DNA from: Qipengyuania flavescens
GTDB lineage: Bacteria; Pseudomonadota; Alphaproteobacteria; Sphingomonadales; Sphingomonadaceae
Assembly: GCF_029688735.1 (NCBI RefSeq)
Contig: NZ_JARULD010000005.1
Span: forward strand, 1 to 64,000
Direction: 5' to 3'
Length of the DNA: 64,000 bases
Numbering within the stretch: position 1 is the first letter of the stretch; each line of letters starts with the position of its first letter. Below are positions 1-64,000 of the stretch, piece after piece. A model generated the notes under the pieces. It did not search any database and had not been told where the DNA came from. It saw nothing but the letters and a program-made list of their open reading frames with translations. Made by a program: the position numbers and the translations under genes.

Positions 1-401
1 AGACCATATAAATAGGCTGCGATATCTGCCGCCTCAGCCTCGCTAATTGGCATTGGCGGCATGGAAGAGCCCTCCTTGACGGCAGGTGCGTTGCGGATGA
101 AGGCCGCCAATACATCCGGCCGGTTCGGCAATTGACCAGCTATCAAGCCGACATCGTCGAAGCCCTCAATCGATGGTCCCAAGCGCCCGGATGGCCAGTC
201 CAGCCCGGGGATTTCGTGGCAAGATCCACAGCCTGCGCGCTTGATTGCTGCTAAGCCCCGATCCTTCGGGCCGGTAGCCGGCTCTCGCCGCGTCTCGACC
301 GGGTCCTTGCATCCGGCAAGTGGTGCACAAGCGGCTAAGGCTACGCCAGTCACGATGGCTTTCCAATTCCGATGCCGATGCTCCACACTCCCCATTCCCA
401 T
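1..401 (-). CDS. monoheme c-type cytochrome, 3' end outside window
   Basis: Periplasmic electron carrier of the small cytochrome c type, likely serving a terminal oxidase. Reading the minus strand from an ATG at 401-399 (a second ATG lies two codons on, at 395) gives a short hydrophobic signal with a possible lipobox (LAGC), then the heme motif CGSCH followed by EIPGLDWPSG, and a C-terminal MPPMPIS segment that would supply the axial methionine. The reading frame stays open to base 1, where the sequence is at 'AAYLYG', so only a few residues should be missing. It is divergent from the diheme cytochrome, with 38 bp between the starts. Downstream partners lie outside the window; oxidase subunits are likely there, but that is inference. 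Confidence 0.75.
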   Translation of the reverse strand, partial: MGMGSVEHRHRNWKAIVTGVALAACAPLAGCKDPVETRREPATGPKDRGLAAIKRAGCGSCHEIPGLDWPSGRLGPSIEGFDDVGLIAGQLPNRPDVLAAFIRNAPAVKEGSSMPPMPISEAEAADIAAYLYG

Positions 402-439
402 GGGAACCGGACAATTGCACGCTTCGTTCCCGCCAGACG

Positions 440-1141
440 ATGCTTTTCCGCCCTAACCTGTCCGTCACCGCCCTTTCCATGGCGCTGGCGTCATGCAGTC
501 CTGCCCCGACCGACGATCCATTCGACGACACCGGCGAATTGATTGCTTTATCGGGCGGGGACGCGGGTCCGCAGGCCGCGTGCCATACTTGTCATGGGCT
601 GGACGGTCGCGGCGACGGGGCTCTGGTGCCGAGAATAGCAGGTATGGATACGGGGTATCTGGTGCGGCAGCTTGGCTTTTACGCGGACGGGCAACGCAGC
701 CATCCCCAGATGTCCTGGCTTGCAGGCCGTCTAAATTCCGAAGAGCGGTTGGCTGTGTCAGCCTATTACGCGGCCATGGATTTACCGGAGGACGTGAAAG
801 GAAGCGAGATTTTGCCTGAACCCTCGTGCGAAATCGCTAAAGCGTACGAGATCTATCATGCAGGTTTGCCCGAACGCGCTCTTTCGTCTTGCGCCTCTTG
901 CCATGGAGAAACAGGTCTGGGTTCGGGTGCCGGCAATCCAGCCTTGGTTGGTCAGAACGCCGCTTACCTCGCCGAACAACTGCGCCGTTGGCGAAACGGC
1001 GAGCGATATGGCGATGCGCTGAGCGTCATGCACGATGCGGCCAGCAAATTGCGAGAGAACGAAATCAGCCCACTCGCGGCGTATATTGCGTATGGTCCGG
1101 AGCCGTCTCGTCGTCTCGGATTTCCGGTAGAATGCCCCTGA
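440..1141 (+). CDS. diheme cytochrome c (c4-like) lipoprotein
   Basis: Periplasmic diheme cytochrome. From the ATG at 440 the 233-residue product has a signal peptide ending in LASC (Cys19 as lipid anchor), then two CxxCH heme sites, CHTCH at residues 48-52 and CASCH at 151-155, about 100 residues apart as in c4-type cytochromes. Candidate axial methionines follow each site (PQMSW, and VMHDA). The reading frame is open further upstream to 320, but that part is basic and overlaps the divergent cytochrome; the lipoprotein signal decides for 440. The last 77 bp overlap the convergent cytochrome b561 gene. Its role is probably electron donation to an oxidase or acceptance from b561; this is inferred from the neighbours. 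Confidence 0.75.
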   Translation: MLFRPNLSVTALSMALASCSPAPTDDPFDDTGELIALSGGDAGPQAACHTCHGLDGRGDGALVPRIAGMDTGYLVRQLGFYADGQRSHPQMSWLAGRLNSEERLAVSAYYAAMDLPEDVKGSEILPEPSCEIAKAYEIYHAGLPERALSSCASCHGETGLGSGAGNPALVGQNAAYLAEQLRRWRNGERYGDALSVMHDAASKLRENEISPLAAYIAYGPEPSRRLGFPVECP

Positions 1142-1715
1142 CTGTATCGTCGCGATCCCAGAAATGGTGTTTCAACGCCGCAATGACATGAAGTGGCACG
1201 AGCAGTGCGAGGCCGATGACGCCGAGGACATGAACGCTCTCCGCCCAGTCGAGTACCTGATACTGCCACGCTGGGGAGAGTGTATGAAAGGGCATCGGGG
1301 GTATCGCGACCAATCCGGCAAGCCGCAGGGGCTGCACCGGCTGTATCGCCGACCACATCGCCCATCCGCTCAGCGGAAGTAATGCGAACAAGGCGTAAAA
1401 AAGGTACTGTGTGATATGTGCTGCCGTGCTCTGCCAGCCGGGCGCATCGGCATCATTGATCGGATCGGGGACGAAAAGTCGCCAGCCGAATCTCAAAATA
1501 GCAAGGAGCAGGATGGTCAGCCCCAGCTCGCTATGCAATTCGTAGGTGGCAAGTTTGCTGGCCCCGACCGGATAGCGCGACATCATCCAACCTGAGCCAA
1601 GCTGAAAAAGCACTAGCCCTGCCATGATCCAGTGAAACCACACGCCTACCGGAGAATATTTCCCCTGCTCGGTATAACTGACCGCCCATCTACGGATCAG
1701 ATCATGAAGCCTCAT
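1065..1715 (-). CDS. cytochrome b561 family protein
   Basis: Integral membrane b-type cytochrome of the bacterial b561 family (216 residues), expected to carry electrons between quinones or periplasmic carriers. The N-terminus YSPVGVWFHWIMA carries the first heme-ligand histidine in helix 1. Further histidines appear at ELHSELG (helix 2) and in the C-terminal helix VPLHVIAALKHHFW, giving the usual four-helix pattern. Its start overlaps the end of ctaG by 4 bp, so the two are translationally coupled, and its 3' end overlaps the convergent diheme cytochrome gene. The natural substrate cannot be read from sequence. Confidence 0.8.
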   Translation of the reverse strand: MRLHDLIRRWAVSYTEQGKYSPVGVWFHWIMAGLVLFQLGSGWMMSRYPVGASKLATYELHSELGLTILLLAILRFGWRLFVPDPINDADAPGWQSTAAHITQYLFYALFALLPLSGWAMWSAIQPVQPLRLAGLVAIPPMPFHTLSPAWQYQVLDWAESVHVLGVIGLALLVPLHVIAALKHHFWDRDDTVRGILPEIRDDETAPDHTQYTPRVG

Positions 1716-2419
1716 GCAGGCGCTCTGCTACCAAGCGATCGATAAAGTATCGACAAAGCGGCAATTAAGTAGACCAGGCTCGCCGGTGCCCACATGATGA
1801 TGCCCGCAATCTGCTGATCCTCCATCGGCGAGAGACCCCAGGACTGCGTCGTCAGCCAATGCGGAGCAAAGTAGGCTCGGTGCGCAAATGTCAACAATGC
1901 ACCGAGTGCACCCATCGCGACCATCGTTGCGAGCAACGCCGTCGTGGCCGCGGGTGCTGGCGATCGAATGACCTTTATCCACCATATCGCAGCCGTGGCG
2001 ACGATGCTGATCTGCATGATCCAGAAAATGCCGTCGCTGTTCATGGCGCTCTCGTACAGGAGGGGCGCATGCCACAGCCAGAATGTGAGGCCATGGACCG
2101 CTGTCCAGACAGCCAAGGTACCGGGAATTTCGGTTTCCTCGGCCCGGAATGCGGCAACGATCAAGGGGGCGAGCAAAGTGGCCAGTATAACGTCGTGAAC
2201 GATGCGGACTGTGAACAATGCGGACCCGAGCGCGCAGAAGGGGCTGATGTAGAGAAAGCCGAAGACAGCCAGCATTGCGTATGTCGGCATGGCCCTCAGT
2301 CTTTCGCGTTGCCAATATGCGACCCCGGTCACGACCAGAAGACAGGCAATCAGTTCGGGTGCAAAATTCCAATGGGTCACCCAACCCTCAGGATCTGGGG
2401 CCATTCCACAGTAAGGCAA
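1712..2419 (-). CDS. ctaG: CtaG-type (Caa3_CtaG) cytochrome oxidase assembly protein
   Basis: Polytopic membrane protein of the caa3-type CtaG family (about 235 residues), which helps assemble heme-copper oxidases, probably by copper delivery. Family hallmarks are the N-terminal PYCGMAPDP and HWNF segments, a helix with VRIVHDVILA, WLWHAPLLYE, and a C-terminal MEDQQIAGIIMWAP motif. The start is a problem: the only in-frame candidates are TTG at 2419 and an ATG at 2404 that would cut the conserved YCG. In homologues known to me the frame begins slightly earlier, with a WLPYCG-like sequence. Here HNW precedes LPYCG, but no ATG follows the upstream stop. The 5' end may have been altered where degenerate sequence begins (about 2.43 kb). 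It is coupled to cytochrome b561. Confidence 0.75.
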   Translation of the reverse strand: MPYCGMAPDPEGWVTHWNFAPELIACLLVVTGVAYWQRERLRAMPTYAMLAVFGFLYISPFCALGSALFTVRIVHDVILATLLAPLIVAAFRAEETEIPGTLAVWTAVHGLTFWLWHAPLLYESAMNSDGIFWIMQISIVATAAIWWIKVIRSPAPAATTALLATMVAMGALGALLTFAHRAYFAPHWLTTQSWGLSPMEDQQIAGIIMWAPASLVYLIAALSILYRSLGSRAPA

Positions 2420-3877
2420 CCAATTGTGCAGCAGTCGTCTCCGGTGAAGGTTCGGTGCGATCAGTTATCAAATGCTCACAACTTCTATTGGTGTCCTGTA
2501 AACCGACAAAATAAGCAGGAAGCGATAACGGACGCCGAGTTCAATCACCTCCTCCGGCTAGCCACAGACAGCCTCGCGGCAAGAGAAACAAAACTGAGGG
2601 ATTGGCAGTGATCCATCCGGCTCACCACGCGTACAGAAACGCCACGCCCATAGGATCGGCCTGAAACGCTTGGCCGACGAATTCGCCGGCATCCCGCATC
2701 CTTCAAGGTTGGGTCAGGTCGATTCCGAATTACGCGGCACTTTCGTGTGTGGCAGACACGCCGCAAATGACTTCGATGCTGTACTGTTTGATCAAGAATT
2801 AGCTGATTTGCGCGATCTGCCGTCGGCAATTCTGGGAAAGCGAGAACCCGCAGTTTCTTGCGACGCCGTTCGTGATCCGGGCTTCTGCATGTCGCGGTTC
2901 AACGGCAGGTTGGTCCATGCAATCGAAGACATCCAGCTTATCCAAGCAGTCGAAAAGGCCCTCACGACCGCAGGGTTAGCGCTCTCGATCTCCGATCACT
3001 CCGCGAGCTTTCGAGTCTTGAATTGCTCGGCCGATAGCCTGTCGATGCGCGAATGTGTGAATCTATTGATGCAGACGCTGCTTTTCAACGCGCGCGAGCT
3101 GCAAGCAAACATTGCTCTCGTCCGCCAAGCGATGGCGCACCCAGTTGCCGGCCTGCTCGATAAGACTGATGTGGCAATCCGGATCAATGCGGTTCAATCC
3201 ATTTTCAAGCCCATGCGGACAGACGCAGGCCAACACTTCTCGAATTACAGATCGCCAGCGATGCGCCGGACCGAGCGACGCGAGCGTCTGCAATCTCGTT
3301 TGCCGGGCCAGCCTATTCCGCCAATTGCCACGCCCGAAGGAACGGTAAGCTGAAGTGGCTAGAGCCGCTTCTGCGGCAGCGCCTCAATCAACGGAGCGGA
3401 CGCGAAATGGTAAAAATTGCGGACGCGCCTCGATGCCATCATCCCCAGACTGTCGGAGCGTTTGGGGGGCGTTGCCTGGCGGCCTCCCGTTCGTACCCAA
3501 CAAGGTCCTCCGTATTACAAGGAACGGGCAGCGCGAATGTTTCGAGACAAGGAACCGAACGGCCGTTGCAACCCGGCATTCTGGCCTTACTCCGGTCGAA
3601 TGCCTCGCCGTAGGCGTCTGCCGCTTCGTCTCTTTCCTTGCGCAGGAATTTGAGGAGATGACTGCTTATAGGGAGAAGAAAAGAAAGCTCTTGCTTCGAG
3701 GTGCCGATGGCTTGTCCCCATTCGGCTTTGCAGATCTTCGGAGAGGATCGCGAACCAGGATCAGGGAACTCATAGATCACTATCGAAGGACTATTCTCCC
3801 GGATTTGAGCTTTGGCAGTAAATCTGGGCGGAAAGAGCCGATCGCCTCATACGACAGGCAGAGCGACAAGGAAATCG
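2420..3877. other. degenerate region with no confident gene
   Basis: About 1.45 kb between ctaG and the recombinase remnant. Several open frames exist on both strands (plus strand 2670-3353 and 3355-3900; minus strand 3063-3293), but none shows a recognisable family, a good ribosome binding site or a coherent start. Base composition is less GC-rich than the flanking chromosome. Short stretches read like pieces of genes in shifted frames, for example plus-strand LDAIIPRLSERLGG near 3.42-3.46 kb. I interpret it as decayed mobile DNA left by an older insertion at the same locus. Confidence 0.5.
2670..3353 (+). CDS. uncertain open frame, 227 codons, unknown
   Basis: Longest open frame in the degenerate stretch, beginning at a TTG. 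The product has no signal peptide, membrane helix or motif that I recognise, and its last 40 residues are arginine- and proline-rich with no obvious fold. There is no clear Shine-Dalgarno sequence. It could be a fragment of a mobile-element gene, or chance coding in GC-rich DNA, since the antisense strand also carries long open runs here. Treat as unproven. Confidence 0.15.
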   Translation: MADEFAGIPHPSRLGQVDSELRGTFVCGRHAANDFDAVLFDQELADLRDLPSAILGKREPAVSCDAVRDPGFCMSRFNGRLVHAIEDIQLIQAVEKALTTAGLALSISDHSASFRVLNCSADSLSMRECVNLLMQTLLFNARELQANIALVRQAMAHPVAGLLDKTDVAIRINAVQSIFKPMRTDAGQHFSNYRSPAMRRTERRERLQSRLPGQPIPPIATPEGTVS

Positions 3878-4245
3878 ATACCGCTGCAAATCGCGACTGA
3901 GTTGGCAAATATTGCCGCTCAGAAGCGAGCCATTGAAGCCGACATCGATCTCGTCGAGTTACAGATTGCCAATGGCAGCCGCGCGATCACTCCAGAGACA
4001 ATTGAAAAATTTGGCCCGCTGATCTCATCGAAGCTGCAAGACCGCAACGCCACTCTGCGACGCGAATACGTCCGGCTTCTCATCGAAAAGGTGGAAATCG
4101 GAAACGATATGATACGCATTACGGGCTCGAAAGATGCTTTGGCCGCTGCAGCTTCATGCTCCCAGCAAAACGGAGTGCCCAAAGCTGTACGTAGATGGCG
4201 CACCCGACAGGATTCGAACCTGGGACCTCTGCCTTCGGAGGGCAG
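3878..4245 (+). pseudogene. C-terminal remnant of a large serine recombinase
   Basis: The frame reads ELANIAAQKRAIEADIDLVE, then SSKLQDRNATLRREYVRLLI, EKVEIGNDMIRITGSKDAL and [20 protein letters not shown]. This is the coiled-coil and C-terminal tail typical of sphingomonad site-specific serine recombinases, whose genes often end by reading into a tRNA gene. The N-terminal catalytic domain with its serine is absent upstream. The tail [18 protein letters not shown] is encoded by the tRNA-Arg-like repeat at 4196-4245, so the gene originally overlapped the tRNA. After that the frame runs on into unrelated sequence. It marks an earlier integration at this site. The family call is from memory of such proteins, not a search. 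Confidence 0.65.
4196..4245 (-). repeat. left attachment repeat: copy of the tRNA-Arg(CCG) 3' half
   Basis: These 50 bp match 9993-10042, the 3' half of the tRNA-Arg(CCG) gene from the anticodon stem to the CCA, at 48 of 50 positions. The mismatches are at 4223 and 4225. The longest perfect blocks are 27 bp and 20 bp; the latter is the anticodon stem-loop. The copy is in the same orientation as the tRNA, as expected for attL/attR made by integration of an element into the tRNA 3' end. It is followed at 4376 by the integrase gene. Confidence 0.85.
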
Positions 4246-4327
4246 TGATTTAGTGTTTCCTGAAGTTCATAGCTGTCAGAAACTCCGCTTTTCAGTATCT
4301 TGTTGTCGCCCATTGTGCACCCATGTA

Positions 4328-4360
4328 TTACGTACTTATTACGTACTTATTACGTACGAA
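4328..4360 (+). repeat. three tandem 11-bp repeats, candidate recombinase arm sites
   Basis: Three head-to-tail units TTACGTACTTA, TTACGTACTTA and TTACGTACGAA lie between the left attachment repeat and the integrase start. The same core, TTACGTACG, recurs once at 9950-9958 next to the tRNA end of the element. Direct repeats inside both ends of an integrated element are typical of arm-type integrase or Xis binding sites. The role is inferred from position. Confidence 0.45.
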
Positions 4361-4375
4361 ATTTCGGAAGGTTCT

Positions 4376-5533
4376 ATGGCGCGCGACCTTAGCAGAGTGG
4401 GAGACAGGGAGCGCCTAAAGCCTAGGCGTGACCCTTATTGGCAACGCCTGTCCACCGGTTCCTTTTTGGGTTTTCGCCGCTCCAAGCCGCACGGTGACGG
4501 CACATGGATCGCGCGAGCGCTGGATGGTGAAAAACACAAATATGCCTTTTAGACTCTTGGCGATTTCGGTGCATTGCCCAAGAATGCGCGATTTGCGGCT
4601 GCGAAGTCTGAGGCGGAAGCGTCCGCCGACCTTACGCAGAACGGTGGAATTGCATCCCTAGAAATTGTCACCGTTTCCGATGCTTGTCGCGTGTATGCTG
4701 AAGGGAGGCCTGACGCAGAGGGCCGCTTCCGGAGAAATCTATACAGCGATCCTCTAGGAAGGGTGCGATTGGACAAGCTGCGCCGACATCATGTTCAATC
4801 CTGGCGCAGCCGTCTGGAAGCAAAGCCAGCGCTGGTGAGCCGCCGAAAGGCAGGCGAGAAACTGTACCGAGAGCGATCTCCAGGAAGCGTGAACCGGGAA
4901 GTGGCCATACTGAGAGCCGCTCTAGGAAGGGTCCTTCCTCCCGGTCCTCCTAAGACCAATGCCGCTTGGCAGGAAGCTCTTCAGAAGATTCCAAACGCGG
5001 ATAGGCAGCGCACGCTGTATCTCGACCGGGAGCAGCGTAAGATGTTGCTCGACAACACCGATCCAGAGGCGAAGGAATTCTTCGAAGCATTGTGCTTGCT
5101 CCCACTTCGACCCGGGGCACTCGCCCGGCTGAGCGTGGGAGATTTCGATTCCCGCACGCATCAACTGACAATCAGAGACAAGGGTGGCACGCTGCGTCGC
5201 ATCCAAATGCCTCTGGCCGTGTCCAAGCTTTTTAGGATGGTGGCTGAAGACAGAGATGAGGGTGCCCCCTTGTTCCTGCGGTTCAGCGGAGAGCCTTGGG
5301 ACAAGTACGCCTGGAATAGGTCAATCAAGAAAGCCGTAAAATTATCAGGCCGACCGCCAGAAACCTCGGCCTATACGCTCCGCCATAGCACGATTACCGA
5401 TCTTGTTAGGACAGGTTTCCCTCTGCTTAATATCGCCCAAATTTCCGGTACGAGCTATGAAATGATTGAGAGGCATTATGGACATCTAGGTCGTGAAGCC
5501 GCGCTTGATGCCCTCAGCACGCTGGAACTTTAG
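4376..5533 (+). pseudogene. int: tyrosine recombinase (integrase) with in-frame amber codon
   Basis: Phage/island-type tyrosine integrase that would catalyse insertion at the tRNA. From the ATG at 4376 the frame reads a DUF4102-like N-terminus (HGDGTWIARALDGEKHKYAF), meets TAG at 4550-4552, then continues in the same frame with TLGDFGALPKNARFAAAKSE. The reading therefore spans 386 codons with one nonsense codon at position 59. Numbering through the stop, catalytic residues are visible: Arg245 (PLRPGALARL), Arg336-His337 (YTLRHS, with Tyr at the usual first His) and nucleophile Tyr368 (RHYGHL). The native codon was probably CAG (Gln). A shorter product from a TTG at 4574 is possible but would lack the arm-binding domain. 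The gene ends TAG immediately followed by TAA. Confidence 0.8.
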
Positions 5534-5766
5534 TAAAAATTACTCTCCTCATCACAATTGGGGAGATTATCGAGAAATTTTACTAAGTCCGAATGAAGAA
5601 TGATGGTTCTCCTCCCAAGCTTCTTCCCGCCAATCTCCCCCACATTCAGAATGCGATAGAGTTTTCCTCGGCTTATCCCAAGCATAGCAGCCGCCTCTTC
5701 CATGCTGTAAGCAAGAGGCTCGATCTTTCGACCACCACTGACCGAAGATAAAGGTTCGTGCTTCAT
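5530..5766 (-). CDS. AlpA/Xis-like helix-turn-helix protein
   Basis: Small DNA-binding protein (78 residues), probably an excisionase or directionality factor for the adjacent integrase. The core, SMEEAAAMLGISRGKLYRIL, followed by GGKKLGRRTIILHSDLVKFL, is the MerR-like winged HTH of the AlpA/HTH_17 family. It is convergent with the integrase and overlaps its end by 4 bp. The ATG at 5766 has a GGAG about 8 bases upstream. A palindromic sequence at 5777-5821 overlaps the probable promoter, suggesting autoregulation. Confidence 0.75.
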   Translation of the reverse strand: MKHEPLSSVSGGRKIEPLAYSMEEAAAMLGISRGKLYRILNVGEIGGKKLGRRTIILHSDLVKFLDNLPNCDEESNFY

Positions 5767-5776
5767 TTCTCTTACT

Positions 5777-5821
5777 CCGGAAAATTCATCTCCTTCCCTT
5801 ATAGGAAGATTTTCCGGAAAA
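5777..5821. promoter_or_regulatory. palindromic operator candidate upstream of alpA-like gene
   Basis: CCGGAAAAT at 5777-5785 is mirrored by ATTTTCCGG at 5809-5817, with an inner CTTCC/GGAAG pair between them. The right half is itself part of TTTTCCGGAAAA (5810-5821), a 12-bp perfect palindrome. On the minus strand the centre contains CCTATAAGG, a plausible -10 element for the HTH gene that begins at 5766. The arrangement suggests an autoregulatory operator. Confidence 0.45.
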
Positions 5822-5994
5822 ATTTCTGGTTCGGTGATTTTTTCAATCGCGGCAGATATGGCTGTTTCAATCAGGGAGGAAGATGAGGTGTGAGCCAGAT
5901 ACTAACCCAATCCCTGTCAATTCAACGGATGACCGGATTTGTCGTAGATTGATGGCAGGTCGGCATGCGGCATGGAAAAGATGGAGCTGAGTGA

Positions 5995-7100
5995 GTGAGG
6001 GATGCAGAGTATCGGGCATGGCTCGAAACCCAAGAGTTGGTGTCCAGCAGCGTCAGTACGAAAATGTCGGACGCTCGCCGGGTTTCTCAGGCTCATGGCG
6101 ACCTCGACCAGCACTTTGTCAACGACCAGATGGCATCGCTTCTCGCTAAGTTCGCCTATTCAAAGGCTGATGAGGAGCAAGGACGGGCCAACCCGACCGA
6201 GCTTCCGATCGAAGGCAATCTCTACAACAACCTTTCCGGCTACCGCTCTGCGATCAACACATATCGCAGATTCTGTGAGGCCGGCGATAATCCGCAGGGG
6301 CGGCTGTCCGGCCTTGATCGGCAGATAATTCTGAATGCGATCGCCGCTTGCGACAAGGCCGGATCGGTTGCCGCCTTCGTGGCGACGCTCGAAGATCGAG
6401 GGCAACCCAGCAAATATTGGCTTCTGCACGAAGGCAATCGCTATCCCAGCAAAGCCATCGTCCATTGGGCCATGCGTGAGCGCAGTATCGACGCAAGTGC
6501 GGGCGGCAGCTTGTGCAAGGCTACGCTGGAGGAGCTCGGTTTCGTCGTCATTGATTGGCCCGAACTGCAACGTGCCCGGGAGAACTTCCTGCGTCAAATG
6601 CCCGGCTTCACTAGCTTCCGAGACGCGGATGGATCCTATTGGGACGTAGAGCGGCGATACAAAAACCAGTTGGTTGAGGATGCTCGCACTATCGCATAGG
6701 GCGAGGGTGACGATCGGTCTGCAGGTGAGGCCATCTACCGCATACTGGTTGGGGGGCAGCAGGGTGTGCCGCTAAACTGGCGCACCTTGCCAGAGATACA
6801 GCAAGCCGATGCTATCTTGGCTGACCGCTTTTACAGCGCTCTCGGTGAGCTAGCTCGCAGCCAGTCGCCGATCGACGAAGCTATCGCATCCGCTGCGCAT
6901 GAACTCGAAGCGCTTCGCGAAAACGGTATCGCCGGTCTGCGGCGGGGCGAGGTCCTTTCTATACCGATCACCGTGTGGGCGACACTCCACCCCGAAGAAG
7001 CCAGCTGGTTTAAGATCGCGAAGATCGAAGAAATGGGTAAGCGTTTCTTCGGTCGAAAGCTCTTCCCGCAGAACGAGTTCCGCGAATCCGAAAGCATGCT
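5995..7100 (+). pseudogene. restriction-type gene remnant with amber codon and lost 3' end
   Basis: The frame opens at GTG 5995 (GGAG about 8 bases upstream). The first about 100 residues (YRAWLETQE, LPIEGNLYNNLSGYRSAINT, YRRFCE) and the next domain (LLHEGNRYPSKAIVHWAMRE, LCKATLEELGFVVIDW) resemble the N-terminal specificity domains found in McrA/McrB-like and HNH restriction enzymes. TAG at 6697-6699 interrupts, and the same frame continues for another 130 residues (GVPLNWRTLPEIQQADAILA, GLRRGEVLSIPITVWATLHP, ASWFKIAKIEEMGKRFFGRK), so this was one gene. Near 7.1 kb the frame runs into the antisense of another gene, so the rest, including any catalytic domain, is gone. The family assignment is tentative. 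Confidence 0.5.
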
Positions 7101-7110
7101 GCGAAACCAG
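7085..7110. other. chimeric joint between two 3'-truncated convergent genes
   Basis: The plus-strand restriction-like frame is natural up to about FGRKLFPQNEF (7080). The minus-strand exported protein is natural down to about DQAWFRSML (7100). Both then read only the antisense of the other. Two convergent genes that each lose their 3' end at the same point indicate a deletion or illegitimate recombination joint. The exact base cannot be fixed without an uninterrupted relative. Confidence 0.5.
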
Positions 7111-7472
7111 GCCTGGTCGATGTCTGCAGTCAGATGGATGACAAAATCACCGCCAATCCGTTCCGATTGCTGGTCGATCAGCATGTCGGGGCGAATCTGC
7201 GAGGCCATCTGGTCGATGATTTCGGCCGAGACCTCCGGCAAGCGCGAATGCCCGATCGTCTTGGTGAGCATGGTTAGCACGATTTCCCTCCGCGCTTCGC
7301 GTTGCGCGAGGCTCTGTGTGGTTGCCGTATCCTTCGTAATGACGGCCGAGCCGCGTCCTACCACTTCATCGGCCTTGGCCGGGGCGGCAAGCGCAAGAGA
7401 GGCTGCCAGAGCAGTGATGGATGCCCGGTAAGTACCGCGCAGCAATGTGTTTTTTCCTGCCGACATCAGCAT
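7097..7472 (-). pseudogene. exported protein (LPP20/LpoB-like), 3' end lost
   Basis: From ATG 7472 (upstream AAAAAGGAATCC as ribosome binding site) the product has an n-region MLMSAGKNTLLRG and a hydrophobic signal ending AAPAKA, then a mature part VVGRGSAVITKDTATTQSLA followed by QREARREIVLTMLTKTIGHS. The periodic 'GxGxAx...A...AxRxA' pattern resembles LPP20/FlgT-N-type envelope proteins. About 125 natural residues remain before the frame passes the joint near 7.1 kb; it stays open by chance to 6831. It lies 34 bp downstream of the TPR lipoprotein gene, so the two probably formed an envelope operon. The function is unknown. Confidence 0.5.
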
Positions 7473-7506
7473 GGATTCCTTTTTCTTCGTGATTTCGGAC
7501 AGAGCT

Positions 7507-8013
7507 TCAGAAGTCAGTCGAGAGGGAGACGTCGCCGGCCTGTATGTGCGTTTCGCCATTCGGCAGTTCGAGGATGGTGACGTCCCCATCGGGGCCGGCC
7601 TCGACCAAAGCGTCGACCGGGCCGCCGCTCGATTTATTCGGTGAAGGAGGGGCTTTGCCGTGAAGGGCAGCAAATCGATCGGATCTCCGAAGACCGGCGA
7701 ACGCTGCATCGTTGAGCGCAGTGGCCGCATTGGGCAGGCCAAGCTCGATGGCCTTTTCCAATTCGTCGAAGGCGCGGCCCTCGTTTCCCGCCAGCGCCTC
7801 TGCACGCGCTTGTTCATAAAATGCGGAAGGATCGTTCGGATGGGCTTCTACAACATCGGCAGCAAGCTCGACCGCCCGCCCGAAGTTGCGCGCGACGATC
7901 TCGGCGCGCACCGCGTCGATGCTTTGCGAACCGTCAGACCAATCGTCCAATCCGCAACCACATAACAGAACGGGGAGAAACACTCCCGCGCTGCGCGCCA
8001 AAAATCTCGCCAT
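7507..8013 (-). CDS. TPR-containing lipoprotein
   Basis: 168-residue exported protein. The signal peptide ARSAGVFLPVLLCGCG ends in a lipobox with Cys at about 18-20. Residues 40-95 form two TPR-like helical hairpins (ARNFGRAVELAADVVEAHPN, AFYEQARAEALAGNEGRAFD, ELEKAIELG), followed by a short repeat remnant and an acidic C-terminal tail (ILELPNGETHIQAGDVS). It probably acts as an envelope scaffold together with the truncated downstream protein. No specific function can be assigned. Confidence 0.65.
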   Translation of the reverse strand: MARFLARSAGVFLPVLLCGCGLDDWSDGSQSIDAVRAEIVARNFGRAVELAADVVEAHPNDPSAFYEQARAEALAGNEGRAFDELEKAIELGLPNAATALNDAAFAGLRRSDRFAALHGKAPPSPNKSSGGPVDALVEAGPDGDVTILELPNGETHIQAGDVSLSTDF

Positions 8014-8129
8014 TTCTTTCCCCCCTGGGATCGCAATCTCTTTCGGATTCAGCGATCTAGGTGATGCATAATCAGATCCGGCTAAGTTTCTAGATTAATT
8101 TCTTAATAATTTTCCGTGCGGTGGAAAAC

Positions 8130-9122
8130 TTAGTTGCCGTGGGTATTTGACCGATTTCGCCATTCGTCGAAGAACGGCACTAAATCAGCAGGCAACTCGG
8201 CGGCGAATGCTTCGTCCAAGTTGTATTGCGGCATAGCCTCGGAAACTGCATCGAGAAGCGCCTTGCCCTGCGCAACGTCTTTCCTTCGCTTCAAGGAATT
8301 GCGCTTGGCCTGCGAGCCCAGCCATAGTTTGTGGAGCGCGAACCAGCGTGGATCGGGCGCAACAATGCGTGCGGGGGTTCCGTCGCGGCATGGCACGACT
8401 TGATCGACGCGGCGACCGGGTAGCAGCCATTCCTGTTCCGGCAAGGGCACGGGCTTGGGCCGGTCTTTAGCTCCCAGTGTCTCAGCCCGCGACGGGGCAA
8501 CCAGCAGCTCGACCTCGTAGGCCTTGGCGTTGCGCGCCTGAAAGTCGCGTTCGGTGTTGATCGTGAAGGTGGGATCGACCGCCTTCAGCATCTCCCACAC
8601 GACAGCCTCGTTGGCTTCTTCCTCGGCGGCCCAGGCGAGATCGAAGTCCTCAGTTTCATCAGGCACGTCGTTGAAACTTCCCGCCGCCTCGATCGCATAG
8701 GCCGCCATGGCGTTTGTACCGACGACGAGAAGGTGGGAGCCCAGCAGGCCGCGGCGATCGGCCTCCCTCAGTATCGGGCCGGCGTCTGCTGACAGGAGGG
8801 GGAGGCGGAGTGCGCGCGCGATCCGGCTGCTCTCGGACAGCGCCTCGCCCGCGCCTTCGCGGCGCTGCTTGGCGGACTGTTTGCGCTCCCTGTATTCCTC
8901 GAACTGCTGCTGCTTCTCGTCATCCCAGGCGCCAAGGCTCGTCCCGTTGCCCGATCTGTCGTGAATTTCGTAAAGATACTCGTACTCGCCGACCTTCTTG
9001 CGGCGCAGGTCGTAGGGCAGGGATGCAAGGTCCCGCTCGGCCTCGATCCATACTTCATAGCGCTGGCGCAGGTTGATGAGCGCGCGTTCCTGCTCAGGTG
9101 AAAAGGGGCGAATAACAGGCAT
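8130..9122 (-). CDS. GSU2403-family nucleotidyltransferase-fold protein
   Basis: 330-residue cytoplasmic protein resembling the GSU2403 / NTP_transf_8 family. An N-terminal helical, charged region (FEEYRERKQSAKQRREGAGE) precedes the nucleotidyltransferase core: HLLVVGTNAMAAYAIEAAG, then DVPDETEDFDLAWAAEE, where the D-x-D (DFDLAW) pair would bind metal. The C-terminal helical part includes DPRWFALHKLWLGSQAKRNS and KRRKDVAQGKALLDAV. Members of this fold occur in toxin-antitoxin and defence loci, and the setting in an integrated element fits, but no antitoxin partner is evident. The gene sits alone between the TPR lipoprotein and a divergent unknown gene. Confidence 0.65.
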   Translation of the reverse strand: MPVIRPFSPEQERALINLRQRYEVWIEAERDLASLPYDLRRKKVGEYEYLYEIHDRSGNGTSLGAWDDEKQQQFEEYRERKQSAKQRREGAGEALSESSRIARALRLPLLSADAGPILREADRRGLLGSHLLVVGTNAMAAYAIEAAGSFNDVPDETEDFDLAWAAEEEANEAVVWEMLKAVDPTFTINTERDFQARNAKAYEVELLVAPSRAETLGAKDRPKPVPLPEQEWLLPGRRVDQVVPCRDGTPARIVAPDPRWFALHKLWLGSQAKRNSLKRRKDVAQGKALLDAVSEAMPQYNLDEAFAAELPADLVPFFDEWRNRSNTHGN

Positions 9123-9274
9123 CAGGAGTTGTTATCCCACATTCTGCCGAGTCGCAAGAATGTGGGATAAATAAGGATTATTGGAAGGGGGAGGGGTGGC
9201 TGACGCCGGAAGGTGAAAATTCCATCCAGGGCGCGCAGACTTGCAGCCAGCTGCGCGCCGCCCGGAGACATTCC

Positions 9275-9712
9275 ATGAGAAAGAAGACCAACGGTGCCGG
9301 TGCGGTGTCCTACGCCCGTGCCTTGAAGGTCTGTCAAAATCTGGCGGTGCTCACCGCCTACGAAGTGCTTGGCGACCAGATATTGCATCCCGCCGATGAG
9401 CGGCGATCGTCGCCGACCGAATCTTTGGTTCTCATGCCGGGCATCCGGCTCACCTCGGATAAGATGGCAGAAGGTATTGCGAGGCTTGGCACGAGCGCCC
9501 TCGGCGTGAGGGCGGTCCAGGCTTCTAGCGGCGAATATATTGCCGACTTCACAGTGCTCTTCGCCACCGGCGCAAGCGCGGAACGCTATCAGGACATGCG
9601 CGCATGGCTCCACCGCGACGAAGGGCTCTATCTCATCCCGGATGACACGGGGAGGGGAAGCGGAAAGCCATCGCGTAACGCTCTCTGCTTGGACTTGAGC
9701 TGTTCTGGGTGA
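9275..9712 (+). CDS. hypothetical protein, possibly 3'-altered
   Basis: 145-residue open frame with a good ribosome binding site (CCCGGAGA, about 7 bases before the ATG). The body SYARALKVCQNLAVLTAYEV, MPGIRLTSDKMAEGIARLGT, SALGVRAVQASSGEYIADFT looks like a genuine globular protein. The last 20 residues (RGSGKPSRNALC and on) are of different character, so the 3' end may have been replaced. I do not recognise the family. It is the last gene before the tRNA end of the element. Confidence 0.45.
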   Translation: MRKKTNGAGAVSYARALKVCQNLAVLTAYEVLGDQILHPADERRSSPTESLVLMPGIRLTSDKMAEGIARLGTSALGVRAVQASSGEYIADFTVLFATGASAERYQDMRAWLHRDEGLYLIPDDTGRGSGKPSRNALCLDLSCSG

Positions 9713-9992
9713 AGCTGGTCATCGAGCTGATAATAGGGAGCCATCGCGCCAGCGTAGCGCAAATTCGCAATTGCACCAGTGGGATAGGTGTTTGAGCCCG
9801 ATCTGCTCTGACAGCTTGCATGCGAAGCCGCACCAATACGATCATTGATCGCTTCGTCGGCCGCTTCACCGCCAGCCATTCGTGTCGGACTGGGATGAGT
9901 GATTCACTCGATAGCATACGGAAAACATACCGCAAGAATTGCGTACGCATTACGTACGCGTCTCGTATGAGCCATCTAAGTCATTGAAAAGG
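9713..9992. other. right end of element, no gene; recombinase site candidate
   Basis: This 280-bp stretch between the unknown gene and the tRNA carries no credible coding frame. It contains GCGTACGCA (9941-9949) directly followed by TTACGTACGCG (9950-9960), the latter matching the 11-bp repeats near the left end. The element therefore has related motifs just inside both attachment repeats. Confidence 0.4.
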
Positions 9993-10069
<77 letters not shown>

Positions 10070-10205
10070 TTGCGGGGCTGTTCGGCCCTTCGGCGAGCGG
10101 GCCGCTTAGCAAAGCGGGCAGGGGCTCGCCAGTGCTAATCGCATTCCCGCGGATCGGCGCGCCGCGTTAGCCATTTGGCAAGGAGCGGGGCGTAATTCTT
10201 GCCGA

Positions 10206-10604
10206 ATGAGCGCGATCTCCCACGAATTCGACCTGAGTGAAGCCACCATGCTGCCGCCGGCCGATCCGGGTCCGCGCGCAGTGCCCGAGGTCGAGGATCT
10301 CGCTGCCCGCTGGGAGGCGGTGCACGAAGCAGCCGCAGCGGTCGGAAAGCTGGCGCAGCTGGGGCGCGAAACCCTGACCGAAGACATCGCCTCGCTCCCG
10401 CTTCGCGCCGCTGCGAGGGGCGGATGGCATTATGAGATGGTTGCCCGCGGAATCGACGATCTGGCCGCCGTCATGCAGCCGGGCCTGCGCGCGCTGCTGT
10501 CGCTGACGGCCGGCGGGCAAGATACGACTGCCGCCGCGCTCACATTATGGCGCGAATTCCATATGGCGCGCACGGCCATTCTGGGCTTGGTCCCGGTCGA
10601 ATAG
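10206..10604 (+). CDS. conserved hypothetical protein
   Basis: 132-residue soluble, mostly helical, acidic protein with no signal peptide or membrane segment. Features include a proline-rich start (TMLPPADPGPRAVPEVEDLA), a helical region WEAVHEAAAAVGKLAQLGRE and a C-terminal helix LTLWREFHMARTAILG. Codon usage is the strong GC3 type of the chromosome, unlike the element to the left. It is not recognised. It precedes mmcB in the same direction. Confidence 0.55.
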   Translation: MSAISHEFDLSEATMLPPADPGPRAVPEVEDLAARWEAVHEAAAAVGKLAQLGRETLTEDIASLPLRAAARGGWHYEMVARGIDDLAAVMQPGLRALLSLTAGGQDTTAAALTLWREFHMARTAILGLVPVE

Positions 10605-10670
10605 TCTCTGCAAATTGAATTACCGGTCGCGACGCTTGACTGCGTTCGCGCTCTGTTCCAATTGGAGGCG

Positions 10671-11153
10671 ATGACCGAACCGGCTCTCGCCCAAACAGAT
10701 ACGGCTGCCAACGTGGCGCGCGGGATCGCGCGGCTTTTCGCGCGCAACGACATCTGGTGCATCCCCGAGATGCCGCTGCGTAACGGGCGGCGGGCGGACC
10801 TTATGGGCATCGATCCCAAAGGGCAGGTGATCATCGTCGAGATCAAGGTCCAGCGCAGCGACCTGCTGGGTGATGGCAAATGGCCCGACTATCTCGACCA
10901 TTGCGACCGATTTTATTGGGGCGTACCGCCGGGGCTCGATCGCGCACCGCTAGAAGGTCTGGACTACCAGCCGGACTGCTGCGGCATCATCGTGGCCGAT
11001 GGCTACGACGGCGAGATTCTGCGCCCCGCGCCACTTCGTCCGCTGGCCGCCGCGCGTCGCAAGGTCGAGGTCGAGCGGCTGGCGCGTGCCGCCATGCGGC
11101 GCACGACCGTTGCCTATGATCCACACTGCGCGCCCTGGGGCGGCGGGGACTGA
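10671..11153 (+). CDS. mmcB: MmcB family DNA repair protein
   Basis: About 160-residue protein of the MmcB (DUF1052) family, a DNA-repair-associated nuclease-like protein linked in Caulobacter to mitomycin C resistance and the SOS response. The visible PD-(D/E)XK-like core is EMPLRNGRRADLMGIDPKGQ then VIIVEIKVQRSDLLGDGKWP, with Asp, Glu and Lys (ADLM, EIK) as catalytic candidates, and DHCDRFYWGVPPGLD after. The ATG at 10671 is chosen; TTG at 10662 is the alternative. A -35-like TTGACT (10636) and -10-like CAATTG (10659) would place transcription start almost on this ATG, so the message may be leaderless. Confidence 0.8.
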   Translation: MTEPALAQTDTAANVARGIARLFARNDIWCIPEMPLRNGRRADLMGIDPKGQVIIVEIKVQRSDLLGDGKWPDYLDHCDRFYWGVPPGLDRAPLEGLDYQPDCCGIIVADGYDGEILRPAPLRPLAAARRKVEVERLARAAMRRTTVAYDPHCAPWGGGD

Positions 11154-11202
11154 CACAGGACCTGTTAACCGGCTTCGGGTTAGGGCATGGTCCGACCAAG
11201 CC

Positions 11203-11919
11203 ATGTGGACCGCCATCATCCTTTCCGCCGTTTCGATGACGCTGATCGTCGCCGCGCGCTATGCCGCGACGAGCGGGCTGTTCGCGGCGATCACCGGGCG
11301 TGTGAAGCCCGGCTATCATGCAAAGCTCGGCCCGCAGATCAGGCGAGAAATCGGCTGGTCGCTCGCGTCGGCGGCGATCTACGGAATTCCGGCAGGCGTG
11401 GTCGCCTGGGGCTGGCAGGAACGCGGCTGGACACAGATCTACACCGGCTGGAACGACTATCCGCTATGGTACCTCGCCCTCGCTCCACTGCTCTACCTGT
11501 TCGCGCACGACACCTGGTTTTACTGGACCCACCGCTGGATGCACGAGCCGCGCCTGTTCCGCATCGCCCATGCCGTCCACCATGCCAGCCGCCCGCCGAC
11601 GGCCTGGGCGGCGATGAGCTTCCATCCGTGGGAAGCGCTGACCGGGGCGATCGTCATCCCCCTGCTCGTCTTCGTGATCCCGATCCATGTCGCCATGCTG
11701 GGCGTCGTCCTGCTGGTGATGACGGTGATGGGCGTCACCAATCACATGGGTTGGGAGATGTTCCCCCGCCGGCTGGTTCATTCGCGGTTAGGCGGGTGGC
11801 TGATAACCGCCAGCCACCACCAGCGTCACCACGAAGAATACAAATGCAATTACGGCCTCTATTTTCGCTTCTGGGACCGGCTGTGCGGAACCGACCGCGG
11901 CCTGAGCGCACGCATATGA
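11203..11919 (+). CDS. sterol desaturase / fatty acid hydroxylase family protein
   Basis: 238-residue membrane-bound di-iron oxygenase of the fatty acid hydroxylase superfamily. Four hydrophobic segments surround the histidine clusters: HDTWFYWTHRWMH, HAVHHASRPP, and C-terminal ASHHQRHHEEYKCNYG. Together these form the eight-His di-iron site. The start MWTAIILS at 11203 avoids an upstream basic extension. The gene overlaps the DUF2141 gene by 4 bp (ATGA). Substrates in this family include sterols, carotenoids and sphingolipid or ornithine-lipid fatty acids; none can be chosen from the sequence. Confidence 0.8.
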   Translation: MWTAIILSAVSMTLIVAARYAATSGLFAAITGRVKPGYHAKLGPQIRREIGWSLASAAIYGIPAGVVAWGWQERGWTQIYTGWNDYPLWYLALAPLLYLFAHDTWFYWTHRWMHEPRLFRIAHAVHHASRPPTAWAAMSFHPWEALTGAIVIPLLVFVIPIHVAMLGVVLLVMTVMGVTNHMGWEMFPRRLVHSRLGGWLITASHHQRHHEEYKCNYGLYFRFWDRLCGTDRGLSARI

Positions 11920-12380
11920 AGCGCGGACCTAGAACGAAAGCCATCGCCCTGCTGGCTCTGCCCTTTGGCTTGGTGCTGGCCGGCACATCGCCGCATATCG
12001 ACCAGGCCAAGGTCACGGTGACCGTCACCGACCTGCGCAATGCCGAAGGGGTCGTGCGCGCCTGCATGACGAAGGACGAGAGCAAGTTCCCAAAATGTCG
12101 CGGCGTTCCGGGTGCCTACGCCACCACTGCGGATGCGCGCGAGGGGACCGTCACCTTCACCTTCTCCGACGTGAAACCGGGCCGCTATGCCATCGCGCTG
12201 CTGCATGACGAGAACGGCAACGGCAAGGCCGACCGCGCGCTCGGCATGATGCCGAAAGAAGGGTTCGGTTTCTCGCGCGATGCGAAGGTCCGCATGGGGC
12301 CGCCCAGCTTCGAGGATGCGGTCTTCCCGGTCGGTGCCGCGAACGAGAAGCTGACGATCCGCATGCGCTACATGCTGTAA
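11916..12380 (+). CDS. DUF2141 exported protein
   Basis: 154-residue secreted protein. It has a signal peptide (TKAIALLALPFGLVLAG), then the DUF2141 domain: VTVTVTDLRNAEGVVRACMT, DVKPGRYAIALLHDENGNGK and GMMPKEGFGFSRDAKVRMGP. The fold is a small beta-sandwich with an extra disulfide candidate pair (ACM / KCRG). It is translationally coupled to the desaturase-like gene. The biochemical role of the family is unknown. Confidence 0.75.
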   Translation: MKRGPRTKAIALLALPFGLVLAGTSPHIDQAKVTVTVTDLRNAEGVVRACMTKDESKFPKCRGVPGAYATTADAREGTVTFTFSDVKPGRYAIALLHDENGNGKADRALGMMPKEGFGFSRDAKVRMGPPSFEDAVFPVGAANEKLTIRMRYML

Positions 12381-12409
12381 CGCCACACGCTGCTGGCGCG
12401 GCAAAGGTT

Positions 12410-12437
12410 GGTAAACGTATTTAACCATATGTTTACC
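12410..12437. promoter_or_regulatory. inverted repeat with CtrA-like half site
   Basis: GGTAAAC (12410-12416) and GTTTACC (12431-12437) form a perfect 7-bp inverted repeat. Between them is TTAACCAT (12421-12428), the half-site sequence known for the alphaproteobacterial regulator CtrA, followed at N7 spacing by TTTACC. The element lies 58 bp upstream of the PAS-like gene. Binding by CtrA is inference. Confidence 0.4.
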
Positions 12438-12494
12438 ACGCACCCTTCATACCCCCCTGCGAACGAGCACAACTCTTCGGGGGCGTAGGAAACC

Positions 12495-14507
12495 ATGGAC
12501 AGGCTAGGCGGCTATTTCGGCGCGCATGAACCGGACGATCCGGTCGACGACTATGTCGACGAGGACGATGCCGATATCCAGCCCCCGCCGTCTCCCGTCG
12601 GTCAGGACGAGCGGCGCATGCAGGTGCGCGCCTACAACCACTGGGCCAGCCTGCTCGGCGATCGCAACTATCCCGACATCGACGATCTCGAGCCCGACCG
12701 GCTCGACGACTTCGGCCCCTATTCCGTGCTGCTCGACTTCACCGACGGGATCGAGGACCCGGCCGTGCAATATGTCGGCGCGGATCTGGCCGACGAGTGC
12801 GGCCATGACGAGCTGATCATCCGCCTGTCGGATGTGCCGAGCCGCTCCGTGCTCAGCCGCATCACCGACCACTACATGCAGATCCTCGCCAACCAGGCGC
12901 CGATCGGATTCGAAGCGGAATTTGTCAACGATCGCGGTTCGACAGTGCTCTATCGCGGGATTTTGCTGCCCTACTCGAGCGACAACGAGACGATCGATTT
13001 CATCTACGGCGTCATCAACTGGAAAGAGATGGCCGACCAGTCGACGGCGGACGAGCTGCTGCTCGAAATCGGGCAGTCGCTGGGCGAACACGAGGAAGAA
13101 GCGGCCAGCTCCGCCGAGCCGGATACGCTCGAAACAGCCGAGACCCTGACAGCCGCCGATGGTGCTGAAGAAGCGGTTGAGGGCGAGGACGTGAGCGACG
13201 ACATTCTCGACCTCGGCAGCGCGGAGATGGTCGTGGAAGAAAGCGAAGACGCCCTGCCCCTGCCCGCCTTCGGAGCAAGCGCCACTAGCGAGCAGGACAT
13301 CGGCTCGAGTCGGATCGACGCGCTCGGCAATCCGATCGGCGCGCACCCCGGCCAGGACGACACCGACTATGTCGACGATGGCGGCGGGTTCGACGATTTC
13401 GACAACAGCATAAAGACGGCGGCCGATTACGGCCTGCCCGACTGGGACGAAGATCCCGAAGCCGACGATGTGGACGATCTGGTCGATCCGCTCGACGACG
13501 AGGAAGCCTCGAGCAGCCTGATGTCGCTCGTCAGCCGTGGAGAGCGGAGGAAGAAGGCCGTCGACCTTTCGGCCAGCGAAGCCGCGCCTGCCGTACCGCA
13601 AGGCTACGAAGGGGAAGAGCCCGATGCGGCTTTTGTTATGCCCGAAGCCTATACGCCGCCGGTGGAGGACGAAGCCGAGGCGGACGAAACATCCGAATGG
13701 GCGGATTGGGATGGCGCGGACGAGGCGGTCGAAGCCTTCGAACCGGAACTCGCGCCCGAAGAAACACCCGAGCCCGAACCGGTCGCCGAAATGGTGCCGG
13801 AACTCGAACCGGAAACGGCGGTCGAGGCGGAGCCCGAAACCGACTCGGTCCCAAGCGAACCGGACTACCGGCCGGCCGTCGTGGTCGATCCCGAAGATGC
13901 GCCGGAAGGCCTCTACGATTGCCTCGCCGCAGCGCGGGAGCAGGCGCAGGCTGCACAGAATACCGAGGATCGCAGCCGCAAGGCGCTCTATGCCGCGGTC
14001 GCGCTGGCTTACGACTTCAGCCTCGAATCGCAGGACGATCCCGACGGCTTCGAAGACCTGCTTTCGGACAACGGCCTGACCGTTCAGGACCGGGCGCCGA
14101 TGACGCCGGTGGTCAAGCTGGTCTTCGGCGCGGATTACGACAAGACGCGCCTTACCGAATATGCCGCCGTCTTGTCCCACGCCCATCGCCTCAACGTCGA
14201 GCGCGGTGCGCTGGCAGCCTTCCTCCACGAAGCCGAGGGCGGGCTCAAGGGCGTCGTCCAGGCCGAGCGCCGGGCGCGCAAGGAAGAGCAGGGCAAGCAG
14301 GTCGACGACCACAAGGCGATCAAGCCCGCGCTGGCACGCAAGCTGCGCAAGCTCGACGAACTGGCGCTGGCCGATCTCGACGAACACGGTCCGGAATTCG
14401 CGCTGGTCATGGTTCGCCGGACACCTTCGGGCGAGCTGGTTGTGCTGGGCGAATTGCCCGAGGATATCCCGGCGCTGGAGCGCGCCGCACGCAAGCTGCT
14501 CGGCTGA
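12495..14507 (+). CDS. large acidic protein with N-terminal PAS-like domain
   Basis: 670 residues. Residues about 35-180 form a PAS_5-like domain (QVRAYNHWASLLGDRNYPDI, FGPYSVLLDFTDGIEDPAVQ, LYRGILLPYSS, FIYGVINWKEMADQ). Residues about 190-470 are low-complexity and very acidic, with repeated E/D-P tracts (EETPEPEPVAEMVPELEPET). The C-terminal 200 residues are helical (ARKLRKLDELALADLDEHGP, ALVMVRRTPSGELVVLGELP). No catalytic motif is visible, so it is probably a sensory or scaffold protein, perhaps tied to cell-cycle or polar functions, given a CtrA-like site upstream. A promoter region of 114 bp separates it from DUF2141. Confidence 0.65.
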   Translation: MDRLGGYFGAHEPDDPVDDYVDEDDADIQPPPSPVGQDERRMQVRAYNHWASLLGDRNYPDIDDLEPDRLDDFGPYSVLLDFTDGIEDPAVQYVGADLADECGHDELIIRLSDVPSRSVLSRITDHYMQILANQAPIGFEAEFVNDRGSTVLYRGILLPYSSDNETIDFIYGVINWKEMADQSTADELLLEIGQSLGEHEEEAASSAEPDTLETAETLTAADGAEEAVEGEDVSDDILDLGSAEMVVEESEDALPLPAFGASATSEQDIGSSRIDALGNPIGAHPGQDDTDYVDDGGGFDDFDNSIKTAADYGLPDWDEDPEADDVDDLVDPLDDEEASSSLMSLVSRGERRKKAVDLSASEAAPAVPQGYEGEEPDAAFVMPEAYTPPVEDEAEADETSEWADWDGADEAVEAFEPELAPEETPEPEPVAEMVPELEPETAVEAEPETDSVPSEPDYRPAVVVDPEDAPEGLYDCLAAAREQAQAAQNTEDRSRKALYAAVALAYDFSLESQDDPDGFEDLLSDNGLTVQDRAPMTPVVKLVFGADYDKTRLTEYAAVLSHAHRLNVERGALAAFLHEAEGGLKGVVQAERRARKEEQGKQVDDHKAIKPALARKLRKLDELALADLDEHGPEFALVMVRRTPSGELVVLGELPEDIPALERAARKLLG

Positions 14508-14572
14508 CGCGGCTTACGCATTCCAACTTTGCAGTTGCTTAGGGGGCCCGCGCTTCGCTAGCTCCGGCGGCG

Positions 14573-15676
14573 ATGCCCTTTCGCCCGACCGCTCCGGTTC
14601 GTATCCAGCCCTATTTCGGCTATCGCAACGAAACCCGCCTGTTCATCACGGGCCGCGCCCTGCGCTCGCGTGTGGGCGCCTTCGAGAAGCGCAGCAAATG
14701 GCGCGCCGCAAAAACCATGCTGGCGCAATTCGCCAGCCACGAGGTGCCCGAACTGCCGGTCCAGCTGGAGATCGTCAGTCCCTCCGGCGAAAACCGGCGG
14801 CATCAGGGGCTGACCGACAAGGAAGGTTTCGTTCGCTTCGACATTACGCTCGACGGCGACTGGCCGCTGGCCGACACGCCGGAATGGGAAACTGTCGTCT
14901 TCCACTGGAGCAATGGCGAGGGCGAACATTGCGTGGACGGACATGTCTTGGCTCCCGGCCGGACCACCGGCCTCGGTGTCATTTCCGACATCGACGATAC
15001 AATCATCGAAACCGGCATTACCGGCGATTTCCGAGCGGTGCTGCGCAACTGGCGGCGCGTGTTGCTGCAGATGCCGGAAGAGCGCATTCTCGTGCCGGGT
15101 GCGGATGTTTTCTACAACGCACTCGGTGGCGGTGAGCCCCTATCCGAAGGGCAGGGTCATGCGGGCGAGCATCTGAGAGCAAGCGACCGGCCGTTCTTCT
15201 ACGTTTCTTCAAGCCCGTGGAACCTCTTCAGCTACCTCGTTACCTATATCCGAAGCCGCGGACTGCCGCTTGGCCCCATCATGCTGCGCGACTGGGGCCT
15301 CAACCGCGACACGTTCGGATCGGGCAGCCACGGTGCCCACAAGCGCGCCGCTATCGAGGGCATTCTCGCGACCTATCCAGATCTCAAGTTCGCCATGATC
15401 GGCGACGACAGCCAGGGCGATCTGACTGCATTCGGCGCCATCGCGGTCGATAATCCCGGCCGCATCCGCGCTATTTTCATTCGCAAGGTCGGCGAAGCCA
15501 TGAGCCCCGAAGAAACCGCCGCCAAGGCCGCGATCGAAGCGGCTAACATCCCGCTGTGGCTGGGCGACAGCTATGAGACCGGGCACGAATTTCTCGCCTC
15601 GATCGGCCTGCTCGGCGATCAGGAAACGCGCGCGATTGTCGATACGATCAAGGAAACGGACCCGAAAGCGAAGTGA
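14573..15676 (+). CDS. App1-family phosphatidate phosphatase domain protein (DUF2183)
   Basis: 367-residue protein of the App1/DUF2183 family. The HAD-like motif GVISDIDDTIIETGI lies at about 145-160, the second motif is FFYVSSSPWNLFSYL, and the third FAMIGDDSQGDL, giving the DxDxT, S and K/DD residues of a HAD phosphatase. The N-terminal beta-rich domain (LPVQLEIVSPSGENRRHQGL) is usual for the bacterial branch. The likely substrate is phosphatidic acid, inferred from the yeast App1 homologue. It ends in an overlapping GTGA with the next gene, so both are expected to be co-translated. Confidence 0.8.
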   Translation: MPFRPTAPVRIQPYFGYRNETRLFITGRALRSRVGAFEKRSKWRAAKTMLAQFASHEVPELPVQLEIVSPSGENRRHQGLTDKEGFVRFDITLDGDWPLADTPEWETVVFHWSNGEGEHCVDGHVLAPGRTTGLGVISDIDDTIIETGITGDFRAVLRNWRRVLLQMPEERILVPGADVFYNALGGGEPLSEGQGHAGEHLRASDRPFFYVSSSPWNLFSYLVTYIRSRGLPLGPIMLRDWGLNRDTFGSGSHGAHKRAAIEGILATYPDLKFAMIGDDSQGDLTAFGAIAVDNPGRIRAIFIRKVGEAMSPEETAAKAAIEAANIPLWLGDSYETGHEFLASIGLLGDQETRAIVDTIKETDPKAK

Positions 15677-16596
15677 AACGCATGCTGAAGATAGTCGCAG
15701 TGCTGGTCGGCATATTCGTGCTGCTGGGGATTGGCCTGTGGCTGGCGGTGCGTGCGAATGGCCCTGCCGTCCTCGACACGGTCGACCGGATTGCCGGTCC
15801 CTCGAACGAAGTCGAACTGGTCGAAACCGCGCGCTATGGCGACAATCCCGAGCAGAAGCTGCGCGTCTATCGCGATGAAACGGCATCCGGCCCGCTGCCC
15901 GTATTCATCTTCTATCACGGCGGTGCATGGGCGCATGGCGACCCCGACGATTACGGCTTCATCGCGCGCAATATCGCGCCGGAAGGCTATGTCGTGGTTC
16001 TCGGCGGTTATCGCTTGAACGAAGCTGGCCGTTATCCCGCGATGCTGCAGGATACCGCGTCGGTCATTGCATGGACGCGTGCCAATATCGCGCAATTCGG
16101 CGGCAATCCCGACCATATCGTTCTGTCCGGCCATTCCGCTGGAGCCTACAATGCGGTGCAGGTCGCGCTGGATAAGCAATGGCTCGACGATGCCGGAGTC
16201 CCGATGGACGCAATTCGGGGCGTGGTGGGCCTGTCCGGGCCCTACGATTTCCACCCGTTCGACACCGATCGCAGCAAGGCCGCCTTCGAAAGCGTGGGTG
16301 CCGGACCGGAAAGCCAGCCGGTCAATCAACCCCTCGCTAATGCGCCGCCAATGCTGCTGGTCCATGGCGAAGCCGACACGGTCGTAAAGATCCGCAATTC
16401 GCAGGCACTGGCGCGCGGTCTGGACGAGGCTGGCTCGCAAGTCGACACACTGTACCTACCCGATGCCTCGCACAACGCGCCTCTGCTCGCGCTCACCAGT
16501 CCATGGCGGCGAGACCCTCAGGTGTTCGACCGTGTGACGCAATTCCTGCGCCGGGTTACCGACGTTTCAGTTCCGGTTCAGGCCGCGAAGCCTTAG
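15673..16596 (+). CDS. alpha/beta hydrolase, membrane-anchored
   Basis: 307-residue esterase/lipase-type hydrolase. An N-terminal uncleaved signal or anchor (LKIVAVLVGIFVLLGIGLWL) precedes the hydrolase fold: oxyanion motif FYHGGAWAHGD, nucleophile elbow LSGHSAGAYNA, acid loop VHGEADTVVK and catalytic His in DASHNAPLL. This matches the hormone-sensitive lipase / carboxylesterase type. The GTG at 15673 overlaps the previous stop (GTGA); an ATG three codons later is an alternative. It is coupled to the App1-like phosphatase, which suggests a lipid-related task. Confidence 0.8.
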   Translation: MKRMLKIVAVLVGIFVLLGIGLWLAVRANGPAVLDTVDRIAGPSNEVELVETARYGDNPEQKLRVYRDETASGPLPVFIFYHGGAWAHGDPDDYGFIARNIAPEGYVVVLGGYRLNEAGRYPAMLQDTASVIAWTRANIAQFGGNPDHIVLSGHSAGAYNAVQVALDKQWLDDAGVPMDAIRGVVGLSGPYDFHPFDTDRSKAAFESVGAGPESQPVNQPLANAPPMLLVHGEADTVVKIRNSQALARGLDEAGSQVDTLYLPDASHNAPLLALTSPWRRDPQVFDRVTQFLRRVTDVSVPVQAAKP

Positions 16597-16602
16597 CACG
16601 GC

Positions 16603-17988
16603 ATGATGCGCTTTCTCGCCCGCCTGCTCGCCGTTCTTGCCGCCGCCATGCTGGCCGCACAGCCGGTCGCCGCACAAAGCGTTCTGCGCGATGCGGAGAC
16701 CGAGCAATTCCTCGACGAAATATCCGAACCGCTGATCGAAGCCGCCGGGCTGGAGCCGGCGAATGTCGACATCATTCTGGTCAATGATCCCTCCATCAAC
16801 GCCTTCGTTGCGGGCGGGCAGGCAGTCTATATACATAGCGGCCTGATCGAGGCCGCCGACAGCGCCGGAGAAGTCCAGGGCGTGATTGCGCACGAACTCG
16901 GCCACATCACCGGCGGGCATATCATTCGCTACAGCGAAGGTATCGGCACGGCGTCGAAAATCTCGCTGCTCTCCGTGCTGGCCGGCATTGGCGCGGCCTT
17001 GGCAGGCGCGGGTGAAGCTGCGGCGGGGATCATGGCGCTCGGCCAGCAGGCGGCGATGGGCAAGTTCCTCGCCTTCACCCGCACGCAAGAAGCCTCCGCC
17101 GACCTGGCTGGTGCGGAATATCTTTCCGAAGCGGGAATTTCCGGCCGCGGTTCGCTGACCTTTTTCGGCAAGCTGCTCAACCGTGAATTCCGCTATGGCT
17201 ACAGCCAGTCCGACGAGGCAGGCTTCTACCGCACCCACCCGCTTTCCGGCGATCGCATCCGCACGCTGACCGAGGTCTACGAAAAAGACCCGGCCTGGGA
17301 TGCGCCGCGCAATGCTGCGCAACAGGCCAGGTTCGAGCGGGTGAAGGCCAAGCTCACCGGCTACATCGCCAAGCCGAACGAGACGCTGCGCGACTATCCC
17401 GAAACGACGAACACCATCCCCGCGCTCTACGCCCGGGCCTATGCCTACCACAAGAACGCCCGCGTCGATCGCGCACTGGAAACCGCGGATGCGCTGCTGG
17501 CGAAGGACCCGGAAGATCCGTATTTCCTCGAGCTGAAGGGTCAGGTGCTGCTCGAATCGGGGAGGCCTACCGAAGCGCTCGATCCGCTTCGCCGCGCGAC
17601 AACTCTCACCAATTCGCAGCCGCTGATCGCCAGCATGCTGGGCCACGCGCTGATCGCGACCGAGGACCGGGTTAATTTCGAAGAGGCCGAGAAAGTGTTG
17701 CGCGCTGCCGTGGGCCGCGACCGCTACAATCCCTTCGCGTGGTACCAGCTTGGCGTGGTTTATGCCGAACGCGGCGACATGCCGCGCGCCCGCCTTGCGA
17801 GCGCGGAGCAGCAGGTGATGAGCGGGCAGTACGGCCTCGCCATGCGCAGCGCGCAATTTGCCGAGGCGGCGCTGCCCCACGGTTCGCCAGACTGGCTGCG
17901 CGCGCAGGATATCGGCATGCAGGCCCGGGCCCTGCTGGAACGACAATGCGAAATGGAAAAGGGTCGCAATTGCGACGGACGGCGTTAG
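16603..17988 (+). CDS. M48 family metalloprotease with TPR repeats
   Basis: 461-residue periplasmic zinc protease like BepA/YfgC. A signal peptide (LLAVLAAAMLAAQPVAA) is followed by the M48 domain with HELGHITGGH (zinc ligands and catalytic Glu) and the third ligand in ASADLAGAEYL. Residues about 270-450 are TPR repeats (PALYARAYAYHKNARVDRAL, ELKGQVLLESGRPTEALDPL, WYQLGVVYAERGDMPRARLA). BepA homologues handle outer-membrane protein quality control with DsbA/BamA. Here a DsbA-like gene follows 13 bp downstream, which fits that role. Confidence 0.85.
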   Translation: MMRFLARLLAVLAAAMLAAQPVAAQSVLRDAETEQFLDEISEPLIEAAGLEPANVDIILVNDPSINAFVAGGQAVYIHSGLIEAADSAGEVQGVIAHELGHITGGHIIRYSEGIGTASKISLLSVLAGIGAALAGAGEAAAGIMALGQQAAMGKFLAFTRTQEASADLAGAEYLSEAGISGRGSLTFFGKLLNREFRYGYSQSDEAGFYRTHPLSGDRIRTLTEVYEKDPAWDAPRNAAQQARFERVKAKLTGYIAKPNETLRDYPETTNTIPALYARAYAYHKNARVDRALETADALLAKDPEDPYFLELKGQVLLESGRPTEALDPLRRATTLTNSQPLIASMLGHALIATEDRVNFEEAEKVLRAAVGRDRYNPFAWYQLGVVYAERGDMPRARLASAEQQVMSGQYGLAMRSAQFAEAALPHGSPDWLRAQDIGMQARALLERQCEMEKGRNCDGRR

Positions 17989-18001
17989 GGTCGCAGGCGA
18001 C

Positions 18002-18688
18002 ATGAAACGCAACCTCGTCACTGCGCTGCTGGCGCTTGTCTTCGGCTTCCTGGGCGCCGCGATCTGGTCGGCAAGCGGGCTCGGCAACGGGCAGACGCGC
18101 GAATACCTCGTGTCCAATCCCGACATTTTGCCCGAGATGGCGGAAGCCTATCAGCGGGGGCAGGCGAGTGATCGGCTGGCGCAGGTGGACGACAGCGTGC
18201 GGGAAGCCTTCCCTGGCGCGGTGCTCGGCAATCCGGACGGGTCGAAGGTGCTGGTCAAGTTTACCGACTACGGCTGCACCTATTGCCGCCAGTCCATCGC
18301 GCAAATCGACGCAATGATCGCTGCCGATCCCGACCTCAAGGTCGTGGTGCGCGAATGGCCGATCTTCGACGGCAGCGAGCAGGCGGCGCGCATGGCCCTC
18401 GCCGCGGCGCGACAGGGCAAGTACCCTGCGTTTTACCACGCCATGTTCGAACTCGGCCCGCCGAGTGAAGCGACGATCGCGCAGGCCGGGCGGATCGCGC
18501 AGCTCGACATGGAGGCGGCGCAGCGCTTTGCAGCGTCGGAAGAGGCGACTGCCGAACTCGCGCGAAACATGGGCCTGGCCCGCACGCTCGGGTTCAGCGG
18601 CACGCCGAGCTGGATCGCAGGCGACGAGGCGATCGAAGGGCTGGTCCCCGCAGCACGCCTGCAGGACGCGCTCGACAGCGAGGCCTAG
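18002..18688 (+). CDS. DsbA family thioredoxin-like oxidoreductase
   Basis: 228-residue periplasmic thiol oxidoreductase. After an N-terminal anchor (NLVTALLALVFGFLGAAIW) come a helical linker, the thioredoxin fold with active site CTYC in FTDYGCTYCRQS, and the cis-Pro loop in FSGTPSWIAGD. This resembles the ScsC/DsbA-like group (thioredoxin_4). The start at 18002 is chosen because it begins the signal segment. It follows the M48 protease and may oxidise or repair disulfides in the same envelope proteins. Confidence 0.85.
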   Translation: MKRNLVTALLALVFGFLGAAIWSASGLGNGQTREYLVSNPDILPEMAEAYQRGQASDRLAQVDDSVREAFPGAVLGNPDGSKVLVKFTDYGCTYCRQSIAQIDAMIAADPDLKVVVREWPIFDGSEQAARMALAAARQGKYPAFYHAMFELGPPSEATIAQAGRIAQLDMEAAQRFAASEEATAELARNMGLARTLGFSGTPSWIAGDEAIEGLVPAARLQDALDSEA

Positions 18689-18691
18689 GAA

Positions 18692-19300
18692 CTACTCGTC
18701 GAGCGCCTTGGCATAGGCGGAGGCCAGCGGGCGTGCCATCACCCGGCGCACCATCGGTTCGAAGAATTCCAGCGGTTCGCTGTCGTAATCCGGGTCGAAC
18801 GCCGCCTGGTCGTATTTTTCGCAGAATTCGCGGCACGCCTCGTAATGCGGATTGTCCTTGAACTGGTCGCGCGCGTTCTGGTCCATGCCCAGGAAATGGA
18901 AGTAGTAATATCCCTGGAAGGCGCCGTGGTTCTGGCAGATCCAGTGGATCTCCTCGCTCACGAAGGGCTTGATGATCGAGGCCGCAACCTCGGGATGGTT
19001 GTAGCTGCCCAGCGTGTCGCCGATATCGTGCAGCAGCGCCATCACCACATATTGCTCGCCGCGACCGTCGCGATGCGCGCGAGTCGCGGTCTGCAGCGAA
19101 TGCTCCAGCCGGCAGACCGGGAAGCCGCCGAAATCGCCGTCGAGCAGCTTCAGATGGTCGAGCACGCGATCGGGCAAGCCCTTCGCAAAGGCGCGGTATT
19201 CGCCTGCAATCAGGTTCCAGTCTTCCTTGGTGCCTTCCTTCATCTCGCGGAATTTCGCGCGTTCCGCGACCGAATGGCCTATGTTTTCCTGAATGCCCAT
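18692..19300 (-). CDS. HD domain phosphohydrolase/oxygenase-like protein
   Basis: 202-residue cytoplasmic HD-domain protein. The metal ligands appear as LEHSLQTATRA (His) and MALLHDIGDTL (HD), with further His at YNHPEV, WICQNHGAF and YYYFHFLGMD. The extra histidines and the Tyr-rich segment recall the mixed-valent di-iron PhnZ-like oxygenases rather than plain phosphohydrolases, but that is a guess. ATG 19300 is preferred over 19330, because the leading ten residues are basic and unconserved in style. It is convergent with the DsbA-like gene, 3 bp apart. Confidence 0.7.
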   Translation of the reverse strand: MGIQENIGHSVAERAKFREMKEGTKEDWNLIAGEYRAFAKGLPDRVLDHLKLLDGDFGGFPVCRLEHSLQTATRAHRDGRGEQYVVMALLHDIGDTLGSYNHPEVAASIIKPFVSEEIHWICQNHGAFQGYYYFHFLGMDQNARDQFKDNPHYEACREFCEKYDQAAFDPDYDSEPLEFFEPMVRRVMARPLASAYAKALDE

Positions 19301-19381
19301 CGCATGCCTCTCTCGCTTTGCCTGTTGCAAGCAGTGTAGCGGCTGGCGCAGTTCGTCGCAATTGGGCTAGGGAGCAGGGCA

Positions 19382-20614
19382 ATGGCCGTGTTGCCCATCC
19401 GTCCGACGCCGTTCTTCGCCAACAAGAACCAGGCGTTCTGGAACCTCCAGCTGGCCGGCTGGGGCGGGGCGACGATGCTGCGCGCAATGTCCGCGCTCGC
19501 CAATGGCCAGCCGGCCGACCGGCTCGTCATCATCCTGATCGCGACGATCACAGGCTTTTCGATCAGCCTGATCCTCGCCGTCGTCTACAGCCAGCTGATC
19601 AAGCAGAAACCACTGGTGACCTGGGGTGTCACCGCTGTCGTGCTAGGCGGCGCGACCGGCGTCTATGCCTTCATCGACAGCTGGGTGCTGGAGGTGGCAG
19701 GCGGCGCCAATACGGGCAATTTCGCCAGCCTCTTCGTCGGCATCTTTTTCTTCGACCTCACTCTGCTCGGCGCGTGGTCGGCGCTTTATTACGCGATCAA
19801 TTTTTTCCTCCAAGTGGAGGAACAGGCAGACCGGCTGGAGCGGCTGGAAGCGCAGGCCACGAGCGCGCAGCTCGCCATGCTGCGCTACCAGCTCAATCCG
19901 CACTTCCTGTTCAACACGCTGAATTCGATCAGTACTCTGGTGCTGCTGAAGCAGACCGAGACGGCCAATGCGATGCTCACGCGCCTGTCCAGCTTCCTGC
20001 GCCATACGCTGGTCACGCAGCCCGGCGGCAAGGTGACGGTGGCGCAGGAGGTGGAGACGCTGAAGCTCTATCTCGATATCGAACGCATGCGCTTCGAAGA
20101 GCGGCTCCGCACCGATTTCCGCATCGAGGAGGAGGCCGCCAAGGCCACTCTCCCCGCCATGCTGCTGCAGCCGCTGGTCGAGAACGCGATCAAATATGCC
20201 GTCAGCCCGCAGGAGGAAGGGGCCGAGATCGCAGTGATGGCGCAAGTCGTCGGCCCGCGCCTGCGCGTGACCGTGTCCGATACCGGTCCCGGCATGAATG
20301 CGCAGAACGTCGAGGACGGGCTCCCCGCCGTACGCCCCAGCCGCGCGCGCCGCGATTCGACCGGCGTGGGCCTCACCAACATCCGCGACCGCCTCGCCCA
20401 GGCCTATGGCGAAGAACATCGCTTCGAAATTCGCTCGCCCGAAAGCGGGGGCTTTTCGGTTCTCATCGAACTGCCCCTGGGATCGGACGAGGAGCCGGCC
20501 GCGCTAACCTCAGCGCCACAATCCGCCCCCCAAACCGCAGCATCCCAGAAACCCGCGGGCCCCTCACCCGTTGAACCGCTGCAACCTCCCCGGAAAGCAC
20601 CGCAAACGACATGA
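19382..20614 (+). CDS. LytS-type sensor histidine kinase
   Basis: 410-residue membrane kinase. About four transmembrane helices (19.4-19.8 kb; for example LVIILIATITGFSISLILAV, FVGIFFFDLTLLG) precede a short coiled coil (EEQADRLERLEAQ). Then comes the His_kinase domain with phospho-acceptor motif QLNPHFLFNTLNS, and an HATPase with MLLQPLVENAIKYAV, TVSDTGPGMN and GVGLTNIRDRL. The C-terminal 50 residues are Pro/Ala-rich. The stop overlaps the response regulator start by 4 bp, so they form a pair. The stimulus is unknown. Confidence 0.9.
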   Translation: MAVLPIRPTPFFANKNQAFWNLQLAGWGGATMLRAMSALANGQPADRLVIILIATITGFSISLILAVVYSQLIKQKPLVTWGVTAVVLGGATGVYAFIDSWVLEVAGGANTGNFASLFVGIFFFDLTLLGAWSALYYAINFFLQVEEQADRLERLEAQATSAQLAMLRYQLNPHFLFNTLNSISTLVLLKQTETANAMLTRLSSFLRHTLVTQPGGKVTVAQEVETLKLYLDIERMRFEERLRTDFRIEEEAAKATLPAMLLQPLVENAIKYAVSPQEEGAEIAVMAQVVGPRLRVTVSDTGPGMNAQNVEDGLPAVRPSRARRDSTGVGLTNIRDRLAQAYGEEHRFEIRSPESGGFSVLIELPLGSDEEPAALTSAPQSAPQTAASQKPAGPSPVEPLQPPRKAPQTT

Positions 20615-21411
20615 CTATTCGCACTATCCTCGTCGACGACGAAAAGCTCGCCATCCAGGGTCTCCAACTGCGCCTCGAAGCGTTCGAGGACGTCGAGATC
20701 ATCGAAACCTGCCAGAACGGACGCGAGGCGATCCGCGCGATCAAGACGCAGAAGCCCGACCTCGTCTTCCTCGACATCCAGATGCCCGGTTTCGACGGTT
20801 TTTCCGTCGTCCAGGGCGTCATGGAAATCGACCCGCCGCTGTTCGTTTTCGTCACCGCGTTCCAGGAACACGCAATCCGCGCCTTCGAGGCGAACGCGGT
20901 CAATTACCTGATGAAGCCGGTGGACGAAGACAAGCTGGCCGATACGATCGAGCGCGTCCGCCAGCGCCTCGCCGAAAAGAAGAGCACCGACGATGTCGAG
21001 CGGCTCAAGAACGTCCTCTCCGAAGTTGCGCCCGAAGCGGCCGAGGAACTGGCGTCCGGCGAAGATGCCGAGACCGCCGGTCGGTACGAGAAGCTGATCA
21101 ACGTAAAGGATCGCGGCCAGATCTTCCGCGTCGAGACCGACACGATCGAGCATATCGAGGCCGCGGGCGACTATATGTGCATCTACACCGGCGACAATTC
21201 GCTGATCCTGCGCGAAACGATGAAGGATCTCGAGCGCCGCCTCGACCCGCGCAAGTTCCAGCGCGTACACCGGTCCACCATCGTGAATCTCGACCAGGTA
21301 CGCCAGGTGAAGCCGCATACCAACGGCGAATGCTTCCTTGTGCTGGATTCCGGCGCGGAGGTGAAGGTGAGCCGTTCCTACAGGGATGTCGTTGCTAGGT
21401 TCGTCCACTAA
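20611..21411 (+). CDS. LytTR-family response regulator
   Basis: 266-residue transcription factor paired with the upstream kinase. The receiver domain (residues 1-120) has the acidic pocket VDDEK and phospho-acceptor Asp in LVFLDIQMPG, then FVTAFQEHA and the conserved Lys in YLMKPVDED. The C-terminal LytTR DNA-binding domain (residues about 155-262) shows TIEHIEAAGDYMCIYTGDNS, LRETMKDLERRL and FQRVHRSTIVNLDQV. It probably binds direct repeats upstream of its targets, which cannot be identified here. Confidence 0.9.
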   Translation: MTIRTILVDDEKLAIQGLQLRLEAFEDVEIIETCQNGREAIRAIKTQKPDLVFLDIQMPGFDGFSVVQGVMEIDPPLFVFVTAFQEHAIRAFEANAVNYLMKPVDEDKLADTIERVRQRLAEKKSTDDVERLKNVLSEVAPEAAEELASGEDAETAGRYEKLINVKDRGQIFRVETDTIEHIEAAGDYMCIYTGDNSLILRETMKDLERRLDPRKFQRVHRSTIVNLDQVRQVKPHTNGECFLVLDSGAEVKVSRSYRDVVARFVH

Positions 21412-21426
21412 AAACCTTGGATGAGT

Positions 21427-21518
21427 CCGTTTGCCCTGAGCTTGTCGAAGGGCCGCCCTTCTTTTCGATACCAGCATCGGAAGTAAGAACGGTGCTTCGA
21501 CAGGCTCAGCACGAACGG
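21427..21518. repeat. imperfect inverted repeat of the sphingomonad intergenic type
   Basis: Left arm 21427-21453 (core GCCCTGAGCTTGTCGAAG) and right arm 21492-21518 (core CTTCGACAGGCTCAGC) are inverted copies separated by 38 bp. This 'CCTGAGCTTGTCGAAGG' type of sequence is scattered through sphingomonad and Erythrobacter genomes and generates false frames reading FDKLRANG and RAEPVEA. It fills most of the gap between the LytTR regulator and nadC. The right arm ends two bases before the GGAG that serves nadC, so it forms the nadC leader. Confidence 0.75.
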
Positions 21519-21528
21519 AGAATTTCTT

Positions 21529-22386
21529 TTGTTTAGACTCGCAGGCTTCGATCTCGACCAATTCGTCCGCGATACGCTGGCCGAAGATTTGGGCGAGGGC
21601 CTGCCCGGCGGCGGGGTGGACGTTACAAGTGAAAGCGTGATCCCCGCCGACGCGCGCTTCGCGGGCGTGATGGACACGCGCGATGCGATTTATGTCGCGG
21701 GGCTATTGGTGGCCGAGGCGTTCTTCCGCGCGCTCGATGCGGACATTCGGATCGATATTCTTGTCGAGGAAGGGGCTAGCGTATCCGCAGGCACCGATCT
21801 CATGCGACTGGAAGGCAATGCCCGCGCCATGCTTACCGCCGAGCGGGCTGCGCTCAACACGGTGCAGCACCTCTCCGGCATCGCGACCATGGTCGCCCAA
21901 TATGTCACCGCGATGGACAATCCCGACTGCACTCTGCTCGACACACGCAAGACCATCCCCGGCCTGCGACATCTCGAGAAATACGCCGTGCGCATGGGTG
22001 GCGGCGCTAATCACCGCATGGGCCTGTGGGATGCCGCGATGATCAAGGACAATCACGTGCTTGTCGCCGGCAGCGTGGGCGAAGCCGTCCGCCGCGCGGT
22101 CGAGGCTGGCGTAAAGGATATAATCTGCGAGGTCGACCGGATCGACCAGATCGAACCCGCGCTCGAAGCCGGTGCCACCCGCCTGCTGCTCGACAATATG
22201 GAGCCGCCGGCCTTGCGAGAAGCGGTCGCGCTGGTAGCAGGCCGCGTGCCGACCGAGGCGAGCGGCGGGATCAACCTCGACACCATCAAGGCAAAAGCGG
22301 CAACAGGCGTGGACTACGTCTCCGTCGGCCGCCTCACACAAAGCGCGCCCGCCGCCGATATCGGACTGGACTTTACGCCGCTCTGA
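21529..22386 (+). CDS. nadC: nicotinate-nucleotide pyrophosphorylase (carboxylating)
   Basis: 285-residue quinolinate phosphoribosyltransferase of de novo NAD synthesis, converting quinolinate and PRPP to nicotinate mononucleotide. Family motifs include ERAALNTVQHLSGIAT, LDTRKTIPGLRHLEKYAV, GGGANHRMGLWDAAMIKDNH, ICEVDRIDQIEPALEAGA, RLLLDNMEPP and SGGINLDTIKAKAATGVDYV. The start is a TTG at 21529 with GGAG 8 bases upstream; no in-frame ATG precedes the conserved N-terminus. nadA and nadB are not in the window. Confidence 0.93.
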   Translation: MFRLAGFDLDQFVRDTLAEDLGEGLPGGGVDVTSESVIPADARFAGVMDTRDAIYVAGLLVAEAFFRALDADIRIDILVEEGASVSAGTDLMRLEGNARAMLTAERAALNTVQHLSGIATMVAQYVTAMDNPDCTLLDTRKTIPGLRHLEKYAVRMGGGANHRMGLWDAAMIKDNHVLVAGSVGEAVRRAVEAGVKDIICEVDRIDQIEPALEAGATRLLLDNMEPPALREAVALVAGRVPTEASGGINLDTIKAKAATGVDYVSVGRLTQSAPAADIGLDFTPL

Positions 22387-22435
22387 TTACGCGGCATCTG
22401 CCGTCCAGTAACGCAAATCATGCGGGAGAGACCGG

Positions 22436-22849
22436 GTGCGCCCCCAATCCATAGTCCTGTTCGATCGCCTGTTTCTGGCGTCGCTCGTGCTGGCCCTGAT
22501 GAATGCCGTGCTTGCCTATTCAACGCTGGTCGAAGAGGTCGAGGCCGATCCCGCGCTTGCGCAAATCGGTGGCGGGCCGATCGTCATCGGAGTGGTGCTC
22601 ACCAGCCTGCTGATACCGCTGGTGCTGTGGTATTTCATCGCGCACCGCGCCAGTAACATCGCCAAGTGGCTGCTAGTCGCCCTGGTTGCGATCGGCCTGT
22701 TCTTCGGCAATTTCAGCTTCAGCGATGGATTCAACTTGCCGGCAGTGCTCGGCCTCGTGGTGACGCTGCTGCAGGTCGTCGCTATCGTCATGCTCTTCCG
22801 TGCGGATGCCCGCGCCTGGCTCGAAGGCGACGCTGCCGCCAGCGAATGA
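22436..22849 (+). CDS. small four-helix membrane protein
   Basis: 137 residues, starting with GTG. Four hydrophobic helices (LFLASLVLALMNAVLAY, VIGVVLTSLLIPLVLWYFIA, WLLVALVAIGLFFGN, AVLGLVVTLLQVVAIVMLF) and a C-terminal FRADARAWLEGD. The same ending (LFRADARAWFG) and a similar layout occur in the next gene, so the two are paralogues. No function is known to me. Confidence 0.6.
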   Translation: MRPQSIVLFDRLFLASLVLALMNAVLAYSTLVEEVEADPALAQIGGGPIVIGVVLTSLLIPLVLWYFIAHRASNIAKWLLVALVAIGLFFGNFSFSDGFNLPAVLGLVVTLLQVVAIVMLFRADARAWLEGDAAASE

Positions 22850-22939
22850 CACCTCCAGCTTGTGTGACACTGTGTTGTGCCATCTTTACGCTAAACAAGT
22901 AATCGGCCATTCCCCAGATGGACGGGTGGGGAGAGAACA

Positions 22940-23377
22940 TTGAAGCCAAGGTCGATCAGCCGGTTCGAGGGGTGGTACTTCCTCGCGGTCGTGCTCAGCA
23001 TCGTGTCGACGGCGCTCGGCTGGTCGGACATGTCTACCTATACCGACGCTGTCATCGACGAATCCGGCGCAAGTTCGCGGGGTATGGGTCTTGTTCTGCT
23101 GTTCTCCTCGGTGGCGATGTTCCTCGTGCTGGCGCTGATCTTCTGGGCCGCCATCGTGCTCTCGCGCCTTGGCGCTGCCCGTTGGGTGCTGGCCCTCCTG
23201 ATCGCCTATGCCACCTATTCGGTTGGCATGCGGATCGCCAATACTGCCATGGGTCTCGGCCTCATCGCCGACATCGCTGCCGTGGCGAGCGCGGCCATCG
23301 CCGTGTCTTTCCTGTTCAGAGCGGATGCTAGGGCATGGTTCGGCAAGGATGACGGGCAGGTTTCCGATCAGGTCTAG
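22940..23377 (+). CDS. small four-helix membrane protein, paralogue of preceding
   Basis: 145 residues from a TTG at 22940, with GGGGAGAG upstream. The layout is R/F-rich N-terminus, four transmembrane helices (WYFLAVVLSIVSTALGW, LVLLFSSVAMFLVLALIFWA, WVLALLIAYATYSVGMRI, DIAAVASAAIAVSFLF) and the shared tail FRADARAWFGKDDG. The 3' end overlaps the start of the RNase T2 gene by 29 bp in another frame. The function is unknown. Confidence 0.6.
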   Translation: MKPRSISRFEGWYFLAVVLSIVSTALGWSDMSTYTDAVIDESGASSRGMGLVLLFSSVAMFLVLALIFWAAIVLSRLGAARWVLALLIAYATYSVGMRIANTAMGLGLIADIAAVASAAIAVSFLFRADARAWFGKDDGQVSDQV

Positions 23378-24080
23378 CCTCGCCCGCGCTGCAATTGCTG
23401 CGCTGGGTCTGGGCAGTATCGCCAGCCCGGCGCTTGCTCAATCCTACCAGTGCCGTCTTCCCGCTCAACTTAGCGTCCCCGCAATTACGCCGGATGCTCC
23501 GCCGCGCAGACTGCCGGTGACCGGCTACACGCTGGCGGTCAGATGGAGTCCGGAGTTCTGCAAGGGCCGCGAGGGGCAGGCGCGCCATGCCCGCCAATGC
23601 TCGCACCGCGCGGGCCGCTTCGGCATGGTGGTGCACGGATTGTGGCCGGAGAGCGGACGGACATGGCCGCAATGGTGCGGATCGCAGCGACTGCTGACCG
23701 CGCGAGATTTGCGCCCGAACATGTGCCTCTCGCCCTCCGCCAGCCTGCTCGCCCGGCAATGGGCGAAGCACGGCAGCTGCATGACGCGCCGCCCGGCGAC
23801 CTATTTCAAGGTGACCCGCATTCTGTGGAACGGCCTGCGCTGGCCGGACTTCGACCGCATCAGCCGCGAGGACGACCTGAAGGCCAGCACGATCCGCACA
23901 CGCTTCGTCGACGCAAACCCCGGCTGGACCCGCGCGGCAGTAGGCGTGAAGCTCAATTCCCGCGGCTGGCTGCAGGAACTGCGCCTCTGCTACGACAAGC
24001 GCTTCATGCCCAAGACTTGCGACCGGGCACGATTCGGCGCGCGAGATGCGGTGCGGGTGAAAATCTGGCGGGGTTTGTGA
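23349..24080 (+). CDS. secreted ribonuclease T2 family protein
   Basis: 243-residue exported endoribonuclease of the RNase T2 family. A signal peptide (LARAAIAALGLGSIASPALA) is followed by YTLAVRWSPEFCKGREGQ, the CAS I motif FGMVVHGLWPE and the CAS II-like motif LARQWAKHGSCM, with disulfide-forming cysteines. The catalytic histidines of both motifs are present. The glutamate usually found two residues before the Lys-His of CAS II is Gln here (RQWAKHG), which may lower or change activity. The start ATG 23349 lies inside the preceding membrane-protein gene. Confidence 0.85.
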   Translation: MTGRFPIRSSLARAAIAALGLGSIASPALAQSYQCRLPAQLSVPAITPDAPPRRLPVTGYTLAVRWSPEFCKGREGQARHARQCSHRAGRFGMVVHGLWPESGRTWPQWCGSQRLLTARDLRPNMCLSPSASLLARQWAKHGSCMTRRPATYFKVTRILWNGLRWPDFDRISREDDLKASTIRTRFVDANPGWTRAAVGVKLNSRGWLQELRLCYDKRFMPKTCDRARFGARDAVRVKIWRGL

Positions 24081-24131
24081 GATCCCCCTCACCAAACCCA
24101 AATATATCGGTCGCCCTCCGTGGGCCCTCGC

Positions 24132-24587
24132 TCAGCGCCGCGCCCTAAAAAACTCGCGCATCAGCTCCGCTGCGCGCGCCTCTCCCATGCTGGAGTAGAC
24201 TTCAGGCCTGTGAAGGCACTGCTTCTGTTCGAAAACTCGCGCTCCGTGCTCGACTGCGCCGCCCTTCGGGTCGCTTGCGGCGTAGTAGAGCTTTGCGATG
24301 CGCGCATGGACGATGGCGCCGGCGCACATGGCGCAGGGCTCCAGCGTAACCCACAAATCGCAGTCGGTCAGGCGTTCGTCGCCCAGTGCCTCTGCGGCGC
24401 GGCGGATGGCGAGGATTTCCGCGTGGGCGGTGGGGTCGTGCGTCTGGCGCGGCGCGTTGTGCGCCTCTGCGATTACCTCGCCATGGCGCGTCACAACCGC
24501 CCCCACCGGCACCTCGCCCGCCGCCGCGCTGGCTTCGGCCAGTTCGAGCGCGCGTTGCATGGGTTGCGGGAGGGTCCAGGCGGGCAT
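24132..24587 (-). CDS. tadA: tRNA adenosine(34) deaminase
   Basis: 151-residue zinc deaminase that converts A34 to inosine in tRNA-Arg(ACG). Zinc ligand and proton shuttle lie in THAE at His55-Glu57, and the Cys ligands are Cys85 and Cys88 in LEPCAMCAGAIVHARI. The typical TadA segment YYAASDPKGGAVEH and the C-terminal ELMREFFRARR follow. Length and motifs match the family. It is convergent with RNase T2 and divergent from rpmB, whose promoter lies 44 bp away. Confidence 0.9.
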   Translation of the reverse strand: MPAWTLPQPMQRALELAEASAAAGEVPVGAVVTRHGEVIAEAHNAPRQTHDPTAHAEILAIRRAAEALGDERLTDCDLWVTLEPCAMCAGAIVHARIAKLYYAASDPKGGAVEHGARVFEQKQCLHRPEVYSSMGEARAAELMREFFRARR

Positions 24588-24630
24588 ATCGAGGCCTCGC
24601 TAGCCCCCGCGTAAGGGCGGCGCAACGTGC

Positions 24631-24659
24631 TTGACGATTCGCACCCCCGCCGCTATGCG
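24631..24659 (+). promoter_or_regulatory. sigma-70-type promoter of rpmB
   Basis: -35 TTGACG (24631-24636) and -10 TATGCG (24654-24659) are separated by 17 bp, about 90 bp upstream of rpmB. The spacing and the GC-rich spacer ending CCGC resemble the promoter proposed for rplM at 51550-51578. Confidence 0.55.
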
Positions 24660-24748
24660 CGCCGCTTTCCGGGATAAACGAACCCCGCATCCGCCTCGCG
24701 CGGGCAAGGGAACGCGCCCAACCATTCGAATCGAACGAGAGACGTATC

Positions 24749-25039
24749 ATGTCGCGCATTTGCGAACTCACCGGCAAGGGTCGCCAGGTCGGCCACAATG
24801 TGAGCCACGCCAACAACAAGACCAAGAAGGTCTTCCTGCCGAACCTGCAGAACGTCACGCTGATGAGCGAAAAGCTCGATCGCAGCTTCAAGTTCCGCGT
24901 CTCGACCCAGGGCTTGCGCTCGGTCGAACACAATGGTGGCCTTGACAACTGGCTGCTGAAGACCAAGGACGAGAAGCTTTCGGCCAACGCGCTCAAGGTG
25001 AAGCGCGAGCTGAAGAAGGCGAACGCCGAAGCCGCTTAA
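24749..25039 (+). CDS. rpmB: 50S ribosomal protein L28
   Basis: 96-residue large-subunit ribosomal protein. The N-terminus [20 protein letters not shown] followed by [20 protein letters not shown] is diagnostic for bacterial L28, and the C-terminus [20 protein letters not shown] matches the alphaproteobacterial form. It is a single-gene transcript: promoter at 24631, hairpin terminator at 25082. Confidence 0.95.
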
Positions 25040-25081
25040 GGACGAGCGCTGCGGCGCTACTCCTGACGAGCAGACGAAAGG

Positions 25082-25108
25082 GCGCGCGGGGTCACTTGCG
25101 CGCTTTTT
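25082..25108 (+). terminator. intrinsic terminator after rpmB
   Basis: GCGCGC (25082-25087) pairs with GCGCGC (25098-25103) across a 10-base loop and is followed by TTTTT (25104-25108). It overlaps the last codons of the convergent phytase-like gene. Confidence 0.6.
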
Positions 25109-26087
25109 GTTGTGGGAACCTCTCCGGTTCGTCCCAGCGAAAGCGGAGCAGAAGGGTGCGCTGGTAACGCATCATATTATCGTCCGAAATGATCCAAATG
25201 TGCCGGCCCTCAGAATTTTCGGTCACGGCTAGGCCTTCGTAGTTCTCCTTGGGAATATCGTCTCCGGTTTCGGCAATAAGTCGTAGTTCGACGGTGTTTC
25301 CGGGGGCAATCTCGTCCGTGTCGAGGATCGCGAAGGCCGTATCGAATGCGGGCGGGATCGCAAAAACCAGTCGCCTCAACAGCACGAGAATACGGTTCTC
25401 GTCGAGTACCGCCATATCGACCGGGCTATATCCGTCCGGTACGATCACGCGGAGCGGCGCGCCGCTCGCCCCGGCCACCGGATCGTCCTCGAAGACCACT
25501 GCTCGGTGGATCTCGTCACCCCAGCTTTCCGGGTCTTCCTCGATCGCCAGGAAGCGACCGTCGCTCAAACGGACGAACGCCTCTGCACCGGTATTGTCGC
25601 CCCAATTAGCAATTAGTGCCGGTTCGACAGTCCCCTGAACATCCAGCTCCGGTCCGAACCGGCGAATGGAGTTCGTGCCCTCGTATGCGCCCCAAAAGGT
25701 CCCGCTTTCAGGATCACGCGTAAGCGATTCGAGGTCCGCCAGGATCTTGTCGGTATCGCTCGCCGTCCCGAACCAAAGCAGATCCGGAGAGGGCCCTCTT
25801 CGATCCGGACGGCTGAAGATAAGGCGGCGGCCGGTATCGCTGGCTGCCATGAGCCTGTCGTCGGGCAGGGAAACGAGCGCGGAATAGCCGCCGAACATGT
25901 TGCGAAAGCCATGCAGGGTCCAGCCCCCGTCGAGCACCAGCGGCCCGAAACGGCCCTGCTCGATTGTCAGGGGCGCGATGGCCACCGTGGGGTTGCGCAC
26001 CTTCGGTTTGGGCGGCGAGTGCACGAAGGTGCCAGGCGCAAGTGCTGCCACAACCAGCAGCGCGAGCGCGAGCCGTACGGGGCGCAT
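25092..26087 (-). CDS. phytase-like (esterase-like activity of phytase) domain protein
   Basis: 331-residue exported protein of the Phytase-like family (PF13449 type), a beta-propeller. A signal/anchor sequence (LALALLVVAALAPGTFVHSP) precedes blades with GGWTLHGFRNMFGGYSALVS, GAYEGTNSIRRFGPEL, LSDGRFLAIEED and the family signature KENYEGLAVTENSEG followed by WIISDDNMM. The domain name does not prove phosphatase activity; the substrate is unknown. It heads a minus-strand stretch after the M23 peptidase. Confidence 0.75.
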   Translation of the reverse strand: MRPVRLALALLVVAALAPGTFVHSPPKPKVRNPTVAIAPLTIEQGRFGPLVLDGGWTLHGFRNMFGGYSALVSLPDDRLMAASDTGRRLIFSRPDRRGPSPDLLWFGTASDTDKILADLESLTRDPESGTFWGAYEGTNSIRRFGPELDVQGTVEPALIANWGDNTGAEAFVRLSDGRFLAIEEDPESWGDEIHRAVVFEDDPVAGASGAPLRVIVPDGYSPVDMAVLDENRILVLLRRLVFAIPPAFDTAFAILDTDEIAPGNTVELRLIAETGDDIPKENYEGLAVTENSEGRHIWIISDDNMMRYQRTLLLRFRWDEPERFPQQKARK

Positions 26088-26125
26088 GTCAGAAAGCGTC
26101 CGTCATCGGGCAGCCGCAGTTCGGA

Positions 26126-27043
26126 TCAGGGCATCGGCCCGAGGAAGAGCAGCGGGTCGAGCCGCGCATTCTTCCACTTGATGCTCCAGTGGAGATGCGG
26201 CCCTGTGGCGCGACCCGAGGCTCCGATGCGGCCGAGCGGCTGGCCCTGCTTTACAGCCTGGCCATCGCGCACGAGCAGCTCCGAAGAATGGAGGAAGGCG
26301 CTGTTGAGGCCCTGTCCATGATCGATGATGAGCAGCTGACCCTCGAGACTGAAATCGCGCTCGGCTAGCGTTACTATGCCGTCCGCCGGGGCGACATAGG
26401 TCGTGCCTGCGCCGCCCGCGATATCGAGGCCCGAGTGATAGCTCCCCGGCTCGCCGCGGTAGATGCGCTGCGATCCGAAGCGGCCCGGAATGCGCCCGCT
26501 GACCGGCCAGATAAAATCCTGCCGCCAACCTTCGGCACCGGTACGCTCCTGTCGGGCATCCCAGATCGCGGCGAGTTCCGGGCGGCGGCGCTGCATGAAG
26601 CTTTCCGAAGCGCCCCCGGCTCGTCGCGCGACATTCACGCGCTCGATATTCCAGTCGCGCGGAGCGATGGTGAGCGGACTGCGGATCGTGCGGCCATCCG
26701 CCAGCGTCGCGACGAGTTCTGCCGAGGCGCCCGCATCGCGGTCGAACGCGGCGAAGAAACGACCCTCGTCATCGAATGCCACCTCTTCCTCACCGAGCTG
26801 CAATTTCGTCGCGCCGCCCGGCGCAGTGCCACGGATCCAGCCGCCTTGCGTCAGTTCTCCATCGAAGCTGAACGTGGCCGGACGGGTCGGCTCGGACGGG
26901 GTCGGACTAGGTGCGGGAGTCGGCGTGCGAACAGGCTGGACGACCTCCGTCGGCCCTGCAGGCTGAACGCTTTCCGAAGGATCTGGCTGCGATACACAAC
27001 CGGCAGTAATCAGGACTAACGGCGCGACCCGTGCGAAACTCAC
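26126..27043 (-). CDS. M23 family metallopeptidase lipoprotein
   Basis: 305-residue murein endopeptidase-like protein. The lipoprotein signal is LVLITAGCVSQ (Cys about 16), followed by a Pro/Thr-rich linker (VRTPTPAPSPTPSEPTRPAT), a beta-rich domain and the M23/LytM domain: GRFGSQRIYRGEP, HSGLDIAGGAG (first zinc ligands), IIDHGQGLNSAFLHSSELLV and ATGPHLHWSIKW (HxH). All zinc ligands are present, so it is probably active in peptidoglycan remodelling. The start overlaps the end of the DUF2093 gene by 4 bp. Confidence 0.85.
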   Translation of the reverse strand: MSFARVAPLVLITAGCVSQPDPSESVQPAGPTEVVQPVRTPTPAPSPTPSEPTRPATFSFDGELTQGGWIRGTAPGGATKLQLGEEEVAFDDEGRFFAAFDRDAGASAELVATLADGRTIRSPLTIAPRDWNIERVNVARRAGGASESFMQRRRPELAAIWDARQERTGAEGWRQDFIWPVSGRIPGRFGSQRIYRGEPGSYHSGLDIAGGAGTTYVAPADGIVTLAERDFSLEGQLLIIDHGQGLNSAFLHSSELLVRDGQAVKQGQPLGRIGASGRATGPHLHWSIKWKNARLDPLLFLGPMP

Positions 27044-27249
27044 GGCTTCAGCCGCTCGGTGGCGAGCTGGGGACTCGCATAAGGCTCTTGGTGCTCCACC
27101 GACCAGTAGCGCAATTCGTCCAGCGGGATCGGCACGCCGCTCATGGCGCAGATCACGTGCTGGCCGGGGCGCAGCACGCGAAACCCGCTCGGCCCGTATT
27201 GCAGTTTGGCTTCGCCGTTCGACGGCGAGGAATTCTTGTTCATCAGCAT
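27040..27249 (-). CDS. DUF2093 protein
   Basis: 69-residue conserved alphaproteobacterial protein. GEAKLQYGPSGFRVLRPGQH, then VICAMSGVPIPLDELRYWSV and the end EHQEPYASPQLATERL, match DUF2093, which is usually located next to xseA and a peptidase as here. It contains a single cysteine and no transmembrane segment. Its role is unknown. It is coupled to the M23 gene. Confidence 0.8.
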   Translation of the reverse strand: MLMNKNSSPSNGEAKLQYGPSGFRVLRPGQHVICAMSGVPIPLDELRYWSVEHQEPYASPQLATERLKP

Positions 27250-27273
27250 GGCGTAAATCCTAGCAGGTCCACC

Positions 27274-28728
27274 TTAACCGAACAAATCATCCTGCCTGGG
27301 CGGTGTTCCGGTGGCAGAGGGCGTTCGCTTCGGTTTCGGCGCGACCGGTGCATTGCCGGTCGTTACCTCCAACTCGCCATCGCGGAACTTGAGCGTCAGT
27401 GCCGCCTCCTTCGCAGCCTCCGCCCGGTCGGTCACCGTACCGCTCGACCCGATCACGCGGACATATCCGCGCTGCAGAGGCCGGTCGGGGTGCAACTGCT
27501 CGGCAAGTCGCACCAGCGATGCGAGGCGCTCACGCCGCTCCGATAAAGGCCGTTCGATCAATGTGCGCGCCAGGCGGATGCTATCGAGCCGCCCGCGCGC
27601 CTCGCGCAGCCGACCTGTCACCAAGGCAGGCGAAAGCCGCAATTCGCCCAGCCGCTCCCGCCCCCTGGTGGCGCGATCGCGCAGCCCCTGCTGCAATCGC
27701 GCGGCCAAATCGTCGAGCTTTTGTGCCTGCGGTTGTAGCAATGCCTCGCGCTTCGGCAGGCGTTGCACGCGCGCCTCCAGCCGCTCGCGGCCCACCTGGA
27801 CCGGGCGCAGGATCGCACGTTTCTTGCGCGCCTCGAAATCCGCCAGCACCGCGGCAAGCTCGGCGCGCACCGGCACCGCCATTTCGGCGGCGGCGGTCGG
27901 CGTCGGCGCGCGGCGGTCGGCCGCATAGTCGGCCAGTGTGGTGTCGGTCTCATGCCCCACCGCGCAGATCGTGGGGATCGGGCAGTCGGCGATGGCGCGG
28001 ACCACCGCTTCCTCGTTGAAGCTCCACAGATCCTCGATCGAACCGCCGCCACGCGCAACGATAACGAGGTCCGGACGGTCGGGATGGTCTTCCGGCATAG
28101 CGGAAAAGCCGCGCACCGCGCCTGCCACCTGCTCCGCCGCGCCCTGCCCCTGCACCAGCACCGGCCAGACGATCACGCGGCTGGGAAAGCGGTCCGCCAA
28201 CCGGTGGAGGATGTCGCGGATCACCGCGCCGGTGGGGGAGGTCACGACGCCGACGGTGCGCGGCAGGAAGGGCAGCGCCTGCTTGCGCTCGCTGTCGAAC
28301 AGCCCTTCCGCCTGCAATCGCGCGCGGGTCTTCTCGAGCAGCGCCAGCAGCGCGCCCTCGCCCGCCAGTTCCATGCGCTCGATCACGATCTGGTATTTGG
28401 AGCGGCCGGGATAGGTCGTCAGCTTCCCGCTCGCGACCACTTCCAGCCCGTCTTCCGGATTGAACGGCAAGCGGCCTGCATTGCCGCGCCACATCACCCC
28501 GTCGAGCACGGCCTTCTCATCCTTGAGCGCGCAATACATATGCCCGCTCGCCGCGCGCTTCACGCCCGACAGTTCGCCGCGCAGGCGCACGAAGCCGAAG
28601 CGGTCCTCCACCGTGCGCTTCAGCGCATTCGATATTTCGCTCACCGTCAGCGGCTCGGCGTTGTCGCCCGCGCGGCCCTTCGCTACCAAGTTCGCATCGT
28701 CAGTATCTGGTGGGAAATCGGAAGCCAT
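27274..28728 (-). CDS. xseA: exodeoxyribonuclease VII large subunit
   Basis: 484-residue catalytic subunit of ExoVII, which degrades single-stranded DNA in recombination and mismatch repair. The N-terminal OB fold starts at [20 protein letters not shown] and includes [20 protein letters not shown]. The nuclease core has [40 protein letters not shown] and [21 protein letters not shown] coiled-coil segment then precedes [10 protein letters not shown]. The ATG at 28728-28726 overlaps the purD ATG (28727-28729) on the other strand. It has AGGA 5 bases upstream, located inside purD. The small subunit xseB is not in the window. Confidence 0.9.
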
Positions 28729-30004
28729 GAATATCCTGTTGCTCGGGTCGGGCGGGCGCGAACATGCGCTGGCTTGGAAACTGGCGCAATCGCCGCTGTG
28801 CGACAAGCTGTGGGCGGCACCGGGCAATCCCGGCATCGCACAGGAGGCGAGCTGCGTCACGCTGGATGCCACCGACCACGAGGTAGTCATCGCTTTCGCG
28901 CGAGAGAACGACATCGGCCTGGTTGTGATCGGCCCGGAGGCTCCGCTGGTCGACGGCCTCGCTGATTCGCTGCGCGCCGCGGGCATCGATACCTTCGGCC
29001 CTTCGCAGCAGGCGGCGCAGCTCGAGGGCAGCAAGGGTTTCACCAAGGAGCTGTGCCAGCGCGCAAACATCCCCACTGCGCGATACGAGCGCTGTACCTC
29101 GCTGGAGGCGGCGTGGGGCGCGCTGAAACGGTTCAAGCCGCCCTTCGTGCTCAAGGCCGACGGGCTGGCCGCGGGCAAGGGCGTGGTGATCGCCGAGACC
29201 TATGAGGAAGCGCAGGAAGCGCTGAACGAAATGTTCGACGGCAAGTTCGGCAGCGCGGGCAGCGAGGTCGTGATCGAGCAGTTCCTGATGGGCGAGGAGG
29301 CGAGCTTTTTCGCCCTGACAGACGGCGAGACCATCCTCCCCATCGGCACCGCGCAGGACCACAAGCGGGTGGGCGAAGGCGATCGCGGCCCCAACACTGG
29401 CGGTATGGGCGCATATTCCCCCGCCCCGGTGTTGACCGATGAACTTCAGGCGCAGGTCATGCGCGAGATCGTGGAGCCGACAGTGCGCACCATGGCCGCC
29501 GAGGGCACGCCCTATTCGGGCGTGCTCTATGCCGGATTGATGCTGACCAGGGACGGCCCGCAACTGATCGAATACAATGCGCGCTTCGGCGATCCCGAAT
29601 GCCAGGTGCTGATGATGCGGCTGGAAAGCGACCTCGTCGAGCTGATGCAGGCCTGCGCGCGCGGCACGCTGGCCGAGGTCGCCACGCCCGCGCTGTCGGA
29701 CGATTTCGCGCTGACCGTCGTGATGGCGGCAGAGGGCTATCCCGGCACGCCGAAGAAAGGCGGGACGATCGATCTGGGGCAGGCGGAGGCCGGCAGTGCC
29801 AAGGTCTTCCACGCCGGCACCGCGATGGAGGGCAGCAAGCTGGTGTCGAGCGGCGGCCGCGTTCTCAACGTCACGGCCACCGGCGCAAGCGCGACCGAAG
29901 CGCAGCGCGCCGCCTATGCCGCAGTCGACGCGATCGACTTTCCGGACGGCTTCTGCCGCCGCGACATCGGCCAGAGGGAAGTGCGGCGCGAGCAGCATGG
30001 GTGA
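28727..30004 (+). CDS. purD: phosphoribosylamine-glycine ligase (GAR synthetase)
   Basis: 425-residue ATP-grasp enzyme of purine synthesis, joining phosphoribosylamine and glycine. Motifs: [110 protein letters not shown] and [10 protein letters not shown]. Start and length match the family. The start codon overlaps that of divergent xseA; its ribosome site (GGAA) lies within the xseA coding region. Confidence 0.93.
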
Positions 30005-30106
30005 GGCGTGTCGAGCGGCTTTGGGGCCGCTCTTGGGTTGCGGGGAAGATAGAACGGATAAACCGGAAGTGGGTGGAAAGCGGACATCCGAGTAATGCAG
30101 AAAAAA

Positions 30107-30454
30107 TCAGACAAAGAGTGAGATTGTCATGCCGAAAAGCGCGAACAGTGCAAATACGCCCCAAGCTATTACGACATAGTTCACTACGTAGCGGCCCACG
30201 GTTTTTGCCGTAGTCCGTGGTCTGACAATCCTGAAACTGAAGGCAAAGATTGCAGCGCCATAGGCTGCAACTCCGAGAAGGAGGAAGCTTGTTGAAATCG
30301 AGCGGGGTTCAACGAAGAACAACGGGACTAGAGTAGCGCCCAATGCAGCCTGCGCCGGAGCAAACGCCAATCCGAACTGACGTTCAGCGGCTTTGTTTGC
30401 CCTCTGTGTCACAAGCCATTCCGGTTCGTCAGGTTGTGGTGGAGGTAGGTGCAT
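30107..30454 (-). CDS. small membrane protein, unknown
   Basis: 115 residues with a soluble N-terminal 30 residues (PPPQPDEPEWLVTQRANKAA) and three or four transmembrane helices (AALGATLVPLFFVE, ISTSFLLLGVAAYGAAIFAF, VVNYVVIAWGVFALFALFGM). Codon and base usage are slightly more AT-rich than in neighbours. It is not recognised. The reading frame stands alone between purD and a terminator region. Confidence 0.5.
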   Translation of the reverse strand: MHLPPPQPDEPEWLVTQRANKAAERQFGLAFAPAQAALGATLVPLFFVEPRSISTSFLLLGVAAYGAAIFAFSFRIVRPRTTAKTVGRYVVNYVVIAWGVFALFALFGMTISLFV

Positions 30455-30798
30455 TCCAATCCGATCTATAAAATCAAGCTTTCAGGACATTTGCAGGTTC
30501 ACAGAACGTCAGCAATCGGGCCGTAAGCGAAATGACAGATTTTGGCTGCTTTTTGTAGGATAGCGGTCAATCTCAAGGACGCCACCTTCCGCTCTTTCCT
30601 ACAGGTGAGCCAGTACGGTATGATCGGGATGCTCTTTGAAATCATGCTCACTCCCAACGCAAAAAGCCCCGCCGAACGAGCGGGGCTTTTGCATTTTCGG
30701 AATGCGTCCTTATAAATATACCGGGGGCCGCGGTAATGTGTTTCGTCAACTTGCGTTTCGCACACCAGGCCGTCACGGGGTGACGTCGAAAAACGGAC
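30455..30798. other. 344-bp intergenic region with a terminator
   Basis: Between the small membrane protein and adenosine kinase no convincing gene is seen. A 267-bp open frame on the minus strand (30499-30765) runs straight through the terminator hairpin, so I do not accept it. Aside from the hairpin at 30662-30690, nothing structured was found. Confidence 0.5.
30662..30690 (-). terminator. intrinsic terminator after adenosine kinase
   Basis: AAAAGCCCCGC (30662-30672) and GCGGGGCTTTT (30680-30690) form an 11-bp stem with a 7-base loop. On the minus strand it ends in a run of five T, placing it about 110 bp downstream of the kinase gene. The T/A tracts on both sides allow bidirectional function. 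Confidence 0.8.
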
Positions 30799-31794
30799 CT
30801 AGCCCAGCTTCTGGCTCACCAGTGCCTTCAGATCTGCTTCGCTCCGCGCGCCGTAATGGCTGATGATCTCAGCCGCACAGATTGCGCCCATGCGGAGGCA
30901 GGTTTCGAGGTCCTCGCCGCGCGCGTGGCCGGTGAGGAAGCCCGCAGCGAAGAGGTCGCCTGCGCCGGTGGTGTCGACCACCTTCTCGACCGGCTCGGCA
31001 GCCACTTCGGCGCGGGTACCGTCGGCGATGGCTACGGCTCCTTTGGCGCTGCGGGTGGCAACGATCACCGGGACCTTGCCCTCCAGCGCGGCGAGGCCGG
31101 CGTCGAAATCGCTCTCGCCGGTCAGCGAGGCGAGCTCGTGTTCGTTGACGAACAGGATGTCGATCTGCCCTTCCTCGATCAGCGCGCGGAAATCGTCGCC
31201 GTGGCGGTCGATTACGAAACTTTCGCTGGCGGTAAAGGCGACCTTGCGCCCGGCCTTGCGTGCAACGTCGATCGCGTGGCGCATGGCGCTGCGCGGTTCC
31301 TCGGGGTCCCAAAGGTAGCCTTCGAGGTAGAGGATGCCGGCGCTGGCGATCAGCTCGTCGTCGAGCGCTTCGGGCGGCAGGAACTGGCTCGCGCCGAGGA
31401 AGGTGTTCATCGTCCGCTCGCCATCGGGAGTCACGAAGATGAGGCAGCGCGCAGTCGGCGGCTCTTCGTCGCGGGCAGGCGTGTCGAAATCGATGCCGAC
31501 GGCGCGGATATCGTGGCTGAACACATCGCCCAGCTGGTCCTTCGCCACCTGGCCCACGAAAGCGCATTGCGCGCCCAGCGCGCTCATCCCGGCGAGCGTG
31601 TTGGCAGCCGAACCGCCGGAAATCTCCTTGGCCGGCCCCATGGCGGAATACAGTTCCTCTGCCCGCTCGGTATCGACCAGCGTCATCCCCCCCTTGGCAA
31701 GGCCGAGGTCCTCGATCAAATCGTCTTTACAGGGCGACATCACGTCGACGATCGCATTGCCGATGGCGATAACGTCGTAACGGGGCTGGGTCAT
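30799..31794 (-). CDS. adenosine kinase / PfkB family sugar kinase
   Basis: 331-residue PfkB kinase of the adenosine-kinase-like branch. It starts MTQPRYDVIAIGNAIVDVMS, has ISGGSAANTLAGMSALGAQC (substrate region), DGERTMNTFLGASQFLPPEA, and the C-terminal signature DTTGAGDLFAAGFL with the catalytic Asp. The start is at 31794, since the upstream extension has no conserved features. The nucleoside phosphorylated is inferred from family resemblance; other nucleosides or sugars are possible. It is divergent from the EI24 gene. Confidence 0.85.
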   Translation of the reverse strand: MTQPRYDVIAIGNAIVDVMSPCKDDLIEDLGLAKGGMTLVDTERAEELYSAMGPAKEISGGSAANTLAGMSALGAQCAFVGQVAKDQLGDVFSHDIRAVGIDFDTPARDEEPPTARCLIFVTPDGERTMNTFLGASQFLPPEALDDELIASAGILYLEGYLWDPEEPRSAMRHAIDVARKAGRKVAFTASESFVIDRHGDDFRALIEEGQIDILFVNEHELASLTGESDFDAGLAALEGKVPVIVATRSAKGAVAIADGTRAEVAAEPVEKVVDTTGAGDLFAAGFLTGHARGEDLETCLRMGAICAAEIISHYGARSEADLKALVSQKLG

Positions 31795-31906
31795 GGGTAC
31801 TCCGGTGGTCTGGATTTTCGATATGTCGGGCGCGGTTAGCGGTTCATCGGGGGAAGGCCAAGCGCGGCGTTGACTTGATGCCCGCCGCCGCCCAATCGGC
31901 ACGGCA

Positions 31907-32602
31907 ATGATTTCGCTGCCCCGCGCCCTGTCCCTCGCCCTCGGCCAGCTTGGCGATTCGGCCATCCTGCGCGTGCTCGGCAAGAGCTTGGCGGTGACGC
32001 TGGCTATCTTCGTGGCGGCGGCATTTGCGCTGAATGCGGCCCTGCCGTGGCTGCTGTCGCGCTGGATTAACCTGAGCGGCGAGGTCTACGCCGTTCTGTC
32101 GATCCTCATCTTCGTGATCGGTGCGTGGCTGCTGTTCCGCATCGTCGCGCTGGCCGTGTTGCAATTCTTCGCCGATGAAGTCGTTCATGCGGTCGAGGCG
32201 AAGCACTATCCCGCCCATGCCGCCGGGGCGCGCAAGGTGCCGTTCGGTGAAGAGCTGTTGAACAGCCTGCGCGCCACAGGCCGGGTCATCCTGTTCAACC
32301 TGCTTGCCGCGCCCATCGCCGTGGCGCTGCTGTTCACCGCCATCGGCCCTGCGATCGTGTTCTGGTTCGTCAACGCCCTGCTGCTGGGCCGCGAGTTGCA
32401 GGACATGGTCTGGCTACGGCACAGGCGTGACGCAGTGGAAGTCCAGCCGATCGGCGGCCTGACCCGTTTCGCGCTGGGCGGCGTCGTCGCCGGCCTGCTG
32501 GCAATACCCTTCATCAACCTTCTTGCGCCCATTATCGGCGCGGCGAGTGCGACGCATCTGGTCCACCGCAGCACACGGAAACCGATCGACCATGCGCAGT
32601 AG
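31907..32602 (+). CDS. EI24 domain (CysZ-like) membrane protein
   Basis: 231-residue integral membrane protein of the EI24/CysZ superfamily. It has LPRALSLALGQLGDSAILRV at the N-terminus, several transmembrane helices, and the family segment LNSLRATGRVILFNLLAAPI, ALLLGRELQDMVWLRHRRD and GLLAIPFINLLAPIIGAASA THLV. CysZ imports sulfate in enterobacteria; no cys genes are nearby, so that function is not assumed. The end overlaps the next lipoprotein gene by 11 bp. Confidence 0.75.
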   Translation: MISLPRALSLALGQLGDSAILRVLGKSLAVTLAIFVAAAFALNAALPWLLSRWINLSGEVYAVLSILIFVIGAWLLFRIVALAVLQFFADEVVHAVEAKHYPAHAAGARKVPFGEELLNSLRATGRVILFNLLAAPIAVALLFTAIGPAIVFWFVNALLLGRELQDMVWLRHRRDAVEVQPIGGLTRFALGGVVAGLLAIPFINLLAPIIGAASATHLVHRSTRKPIDHAQ

Positions 32603-33005
32603 CGTCCTCCTCGTCCTCCCACTCCTCGCTGCCTGCGCGACCACGCCGAGCGGACCCGCGGCACCGACGCAACAGCCGCGAGCAGAGCCTCCGCCGCAGG
32701 ACATCGTCACCGCTCCTTCGAGCGGCGGTTTCATCGCCCCCCGCGTCATGAACCTGCCTGGGCTGGAGGGCGTGATCGGCAAGAACGAGACTGCACTGGC
32801 CAATCTGTTCGGCCCGCCCCGCCTGACGGTAAAGGAAGGCGATGCGCGCAAGCTGCAATTCGTCGGCCCGGCCTGCGTGCTCGACATCTATCTCTACCCC
32901 CTTGAACCGCGCGGCGAGCCGAGCGCGACCTTTGTCGACGCGCGTCGGGCCAGCGACGGGCTGGACGTGGACCGCGCCGCCTGCGTGAAGGCGCTGCGCC
33001 GCTAA
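32592..33005 (+). CDS. small lipoprotein, unknown
   Basis: 137 residues with a clear lipoprotein signal (LLVLPLLAACATTPSG, Cys about 15), a Pro-rich linker (AAPTQQPRAEPPPQD) and a domain with LEGVIGKNETALANLFGPPR, LQFVGPACVLDIYLYPLE and a final Cys. The 'GxNxxAxxxLFGxPxxxxxEG' pattern is the SmpA/BamE-like beta-lactamase-inhibitor fold motif, which is suggestive only. It overlaps the EI24 gene end. Confidence 0.6.
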   Translation: MRSSVLLVLPLLAACATTPSGPAAPTQQPRAEPPPQDIVTAPSSGGFIAPRVMNLPGLEGVIGKNETALANLFGPPRLTVKEGDARKLQFVGPACVLDIYLYPLEPRGEPSATFVDARRASDGLDVDRAACVKALRR

Positions 33006-33069
33006 CCCGGTCTTAAGCAAACCGCGCTAGCTTCCTCGCGACGTGAAACTTACGGGAAGTGGGCAGGCA

Positions 33070-33999
33070 ATGAGCGTGCATTTCGGCGAATTGGCGAAGA
33101 AGATCGGCGCGGACGGCGCGATTACTGGCGCGGACGTGCTTGCATTGCGGCGCGAGGCTTGGCCGGACGGGCGCATCTCGCAAGGCGAAGCCGAGGCGAT
33201 TTTCGCGCTCAATCACGAGCTGGCGACCAAGCCCGCCGAATGGGTCGACTTCTTCGTCGAGGCACTAGGCGAATATGTGATCAACCAGCGAGCGCCGGCA
33301 GGCTATGTCGATGCCGAGAACGCGCAATGGCTGATGGGCCAGATCGATGCCGACGGACAGCTGGGCTCGATGGCCGAGCTGGAACTGCTGGTCCGCGTGT
33401 TCGAGCGGGCGCAGAACGTGGCGCAGTCCCTTAAGGACTATGCGCTGAAGCAGATGGAAAAGGCGGTCATCGAAGGCACAGGTCCGACCCGCGATGGCGG
33501 CGCGCTGGAAGCAGGCAATGTCAACGCGACTGAAGCGAAGCTGCTGCGCCGCGCGATTTTTGCGCCGGCCAGCGAGCGACCCGCTGCGGTCGGTCCGAAC
33601 GAGGCGAGCATGCTCATCCGCCTGAAAGATGCGACGCTTGGCGCGGACAACGATCCGGAATGGAAGCGGCTGTTCGTGCAGGGTGTCGGGAATTACCTGC
33701 AGGGCTACAGCGCCGAGAACGCGCAGATCAGCCGCGAGCGGGCCGGCGAGTTGCAGGCCTTCATGGCCGACACCTCCTCCAGCGTCGGCGGCTTTCTCGG
33801 CCGCATGGCGAAATCCGCACCGAACTCCTTCGGCGTCGTTTTCGGGCGAAAGGATTATGATCCGGCGCGCGAAGAGCTTGTCGCCGAGGCCGAGGAAGTC
33901 ACCGGCGACGAATCGGCCTGGCTGGCGGCGAAGATCGAAGCGGACGGCAAGGTCGACGAATACGAGCAGGCGCTTCTCGACTTTCTCGCCGAGGACTGA
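33070..33999 (+). CDS. conserved hypothetical protein, acidic helical
   Basis: 309-residue soluble protein without signal or membrane segments. It has repeated helical units with an EF-hand-like look (AKKIGADGAITGADVLALRR, GQIDADGQLGSMAELELLVR, AKIEADGKVDEYEQALLDFL). The DADGQ and EADGK loops resemble calcium-binding or TerB-like acidic loops. ATG 33070 is preferred over GTG 33043 because it has GGGCAGGCA upstream. The family is unknown to me. It is the last plus-strand gene before the convergent suf operon. Confidence 0.55.
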   Translation: MSVHFGELAKKIGADGAITGADVLALRREAWPDGRISQGEAEAIFALNHELATKPAEWVDFFVEALGEYVINQRAPAGYVDAENAQWLMGQIDADGQLGSMAELELLVRVFERAQNVAQSLKDYALKQMEKAVIEGTGPTRDGGALEAGNVNATEAKLLRRAIFAPASERPAAVGPNEASMLIRLKDATLGADNDPEWKRLFVQGVGNYLQGYSAENAQISRERAGELQAFMADTSSSVGGFLGRMAKSAPNSFGVVFGRKDYDPAREELVAEAEEVTGDESAWLAAKIEADGKVDEYEQALLDFLAED

Positions 34000-34045
34000 C
34001 TAGGCCTTACTGGCTGGGTGCAATCGTAGCCGATATCCGGTCGAT

Positions 34046-34405
34046 CTAGACCATGAAGCTTTCGCCGCAGCCGCAGGCGCCTTTGGCATTGGGATTGTCG
34101 AACACGAAGCCGGCGGTGAAGTCGTCCTCAACCCAGTCCATCGTGCTGCCGATCAGGTAGAGCACGCTTGCGCTGTCGATGTAGAAGATGCCGCCCGGGG
34201 TTTCGATCTTCTCGTCGAACTTCGCCTCTTCGGTGACGTAATCGACCGAATAGGCGAGGCCCGAACAGCCACGGCGCGGAGTCGAGAGTTTCACACCGAT
34301 GGCATCCTCGGGCGCTTTCGCCATCAGGTCGGCGACACGCTGCTCGGCGCGCTCGGTGAGGATGACGGCGGCCTTGGGAGCCGGACGTGTAGTGGTCTCG
34401 GTCAT
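34046..34405 (-). CDS. sufA: A-type Fe-S carrier (HesB/IscA/SufA)
   Basis: 119-residue iron-sulfur carrier that receives clusters from the SufBCD scaffold and delivers them to apoproteins. The three conserved cysteines are Cys47 (STPRRGCSG), Cys111 and Cys113 (KGACGCGESF). It is the last gene of the suf operon; its start overlaps the stop of sufT by 1 bp. No terminator is obvious immediately after it. Confidence 0.92.
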   Translation of the reverse strand: MTETTTRPAPKAAVILTERAEQRVADLMAKAPEDAIGVKLSTPRRGCSGLAYSVDYVTEEAKFDEKIETPGGIFYIDSASVLYLIGSTMDWVEDDFTAGFVFDNPNAKGACGCGESFMV

Positions 34406-34923
34406 CAGAGCATCCCCAGTTCGAGGCGCGCCTCATCAGTCATTTTTTCGGGGCCCCAGGGCGGATCCCAGACGAGATTGACCTCGGCATCGCGGACGCC
34501 CGGCACACTGGCGGCGCGTAGTTCGACCTCGCCCGGCATGGTCTCCGCGACCGGGCAATGCGGCGTGGTGAGCGTCATGGTGACGGTTACGTCGCTCTCG
34601 TCGTCCACATCCACGCCATAGATCAGTCCCAGATCGTAGATGTTCACCGGGATCTCGGGGTCGTAGATCTCTTTCAGCGCGGCAACGACGGCCTCGTAAA
34701 GATCGCCGCCCGGCGCGCCTGCGGGCACGTTTTCCGGCTTCTTCTGCAGGAAACCTTCGAGATAGTCGCGCTTGCGCTCCATGCTTTCGCGGGGAGACTC
34801 CTCCGTATCGACGGCATCCTCGACGCGTGCGCGTTTCGGCTTTTCGGGCGGCTTGCCCACAACGGCATCAGCCGGCGAGGGAGCCGCAATGAAATCCTGG
34901 TCGTTGTTCGTTTCTTCGCTCAT
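34405..34923 (-). CDS. sufT: SufT/MIP18 (DUF59) Fe-S assembly protein
   Basis: 172 residues. A charged, non-conserved N-terminal 60 residues lead to the MIP18/PaaD-like domain: LYEAVVAALKEIYDPEIPVN, IYDLGLIYGVDVDDESDVTV, TMTLTTPHCPVAETMPG (conserved Cys) and EVNLVWDPPWGPEKMTDEAR. The SUF-linked form assists Fe-S maturation under high demand. It overlaps sufS by 4 bp and sufA by 1 bp. Confidence 0.9.
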   Translation of the reverse strand: MSEETNNDQDFIAAPSPADAVVGKPPEKPKRARVEDAVDTEESPRESMERKRDYLEGFLQKKPENVPAGAPGGDLYEAVVAALKEIYDPEIPVNIYDLGLIYGVDVDDESDVTVTMTLTTPHCPVAETMPGEVELRAASVPGVRDAEVNLVWDPPWGPEKMTDEARLELGML

Positions 34924-36137
34924 CCGAAGATCCTTTGGGTACGGTCTATGCCGCGCAACAGGGCGGCGATATCGCTTTCGTCCGAGTAGAGCCCGAAGCT
35001 TGCCCGCGCGGTCGCGGGGACGCCGAGGTGCTCCATCAGAGGCTGTGCGCAGTGGTGTCCGGCACGGATCGCGACATTCTCTTCATCCAATATGGTGCCG
35101 AGATCGTGGGGATGAACCCCCTCCATTGCAAAACTGACGATCCCGGCACTCTCGTCGGGTCCGAACAGCGTCACCGAATTGAGATTGCGGAGTTCGTCGC
35201 GCAATTGCCGCGCGAGGCCGCTCTCGTGGGCAAACAGCCTGTCGGGACCCATCCCGGCGACATAGTCGATCGCCGCATGCAATGCGATCGCCTCGGTGAT
35301 CATCGGCGTGCCTGCCTCGAAACGCTGCGGCGGCGGGGCATAGGTGGTTGTGTCGAATGTGACCTTGTCGATCATCGCGCCGCCGCCCTGCCATGGGGGC
35401 ATTGCATCGAGGATCTCCTCGCGCGCCCACAGCACGCCGATGCCCGTGGGGCCGTAGAGTTTATGGCCCGACCAGGCGTAGAAATCGCAATCGAGCGCCG
35501 CCATGTCGAGCGCCATCCGCGGCGCGGCCTGGCAGCCGTCGAGCATGATCTTCGCGCCGACCGAATGCGCAAGGTCCGCCGCCTTGCGCGCATCAAGGAT
35601 GGAACCCAGAACATTCGATACGTGCGCAAGAGAAACCAGTTTGGTTCGCGGCGTCAGCAGCGCCTCGAGCGCGCCAAGGTCGATCCGGTGGTCCTCGGTC
35701 AGCGGGCAGACGTCGATCTGCGCACCGGTCCGCTCGGCGACCATCTGCCAGGGCACGATGTTGGAGTGATGCTCCAATGTGGACAGGACGATCCGGTCGC
35801 CCTCGCCGATCTGCGTCATGCCCCAGCTGGCGGCGACGAGGTTGATTGCCTCGGTCGCGCCGCGCACGAACACGACTTCGTTCTCGCTCCGTGCGCCCAT
35901 GAAGTCTGCGACCCGGCGGCGGGCGGCTTCGTACCCCAGCGTCATCTGGGCCGAGCGACCATAGACCCCGCGATGCACCGTCGCATAATCGCGGCCGAGC
36001 GCATGGCTCATCGCATCGATCACCGGATGCGGCTTTTGCGCCGTCGCGGCCGTGTCGAGATAGTGCCACGGCGCGCCGTCGCCCGTTACGAGGCCGGGGA
36101 AATCCGCTTTGCGCGTCAGAGTTGCCGTCTCGTTCAC
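34920..36137 (-). CDS. sufS: SufS-type cysteine desulfurase
   Basis: 405-residue PLP enzyme that abstracts sulfur from cysteine for cluster assembly. PLP Lys226 is in FYAWSGHKLYGPTG and the persulfide Cys363 in IRAGHHCAQPLMEH, the short-loop class II (SufS) form. Also present are TVHRGVYGRSAQMT and GATEAINLVAASWG. The start is a GTG at 36137 that overlaps the sufD stop (GTGA); ATG alternatives would need a long, unconserved extension. No sufE is seen nearby. Confidence 0.93.
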   Translation of the reverse strand: MNETATLTRKADFPGLVTGDGAPWHYLDTAATAQKPHPVIDAMSHALGRDYATVHRGVYGRSAQMTLGYEAARRRVADFMGARSENEVVFVRGATEAINLVAASWGMTQIGEGDRIVLSTLEHHSNIVPWQMVAERTGAQIDVCPLTEDHRIDLGALEALLTPRTKLVSLAHVSNVLGSILDARKAADLAHSVGAKIMLDGCQAAPRMALDMAALDCDFYAWSGHKLYGPTGIGVLWAREEILDAMPPWQGGGAMIDKVTFDTTTYAPPPQRFEAGTPMITEAIALHAAIDYVAGMGPDRLFAHESGLARQLRDELRNLNSVTLFGPDESAGIVSFAMEGVHPHDLGTILDEENVAIRAGHHCAQPLMEHLGVPATARASFGLYSDESDIAALLRGIDRTQRIFG

Positions 36138-36892
36138 AGGTTCCGGTCCACCTTGGCGAGCGCAACGTCCATCAGTTCGTCGCGCAAAGCCTCGTCGTCG
36201 AGATTGACCAGCGCATCGCCGAGGAAGGCCTGCGCGAGCAGGCGCTTTGTGAGCTCCGGCGAGACACCGCGCGCCGCCATGTAGAAGCGCGCATTCTCGT
36301 CCAATTGGCCGACGCTGGCGCCGTGGGCGCACTTTACGTCGTCGGCAAAGATCTCGAGCTGCGGCACGGCGTTCACGCTCGCGCCCTTTTCCAGCAGCAA
36401 GCCCTTGAAGTCCTGCGCCGCGTCGGTCTTCTGCGCATCGCGCACAACGTCGATACGGCCGAGGAAATTGCCCGTGCCATGACCCCAATGAACCGCCCGG
36501 ACGACCTGATTGCTGGTCGCCTCGGGTTCGGCATGGGTCACATGCGTAACGAACTCGCGTACGGTTTCCCGCCCGCCGACCGTGATGCCGCCAAGCTCGA
36601 AATGCGCGCCTTTCTTCAGCACGACCTCGATCTCCAGCCGCGCGAATTCGGCGGAAGCAAGCACGGCAAAGAGCTCGCAGGTCGCGCCCTCGCCCACGGT
36701 CACGCGCCAGCGGTGCAATTCGGTCGGCTTGGTCGCCTCGCCATCGGCCACGACCAGCGTATCGCGAAAGCTCTCGCCGGCGGGCACATCTATCGTGCGC
36801 CATTGGTCGAGCGGCACGCCCTGCAGCCGCTCGACGCGCGAATAGCGCCAGGCTTCGTCCTTGCGGGTGGGAAGATCGGCGACTTCGCTCAT
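36134..36892 (-). CDS. sufD: SufD, Fe-S scaffold subunit
   Basis: 252-residue beta-helix partner of SufB in the SufBC2D scaffold. It has LPTRKDEAWRYSRVERLQG at the N-terminus (the short alphaproteobacterial form lacks the long N-terminal helix domain), and the C-terminal motif IFADDVKCAHGASVGQLDEN followed by FYMAARGVSPELTKRLLAQA with its conserved Cys and His. It overlaps the exported unknown gene upstream by 4 bp. Confidence 0.9.
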   Translation of the reverse strand: MSEVADLPTRKDEAWRYSRVERLQGVPLDQWRTIDVPAGESFRDTLVVADGEATKPTELHRWRVTVGEGATCELFAVLASAEFARLEIEVVLKKGAHFELGGITVGGRETVREFVTHVTHAEPEATSNQVVRAVHWGHGTGNFLGRIDVVRDAQKTDAAQDFKGLLLEKGASVNAVPQLEIFADDVKCAHGASVGQLDENARFYMAARGVSPELTKRLLAQAFLGDALVNLDDEALRDELMDVALAKVDRNL

Positions 36893-37290
36893 AGCTCGCC
36901 TGCCCGGCTCTGCGCGAGGCGCATGACGGCCGTCTTGTGATAGGCATCCATGCACGGCACCGCGCCTTCGGCGATGGCCTGCACCTGCGCCTGCTTTTCC
37001 TTGCGGGCGATGTCGGACGCCATCACCTCGTCGATCTGCGGAGCGAGCTCGCCCATGCAGGTCAGCATCGCGCCGCAGCGGATCGCATCGACCATCTCGT
37101 CGCCGCTGCTTTTCTTCGTGCGGCAGGTGAGCTTGCTGTCAACCTTCGCGAGGCCGCCGTTCCATTCGTGCATCCGCTCGCCGATGACGACGATCTGTTC
37201 TTCGACCTCGGTCTGGGGTTCGGGCGCAGCATCCTGCGCCGCAGCTGCGTCGGGCAAGGCCAGCATCAGGGCAATCGCAAGCGTCCTCAT
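36889..37290 (-). CDS. exported small protein embedded in suf operon
   Basis: 133 residues with a signal peptide (TLAIALMLALPDAAAAQ) and a mature acidic, helical part that has four cysteines (SKLTCRTKK, IRCGAMLTCMGE, VPCMDAYHKT), likely two disulfides in the periplasm. It overlaps sufC upstream by 4 bp and sufD downstream by 4 bp, so it is translationally locked into the operon although its product leaves the cytoplasm. I do not recognise the family. Similar periplasmic small proteins occur in related genomes, from memory only. Confidence 0.65.
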   Translation of the reverse strand: MRTLAIALMLALPDAAAAQDAAPEPQTEVEEQIVVIGERMHEWNGGLAKVDSKLTCRTKKSSGDEMVDAIRCGAMLTCMGELAPQIDEVMASDIARKEKQAQVQAIAEGAVPCMDAYHKTAVMRLAQSRAGEL

Positions 37291-38033
37291 GCCGCCATCA
37301 CCGCGTCGTAGCCCTCTTCCTCGAGCCGCACGGCCAGCTCCGGCCCGCCGGTCTGGACGATGCGGCCCTGCGAGAGGATCGAGACCTTGTCGGGCTTCAC
37401 CACTTCGAGCAGGCGCTGGTAGTGCGTGATCAGCAGCACCGCCTTGTCCGGGGCGCGCATGATCGAATTGATGCCTTCGCCCACGACGCGCAGCGCATCG
37501 ATGTCGAGACCGGAGTCGGTTTCGTCCAGCACGGCGAACTTGGGATCGAGAATGCCCATCTGGACCATCTCGGCGCGCTTCTTCTCGCCGCCGGAAAAGC
37601 CGACGTTGACGTGACGCTTGAGCATTTCGGGATCGAGCTTGAGCAGCGCGGATTTTTCCTTGGCGAGCTTGAGGAATTCGCCGCCAGTCAGCGGTTCTTC
37701 GCCGCGCGCCTTACGCTGCGAATTGAGCGCCTCGCGCAGGAACTGCACGTTGGACACGCCGGGAATCTCGACCGGGTACTGGAAGCCGAGGAACAGCCCC
37801 GCCGCCGCGCGTTCGTGCGGCTCCATGTCGAGCAGATCCTCGCCGTCGAAACGCACGCTGCCGCCCGTCACTTCGTAGCCGGGACGGCCGCCGAGCACAT
37901 AGGACAGCGTGGACTTGCCCGCGCCATTGGGCCCCATGATCGCATGGACCTCGCCCGCGGGCACGGTCAGCGTAAGGCCGTTGAGGATGGTCTTGCCGTC
38001 TATCTCGGCAGTGAGGTTTTCGATTTCGAGCAT
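37287..38033 (-). CDS. sufC: SufC, Fe-S assembly ATPase
   Basis: 248-residue soluble ABC ATPase that powers the SufBCD scaffold. Walker A GPNGAGKST is at residues 34-42, the signature is FSGGEKKRAEM, Walker B is FAVLDETDSGLDIDAL, and the switch His is in LLITHYQRLL. The start ATG follows directly on the stop of the DUF559 gene (TAA-ATG), and the end overlaps the exported protein gene. Confidence 0.95.
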   Translation of the reverse strand: MLEIENLTAEIDGKTILNGLTLTVPAGEVHAIMGPNGAGKSTLSYVLGGRPGYEVTGGSVRFDGEDLLDMEPHERAAAGLFLGFQYPVEIPGVSNVQFLREALNSQRKARGEEPLTGGEFLKLAKEKSALLKLDPEMLKRHVNVGFSGGEKKRAEMVQMGILDPKFAVLDETDSGLDIDALRVVGEGINSIMRAPDKAVLLITHYQRLLEVVKPDKVSILSQGRIVQTGGPELAVRLEEEGYDAVMAA

Positions 38034-38573
38034 TTACCTGTCGTTCCTGCGCGGTCCGCCGGTGCGGTTCGGGCGCGAATAGTGCTGGTTGGGATTGGCC
38101 TCGCGGTGGGCGCGGGCCCGGGCTTTCTTGTCTGCGATCCGCTCGCGCATCGCGATGGTGAGGCGTTGGAGCACATCGTCCATGTTCTCGAGGATTTCTG
38201 CGGCGGGAATGCGCATCACGCGGATGTCGACCGCCTCGAGGCTCTTGTCGCGGCGCTTGGCCAGCGTCTCGTCCGCATCGTCCTCGTCGATCATCACGGC
38301 GAGGCCGAGGTTGTGGCAGTTGAAATCGACGATTGCGCTGCCGACGACGGCGTGGCGGGTGAACTTGTAGCGGCCCATGTCGGCCTCGGCGAATTTCTTC
38401 GCCAGCGCCTTGTGCGCCTGGGTCGAATGTCGCCGCAAATCGCGCGCGCGATCATGCAGCGCGTCGAGCCGCTTGTCCGAAATCTCCCACCCGCGGCCCT
38501 TCTTCTTGAGCGCGGGAGTGTCGTCGGCGATCTCGGATGGATCGCGGAGCTGGAGGGTCTTGCGGTCGGTCAT
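38034..38573 (-). CDS. DUF559 (endonuclease-like) domain protein in suf operon
   Basis: 179 residues. The DUF559 / very-short-patch-repair-like fold is visible as RRHSTQAHKALAKKFAEADM, YKFTRHAVVGSAIVDFNCHN and LAVMIDEDDADETLAKRRDK, ending in IRVMRIPAAEILENMDDVL, with Asp and Glu positions like the PD-(D/E)XK core. A basic C-terminal tail (RIADKKARARAHREANPNQH) suggests nucleic-acid binding. ATG 38573 overlaps the end of the Cys-rich gene (ATGA). It sits between sufB and sufC, an arrangement I recall from other sphingomonads. Confidence 0.7.
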   Translation of the reverse strand: MTDRKTLQLRDPSEIADDTPALKKKGRGWEISDKRLDALHDRARDLRRHSTQAHKALAKKFAEADMGRYKFTRHAVVGSAIVDFNCHNLGLAVMIDEDDADETLAKRRDKSLEAVDIRVMRIPAAEILENMDDVLQRLTIAMRERIADKKARARAHREANPNQHYSRPNRTGGPRRNDR

Positions 38574-38872
38574 GCCGCCTCTTCCTCTCCAAACCAATGT
38601 AGGCGCATAGCGTGAAGAAAGGCGGGATCTGTGACCGGATATGGGCAAGCATCCCCTAGTACCGAATCTATACCACAATCAGGACAAAGGGCGGTGAAAG
38701 GGTCCGGCGCCTCCGAATAAGTGCCTTGGGTCTCTTCAATCCACTCTTCGATGCTCGCAGGCGAAAAGATCGATTCACAGTGGAAACAACCGCACTCATT
38801 GCTTTGGCGTAGGAGCATTCGATTGGTCGCGGCAAGCCGGTGAGCCGCTTGGATTATTTGTGGGTCGAGCAT
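38570..38872 (-). CDS. small Cys-rich protein (zinc-ribbon-like) in suf operon
   Basis: 100-residue cytoplasmic protein with two Cys pairs, CGCFHC at about 27-32 and LCPDCGIDS at about 62-68, plus GDACPYP, arranged like a zinc ribbon or metal knuckle. The conserved-looking core is LRQSNECGCFHCESIF then TALCPDCGIDSVLGD and FLHAMRLHWFG. The ATG shares one base with the sufB stop, so it is coupled to sufB. It is often annotated as a 'cytoplasmic protein' of unknown role; an Fe-S or zinc role here is inference from context. Confidence 0.65.
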   Translation of the reverse strand: MLDPQIIQAAHRLAATNRMLLRQSNECGCFHCESIFSPASIEEWIEETQGTYSEAPDPFTALCPDCGIDSVLGDACPYPVTDPAFLHAMRLHWFGEEEAA

Positions 38873-40353
38873 CACCCCACACTCCCCTCGAGCGAGATCG
38901 CCAGCAGCTTCTGCGCCTCGACGGCGAATTCCATCGGCAGCTCTTTCAGCACCTCTTTCGCAAAGCCGTTGACGATCAGCGCCATCGCTTCCTCGTCGTC
39001 GAGGCCGCGCTGCATGGCATAGAACAGCTGGTCGTCGCTGATCTTGCTGGTGGTCGCCTCGTGCTCGATCTGGGCGGTGGGGTTCTTCACCTCGATATAG
39101 GGTACGGTGTGCGCGCCGCACTGGTCGCCGATCAGCAGGCTGTCGCATTCGGTGCGGTTGCGCACACCATCGGCATTGGCTGCCACGCGCACCATGCCGC
39201 GATAGGTATTGTCGCTCTTGCCTGCCGAAATGCCCTTGGAGATGATCGTCGAGCGGCTGCCCTTGCCGTTGTGGATCATCTTGGTGCCGGTATCGGCCTG
39301 CTGGTAATTATTGGTCACCGCGACCGAGTAGAACTCGCCCACGCTATCCTCGCCGTTGAGCACGCAGCTGGGGTATTTCCACGTCACGGCGCTGCCGGTT
39401 TCGACCTGCGTCCAGCTGACCTTGCTGCGCGCGCCCTGGCACAGCGCGCGCTTGGTGACGAAATTGTAGATCCCGCCGACGCCTTCCGAATTGCCCGGAT
39501 ACCAGTTCTGGACGGTCGAGTATTTGATCTCGGCATCTTCCATCGCGACCAGCTCGACCACGGCGGCGTGCAGCTGGTTCTCGTCGCGCATGGGGGCCGT
39601 GCAGCCTTCGAGGTAGCTGACGTAGCTGCCCTTTTCGGCCACGATCAGCGTGCGTTCGAACTGACCGGTATTCTCCGCATTGATGCGGAAATAGGTGCTG
39701 AGCTCCATCGGGCAGCGCACGCCTTCGGGTACGTAGACGAAGGTGCCGTCGGAAAAGACTGCGCTGTTGAGCGTGGCGAAATAATTGTCGTGCTGCGGCA
39801 CCACTTTGCCGAGCCACTTCTTCACGAGGTCCGGATATTCGCGGATCGCCTCGCTGATGGACAGGAAGATGACGCCGGCGCGCTTCAACTCCTCGCGGAA
39901 ACTGGTGGCGACGCTGACGCTGTCGAACACGGCGTCGACGGCGACCTTCTTGGCGCCCTTCACGCCCGCCAGCACCTCCTGCTCGCCGAGCGGGATGCCG
40001 AGCTTGTCGTAGACCCGCTTGATCTCGGGATCGAGGTCGTCGAGCGAATCGAGCTCCACTTTCTTCTTCGGCGCCGCGTAGTAATAGGCATCCTGGTAAT
40101 CGATCTCGGGATAGCCGAGCTTCGCCCAGTTCGGCTCTTCCATCTCCTGCCACAGGCGAAAAGCCTTGAGCCGCCAGTCGAGCATCCATTCGGGCTCGCC
40201 CTTTTTGGCCGAGATGAACCGGACGGTGTCCTCGTTCAGGCCCTTCTCGGCAAATTCGGTCTCGATGTCGGACGACCAGCCGTGTTCGTACTCGGCCGCC
40301 TTCTCGGCAGCTTCACGGGCTTCGCGGTCCTGAATATCGATATCTTCGCTCAT
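38872..40353 (-). CDS. sufB: SufB, Fe-S scaffold subunit
   Basis: 493-residue core of the SufBC2D scaffold. Family motifs: [100 protein letters not shown] with [20 protein letters not shown], and the C-terminal [20 protein letters not shown]. The conserved cysteines (EGCTAP, ECDSLL) are present. It overlaps the Rrf2 gene by 4 bp. Confidence 0.95.
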
Positions 40354-40760
40354 GCCATTTCTTCCATTCGTGCGAGCTGCGTCAGCGGGATGGCCGCCAG
40401 CGCGCCGCGCAATGCATCGTTCACGACCGGCCAGTGCGGCTTGACCGAGCAGTCATGCTCGACCGAGCATTCCGTGCCTTCGACGCAGGCGGTCAATGCG
40501 ATCGGCCCCTCGACGGCCTCGACGATATCCGCCACGCTGATTGCTGCTGCCGGGCGGGCCAGTTGCAAACCGCCGCCTGCGCCGCGCGTCGAGCGGATCA
40601 GCCCGGCTGCGGATAGCTTGCTCACCAGCTTCTGCACCGTCGGCAGAGGCAATCCTGTTTCACCCGCCAGTTCCGCAGCATTCGTCCGCTCACCACCACA
40701 GTGCCGCGACGCGGCGCACATCGTGACGACAGCATAATCTGCAAGATTGGATAGGCGCAT
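40350..40760 (-). CDS. IscR-like Rrf2 family regulator of the suf operon
   Basis: 136-residue winged-helix repressor/activator. The N-terminal HTH is [20 protein letters not shown] then [24 protein letters not shown]. The cysteines Cys92, Cys98 and Cys104 ([20 protein letters not shown]) sit at the same positions as the cluster ligands of E. coli IscR, with His109 close by, so a 2Fe-2S cluster is expected. It is the first gene of the operon and is coupled to sufB by a 4-bp overlap, consistent with autoregulation. Confidence 0.88.
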
Positions 40761-40776
40761 AGCTCGTTCGTATTAA

Positions 40777-40797
40777 ATCGGACCAAATCGTTCCGAT
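40777..40797. promoter_or_regulatory. candidate IscR/Rrf2 operator upstream of suf operon
   Basis: ATCGGA (40777-40782) and TCCGAT (40792-40797) form a perfect inverted repeat with a 9-bp A/T-containing spacer. It lies 17-37 bp upstream of the rrf2 ATG. The length and position suit a dimeric Rrf2-family site overlapping the promoter. Confidence 0.45.
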
Positions 40798-40861
40798 TGC
40801 CGAACTAATGGTCGAGACACGCATTTTCAACGCATTTCCGCCAGTTGCGAGTCGTTAGCAG

Positions 40862-41776
40862 CTAGCGGATTTCCTTGCCGAGCTGCTTGGCTTCGCCCGA
40901 TCCGAACAGGTCGACCGAGCCGTAGCCTTCCGGCCCGAGCATGTCGTGGACCGGCGATTTACCTTCCGGCAACAGGCGCTTCGGCGTCCGCCCGGTGAAG
41001 AAACGGATTTCCTTGATGAGGTGCGCCTGGTCGTAAAAGGCCTCGCGGATGTCGGCCTCCATTTCCTCCGAAAGCTCGGGGAGCGAAAGGAGCGTCGCCG
41101 CGCGGACTGCGCGATAGCGGCGGACGAGCCGCACGGGGGACTGTCCGAAGAATTGCGCCACGAGTCGCTGCACCTGACGGCGCGAATAGGGCAGGCTCTC
41201 GTAAAGTTCTTCCAGATCGGGGCGGAAGGAGGCAGACAGCCATTCCAGCGTCCGGTCGATGACGTTAAGATGTGCCTCCGGCAGGCGCGAGAGGCTGTGA
41301 CGCACGACATCGGCCATGGCGTCGAGGATGCCCTCGTCGTCGAGTTGGCCCTTGCGCCAGCGCTGCGCCAGACCTTCGAACACTTTTGCGCGATCCTCGC
41401 TCAGCACCCGGTCCGGCTCCAGGAAGCAGTCGTGGTGTTCGTTCACCGGCAAGCCGGTCATCGCTGCCCAGCCCCGGAAATTCAACGAGACGCCAAACAT
41501 CTTGGCGGGCCCCTTGATATGGAATTCGCGCGCCTGGCAAAGCGGAGCGAGAAAGAAAGCGTCGCTTGTCTCGCCGACCTGGCCATCGTCGAACTGCATC
41601 CGGCCGACGCCTTCGACAAAGGTCGTCATCTGGCCGGAATAGGCCGGCAGGACATCGACCAAGTCGGCATCCTCACAACGCCACACGTACAGGGAGTTCA
41701 GGTACCGCGAAAGATCGTCGGGCGCGGCGACGAAATGAAAAAGATGCTGCTCTTCGTCTGGTGAATCGTCAGCCAA
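40862..41776 (-). CDS. AraC family transcriptional regulator
   Basis: 304 residues. The N-terminal cupin-like sensing part has LNSLYVWRCEDADLVDVLPA, AFFLAPLCQAREFHIKGPAK and MFGVSLNFRGWAAMTGLP (DUF6597-like). The C-terminal AraC domain has two HTH units, LEELYESLPYSRRQVQRLVA and REAFYDQAHLIKEIRFFTGR TPKRL. The target and effector are unknown. It is divergent from the small-RNA candidate and pyrD, with 340 bp between the coding regions. Confidence 0.82.
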   Translation of the reverse strand: MADDSPDEEQHLFHFVAAPDDLSRYLNSLYVWRCEDADLVDVLPAYSGQMTTFVEGVGRMQFDDGQVGETSDAFFLAPLCQAREFHIKGPAKMFGVSLNFRGWAAMTGLPVNEHHDCFLEPDRVLSEDRAKVFEGLAQRWRKGQLDDEGILDAMADVVRHSLSRLPEAHLNVIDRTLEWLSASFRPDLEELYESLPYSRRQVQRLVAQFFGQSPVRLVRRYRAVRAATLLSLPELSEEMEADIREAFYDQAHLIKEIRFFTGRTPKRLLPEGKSPVHDMLGPEGYGSVDLFGSGEAKQLGKEIR

Positions 41777-41885
41777 CTGCGCCCCCGCCGCTTTGCCCCG
41801 ATGATAAATTGTATAAATACGTCATTGCTGCGAAGCGCAACCCGCTGTCAACAAACAATCCAGCCACACGCGTATGACAGTCGAC

Positions 41886-41917
41886 AAAAAAAGGGCGGCC
41901 CCAATACAGAGCCGCCC
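41886..41917 (-). terminator. orphan intrinsic terminator, minus strand
   Basis: GGGCGGC (41893-41899) and GCCGCCC (41911-41917) form a 7-bp stem with an 11-base loop, followed on the minus strand by seven T (complement of 41886-41892). No minus-strand gene ends here. It therefore terminates an unannotated transcript that starts to the right. Confidence 0.7.
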
Positions 41918-41995
41918 CTTGAAGTCGAGAACTCGTTGCAATGCTGCTCCGAGCCCTTCGGGTCGCAGGAGTGTGATAGACCGAGTCTGTTACAT
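41886..41995 (-). ncRNA. candidate small RNA upstream of pyrD
   Basis: On the minus strand, the stretch leading to the terminator has a GC-rich hairpin (CGACCCGAAGGGCTCG, near 41955-41970), a preceding CUCCU-containing single-stranded segment, and AT-rich promoter-like DNA further up (TACAAT near 41998). There is no open reading frame with a ribosome site. A transcript of about 100 nt would fit. CUCCU segments in alphaproteobacterial sRNAs can pair with ribosome binding sites. This is inferred entirely from sequence. Confidence 0.35.
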
Positions 41996-42116
41996 TTGAT
42001 TGTATGCAAGCGACACTATCGCAAAATTCGTTATTGATGGCGCGCAATATGTGCCCCCGAGACCGGCCATTGCGCGGAATCTCGACAAGGTTGCGGGCCT
42101 TCGCCATAGGCGCGCC

Positions 42117-43154
42117 ATGCTGTTCGATCTCGCGCGCCCCGCTCTCTTCCTGCTCGACCCGGAGCGCGCCCATCGGCTGACGATCCGGGCACTGGCAGCT
42201 ATGCCGAGCCGCGCTGCCGGCAGCAAGGGGCAGGAGAACGCGCTGGGCATTCGCGTTGCCGGGATCGACTTTCCCAATCCTCTCGGCATGGCAGCCGGCT
42301 TCGACAAGGATGCCGAAGTGCCCGACCAGCTGCTAGGGCTGGGTTTCGGGTTTACCGAGGTCGGATCGATCACTCCGCGCCCGCAAGCCGGCAATCCCAA
42401 ACCGCGCCTGTTCCGCCTGGTCGAGGACCGCGCGGTGATCAACCGGATGGGCTTCAACAATGCCGGGTCGGAGATCGCACGCAAGAGGCTCGAAGCCCGC
42501 CGAGGGCGATCCGGAATCGTCGGCATCAACGTCGGCGCGAACAAGGATAGTGAGGACCGCACGGCCGACTACGCCGATATGACCCGCATCATGGCCCCGC
42601 TGGCATCCTATCTGGCGGTCAACATTTCCAGCCCCAATACGCCCGGTCTGCGCGCGTTGCAGGACGAAGGCGCATTGAATGGCCTGCTCGATGCCGTGCT
42701 GGAGGCCCGGGGCGGCAAAGGCCCGCCGGTGTTCCTGAAAGTCGCGCCGGACCTCGAGCCTGCGGACATCGACGCGATCGCGCGCATCGCGATGGACAAG
42801 GGGCTCGGCGCACTAATCGTCTCCAATACGACCATCCGGCGCCCGGCGCTGCGGTCATCCGATGCGGCCGAAACGGGCGGCCTGTCCGGGCAGCCGCTGC
42901 GCGACCTCGCACAGCAGCGATTGCGTGACTTCCGCAAAGCCACGGGCGGCGTGCTTCCGCTGGTTGGAGTCGGCGGCATCGCGAGCGCCGAAGATGCTTG
43001 GGCGCGTATCCGCGCCGGGGCCAGCCTGGTGCAGCTCTACAGTGCGATGGTCTATGAAGGGCCGGGCCTGCCGCGGCGCATCCTTCGCGGCGTGGAGCGG
43101 CTGATGCAGCGCGACGGCTTCGCTTCGATTGCCGAAGCGGTCGGAAGCGAATAG
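42117..43154 (+). CDS. pyrD: quinone-dependent dihydroorotate dehydrogenase
   Basis: 345-residue class 2 DHODH, membrane-associated, oxidising dihydroorotate to orotate in pyrimidine synthesis. The amphipathic N-terminus MLFDLARPALFLLDPERAHR is the quinone-tunnel helix of class 2. FMN motifs: FPNPLGMAAGFDKDAEVPDQ, GSITPRPQAGNPKPRLFRL, INRMGFNNAG, LAVNISSPNTPGLRALQ (catalytic Ser region), VFLKVAPDLE and LVGVGGIASAEDAW. The start at 42117 is selected because upstream residues are not family-like. Confidence 0.93.
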   Translation: MLFDLARPALFLLDPERAHRLTIRALAAMPSRAAGSKGQENALGIRVAGIDFPNPLGMAAGFDKDAEVPDQLLGLGFGFTEVGSITPRPQAGNPKPRLFRLVEDRAVINRMGFNNAGSEIARKRLEARRGRSGIVGINVGANKDSEDRTADYADMTRIMAPLASYLAVNISSPNTPGLRALQDEGALNGLLDAVLEARGGKGPPVFLKVAPDLEPADIDAIARIAMDKGLGALIVSNTTIRRPALRSSDAAETGGLSGQPLRDLAQQRLRDFRKATGGVLPLVGVGGIASAEDAWARIRAGASLVQLYSAMVYEGPGLPRRILRGVERLMQRDGFASIAEAVGSE

Positions 43155-43165
43155 CAAGCGGCGGC

Positions 43166-44884
43166 ATGAACCGCCTCGTACTCGCTTCGCTCCTCGCGCT
43201 CCCGCTCGCCGGTTGCGCCACCTATCCCGCCGATTCCGCGCCTGACGATGGTGCAGCCGCTGCTTCGCCTGTCTGGGCGGTCAGCGCCGCCGATCCACGC
43301 GCGCAGGAGGCAGGCGAAGGCATCCTGCGCAAGGGCGGCAGCGCAACCGACGCAGCCATCGCCACCATGCTCGCACTCACTGTAGTTGAACCGCAAAGCT
43401 CCGGCATCGGGGGAGGCGGCTTCATGGTCCGTGGCACTGCCGATGGTGGCGTGACCAGTTACGACGGGCGCGAAACCGCTCCGTCCGGCGCAACGCCCGA
43501 GTGGTTTTTCGGCGAGGATGGCGAATTGCCGCCGTTCATCGAATCGGTCCGCAGCGGTCTCAGCGTCGGCGTGCCGGGCAATATCGCTTTGGCGGCGAAG
43601 GCGCATGCCGAACATGGGCGCTTGCCCTGGGCGGAGCTGTTCGAACCGGCGATCGCGTTGGCCCGCGACGGCTTCGAGATCAATCCGCGCATGCACAATT
43701 CGCTGACGAGCGCCAAGAACCGTGCGGCGTTCAGCGAGAGCGGCCGGGCGTTGTTCTACGATGCCGCCGGCGAGCCGCGGGCTGTCGGAACGCGGGTGGT
43801 GAACGAGCCGCTTGCCCGGACCTTCGAGGCGATTGCCGCAGGGGGCAGATCCGCGTTCTATTCCGGCGATCTCGCCGCGGAGATCGCCGCGACCGTCGCC
43901 GCGGACACGCCGCGAGCTGGCGCGATGACCGCCGCGGACGTCTCCACTTACGAAGCGAAAGAGCGCGACGCGCTGTGCGGCGATTATCGCGGATATCGCG
44001 TGTGCTCGATGGGCCCACCGACATCGGGCGGGATCGCCGTGCTGCAAATCCTCGGCCAGCTGGAGCGGTTCGACCTGACCGCGCTGGGTGCCGAAAATCC
44101 GGTCACCTGGCACCTCTTCCTCGAATCCCAGCGCCTCGCCTATGCCGACCGCGAGCTTTACGCGGCCGACAGCGATTTCGTATCCGTCCCGGTGCGCGGC
44201 CTCGTCGATCCGGACTACCTCGCAGCGCGCTCGTCGTTGATTTCCGCCGACAGCACCATGGGCGAAGTTACAGCGGGTACGCCGCCGGGCGCACCGCAGG
44301 CGCTTGGCGACGGCGACGAGCCCGAAGAGCAGGGCACCACGCACTTCGCGGTGGTCGACGATGCGGGGACCATGGTCAGCTATACCTCGACCGTCGAGGG
44401 GCCGTTCGGTTCGGGCCTGATGGTCGGCGGCTTCTTCCTCAATAACGAGCTCACCGATTTCAGTCGCGCGCCGGAGGTGGACGGGCAGCTGGTCGCCAAT
44501 CGCGTCGAACCGGGCAAGCGACCGCGCAGCTCGATGTCCCCCAGTCTCGTTTACGATCCCTCCGGCCAGCCCTTCATGGTGGTCGGCGCAGCGGGCGGGG
44601 GCACGATCCCGGTGCAAACCGCGCGCAGCATCATCGGGGCGATCGATTTCGGACTGGGCGCGGAAGAGGCGCTCGGCCTGCCGTTCCTGATGGCCTTCGG
44701 GGACCGTGTGCTGCTGGAAGAGGGCACTTGGCTCGAAGCACAGGCCGATGCCTTTCGCGCGCTGGGCCATGGCGACATCATGATCCGCGAGGCGCCGGTC
44801 AAGGCAGGCGCAATCCTGCGCGGAGCCAGCGGTTGGAATGCCGCCCGCGATCCGCGGCTCGAAGGCCAGCTGGAAACGCCGTGA
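43166..44884 (+). CDS. ggt: gamma-glutamyltransferase lipoprotein
   Basis: 572-residue periplasmic N-terminal-nucleophile hydrolase acting on glutathione and gamma-glutamyl amides. The lipoprotein-type signal is LALPLAGCATYP. Family motifs: DPRAQEAGEGILRKGGSATD, VVEPQSSGIGGGGFMVRG, and the autoprocessing site at EEQGTTHFAVVDDAGTMVSY, where the Thr of GTTHF becomes the nucleophile. Further, ERPRSSMSPSLVY-type residues (KRPRSSMSPSLVYD) bind substrate and AAGGGTIPVQ is conserved. It lies 11 bp after pyrD. Confidence 0.9.
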   Translation: MNRLVLASLLALPLAGCATYPADSAPDDGAAAASPVWAVSAADPRAQEAGEGILRKGGSATDAAIATMLALTVVEPQSSGIGGGGFMVRGTADGGVTSYDGRETAPSGATPEWFFGEDGELPPFIESVRSGLSVGVPGNIALAAKAHAEHGRLPWAELFEPAIALARDGFEINPRMHNSLTSAKNRAAFSESGRALFYDAAGEPRAVGTRVVNEPLARTFEAIAAGGRSAFYSGDLAAEIAATVAADTPRAGAMTAADVSTYEAKERDALCGDYRGYRVCSMGPPTSGGIAVLQILGQLERFDLTALGAENPVTWHLFLESQRLAYADRELYAADSDFVSVPVRGLVDPDYLAARSSLISADSTMGEVTAGTPPGAPQALGDGDEPEEQGTTHFAVVDDAGTMVSYTSTVEGPFGSGLMVGGFFLNNELTDFSRAPEVDGQLVANRVEPGKRPRSSMSPSLVYDPSGQPFMVVGAAGGGTIPVQTARSIIGAIDFGLGAEEALGLPFLMAFGDRVLLEEGTWLEAQADAFRALGHGDIMIREAPVKAGAILRGASGWNAARDPRLEGQLETP

Positions 44885-44973
44885 TCGCGCCGCCGCTTGC
44901 CGTGACGATGCCGGACGCTTAAGCCCCGCGCTCAACGGGGCGCAGACCCTTCACTACTTCGAGGAGCGGAGCC

Positions 44974-46776
44974 GTGCTGGCCGACATCGATACAGCGAAC
45001 AATCTCGTCGAGCTTTTCCTGAAGCGCGCCGACGAAAAGGGCGACAGCGCTTTCCTCGGCGCCAAGATCGACGGAAGCTGGCAGACGATCAGCTGGGCCG
45101 AAGCCGCCAACCGGGTCTGCCTGCTGGCCGAGAACCTGCGTGCGCTTGGATTGCGCGATGGGGACCGGGTGTGTCTCGTCTCCGAAAACCGCCCCGAATG
45201 GTGCATTGCCGATCTCGCGATCATGGCGGCGGGCTGCATCACCGTGCCGACCTACGTAACCAATACCGAACGCGATCACGTTCACATCCTCGACAATTCG
45301 GGCGCAAAGGCAGTCATCGTCTCGACTGAGAAGCTGCTACGCCCCCTGCATGGCGCGCTGCAGGCGTCCGGTGTCGCCGAACACGTCATCGGCATCGAGG
45401 ACCTCCACCGCCAGCAATCGGGCAGTTTCGAATTCCATACCTGGGCGAAGATGACTGCCGGAGATGCTGCAGCCGCACGCAAGGCCGTCGAGGAGCGGGT
45501 CGCGTCGATCGGTCGCGGCGACACCGCCTGCATCATCTACACCAGCGGCACGGGCGGCGCCCCGCGCGGGGTCAAGCAGCATCACGGTGCGATCCTGTGC
45601 AATGCGGCCGGGGCGGCGGAAATCCTGAGCGAGGATTTCGGCATCGACGACGACGAGCGTTTCCTCTCCTTCCTGCCGCTCAGCCATGCCTATGAGCACA
45701 CGGGCGGCCAGTACCTGCCGATCGGTGTCGGCGCGCAGATCTATTATGCGGAAGGGCTGGAAAAGCTCGCCAGCAATATCGAGGAAACCAGGCCGACCAT
45801 CATGGTCGTCGTCCCGCGCCTGTTCGAAGTGCTGCGGACGCGCATCATGAAGCAAGTCCAGAAGCAGGGCGGGCTGGCCGAGAAACTGATGAACACCGCG
45901 TTGGAAGTCGGCGAGCGGCGCGCCGAAGGGCGCAGGCAATTCGGCGACGGCGCGAAGGATTTCGTGGTCGGCAAGCTTCTGAAACCAAAGATCCGCCAGC
46001 GGTTCGGCGGACGGGTGAAGGCGATGGTGTCGGGTGGCGCGCCGCTCAATCCCGAAGTCGGCGTATTCTTCGAATCGATGGGTCTCACCATGCTGCAGGG
46101 CTACGGCCAGACCGAGGCCGGGCCGGTGATCAGTTGCAATCGCCCCGCTGCCGGCATCAAGATGGACACGGTCGGCCCGCCGATGCGCGGCGTCGACATC
46201 AAGATCGCCGAGGATGGCGAGATCCTCTGCCGCGGCGAGCTCGTGATGCACGGCTACTGGCAAAACCAGGGCGAGACCGAGCGCACGATCAGGGACGGCT
46301 GGCTGCATACCGGCGACATCGGCCATCTCGACGACAAGGGCCGGATCGTCATCACCGATCGCAAGAAGGACATGATCGTCAACGACAAGGGCGACAATAT
46401 CGCCCCGCAGAAGGTCGAGGGCATGCTGACCCTCCAGCCCGAGATCGGCCAGGCCATGGTCGCGGGCGACAAGCGGCCTTACATCGTCGGCCTGATCGTG
46501 CCCGATCCCGAATGGCAATTGGAATGGTGCCAGGCGCAGGGCAAGAAGTTCGACTGCAAACAGCTGCAGGACCTGCCCGAATTCAAGGCCGCCGTTCGCG
46601 CCGCAGTCGACCGGGTGAACAAGGACCTGTCGGTGACCGAGAAGGTCCGCCAGTTCGCCATCGCCGACGAGCCCTTCACCATCGAGAACGAGGAAATGAC
46701 CCCCTCGATGAAAATCCGCCGCCACAAGATCAAGGAACGCTACGGCGAGCGCCTTGACGGGTTGTATCGGGGTTAG
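44974..46776 (+). CDS. AMP-dependent synthetase / long-chain acyl-CoA ligase
   Basis: 600-residue adenylate-forming enzyme, probably activating long-chain fatty acids. The P-loop-like motif is IIYTSGTGGAPRGVKQHH (with GTG in place of the usual GTT). Then FLPLSHAYEHTGG, the A5 motif LQGYGQTEAGPVIS, the A7/A8 region LHTGDIGHLDDKGRIVITDR KKDMI, and the catalytic Lys region near EEMTPSMKIRRHKIKERY. It starts with GTG at 44974 preceded by GAGGAGCGGAG. Substrate length is inferred from overall similarity to FadD15-like ligases. Confidence 0.88.
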   Translation: MLADIDTANNLVELFLKRADEKGDSAFLGAKIDGSWQTISWAEAANRVCLLAENLRALGLRDGDRVCLVSENRPEWCIADLAIMAAGCITVPTYVTNTERDHVHILDNSGAKAVIVSTEKLLRPLHGALQASGVAEHVIGIEDLHRQQSGSFEFHTWAKMTAGDAAAARKAVEERVASIGRGDTACIIYTSGTGGAPRGVKQHHGAILCNAAGAAEILSEDFGIDDDERFLSFLPLSHAYEHTGGQYLPIGVGAQIYYAEGLEKLASNIEETRPTIMVVVPRLFEVLRTRIMKQVQKQGGLAEKLMNTALEVGERRAEGRRQFGDGAKDFVVGKLLKPKIRQRFGGRVKAMVSGGAPLNPEVGVFFESMGLTMLQGYGQTEAGPVISCNRPAAGIKMDTVGPPMRGVDIKIAEDGEILCRGELVMHGYWQNQGETERTIRDGWLHTGDIGHLDDKGRIVITDRKKDMIVNDKGDNIAPQKVEGMLTLQPEIGQAMVAGDKRPYIVGLIVPDPEWQLEWCQAQGKKFDCKQLQDLPEFKAAVRAAVDRVNKDLSVTEKVRQFAIADEPFTIENEEMTPSMKIRRHKIKERYGERLDGLYRG

Positions 46777-47282
46777 ATTTCACCCCGTTTGCAAGCAGCA
46801 TGGATTTGCCCGAACTGGACGACCATGAAATGATGTACTGTACATAGCCTATTTAGAAGTTCGCGCATTTCCGCTCGCTCGTAACGTTTGACTCCCATGT
46901 CTTTCCGCTCACCGCTGAGATAGGTGAAAAGCCGAAAGTCTGCTGCCGGCCCAGCGATTGTCATCACTCCGTGAGCAAGCCAAAGTCTATGTTCGTCGTG
47001 GAGGTGCCGCCAATCGTCAAGTTTAGCCGCAGCGACTTTTGAATGCCCTGCGAACTCGTGTGTCGTGAATGCCGACGATAGCGCTCTCATACGAGCGGCA
47101 TGCCCGGGATGCACACCTTCCGGGTCAAGTGAGACCTTCGCGTCACGCATAGCTTCGAGACAATTTGCGACCGCAAGCTCGCCCATGGCGAAAAAATTCA
47201 GACATTCCGCTCGCCAAAAAGATGGTAGCGGATCGAAAGTCTCGAAGTCGGTTGGCTCTTCGGCGAGCCGAATCGCGGTCAT
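46773..47282 (-). CDS. hypothetical protein
   Basis: 169-residue soluble protein with TAIRLAEEPTDFETFDPLPS, FFAMGELAVANCLEAMRDAK, a central DDWRHLHDEHRLWLAHGVMT segment rich in His, and LNRLCTVHHFMVVQFGQIHA at the end. The sequence is more AT-rich than its neighbours. No family is recognised. The gene overlaps the convergent acyl-CoA ligase by 4 bp at its 3' end and lies 19 bp after the next unknown gene. Confidence 0.5.
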   Translation of the reverse strand: MTAIRLAEEPTDFETFDPLPSFWRAECLNFFAMGELAVANCLEAMRDAKVSLDPEGVHPGHAARMRALSSAFTTHEFAGHSKVAAAKLDDWRHLHDEHRLWLAHGVMTIAGPAADFRLFTYLSGERKDMGVKRYERAEMRELLNRLCTVHHFMVVQFGQIHAACKRGEI

Positions 47283-47301
47283 CTGGAAAACGTCGGCATA
47301 T

Positions 47302-47829
47302 CTAAGCCGCCGCTTCCTCGATGAATTCCGGGTAAAAACTCGGCGCGCGGTCGCTCCAACCCGGGGCGGTAGCGGCGGCCTCACTCAGGCTTTGCAGCAG
47401 CATCTTGCGGCGCTCCGGACGGATATGCGGCAGGGCGGCGGCGGCGCAGAAGGCGCTCGGCAGCCAGGGCCGCGCTTCGGCGGAGATCAGGCGTTCGTAG
47501 AGGAAGCGGAAGGCGGAAAAGCTGTCGATCCGCTCCTGCGCCAGGTCGAAGGCGGCCACGCGGGTCAGCTTGCCGACGAAGGGTTCGATCGCATCGAAGC
47601 CCGACGCCACCGGGATCGACTGGCGCAGCGCCTTCAGCTCCTGATAGGCGACATACTGGCTGCGGATCGCGGCATTCTCCACCGCATCGCGGCCCCAGAT
47701 GCGAAACGCATCGCAGCGCCCCAGCCCGATATCGAGGCTGCGACGGATGTAGCGCTGCTCGGCGGCGGTGAAGCCGGCGAACTCGCGCATTTCGGCGATG
47801 GTCAGCGAAGCGGTATTGGTAACGGCCAT
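47302..47829 (-). CDS. hypothetical protein with CtrA-like site upstream
   Basis: 175-residue helical cytoplasmic protein (SLTIAEMREFAGFTAAEQRY, IRRSLDIGLGRCDAFRIWGR, VASGFDAIEPFVGKLTRVAA, RLISAEARPWLPSAFCAAAA). ATG 47829 is preferred to the upstream 47880, because the first 17 residues are weak. A GTTAACCAT-type sequence lies 40 bp upstream on its strand. The function is unknown. Confidence 0.5.
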   Translation of the reverse strand: MAVTNTASLTIAEMREFAGFTAAEQRYIRRSLDIGLGRCDAFRIWGRDAVENAAIRSQYVAYQELKALRQSIPVASGFDAIEPFVGKLTRVAAFDLAQERIDSFSAFRFLYERLISAEARPWLPSAFCAAAALPHIRPERRKMLLQSLSEAAATAPGWSDRAPSFYPEFIEEAAA

Positions 47830-47869
47830 GATCGGTGCCCCCGTTGTGTCAGGGCGAATGTCACCGAAG

Positions 47870-47878
47870 ATGGTTAAC
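47870..47878 (-). promoter_or_regulatory. CtrA-like half site
   Basis: On the minus strand this reads GTTAACCAT, the CtrA half site, 41-49 bases upstream of the unknown gene at 47829. A degenerate second TTAC-type half lies six bases upstream of it. It is the second such motif in the window (compare 12421-12428). Confidence 0.3.
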
Positions 47879-47893
47879 AAGCGGTAAGCGGGA

Positions 47894-48868
47894 TTAAATT
47901 AGTCCAGCAAGCGGGCTGCTCGGATCGGCATATTTGCGCGTCGCCATACGGCCGGAGAGGTAGGCATCGCGGCCTGCCTCGACCGCGAGTTTCATCGCGC
48001 GGGCCATGCGGATGGGGTCTTTCGCCTCCGCGATGGCGGTGTTCATCAGCACTCCGTCGCAGCCAAGCTCCATGGCGACTGCGGCGTCCGAGGCCGTGCC
48101 GACGCCGGCATCGACCAGTACGGGCACGCTTGCGCCTTCCTTGATCAGGCGGATGGTCACGCGGTTCTGGATGCCGAGGCCGGAGCCGATCGGCGCGCCC
48201 AGCGGCATGACCGCGACAGCGCCTGCATCTTCCAGCTGTTTCGCGGCGATGGGATCGTCGACGCAATAGACCATCGGGAGGAAGCCCTCCTTGGCGAGCG
48301 TCTCGGTAGCCGTCAGCGTCTCGCGCATGTCGGGATAGAGCGTGCGCGCCTCGCCCAGAACCTCCAGCTTGACGAGGTCCCAGCCGCCCGCCTCGCGTGC
48401 CAGCCGGAGCGTGCGGATTGCATCGTCGGCCGTGAAGCAGCCCGCAGTGTTCGGCAGGTAGGTGATCTTCTTAGGGTCGATATAGTCGGTCAGCATCGGC
48501 GCCTTGGGGTCGCTGACATTCACGCGCCGCACCGCGACCGTGACGATTTCGGCTCCACTCGCTTCCAGGGCGGCGGCGTTCTGCTCGAAATCCTTGTATT
48601 TGCCCGTGCCGACGATGAGGCGGCTTTTGAAAGTGCGCCCGGCCACGCTCCACGTGTCGTCGTCACCTTGCCCGCCGCCGACGAAATGGACGATCTCCAG
48701 CGTATCGCCTTCGCTTAGCGCATGACTGCCCAGCTCGCTGCGCGGGGCAATCGTGCCATTGTGCTCGACCGCGACCTTCTCGGGCGCAAGGTCGAGTTCG
48801 CGGACCAGCTCGGCGATGGTGGTGGCGGAGGTGCGGCGGCTTTCGCCGTTGACGGTAAGGGCAATCAT
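47894..48868 (-). CDS. thiG: ThiS-ThiG fusion: sulfur carrier and thiazole synthase
   Basis: 324 residues in two parts. Residues 1-65 form a ThiS-like beta-grasp domain ([58 protein letters not shown]) that carries GGG internally instead of a free C-terminal GG. Residues 75-324 form the ThiG barrel: [97 protein letters not shown] and [14 protein letters not shown]. Catalytic Lys is in VKLEV. Fused forms exist in some alphaproteobacteria. Confidence 0.9.
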
Positions 48869-48878
48869 GCCGCCCGAC

Positions 48879-49283
48879 TTAGTCGCCGCAACGCTCCTTG
48901 CAAGCGCTGGAATGCACATGGCGCAGGTTGAGGATATGCCCCAGTGAGACGAGCGCGACGCCGATGATTGTCAGGATCGCCTCCTTGTAGCCATGCGGAA
49001 CGGCCAGCGCTGCACCCATGAAGGTGAGGCCGGTCATCGCAATCACGAAGGGCGCAGCCATCCGGTGACGCAATGCTCCCCAGCCGATCGCTACGCCCGC
49101 GATCAGCGTGGCGAGCAACAGGCCGTAACGGTGGATGTCGGGCGACAGGAAGAATTCCCCGCCGATGCCCAGACCGGATACGATGACGATCGAAAGCAGG
49201 CAGTGCAGCGCGCAGGCCCCGGACAGGAAGATGCCAACACGGTCAAGCCGGCGTCGAATCGGAAGGGTGGCGCGCTCGAACAT
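48879..49283 (-). CDS. MerC domain membrane protein
   Basis: 134-residue four-helix membrane protein of the MerC family ([44 protein letters not shown] cysteine, [19 protein letters not shown]) with a Cys/His-containing tail [16 protein letters not shown]. MerC proteins move Hg(II) or, in chromosomal cases, are linked to zinc limitation. No mer operon is present. The 21-bp palindrome just upstream (49297-49317) suggests metal-dependent control by a Fur-family protein. Confidence 0.75.
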
Positions 49284-49296
49284 TGCGATTTGCCAC

Positions 49297-49317
49297 TTAT
49301 GTGACGATGTAACATAA
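49297..49317. promoter_or_regulatory. Zur/Fur-like palindrome upstream of merC gene
   Basis: TTATGT (49297-49302) and ACATAA (49312-49317) are a perfect inverted repeat in a 21-bp imperfect palindrome, TTATGTGACGATGTAACAT-type, 14-34 bases before the start. It resembles alphaproteobacterial Zur boxes in its arms (ATGTTAT/ATAACAT-like), though the spacer differs. Assignment to Zur is inference. Confidence 0.4.
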
Positions 49318-49426
49318 TTCAAGCGGAACCGCGCGCCAAAGCGATAGCCGGTGCTTTCATAGCGAGCGACAGCGGTTGCCCGCTTTGCACTTGCGAAAGC
49401 TCGGAGGTCGCAGCACATGGGCGCGC

Positions 49427-50452
49427 ATGACGGCAGATACCGAATCCCTGCGCCCGCGGGCTATTGCGATATGGCTCCTCGTCGTGGCAGTGCTGGTCGT
49501 ACTGATGGTGTCGGTCGGCGGAATCACGCGGCTGACCGAGAGCGGGCTCTCGATCACCCAGTGGAAGCCGATCAGCGGGGCGATCCCGCCACTGAACGAG
49601 GCGGCATGGCGGGCCGAGTTCGACCTCTACAAGGCGACCGGGGAATACAAGAACGTAACCGGCCCGGCGGGCATGGACCTCGCCGCCTTCAAGTTCATCT
49701 ATTTCTGGGAGTGGTTTCACCGCCAGCTCGGCCGCGTAATCGGGCTGGTCTACGCGCTTCCGCTGGTGTGGTTCTGGGTGCGCGGTGCTATTCCGCAGGG
49801 CTACAAATGGCGGCTGGTCGCATTGCTCGCGCTGGGCGGCCTGCAGGGTGTCTTCGGCTGGTTCATGGTGCGGAGCGGCCTTGCCGGGACGATGACCGAC
49901 GTCAGCCATTTCTGGCTGTCGATCCATCTGCTCACCGCGCTGTTCACCCTCGGCGGCCTGATCTGGACGGCGCTGGACCTGCTGCGGCTGAAGGCGAGCG
50001 GCGCACCGCCCGCCCGCTGGACCAGAACCGCGAGTTGGGTCGGCCTCATCCTCTTCATTCAGCTTTTGCTCGGTGCATGGGTGGCGGGGCTCAATGCCGG
50101 GCTGGCAAGCGACACATGGCCGCTGATGCAGGATCGCTTGGTGCCGGAGTACGATACAGGCAAAGGTTTCTTCTACGCGTTGACCCATGACCCCTATCTG
50201 CTCCACTTCCTGCATCGCTGGTGGGCCTGGGTCGCCGTGGCCGCGCTCGTTATCATGGCGCGCAAGGTGAAACCGGTGCAGCGGCAGGCTTCGATTGCGA
50301 TCCACGCAGCGTTCGGAACGCAGATCCTGCTCGGCATCGCAACCGTGATGACAGGGGTCGCCTTGTGGATTGCTGTCGCGCACCAGGTGGTGGGGGCGCT
50401 CCTCGTAGCGGCATTTGCATGGGGCGCGCACGTGTTGGGCCGGGAGCGATGA
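49427..50452 (+). CDS. ctaA: heme A synthase (COX15/CtaA family)
   Basis: 341-residue membrane protein converting heme O to heme A for aa3-type oxidases. Eight transmembrane helices with the family motifs GGITRLTESGLSITQWKPIS, FWEWFHRQLGRVIGLVYALP (heme-ligand His), SHFWLSIHLLTALFTLGGLI, LLGAWVAGLNAGLASDTWPL, HFLHRWWAWV and VAHQVVGALL. Start at 49427. It overlaps cutA by 4 bp. Confidence 0.92.
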   Translation: MTADTESLRPRAIAIWLLVVAVLVVLMVSVGGITRLTESGLSITQWKPISGAIPPLNEAAWRAEFDLYKATGEYKNVTGPAGMDLAAFKFIYFWEWFHRQLGRVIGLVYALPLVWFWVRGAIPQGYKWRLVALLALGGLQGVFGWFMVRSGLAGTMTDVSHFWLSIHLLTALFTLGGLIWTALDLLRLKASGAPPARWTRTASWVGLILFIQLLLGAWVAGLNAGLASDTWPLMQDRLVPEYDTGKGFFYALTHDPYLLHFLHRWWAWVAVAALVIMARKVKPVQRQASIAIHAAFGTQILLGIATVMTGVALWIAVAHQVVGALLVAAFAWGAHVLGRER

Positions 50453-50772
50453 CGGCGCTGATCTATTGCTCCTTTCCGGATCAGGAAACGGCAGCAAAGA
50501 TCGGGGCGACCTTGCTCGACGAAGAGCTGATCGGTTGTATCAATATTGGTGGGCCGATCCACTCTCTCTTCGCTTGGGACGGCGAGCGTGGGGAGGGAAC
50601 GGAAGTTCCGGCCCTGCTCAAAACTCACGCCCGGTTGCTCGACTCTGCAATCGCACGCCTTGAAAGCTTGCACCCCTACGATGCCCCGGCAATAGTGGGC
50701 TGGAATTGCGATGCGGCTGGCGCGGCGACGCAGGCGTGGCTTGATGGGGTCGGCCCGGCTTTGGGGGGATAG
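50449..50772 (+). CDS. cutA: CutA1-type divalent ion tolerance protein
   Basis: 107-residue ferredoxin-like trimer-forming protein of the CutA1 family. It starts MTALIYCSFPDQETAAKIGA, has LLDEELIGCINIGGPIHSLF AWDGE and the conserved C-terminal LESLHPYDAPAIVGWNCDAA. It is coupled to ctaA by an ATGA overlap. CutA1 was linked to copper tolerance in E. coli; a role near heme-copper assembly genes is plausible but unproven. Confidence 0.88.
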   Translation: MTALIYCSFPDQETAAKIGATLLDEELIGCINIGGPIHSLFAWDGERGEGTEVPALLKTHARLLDSAIARLESLHPYDAPAIVGWNCDAAGAATQAWLDGVGPALGG

Positions 50773-50776
50773 GAAG

Positions 50777-51508
50777 ATGGCAGGGCCCGACCGACGCGAG
50801 GCGATGCTTCGCCTTGGCGCAATTGCCGTCCTGCCCATTGCGCTGGGCGGACACCCCGCATTCGCAGCGGAGAACCGCCCTATGCGCACAGCGCCGATGG
50901 GCGAGTATCGGCTTTCCCGCAAAGTGTCGCGTTCGCTTGTCGACGGCCGGATGCTAACGGTCGAGCGCGAGTGGTCATGCCGTTTTTCCGCAAGCGGAAG
51001 AGGCTTTTCGGTCAGCAGTTTCGACCAAAGCGCCAAAGTCGACGCTCCTGAAAGTCTGCAAGCGCTGGCCACTATGGAAGAAAAGCGGCGCGATAGCGGC
51101 CCCTTCCCCGCGCTGCTTGATGGCTCGGGCATGATTGTCGCTGCTCGAAGCACGCCGACAGGTGCGTCGAGCGATGCGATCGCTGCCGCAATGAGGGCGC
51201 TTCGGAATTTTACCGCGAGCGATGTCGACGTCGCCGATGCCCGCCAATTCCTGCACCGCCTCGCCGGCGCCGCAGGCGCGGCAATGAGCGCCATTCCACC
51301 GGACCTTTTCTTTCCAATACCTGGCGAACGCGAAGACGTGCGCGCTATCGCACTGCCCGGCGGCGGATCTGGGACCGTGGCCATCGCGCTGCGGAGTTCC
51401 GCTCACGAGCAAAGCGGGTTGCTCGACCGGTTCGAACGATTGGTGCAAACCCGGTTGGAGGGCGACACCCGTCACTCGAGCGAGGTCTGGCACTTGTACC
51501 GTTTTTAG
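50777..51508 (+). CDS. exported protein of unknown function
   Basis: 243 residues with a signal peptide (MLRLGAIAVLPIALGGHPAFA, preceded by DRRE, possibly a Tat-like RR region in PDRREAM). The mature part has SRKVSRSLVDGRMLTVEREW, SSFDQSAKVDAPESLQALAT, GTVAIALRSSAHEQSGLLDR and WHLYRF. AGGAAG precedes the ATG. It is 4 bp after cutA, so probably in the ctaA transcript. The family is not recognised. Confidence 0.6.
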   Translation: MAGPDRREAMLRLGAIAVLPIALGGHPAFAAENRPMRTAPMGEYRLSRKVSRSLVDGRMLTVEREWSCRFSASGRGFSVSSFDQSAKVDAPESLQALATMEEKRRDSGPFPALLDGSGMIVAARSTPTGASSDAIAAAMRALRNFTASDVDVADARQFLHRLAGAAGAAMSAIPPDLFFPIPGEREDVRAIALPGGGSGTVAIALRSSAHEQSGLLDRFERLVQTRLEGDTRHSSEVWHLYRF

Positions 51509-51549
51509 CTAGGGTATTATTTTACCGCCCCGAAGGCCCCCGGAATCGC

Positions 51550-51578
51550 TTGACTTGCGGGCCCTTCACCGCCATTTG
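51550..51578 (+). promoter_or_regulatory. promoter of rplM-rpsI
   Basis: -35 TTGACT (51550-51555), 17-bp GC-rich spacer and -10-like CATTTG (51573-51578), about 88 bp before rplM. Arrangement resembles the rpmB promoter at 24631-24659. Confidence 0.5.
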
Positions 51579-51665
51579 CCGCCCGCTTCGCGAATGCGGC
51601 AACGCTGGATTCGCAGGAAAGGCCGCCGACCAGGCGGCATGAACACTAGATACGGAAAACCAGCC

Positions 51666-52145
51666 ATGAAGGCTCTCAGCAAGGTGACCCGGTCGGTCAA
51701 GCCGTCCGAGGTCGAAAAGAAGTGGCACATCATCGACGCCGAAGGTCTCGTCGTCGGTCGTGTTGCGGCGATCATCGCCAACATCCTGCGCGGCAAGCAC
51801 AAGCCGATCTACACGCCACACGTCGATTGCGGCGACCATGTCATCGTCATCAATGCCGACAAGGTGAAGTTCACCGGCAAGAAGATGACCGACAAGGTCT
51901 ATTACAAGCACACCGGCTGGGTCGGCGGCATCAAGGAAACGACGCCCGCCAAGGTGCTGGGCGGCCGCTTCCCCGAGCGCGTGCTCGAAAAGGCCGTGGA
52001 GCGCATGATCCCGCGCGGTCCGCTGGGCCGCGACCAGATGCGTGCGCTGCACGTCTTTGCCGGCACCGAGCATCCCTATGACGGCCAGAAGCCCGAGAAG
52101 CTCGACGTTGCCTCGATGAACCGCAAGAACAAGGCTGTTGCATAA
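51666..52145 (+). CDS. rplM: 50S ribosomal protein L13
   Basis: 159-residue ribosomal protein. [80 protein letters not shown] and [20 protein letters not shown] are typical. The start at 51666 matches the alphaproteobacterial length. Its stop (TAA) shares a base with the rpsI ATG, so the pair is co-translated. Confidence 0.95.
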
Positions 52146-52669
52146 TGGCTGACGAAACCAAGAACGACACCGTCTCCGATCTCGCCGATCTGAAGGACAT
52201 CGCTTCCGACGCCCCGCAGGGCGACGCTGCGGACATCGCCGCCACCGCCGAGGTTCCTCTGCGCGAGCAGGAGCTCGACAAGGAAGGCCGCGCCTATGCT
52301 ACCGGTCGCCGCAAGGACGCGACGGCTCGCGTCTGGCTGAAGCCCGGCAGCGGCAAGGTCACCGTCAACGGCAAGGACCAGGAAGTCTATTTCGCACGCC
52401 CGACGCTGCGCCTGATCATCGACCAGCCCTTCGCCATCACCGAACGCCAGGGTCAGTACGACGTCGTCGCCACCGTCAAGGGTGGCGGTCTTTCGGGCCA
52501 GGCCGGTGCGGTCAAGCACGGCATCAGCCAGGCGCTCACCAAGTACGAGCCGGCCCTGCGCAGCACGGTCAAGGCCGCCGGCTTCCTGACCCGCGACAGC
52601 CGCGTGGTCGAGCGTAAGAAGTACGGCCGCGCCAAGGCACGCCGCAGCTTCCAGTTCTCGAAGCGCTAA
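52145..52669 (+). CDS. rpsI: 30S ribosomal protein S9
   Basis: 174 residues: an acidic, Ala-rich N-terminal extension of about 48 residues, as seen in sphingomonads ([20 protein letters not shown]), then the S9 core [40 protein letters not shown] and the basic tail [16 protein letters not shown] that contacts the P site. It is followed by a strong hairpin terminator. Confidence 0.95.
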
Positions 52670-52701
52670 CCGGCTTACCGAGTTTTTCGGTCACCGAGGA
52701 A

Positions 52702-52729
52702 GGGCGGTCCCGCGAGGGGCCGCCCTTTT
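52702..52729 (+). terminator. intrinsic terminator after rplM-rpsI
   Basis: GGGCGGTCCC (52702-52711) pairs with GGGGCCGCCC (52716-52725) across a GCGA tetraloop, one G-T wobble, then TTTT. Confidence 0.85.
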
Positions 52730-52738
52730 CACATGTGC

Positions 52739-53599
52739 TCAGTGCACGGGCGGATCGACACGCGGGACCTGCCTGACCGGCGCGACCGGCTCGCCGCTCT
52801 TCCGCGGGGGCATCGCATCTTCCGGCACGTCGTCGATCTGCATGTCGCGCGTCTCGACGTCTTCGAGATTGCGAACCGTGACCTTGAGGTTCTGCCCGTC
52901 GAATTCGATCTCGTTGAAGCTCGGCGGCGTCGAGCGGGTGCGTTGCGACAGCGTCCCGGCACCGATCATCCGTACCGGGCCTTCTGGCGTCTGCTCCATG
53001 ATGTCGAAGGCATCGTGCACATGGCCGGACAGCACCGCGCGTACGGGCCGCTTCGCAAGGGCCCGAAGCGCCTTCTCGCCATGCTTGGTCAGCGCCGTGC
53101 CCTCTGTCCCGACCTCGCGCAGCGGATGATGCACGGCGACCAGCGCTTCTTTCCCCGCAGGAAGCGCATCGATTGCTGCCAGACATTTCTCCAGCGCCGC
53201 ATCGGTCACCCACCCTTTCGACCAGTTGAAGCGGGGTTGTGCGCGTACGGCGGTCTTGAGTGGCACGATCGCAAGGCTGCCGAGATCGAGTTCTTTCTCG
53301 ACCTTTTCTTCCATGCCGCGAAAGCGTTTGTAGGGCGTGAAGAATCGCTCGAACGGATTGAAATAGGGCATGTCGTGGTTGCCCACCTCAACCGTCACCG
53401 GCGCATCGAGCGAATTGATCCAGTGCGTCGCCGCTGCGAATTCCCGGTGGCGCGCACGCATTGTGAGATCGCCTGTGATCGCAACGGCATCGGGACGCCG
53501 TTCGGCAATTTCCTGCTTTACCCAATCGAGCGCGCGATTGTCTTCCAGCCCGAAGTGAATGTCGCTGAGGTGGAAAATGCGCCGGAAGTCAGTAGCCAT
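52739..53599 (-). CDS. metallophosphoesterase
   Basis: 286-residue calcineurin-like phosphoesterase. The dinuclear metal motifs are all visible: FHLSDIHFGLED, AITGDLTMRARHREF, VEVGNHDMPYF (GNHD), VAVHHPLREV and LSGHVHDAFD. The C-terminal 80 residues form a beta-rich extension (GPVRMIGAGTLSQRTRSTPP). It belongs to the cyclic-nucleotide or lipid-type phosphodiesterase group; the substrate is unknown. It overlaps the diacylglycerol kinase-like gene by 11 bp, so they may act together. Confidence 0.85.
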   Translation of the reverse strand: MATDFRRIFHLSDIHFGLEDNRALDWVKQEIAERRPDAVAITGDLTMRARHREFAAATHWINSLDAPVTVEVGNHDMPYFNPFERFFTPYKRFRGMEEKVEKELDLGSLAIVPLKTAVRAQPRFNWSKGWVTDAALEKCLAAIDALPAGKEALVAVHHPLREVGTEGTALTKHGEKALRALAKRPVRAVLSGHVHDAFDIMEQTPEGPVRMIGAGTLSQRTRSTPPSFNEIEFDGQNLKVTVRNLEDVETRDMQIDDVPEDAMPPRKSGEPVAPVRQVPRVDPPVH

Positions 53600-54446
53600 G
53601 GTCGGTCGCTAGCAGATCGACTTCGGTTTCGGCCAGTTGCAATACCGCTTCGGGGCCGAGCATCTCGGGCTCCCCGTCCAGCAGAACATTCAATGGTTCG
53701 CCCTCGCAATTCGCGATCTCGATTCGGTCGAACAGGCCCAGCCGTTCGTGCGGGCCCTCGCGAAAGCGGTGTCGAAGCAGTGCCCAGCCCTGCCGCAGAT
53801 AACTGGCGGCATCGTCGGCGCAGTAGGCGTCAACCTGCATACCCCGAGCGCTGGGCGTAATTTCGAGAAGGGGATACCCGTCCGGTCGACCTTGGGCCGG
53901 ATCGGTCATTCGCACACGGGCGCCGTATGTGGTTTCGGCCACGGCATCGCTCGTATGTTCGGCAAGTCCGGCGACATCGATATCGCGCATCGCTTCGCGT
54001 ACATTGGCCCATGCGGTCCCCGGGCCCGCGAGGAACCCAGCCAAGGCAATCCCCTTCTCGCAACGAACCACCGGAAGGCGAATCCGCCGGTATGCGCCCT
54101 GGGCTACGCGCGCGAGTATTTCCTCGGCCTCGACCTCTTCGCCATGGAGCCGGCCGCTGAGCAGGTTCATGGTCCCGCCCGGGAGAAAGAGTACCTCTCC
54201 GCCCCATCCGGCAAGCTTGGCGATTGCGCCATTGGCGGTGCCGTCGCCGGTGAAGATGATGAGTCGTTCTATGCCGCTTTCCTCGAGCAGCGACTTGCTC
54301 GGCAGGTCGGCATCGGGAAAGGACACGGTAAGGTCGCAGGCCAACCCCCGCTCGGCCAGGACCCGTTTCAACTCTTCCTCGCGCGCGTCGCTGTGGCTCC
54401 CGCTGCGGGTGTTGACGATCAACCAGCTCGGAGGACAGGCGGCCAT
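53589..54446 (-). CDS. diacylglycerol kinase catalytic domain protein
   Basis: 285-residue DAGK_cat family lipid kinase-like protein. SWLIVNTRSGSHSDAREEEL opens the fold; the ATP-binding signature is LIIFTGDGTANGAIAKLAGW and VLFLPGGTMNLLSGRLHGEE. The C-terminal domain (ITPSARGMQVDAYCADDAAS, DRIEIANCEGEPLNVLLDGE) matches the YegS/DgkB architecture. ATG 54446 is chosen over upstream extensions that lack conserved residues. Lipid substrate is not identifiable. Confidence 0.78.
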   Translation of the reverse strand: MAACPPSWLIVNTRSGSHSDAREEELKRVLAERGLACDLTVSFPDADLPSKSLLEESGIERLIIFTGDGTANGAIAKLAGWGGEVLFLPGGTMNLLSGRLHGEEVEAEEILARVAQGAYRRIRLPVVRCEKGIALAGFLAGPGTAWANVREAMRDIDVAGLAEHTSDAVAETTYGARVRMTDPAQGRPDGYPLLEITPSARGMQVDAYCADDAASYLRQGWALLRHRFREGPHERLGLFDRIEIANCEGEPLNVLLDGEPEMLGPEAVLQLAETEVDLLATDHGY

Positions 54447-54483
54447 ACCCGGCAAGCGCGCGGTGTCGCCTTTTGGTTCCCCA

Positions 54484-54750
54484 TCAAAGCCTTCCGGTTG
54501 CGACCAGCCAGCCGAACGCGCCGTTGGCGATTGTATAACCGGCATATAGCCAAGCCGCCGAAGGCCAGCCATTGGCGGCAAGGAGCATCGCGACCACCAG
54601 CACGGCAAACTCGAATGCCAAGGACACGCGTCCGCCGTTGCGGCGAAACGCAGCCGGCAAAGTCTCGAGAATCGGATGATCGCTTTCGATCAGAGCCTTG
54701 CTGAGCGCGAAATTGGCTACGCCGCACACAAAGAGAACCGCAAGCATCAT
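54484..54750 (-). CDS. small membrane protein
   Basis: 88 residues with three hydrophobic segments (MMLAVLFVCGVANFALSKAL, VSLAFEFAVLVVAMLLAANG, AAWLYAGYTIANGAFGWLVA). No motif is recognised. It lies upstream of the diacylglycerol kinase-like gene in the same direction, 37 bp away, and may be part of the same envelope-related transcript. Confidence 0.55.
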   Translation of the reverse strand: MMLAVLFVCGVANFALSKALIESDHPILETLPAAFRRNGGRVSLAFEFAVLVVAMLLAANGWPSAAWLYAGYTIANGAFGWLVATGRL

Positions 54751-54886
54751 CGATTGACGGCATAGTCTCGACGCCCGCCGATTGCCAAGCGCGCTTCGTC
54801 GGCCAGTTCGCGCCTTCCGTCCAATACGCGAGTCGTCCGTCGAATGCGCCGCGCGATTACAGGTGTAGCTGGGTAATACAGTTCCT

Positions 54887-54932
54887 GCGGAGGGCCTTCC
54901 AACAGTCCCCCAAAACCCTTCGGGCCCTCCGC
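54887..54932 (+). promoter_or_regulatory. strong hairpin in the urcA leader
   Basis: GCGGAGGGCC (54887-54896) and GGCCCTCCGC (54923-54932) form a perfect 10-bp stem with a 26-base loop, ending five bases before the GCAGGAGAG ribosome binding site of urcA. It could act as an RNA stability or translation-control element, or as an attenuator without a T-run. Confidence 0.45.
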
Positions 54933-54951
54933 AATCGCAGGAGAGATTCTA

Positions 54952-55254
54952 ATGAGCAAAACGTTTGCAGCAATCGCCGCGCTTGGCCTCGTCGCCACAG
55001 CAGCGCCGGCAGTGGCGCAGGAAGGCGCCAACATCATCGTGACTTACGACGATCTCGATCTGGACACCGCAAAGGGGCAGAAGGAACTCGATCGGCGGAT
55101 CGAAAAAGCCGCTCGACAGGTGTGCGGGCTGGATCGCCAGCGCACCGGCACACGGATCCGGGACCCTAAGGCTACCGAATGTCTTGCCTACGCCCGCAAC
55201 AGCACGCGCGAATACGTCGCAGCAGCCGTCGTATCAGCCGGAAAGGGCGGATGA
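54952..55254 (+). CDS. UrcA family protein
   Basis: 100-residue exported protein of the UrcA family, found mainly in sphingomonads. Signal peptide FAAIAALGLVATAAPAVA, then the core ANIIVTYDDLDLDTAKGQKE, LDRRIEKAARQVCGLD, TECLAYARNSTREYV, with two cysteines (VCG, ECL) that can form a disulfide. The ribosome site GCAGGAGAG is strong. It is followed by a 12-bp-stem terminator, so it is a single-gene unit. Function is unknown. Confidence 0.82.
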   Translation: MSKTFAAIAALGLVATAAPAVAQEGANIIVTYDDLDLDTAKGQKELDRRIEKAARQVCGLDRQRTGTRIRDPKATECLAYARNSTREYVAAAVVSAGKGG

Positions 55255-55337
55255 CATCAGGACGAAACAAGCAGTTGTAGCTGCCTCAGAGCAGCGCGAG
55301 ACGGGTGGCTGAGAAACCCCTGGCCAAACCCAAACTA

Positions 55338-55378
55338 GGCCCCGACCGGACGCAGTCCCCCGGTCGGGGCCGTCTTTG
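55338..55378 (+). terminator. intrinsic terminator after urcA
   Basis: GGCCCCGACCGG (55338-55349) pairs perfectly with CCGGTCGGGGCC (55360-55371), loop of 10, followed by GTCTTTGTTTT. Confidence 0.85.
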
Positions 55379-55423
55379 TTTTGGAGCTAACGCAATGGTC
55401 GCAAGCGAGCTCAATGCGTGCAG

Positions 55424-56179
55424 TCAGCGACCGGCCATCGCCTTGACCTTCGGCAGATAGGTTCGGCCGATCCGGAGAGCCTCGTCGTTTTCCAGCTCCA
55501 CCGACCAGACTCCCAGGCCATCATGGCGGAGGCCCTGGATACGATCCTTGCGCAGGATAGTGGAGCGGTGGATGCGGATGAACTTTGCCGGATCGAGGCG
55601 CTTTTCCAGACCGGCGATCGTCTGCAGCAGCAGGTAAGTGCGCGCCTCGTCGCTTTCGCCGACATAGAGCCGCACATAGTCGCGCTCGGCATCGATGCGA
55701 CCGACTTCGCTGGTGGCGATACGGATAAGCTCGGACCGGTGGGGGATCCAAAGCTCTTCGAGCCATTGGCTCTCTTCGCGCTCGCCGTCTCCGCGCCGGG
55801 CCATCGCGCGCTTGATCGCGCGCTCGAGACGATCCGGCTTCACCGGCTTGAGCACATAGTCCACCGCGTCCAGATCGAACGCCTCGACCGCGTAATTGTC
55901 ATGCGCCGTCACGAAGACCACGGCCGGCCGCTGCTCCTCTTTGGCGAGCGCTTTGGCAACCGAAAGGCCGTCGACTTCCGGCATGGTCATGTCGAGCAAC
56001 ACGAGATCGGGCTTCAACGCTTCGATCAGCCGCAACGCCTGCGCGCCGTCGCTTGCCGTACCGACGACGGCGAGGTCCTCCATCCTGGCGCAGATGACCT
56101 GCATCCGCTCGACTGCCAGCGGCTCGTCATCGACGATCAGGGTGCGCAGTTTTTCCGACGTGTTTTCAGCCATGCTCAT
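55424..56179 (-). CDS. LytTR-family response regulator (second pair)
   Basis: 251 residues. Receiver domain: TLIVDDEPLAVERMQVIC, phospho-acceptor Asp in LVLLDMTMPEVDGL, VFVTAHDNYAVEAFDLDAVD, Lys in YVLKPVKPDRLERA. LytTR domain from about 150: IRIATSEVGRIDAERDYVRL, LLLQTIAGLEKRLDPAKFIR, IHRSTILRKDRIQGLRH. Overlaps the upstream kinase gene by 4 bp. It is similar in plan to the regulator at 20611-21411, but not close enough to be a recent copy. Confidence 0.9.
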   Translation of the reverse strand: MSMAENTSEKLRTLIVDDEPLAVERMQVICARMEDLAVVGTASDGAQALRLIEALKPDLVLLDMTMPEVDGLSVAKALAKEEQRPAVVFVTAHDNYAVEAFDLDAVDYVLKPVKPDRLERAIKRAMARRGDGEREESQWLEELWIPHRSELIRIATSEVGRIDAERDYVRLYVGESDEARTYLLLQTIAGLEKRLDPAKFIRIHRSTILRKDRIQGLRHDGLGVWSVELENDEALRIGRTYLPKVKAMAGR

Positions 56180-57384
56180 TTCACCATGGGTAGCCTGAGT
56201 TCGGTTTCATAGCCCTGCAATCCCGGGCCGGAAGTGACCGTCGCCTCTGCGCCGAACCGTGCCTCCAGCCGGTCGCGGACATTGGCGAGGCCGATACCGA
56301 AACCGCCGCTGTGGCCTGCGGGAACGCCCGGCCCGTCGTCGGCGACGGTAATGACCAGGCGACCATACTCCTCGCGCGCGACGATCGATACGGTAACGGG
56401 CCGCGCGCTGGCCGACACGCCGTATTTGACCGAATTCTCGACCAGTGGCTGCAGGATCATGCCCGGCACCCGGTAATGCTCCAGCTCGCGCGGGATGTCG
56501 ACGTGGACGCGCAGGCGCTCCGGGAACCGCACCGCCTCGATCTCGAGATAGTGCTCCTGCAGGTCCACTTCGTCGGCCAGCGTCACATCGCCGGTCGATT
56601 CGTCGGCCAGGCTGTGCCGGTAGAAGCGCGAAATCGTCTGGATCATCTCCTCGGCCCGGTCCGACTTGCCGGTCATCACCAGCGCCGACAGCGAATTCAG
56701 CGTATTGAAGAGAAAGTGCGGATTAACCTGATAGCGCAGCGAACGCAGTTCCGCCGCCTTGGCCGCGCTCCGGAACCTCTCGCCTTCGCGCTCTGCCGCC
56801 AGCGCCTGCGCCCGCGCCTGCGTGGCGATATATAGCGCCGCCCAGGCCAGCAGCAGAAAATAGCGGCCCAGCGCGATGTCGAAAGTCATGCGCCATTTGT
56901 CCATCGCTGTCGGTGCCGGGGCGATGACGACGCTTTCCGGGGGCGCGAGACCTTCGGCAGCCTCTTCCACCTCACCGGTGATCTGCGGCCGCGGCAGGTC
57001 CACCAGGAGATTGCCGGACTCGTCGCGACGGATAGCTATGCCGCGCTCCTCACCGATGCGTTTCTCGATCTTTTCCTGGATGTTTGCAAAAACCCACTGG
57101 TTCGCCTGGGCAATCGCGATGGCGGCGGGAAAGGCGATGATCGCGGCTACGGCCACCTTGGCGGCCAGCGCCCTCCGATCGAACAGGCGCAGGATCAGCC
57201 ACATGACGACTGTCACGGCCATGCCGATCGCGCAGACCAGGGCACGCCGCCACAGCATTTCCCATTCGAAGCCGAATCCGGAAAGCTCGCCACGAACGGT
57301 AACGAGAAGAAAGTAGATTCCCCAGACGGCCAGGATCGATCCCAGCACCGTCCGGGCCGGCAAGTGCGGCGTCGTAGAATTCAT
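56176..57384 (-). CDS. LytS-type sensor histidine kinase (second pair)
   Basis: 402-residue kinase. Transmembrane helices at the N-terminus (VLGSILAVWGIYFLLVTVRG, ALVCAIGMAVTVVMWLILRL, VAVAAIIAFPAAIAIAQAN) enclose a charged extracytoplasmic loop (EKRIGEERGIAIRRDESGNL), a possible ligand-sensing part. His_kinase motif YQVNPHFLFNTLNSLSALVM, HATPase with MILQPLVENSVKYGV, TVADDGPGVPAG and GIGLANVRDRLEAR. It is translated together with the regulator downstream. Confidence 0.9.
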   Translation of the reverse strand: MNSTTPHLPARTVLGSILAVWGIYFLLVTVRGELSGFGFEWEMLWRRALVCAIGMAVTVVMWLILRLFDRRALAAKVAVAAIIAFPAAIAIAQANQWVFANIQEKIEKRIGEERGIAIRRDESGNLLVDLPRPQITGEVEEAAEGLAPPESVVIAPAPTAMDKWRMTFDIALGRYFLLLAWAALYIATQARAQALAAEREGERFRSAAKAAELRSLRYQVNPHFLFNTLNSLSALVMTGKSDRAEEMIQTISRFYRHSLADESTGDVTLADEVDLQEHYLEIEAVRFPERLRVHVDIPRELEHYRVPGMILQPLVENSVKYGVSASARPVTVSIVAREEYGRLVITVADDGPGVPAGHSGGFGIGLANVRDRLEARFGAEATVTSGPGLQGYETELRLPMVK

Positions 57385-57483
57385 CAGGCGTTCAGCATCC
57401 AAATCATGCCCCGATGTGGCCGTTCGAGCCGCCAAAAGCCAGTCCGGCGGTCGAGAGCGTTCAGGCGTTGGTCGAGCGGAATG

Positions 57484-59010
57484 CTATTCAGCGGGCTCCA
57501 GATCACCTTCGGCGATCCGGCGGCGCCACTCGGCAGGCGCAAGCGTGTGGACGTTGTTGCCTTCGGCATCCACTGCGACCGTCACCGGCATGTCCTCGAC
57601 CTCGAACTCGTAGATCGCTTCCATTCCGAGATCCTCGAAGGCCACGACCTGTGCGCCCTTGATCGCGCGGCTGACGAGATAGGCCGCGCCGCCGGTCGCC
57701 ATGAGGTAGGCGACCTTGAAGTTGCTGATGATCTCGACGGCATTGTGCCCCCGCTCGGCCTTGCCGATCATCGCCAGCAGGCCGAGATCGAGCATCATTT
57801 CCGTGAACTTGTCCATGCGAGTGGCAGTGGTCGGACCGGCTGGGCCGACGACTTCGCCCATCACCGGGTCGACCGGGCCGACGTAATAGATCGCGCGGCC
57901 CCTGAAATCGACCGGCAGTTCCTCGCCAGCCTCCAGCATGTCGTGGATGCGTTTATGCGCCGCGTCGCGCCCGGTCAGCATCTTGCCCGACAGCAACAAG
58001 CGGTCGCCATGCTTCCAGCTCGCGACTTCTTCGGGCGTCAGCGCATCGAGGTCGACCCGCTTCGCCGCGCTGTCCGGTTTCCAGGTGACCTGCGGATAGT
58101 CGTCCAGTTTAGGCGGCTCCAGATACGCTGGACCGCTGCCGTCGAGCGTGAAATGGGCGTGGCGCGTGGCCGCGCAGTTGGGAATCATCGCCACCGGCTT
58201 GCCTGCCGCGTGACAGGGCGCGTCGAGGATCTTCACATCCAGCACGGTCGACAGGCCGCCCAGCCCCTGCGCGCCGACTCCCATCGCATTCACCGCGTCG
58301 AAGATGTCGATCCGCAGCTGCTCGATATCGTTCTGCGCCCCGCGTTGCTTGAGCTGGCCCATGTCGATCGGGTCCATCAGGCTGAGCTTGGCTAGCCGCA
58401 TGCAATGCTCCGCCGTGCCGCCGATGCCGATGCCCAGCATGCCCGGCGGGCACCAGCCGGCGCCCATCGATGGAATCTGTTCGAGCACCCATTCGACGAT
58501 ATTGTCGGACGGGTTCATCATCTTGAACTTGGACTTGTTCTCGCTGCCGCCGCCCTTGGCCGCGACGTCTACGCCCACCGTGCTACCCGGCACCATCTCC
58601 ACCGATAGTACGGATGGCGTATTGTCGCGCGTGTTGCGACGGGTGAAGGCCGGATCGGCGAGGATCGAGGCACGGAGCTTGTTGTCGGGATGGTTATAGG
58701 CGCGGCGGACACCCTCATCGACGACTTCCTGCAGCGATCGTTCGCTGTCGAGGCGGCAGTTCATGCCCCAGCGCACGAAGACATTGACGATGCCGGTGTC
58801 CTGACAGATCGGGCGGTGGCCTTCGGCGCACATCCGGCTGTTGGTGAGGATTTGCGCGATCGCATCCTTGGCCGCCGGGCCTTTCTCCGCCTCGTAGGCA
58901 TCGCCCAAGGCGCGGATGTAATCCATCGCGTGGTAGTAGGAAATATACTGGAGCGCGTCGGCCACGCTTTCGATCAGGTCGTCTTCGCTGATGACGGTCA
59001 TGTCGCTCAT
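57484..59010 (-). CDS. fumarate hydratase, class I
   Basis: 508-residue iron-sulfur fumarase (4Fe-4S, FumA/FumB type) of the TCA cycle, interconverting fumarate and malate. The N-terminal alpha domain: LTNSRMCAEGHRPICQDTGI (cluster Cys), VRRAYNHPDNKLRAS, FTRRNTRDNTPSV, AAKGGGSENKSKFKMMNPSD, GAGWCPPGMLGIGIGGTAEH (Cys), DAPCHAAGKPVAMIPNCAAT. The C-terminal beta domain: YYVGPVDPVMGEVVGPAGPT TATRMDKFTE. Three cluster cysteines are seen. Start at 59010. It is divergent from pcm. Confidence 0.92.
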   Translation of the reverse strand: MSDMTVISEDDLIESVADALQYISYYHAMDYIRALGDAYEAEKGPAAKDAIAQILTNSRMCAEGHRPICQDTGIVNVFVRWGMNCRLDSERSLQEVVDEGVRRAYNHPDNKLRASILADPAFTRRNTRDNTPSVLSVEMVPGSTVGVDVAAKGGGSENKSKFKMMNPSDNIVEWVLEQIPSMGAGWCPPGMLGIGIGGTAEHCMRLAKLSLMDPIDMGQLKQRGAQNDIEQLRIDIFDAVNAMGVGAQGLGGLSTVLDVKILDAPCHAAGKPVAMIPNCAATRHAHFTLDGSGPAYLEPPKLDDYPQVTWKPDSAAKRVDLDALTPEEVASWKHGDRLLLSGKMLTGRDAAHKRIHDMLEAGEELPVDFRGRAIYYVGPVDPVMGEVVGPAGPTTATRMDKFTEMMLDLGLLAMIGKAERGHNAVEIISNFKVAYLMATGGAAYLVSRAIKGAQVVAFEDLGMEAIYEFEVEDMPVTVAVDAEGNNVHTLAPAEWRRRIAEGDLEPAE

Positions 59011-59155
59011 CGCCGGAAATTCCCATGTTGCAGAATTGCGCTCCCCGATAGGCGTGTTTGCCGCCATCGGTCAAAGCGCTTGGACACAAAAGCTCTTGCG
59101 CCTACAGCAAGCCGGCTTGACCCAGCGTGTTATTAGAGCAATACAGCGACCCACC

Positions 59156-59755
59156 ATGACCACTACCCTCGCCCCCAAGACCGATTTCGCCGCCGCCCGC
59201 AAAGCGATGCTCGACAGCCAGCTGCGCACCAGCGGCGTGAACGAACCTTTCGTGCTCGAACGCATGGGTGCCGTTGCGCGCGAGGAGTTCGTGCCCGAAT
59301 CGATGCGCAGCGTCGCCTATAGCGATCGCGCCGTGCGTCTGGGCGATGGCAAAGTCCTGCCGCAACCGCTGTTCCACGGCATGATGCTGTCCGAAGCGCA
59401 GCCGCTTGCGAGCGATGAAGTGCTCGTGGTCGACGGCGGCAGCGGATACCTGCCCGCGCTGGTCGAGCCGATGGTCAAATCGGTGCGGGTGATGAGCCCC
59501 GAGGACGCCGTCGGGGCTCGCAAGAAGGGCGTCTATTCGCTGGTCCTTGTCGATGGCGCGATCGAGCATGTCCCGGCGGGTCTCGCCAAGCTGGTTGCCG
59601 ACGGCGGCCGGATCGTGACCGGCCTGGTAGAGCGCAATGTCACGCGGCTCGCGACAGGACGCAAAACCGCCGATGCGCTCGCCCTGTTGCCGCTGGCGGA
59701 GCTCGGCGTTCCGCGGCTCGCGCAGTTCGATCGGCCGACCAGCTGGAGTTTCTGA
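59156..59755 (+). CDS. protein-L-isoaspartate O-methyltransferase family protein
   Basis: 199-residue PCMT-like protein. It has the N-terminal PCMT start (ARKAMLDSQLRTSGVNEPFV, REEFVPESMRSVAYSDRAVR, GKVLPQPLFHGMMLSEAQP) but a shortened SAM-binding region (EVLVVDGGSGYLPALVEPMV), and C-terminal parts GGRIVTGLVERNVTRLATGR. In sphingomonads this form regularly precedes tolC; its methyltransferase activity is uncertain. The stop overlaps the tolC ATG by 1 bp. Confidence 0.8.
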   Translation: MTTTLAPKTDFAAARKAMLDSQLRTSGVNEPFVLERMGAVAREEFVPESMRSVAYSDRAVRLGDGKVLPQPLFHGMMLSEAQPLASDEVLVVDGGSGYLPALVEPMVKSVRVMSPEDAVGARKKGVYSLVLVDGAIEHVPAGLAKLVADGGRIVTGLVERNVTRLATGRKTADALALLPLAELGVPRLAQFDRPTSWSF

Positions 59756-61233
59756 TGGCGTCGATGCCCCCCATCAAGCGCCTGCTGGCGGGTAGCGCCC
59801 TGACAAGCGTCGCGCTTGCCCAACCCGCTGCGGCCGACACTCTGCAGGAAGCGCTGACCCAGGCTTACCTCTACAATCCTGTCCTGCTCGCCGCACAGGC
59901 CAATCAGCGGGCGACCGACGAGAATGTCCCGATCAACCGCGCGCAGGGCCTGCCGAGCGCCGATGCGACCGCGACCTATACCGAATTCGTCAGGACCTCG
60001 ACCAATAGCTTCACCTCGCCCGACCGCGTGCTGCAGATCGGCCCGCAACTCAATGTGCCGATCTATTCCGGCGGCGCGATCAAGAATTCGATCGCCGCCG
60101 CAGAGCAGCGCGTCGAGGCCGGACAGGCGGATCTCCGCGGCACGGAAAGCGCGCTCTTCAGCCAGGTCGTCGCGGCCTATATGGACGTCCTCCTCGGCCA
60201 GGCGGTGACATCGCTGCGCGCCAACCAGATCGACGTGCTGCAAGTCAATGCGCAGGCGACCAGCGACCGCTTCGAAATCGGCGACCTGACACGGACCGAC
60301 GTGGCGCAATCGGAGGCGCGACTGGCGTTGGCCCGCGGTGACTTCCGCAATGCGCAGGCAAATCTGATTTCAGCGCGCGAGACCTATATCCAGCTCGTCG
60401 GCGAAACGCCCGATAATCTCCAGCCGCCGCCGGCCCTGCCCGGCCTGCCGGAAAACGTCCAAACCGCCGTGGCTGTCGCGCTCGAAGACAATCCGGACCT
60501 GATCGCTGCCAAAGAACGGGCGCAGGCTGCGGGCTTCGACACCGAGGTCGCTGGATCGGGCCGCCTCCCCAATGTCGGCGTTTTCGCCAATGGCGGGTAC
60601 AACAATTACTTCGGCACGCTGGCCGGCGGACAGGCAGGCATTTCGCAGGCGGAAACGACCGCCAATGTCGGCGTCCAGCTGCGGCTTCCGATTTTCCAGG
60701 GCGGCCTCCCGGCCGCACGGCAACGCCAGGCGCAGGCGCGCGAGACCGCCGCGCTGGAGCAGGTCATTGCTGCCGAACGCGACGTGATCGCGCAGGTTCG
60801 CGCCGCGTGGTCGAGCTGGCAGGCCTCGCTCGCCGTGATCGAGAGCAGCCAGGTCGCCGTCGATGCGGCGGCGCTCAGCCTCGAGGGTGTGCGGGCGGAA
60901 AACTCGATCGGCAATCGCACCATCCTCGACGTGCTGAATGCGGAGCAGGAGCTGCTGAATTCGCAGGTTCAGCTCGTGACTGCACGCCGGAACGCCTATG
61001 TGGCAGGCTTCACCCTGCTGGCCGCGATGGGCCGCGCGGAAGCGCGCGACCTCAACCTTGGCGATGCGGGCGTGCTTTACGATCCCGAGCTCAACTACCG
61101 GCGGGTGCGCGGCAAGATTTGGGATTGGGACCGCGATCCCGAGCCTGTTGCCGAGGCCACCCGCACCGTCGATCTGCCGGCAGCAAACGCCGATATCGCC
61201 GAAGAGGATGATTTCGCGGATAGAATCGATTAA
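59755..61233 (+). CDS. tolC: TolC family outer-membrane channel
   Basis: 492-residue outer-membrane efflux/type I secretion channel. Signal peptide (KRLLAGSALTSVALAQPAAA), then two OEP repeats: DTLQEALTQAYLYNPVLLAA, VPINRAQGLPSADATATY, QVVAAYMDVLLGQ, RFEIGDLTRTDVAQSEARLA, and in the second half FANGGYNNYF, LRLPIFQGGLPAARQRQAQA, VRAENSIGNRTILDVLNAEQ and GFTLLAAMGRAEARDLNLG. Periplasmic C-terminal tail is acidic. Coupled to the PCMT gene. The inner-membrane partners are elsewhere. Confidence 0.93.
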   Translation: MASMPPIKRLLAGSALTSVALAQPAAADTLQEALTQAYLYNPVLLAAQANQRATDENVPINRAQGLPSADATATYTEFVRTSTNSFTSPDRVLQIGPQLNVPIYSGGAIKNSIAAAEQRVEAGQADLRGTESALFSQVVAAYMDVLLGQAVTSLRANQIDVLQVNAQATSDRFEIGDLTRTDVAQSEARLALARGDFRNAQANLISARETYIQLVGETPDNLQPPPALPGLPENVQTAVAVALEDNPDLIAAKERAQAAGFDTEVAGSGRLPNVGVFANGGYNNYFGTLAGGQAGISQAETTANVGVQLRLPIFQGGLPAARQRQAQARETAALEQVIAAERDVIAQVRAAWSSWQASLAVIESSQVAVDAAALSLEGVRAENSIGNRTILDVLNAEQELLNSQVQLVTARRNAYVAGFTLLAAMGRAEARDLNLGDAGVLYDPELNYRRVRGKIWDWDRDPEPVAEATRTVDLPAANADIAEEDDFADRID

Positions 61234-61290
61234 GCATACTTTCCGAACGCTGCGAAAGCGTCGATTCGTGAAGCAGGGGTGCAATCGATT

Positions 61291-61752
61291 ATGAATCAGG
61301 CTGGCGAACCTTCGGTCGAAGAGATTCTCGACTCGATCAAGAAAGTGATCGCGCGAGACAATCGCGATGCGATCATCACGGATCGTCGCCGCAAGTCTGC
61401 GCCCGTGGCCACTCCAGAACCGGCCGATGAGGAAGAGGCCGAAGAAGTCCTCGAACTCGATGCCGATTATGCCGTCGAAGATGCGGGCGACGAACCCGAC
61501 GACGAGGAAGAGGATGCGCTGACCCGCGGCGATACACGCAAGGCGATGCAGGAAAACTTCGCCGCGCTCGCCATGCTGTCGCAACCGAGCAAGCAGCCGC
61601 AGATCGTCCGCTCGGGCGAGACTTCGCTGGAGGGCCTGGTGCGCGAAATGCTCCGCCCGATGCTGCGCGAATGGCTCGATGCCAACCTGCCCGGCATGGT
61701 CGAGGATATGGTCAAGGCGGAGATCGCCCGGATCGCCGGCAAACGCTCCTGA
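61291..61752 (+). CDS. DUF2497 / PopZ-like protein
   Basis: 153 residues. N-terminal helix GEPSVEEILDSIKKVIARDN is the conserved PopZ-type regulatory/client-binding helix, the middle is highly acidic and proline-containing (EEAEEVLELDADYAVEDAGD), and the C-terminal DUF2497 oligomerisation part is SGETSLEGLVREMLRPMLRE WLDANLPGMVEDMVKAEIAR. PopZ organises the cell pole in alphaproteobacteria. ATG 61291 is used rather than an upstream GTG at 61279. Confidence 0.82.
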   Translation: MNQAGEPSVEEILDSIKKVIARDNRDAIITDRRRKSAPVATPEPADEEEAEEVLELDADYAVEDAGDEPDDEEEDALTRGDTRKAMQENFAALAMLSQPSKQPQIVRSGETSLEGLVREMLRPMLREWLDANLPGMVEDMVKAEIARIAGKRS

Positions 61753-61811
61753 TCGCGGAGCGCAATCTAAACGCTTAACTTTGCCGCGCGGCGCGGATAA
61801 GCCCTGCGTCC

Positions 61812-63899
61812 ATGACTGCACGCAACCGGGTCGCTTTCCCGCTCGCCAGCGCCATTGCGCTTCTCGCTTCACCACTCGCCGCGCAGGACCGCGCGCCGAT
61901 GAGCGCTCAGGACCTCGTCACCATGCCACGCCTCGGCGCGCCAAGCGTCGATCCGTCGGGACGCATGGCGGTCTATTCGGTGACGACGACCGATCCCGAG
62001 ACCTATGAGCGGAGCAGCACGCTCTACATGCGCTCGCTCGCCGACATGGATGCCGCGCCGGTTGCGCTTGATCTCACGGGTGGCGACGCAAGGTTCGGCG
62101 GTGATGGCTGGCTCTATTACCTGCATGACGATCAGGTCTGGCGCACCCGGATCGGCCCCGACGGTAGTGTTTCCGAGACCTCGCAGGTCACCGACCTGCC
62201 CCGCGCCGTGAACGGCTTCCAGGTAGCGCGCGACGGATCGCGGCTGGCGATCTGGACCGATGTTGCGCGCAGCTGCACCGATCTTTCCTGCGATGACAGC
62301 GCGAAGACTTACGAGCCGGGACCCGGCACCGGACTGCTATTCGAAGGCGACGGCGGCTTCATCCGGCACTGGGACAGCTGGGAAACGCCCGGCACCTATA
62401 GCCGCGTATTCGTGCTGCCGCTCGAAGGCGGCAAGCAGGTCGGCGCAGCAAGGCCGGTCGATGGTGCCATCGGTGCTGGCGGACCGAGCGGCGATACGCC
62501 CACCGCGCCCTTCGGTGGAAGCGAGGATGTCGCCTTCGCGCCCAATGGCCAAGGCCTTTATTTCACCGCGCGCGAGGGCGGGCAGACCGAGCCATACTCG
62601 ACCAATCTCGACATCTGGTTCTCAGATTTCTCCGGCAACGCACCGACCAATCTGACCGACGCCAACGAGGCTCTCGACGCGCTACCGACCCCGTCGCCCG
62701 ACGGCCAATATCTCGCCTATGTCGCCATGGAGCGGCCCACCTACGAGGCAGACCGGCAGGTAGTCATGCTCCGCGATCTGCGCACCGGTGTGGCCACGCC
62801 GCTGACGAAGGACTTCGACCGCAGCTTCGGCTCGCTCGCCTGGACGCCCGATTCCCGCTGGATCGTCGCCACGGCGCAGGACGTGCTCGACACGCCGGCC
62901 TTTCGCATCGATCCGCGCACCGGAGAGGTCGTCCGGCTCGATCTGATGGCGGGGAACGAGGCGCATATCGGCAATGTGGTGCCGCTCCATGGCGGCGGGC
63001 TGGTGTTCACCCGCGACTCGATCGGCGCGCCTGCGGAGATGTACCTCGCCAGCGACTGGGATCAGGCCACGCCGCTGACGGATGTCGCGATGAGTCGGAT
63101 GGGCAATCTGACGCCCGTCTCGGTCGAGCGGTTCAGTTTTACCGGAGCGGGGGGCGACACCGTCTGGGGTCAGATCACCAAGCCGGACGGCGTTTCCAGC
63201 CAGCTTCCGGCAATCCTCTACGTCCATGGCGGCCCGCAGGGATCGTTCAACGATGGCTGGTCGAGCCGCTGGAATCCGCGTGTCGTTGCGAGCCAGGGCT
63301 ATGCGGTGATCTCGGTCGATTTTCATGGGTCCACCGGATACGGCCAGGCCTTCACCGATGCGATCAATCGCGACTGGGGCGGCAAGCCGTTGGAGGACCT
63401 GCAGAAGGGCCTCGCAGCCGCGCTCGAATTCGACACGCAGATCGACGGCAGCCGCGCCTGCGCCATGGGCGCGAGCTACGGCGGCTACATGATGAACTGG
63501 ATCGCCGGCCAGTGGCCCGACCGTTTCGACTGCCTCGTCCAGCACGACGGCCTGTTCGACATGCGCAGCTTCTATTTCACGACCGAGGAATTGTGGTTCC
63601 CGCGCTGGGATTTCGGCGGTGGCTATCTGGAAAACCCCCAAGCTTACGAGAAGTGGAATCCGGTCAACCACGTCGATGAGTGGCAAACACCCATGCTGGT
63701 CATCACCGGCATGAAGGATTTCCGCGTGCCGTACACGCAAGGCATCGCCAGCTTCACCGCCTTGCAGGAAAAGCAGATACCCAGCCAGTTGCTCGTTTTT
63801 CCCGACGAGAACCACTGGGTGCTGAAGCCGAAGAATTCGCTGCAGTGGCACAATACCGTGTTCGCGTGGCTCGACCGCTGGCTGAAGCCCGCAGAATGA
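61812..63899 (+). CDS. S9 family (prolyl oligopeptidase-like) exported peptidase
   Basis: 695-residue exported serine peptidase. Signal (LASAIALLASPLAAQ), then a beta-propeller of about 400 residues with TolB-like blades (PTPSPDGQYLAYVAMERPTY, FGSLAWTPDSRWIVATAQDV). The C-terminal hydrolase: LPAILYVHGGPQGSFNDGWS, SVDFHGSTGYGQAFTDAINR, nucleophile Ser in GASYGGYMMNWIAGQ, acid near TGMKDFRVPYTQGIA, His in FPDENHWVLKPKN. It matches dipeptidyl/acylaminoacyl-peptidases of S9C. Confidence 0.9.
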   Translation: MTARNRVAFPLASAIALLASPLAAQDRAPMSAQDLVTMPRLGAPSVDPSGRMAVYSVTTTDPETYERSSTLYMRSLADMDAAPVALDLTGGDARFGGDGWLYYLHDDQVWRTRIGPDGSVSETSQVTDLPRAVNGFQVARDGSRLAIWTDVARSCTDLSCDDSAKTYEPGPGTGLLFEGDGGFIRHWDSWETPGTYSRVFVLPLEGGKQVGAARPVDGAIGAGGPSGDTPTAPFGGSEDVAFAPNGQGLYFTAREGGQTEPYSTNLDIWFSDFSGNAPTNLTDANEALDALPTPSPDGQYLAYVAMERPTYEADRQVVMLRDLRTGVATPLTKDFDRSFGSLAWTPDSRWIVATAQDVLDTPAFRIDPRTGEVVRLDLMAGNEAHIGNVVPLHGGGLVFTRDSIGAPAEMYLASDWDQATPLTDVAMSRMGNLTPVSVERFSFTGAGGDTVWGQITKPDGVSSQLPAILYVHGGPQGSFNDGWSSRWNPRVVASQGYAVISVDFHGSTGYGQAFTDAINRDWGGKPLEDLQKGLAAALEFDTQIDGSRACAMGASYGGYMMNWIAGQWPDRFDCLVQHDGLFDMRSFYFTTEELWFPRWDFGGGYLENPQAYEKWNPVNHVDEWQTPMLVITGMKDFRVPYTQGIASFTALQEKQIPSQLLVFPDENHWVLKPKNSLQWHNTVFAWLDRWLKPAE

Positions 63900-64000
63900 G
63901 TGTGAGCGACAAGAAACTACACAAGGCGCGCAGGGCCCTGACCAAGATCGGCGGTGCCTCGGCAGAGCGGCAGATCTTCCTGTGCGCCGTGTCCGAGAAG
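63896..64000 (+). CDS. probable 2Fe-2S ferredoxin-like protein, 5' end only
   Basis: The ATG at 63896 overlaps the S9 peptidase stop (ATGA) and the frame stays open to the window end (35 codons): MSVSDKKLHKARRALTKIGG, then ASAERQIFLCAVSEK. The 'hIFLCAV.EK' start is typical of (2Fe-2S) ferredoxin domain proteins of the thioredoxin-like class, whose first cluster Cys is this one. The rest lies outside, so the call is tentative. Confidence 0.5.
   Translation, partial: MSVSDKKLHKARRALTKIGGASAERQIFLCAVSEK

Follow-up and report, generated by a model that had tools for sequence, protein, structure and literature searches.

The window analysed here, that is the whole stretch of 64,000 nucleotides from Qipengyuania flavescens, carries a 5.8-kb tyrosine-integrase element (about 4230-10030) between two copies of tRNA sequence, the left repeat (4193-4252) being 90% identical to 9990-10049 over 60 bp at a distance of 5797 bp (Table 1). 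As identified by PF00589, the repeat and ARAGORN, a Phage_integrase domain lies beside the tRNA fragment and the rebuilt tRNA lies opposite; the integrase gene is interrupted by an in-frame TAG, and its homologue in a congeneric genome (G311) stays open over about 400 codons. The repeat search of the window also found repeats related to TTACGTACTTA at 9933-9970. A gene for an NTP_transf_8 nucleotidyltransferase (8130-9122; PF12281, E 1e-35) lies inside the element.

In the ORF list of the window, an open frame extends from 3812 to the stop at 4550-4552, covering both a serine recombinase tail and the tRNA-derived repeat; the N-terminus of the integrase happens to lie in the frame of the serine tail ORF. 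An earlier note on this DNA had described the C-terminal tail of a serine recombinase running directly into the left tRNA-derived repeat, and reading the frame through 4245 together with alignments of homologues bore this out. The span it had given, 3878-4245, held for the recombinase tail but not for its start, since the recombinase part begins only at about 3887. The homologue of the preceding sequence (3350-3891) is, in the congener G323, the gene immediately upstream of the recombinase, and approximately 1.7 kb of G323 sequence between that gene and the recombinase tail is absent from the window. With this loss in the one and the in-frame stop in the other, the window copies of both recombinases look dead, as judged from their sequences.

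Table 1. Features at the locus (positions in the window; G323 is a congeneric genome with a related serine element, and G239 a genome of the same genus with the empty site).
Feature	Position	Strand	Basis
Decayed gene of the serine element, in several frames	3350..3891	+	tblastx, 52-57% identity to G323 oriented 35175-35723, linked set E 3e-90
Deletion junction, upstream gene fused to recombinase tail	3887..3891	.	window 3891 = G323 35723; window 3887 = G323 37429
C-terminal coding part of large serine recombinase, element-encoded	3887..4195	+	G323: 79% amino acid, 85% DNA identity
Serine crossover core TGGCGCACCCGACA	4196..4209	+	common to both G323 element ends and the G239 empty site
Displaced 3' half of tRNA-Arg(CCG), stranded by the tyrosine element	4196..4245	-	96% identity to 9993-10042
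TTACGTACTTA direct repeats, candidate arm-type sites of the tyrosine integrase	4322..4359	.	repeat search; putative role
Tyrosine integrase pseudogene, in-frame TAG at 4550-4552	4376..5533	+	PF00589, E 1.7e-13 on 4574-5530
Small HTH_17 protein of the tyrosine element, possible excisionase-type regulator	5530..5766	-	PF12728, E 1.4e-10; putative role
Intact tRNA-Arg(CCG), target of both elements	9993..10069	-	ARAGORN; sole tRNA called in the window

Identity and insertion site of the serine recombinase

The fragment at 3887-4195 codes for the C-terminal ~100 residues of a large serine recombinase. Its tail aligned to the ends of the open frames L003, L004, and L005 (549-573 codons) with 54-57% amino acid identity over 114-122 residues, and window positions 3887-4183 aligned in tblastx with the tail of the G323 recombinase, which shares 85% DNA identity with 3887-4190 and itself carries a frameshift. 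Resolvase, Recombinase, and Zn_ribbon_recom domains were present in all five relatives scanned (L004, L009, L011, L017, and L023), and a profile built from ten sequences matched the solved chains of TP901-1 (3bvp, E 4e-25), YokA (9dxh, E 7e-21), A118 (4kis, E 5e-14), and phiC31 (9ibl, E 4e-12). With the tail as query, 71 of 298 genomes of the family matched, the own genome counted, some of them only via the tRNA-coded end. It could be argued that an antisense tRNA frame always yields RQDSNL-like residues and that the upstream ORF is no recombinase, as this motif is simply the tRNA T-loop, 41 of 79 loci in a tail-pattern scan had no recombinase at E 1e-30, and a Pfam scan of the window fragment by itself gave no significant domain. 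We give this reading next to no credence, because the stretch of ~100 residues that precedes the tRNA aligns with full-length recombinases and with G323 at the identities given above, and these alignments refute it. A literature search returned no match for the RQDSNL motif.

At the far ends of serine islands, a displaced tRNA half of 45-50 nt was absent in 10 of 12 genomes (present in G088 and G226) and, in a second set, in five of six, where the exception (G224) was the L005 locus itself. Since most far ends have no displaced half, the serine crossover was first suspected to lie outside the anticodon loop, and its position was then fixed by pairs of empty and occupied sites. A search of related genomes, which had been proposed along with the original claim, found recombinases with this tail antisense on tRNA-Arg(CCG), the closest being that of G323. 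There the recombinase sits directly on an intact tRNA-Arg(CCG); the corresponding flank in G239 carries no element. The junction reads ...ccctTGGCGCACCCGACA-GGATTCG in the empty site of G239, ...gtacggagaTGGCGCACCCGACAGGATTCG on the recombinase side of G323 and ...cccTTGGCGCACCCGACA-tgctagtgatggg on its far side, defining an element of about 26.0 kb and a 14-bp core, TGGCGCACCCGACA, which in antisense spans the CCA end of tRNA-Arg, its acceptor stem, and the opening bases of the T stem. G327 (empty site) and G201 (occupied) form another such pair: the element is about 30.4 kb and the change-over occurs at GAATGGYGCA, the same tRNA end as in G323, with a GCA core within; this junction is less clean, having a short core and a far end that loosely resembles tRNA. 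ARAGORN called a tRNA in both occupied loci (L011 and L065), and both pairs combine an empty site in a relative with a tRNA that is intact after insertion. A short core common to the att sites, with differing arms, was found in G323/G239, in G201/G327, and also when the own genome was compared to G299.

The native flank that congeners have beside this tRNA is found on contig C8 of the window's assembly, where it reaches TGGCGCACCCGACA at C8:23290 and continues into the arm TGAAAGTGATGGGCACTGTAATCATTGG, core and arm together being 82% identical to the G323 far end over 92 bp. At the predicted attP circle junction, the TGAAAGTGATGGGCACTG arm would be the partner of the recombinase end. In G299, the closest among 30 congeners compared via the tRNA-side flank, the C8-type flank is joined straight to tRNA sequence. 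The far end on C8 carries the exact core, and we therefore conclude that this lineage did experience insertion of an element of this type into the tRNA; the earlier suggestion that the recombinase gene once overlapped the tRNA agrees both with this far end and with the G323 recombinase on its intact tRNA. Alternatively, the recombinase tail could have been imported, for example inside the tyrosine element as cargo or through homologous recombination at this tRNA, without ever having integrated here. The tail does adjoin the tyrosine element and the tRNA repeats would permit homologous exchange, but a serine far end with the exact core at the native C8 flank is what insertion predicts, which makes import very improbable. 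In the own genome the element is covered in pieces, as the island reaches the contig ends of C8 and C9, with a gap between them. The arm and core of the far end recur at C8:9850 (L115), 13.4 kb from the first copy, indicating either another serine element or a rearrangement at this tRNA.

tRNA genes as targets of the related recombinases

tRNA genes are classic landing sites of bacterial islands, a habit that is ascribed to tyrosine integrases, and the model phage serine recombinases use protein genes, for example comK or a pirin gene. A full-length recombinase query matched 27 of 60 congeneric genomes at E <= 1e-10, the own genome counted, and 10 of 385 genomes of the class at E <= 1e-40. The 30 genus loci comprised 13 close matches, the second half of one split gene, the window, and 15 distant recombinases that served as control; several close matches for which no locus was available, e.g., G321:C339, G346:C5, G298:C29, and G298:C4, were left out of the 13. 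An intact antisense tRNA was found at the 3' end of the recombinase in nine of the 13 congeneric loci and in four of the 10 class-level loci, and in one of the 15 distant large serine recombinases of the genus, a control that is impure, as several of its members end in a tail resembling tRNA or are followed by a tRNA-Ser at 235-400 nt. Where the intact tRNA was missing (four genus and six class loci), the recombinase continued into broken-tRNA-like sequence (L092 and L093), the contig ended at the core (L206), the likeness to tRNA was faint (L201), the recombinase was broken (L208 and L209), or it ended in sequence with no called tRNA (L072, L074, L202, and L207). The two congeneric loci L072 and L074 are 99% identical over the 1.5 kb after the recombinase core and have the common tail WCQKRHHIRTSFPFNF with no called tRNA; they may end in a different type of target or at a junction like that of a circle. 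Among the distant recombinases, L076-L078, L080, L083, L084, and L087-L090 show a tRNA-Ser 235-400 nt away, an overlap with tRNA-Leu(TAA), or tRNA-like frames, and the use of tRNAs may be wider among serine recombinases.

Counts from a query that included the tail (tRNA in 22 of 28; 29 loci, one without recombinase) and from the tail-pattern scan (tRNA in 27 of the 38 loci with recombinase) are biased towards tRNAs and were kept apart. In these Alphaproteobacteria, the tRNAs called were those for Arg (CCG, CCT, and ACG, as well as TCT at L022), Leu (CAG), Thr (CGT), Ser (CGA and GGA), Asn (GTT), and Glu (CTC). The recombinase gene occupies a constant place on the tRNA: TGG was the tRNA end in all 62 loci with a called tRNA, and the frame back from this TGG was open for at least 380 codons in 54 of them. 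Relatives with an open frame include those of Devosia pacifica (L125), Sphingobium vermicomposti (L121), and Rhizobium subbaraonis (L150). When the tRNA label was placed on a tree of these 54 recombinases, from which the tRNA-coded tail had been excluded and the eight short-frame sequences dropped, it changed 23 times, compared to a minimum of eight and a mean of 28.1 in shuffled labels, with none of 200 shuffles as low, indicating that targets are partly inherited and often switched. Plasmid records gave 17 matches, and the one inspected, a plasmid of Sphingomonas parapaucimobilis (NZ_CP155751.1), carries a recombinase (WP_347092317.1) that overlaps a tRNA-Thr(CGT). Among 50,697 phage records 102 matched, all below 60% identity and five covering at least 80% of the query, and no close relative was found there.

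The phage-type large serine recombinases (SPbeta YokA, A118, TP901-1, and phiC31) likewise have Resolvase, Recombinase, and Zn-ribbon domains and a short att core, whereas the clade described here lies at tRNA genes with the 3' end of the recombinase gene inside the attachment site, and targets the CCA/acceptor end of several tRNA isotypes. Available passages of the 2014 Islander paper state that serine integrases were not known at tRNA genes, and limit the term integrase to the tyrosine family (PMC4383910). The text of a 2025 note on TIGER/Islander gives no figures on serine integrases by tRNA (PMC12424338), and the portion at hand of a 2026 paper on the same resource names the attB place of a serine integrase, its tRNA nature being unstated there (PMC12884075). 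The word tRNA is absent from the main text of a large 2022 survey of serine recombinases (PMC10083194). In excerpts of two further sources, tRNA sites of mycobacterial prophages are assigned to tyrosine integrases (PMC10654092) and serine types of IMEs are placed inside genes (PMC5704250). On the other hand, an excerpt on Sinorhizobium meliloti reports that, of 88 integrases at tRNA sites, one was similar to a tyrosine integrase as well as to a phage serine recombinase (PMC11476347), and this case points against novelty of serine integrases at tRNAs. A serine clade on the CCA/acceptor end of many tRNAs would mean that such islands have possibly been missed or given wrong boundaries, because only a few bp of repeat remain, and it puts on offer serine integrases with targets in very conserved sequence.

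The C-terminus at the tRNA junction

In the window, the tail consists of a tryptophan (TGG, antisense of the tRNA CCA end) and 15 residues from the repeat at 4196-4245; the 16 residues that the intact tRNA copy had been said to encode in the same frame are those obtained by translation of the copy at 9993-10069. Two pairs of loci bear on the origin of these residues. L026, on tRNA-Arg(CCT), and L066, on tRNA-Arg(CCG), have no mismatch in the 1500 bp before TGG, and neither have L149, on tRNA-Arg(ACG), and L153, on tRNA-Arg(CCG), while the tRNA halves diverge from the seventh and the thirteenth base on, respectively. As recombinase genes identical over 1500 bp stand on different tRNAs, the last residues are host tRNA DNA, and on this comparison of loci the recombinase codons of the element stop at the core. 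The match of the tail to the tRNA, as reported in the earlier note, hence marks a real overlap, with the refinement that the tail beyond the core belongs to the host tRNA and is no feature of the recombinase. The tails predicted for a free circle, both in the window's frame, are RTRHESDGHCNHWKSWFRRAHIGSFVP when the tail of the window is fused to the C8 arm and RTRHASDGHCNHWEILVSLPS in the case of G323.

An AlphaFold2 model of the relative L121 had a mean pLDDT of 80 and a pTM of 0.41, and its last 24 residues (526-549) fell below pLDDT 50, suggesting that the enzyme may well accommodate a host-dependent C-terminus. Conservation of the tail as a functional peptide found no support, given the same low pLDDT of the L121 tail. 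A more speculative thought, which we consider rather improbable, is that the tRNA acts as a state sensor, the enzyme ending in RTRHESDGHCNHW... (window) or RTRHASDGHCNHW... (G323) on the circle and in RTRQDSNL... when integrated, and that this swap of the C-terminus might affect how stable the enzyme is or in which direction it works, e.g., by promoting integration while the element is free and silencing the enzyme once the element is inserted.

Coding sequence that crosses an att site, giving a state-dependent C-terminus, is also described for the Mx8 and SSV integrases in the accessible part of the Islander paper, but that paper uses the term integrase for the tyrosine family, which is unrelated to the serine class found here (PMC4383910). 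Likewise, in the available text on integration-dependent immunity of Mycobacterium abscessus prophages, host DNA at attL ends a phage protein, sometimes with a tRNA 3' end; there, however, the protein is a repressor whose C-termini fit ssrA-type degradation, whereas here it is the serine recombinase itself (PMC8092301). Integrases extending across attP are thus already known from the Islander paper, and a tRNA-targeting serine integrase clade would be a variant for which we found no report in the partial texts of a literature that covers few subscription journals. It provides a natural case in which host DNA writes the end of an integrase protein.

The variable loop of the tRNA-Arg, at 4222-4227 and 10019-10024 in the window, differs between genomes. 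Its variant GTGACC, present in several congeners, gives a TGA stop in the recombinase frame directly after DSNL; the GTGGCC variant and the GGGACC of the window fragment leave this frame open.

Order of insertion and the tyrosine element

We propose, with a probability of about 0.73, a history of serine insertion, tyrosine insertion, and decay, in that order. An integrative element with a large serine recombinase would have entered tRNA-Arg(CCG) in this lineage, its crossover falling in the CCA/acceptor-stem end of the tRNA; with a recombinase gene that ends at the crossover, the last codons in the integrated state (the tryptophan and those after the core) would have been antisense host tRNA DNA, and the tRNA would have stayed whole because its body was untouched. 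A tyrosine-integrase element would next have entered the same tRNA at the anticodon loop and rebuilt it by supplying its own 3' half, the old 3' half staying joined to the recombinase tail 5.8 kb off. Later, a deletion of ~1.7 kb would have taken out the greater part of the recombinase gene, and the tyrosine integrase would have been broken by a nonsense mutation. From the comparisons presented here we take as established the identity of the recombinase, both of its junctions in the relatives, a far end on C8, two separate crossover places, and both the deletion and the stop; recombination by the serine enzyme and the order of the insertions we infer. Our confidence is held at the above level because the reading includes the order, which the layout leaves unfixed.

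That the serine element came first, and the tyrosine element later, is nevertheless likely (about three in four), as had been claimed before on the sequence of the window. Accretion at an intact tRNA puts the outer element first, so that the outer serine element should be the older, and its worse decay agrees, with most of the recombinase deleted and the neighbouring gene in several frames as compared to one nonsense codon in the integrase. The claim falls short of proof, as the fragment at 4196-4245 retains the entire serine core and the T-arm and hence the serine target. The tyrosine element could accordingly have come first and the serine element then have entered the CCA/acceptor end of the displaced fragment, with the same final layout. 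In G298 a tRNA fragment and an integrase of tyrosine type (by resemblance) lie far out and a serine recombinase sits on the complete tRNA, showing that a serine element can come after a tyrosine one at this locus. Against this reverse order stand the older appearance of the serine remnant, the usual mode of accretion, and the fact that relatives on intact tRNAs are common; we regard it as unlikely, but as the most serious of the alternatives. The earlier picture of two unrelated recombinase classes using one tRNA in succession is hence kept as to the two classes, and as to their succession is likely only. Whichever came first, the serine class uses the acceptor end and the tyrosine class the anticodon loop, so that in the window one tRNA is used at two points by two unrelated enzyme classes.

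The layered layout preferred here was not confined to the window. A recombinase tail leading into a tRNA 3' half, with the cut at the anticodon loop or directly beyond it, was found at ten further loci, and at an eleventh (L005) whose contig ends too soon. The next gene encodes a Phage_integrase protein in seven of the ten (L015, L122, L140, L142, L148, L154, and L161); inspection by eye of the ORFs at L126, L127, and L152 revealed no Phage_integrase-like next gene. The first residues of these integrases are diverse, and the layered layout thus probably arose more than once. G311 has a related integrase next to a tRNA fragment, arranged as in the window, without a recombinase tail, and the native flank stops about 100 bp short of the fragment. 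Tyrosine islands of the Islander type, as characterised in the available part of that paper, share with the window the integrase, the rebuilt tRNA, and a displaced 3' half cut past the anticodon loop; the window differs in the nonsense codon of its integrase and in that the displaced half bears a serine recombinase tail instead of native flank (PMC4383910).

A leftover tRNA-Arg 5' half was observed 155-179 bp from a complete tRNA-Arg(CCG) in G299, G298, G322, G306, and G302 (loci L042, L094-L100, L106, L109, and L112), with TGCTTACG repeats nearby and with a complete tRNA that in G298 is clearly different. This arrangement seems to reflect an element that brings a whole replacement tRNA.
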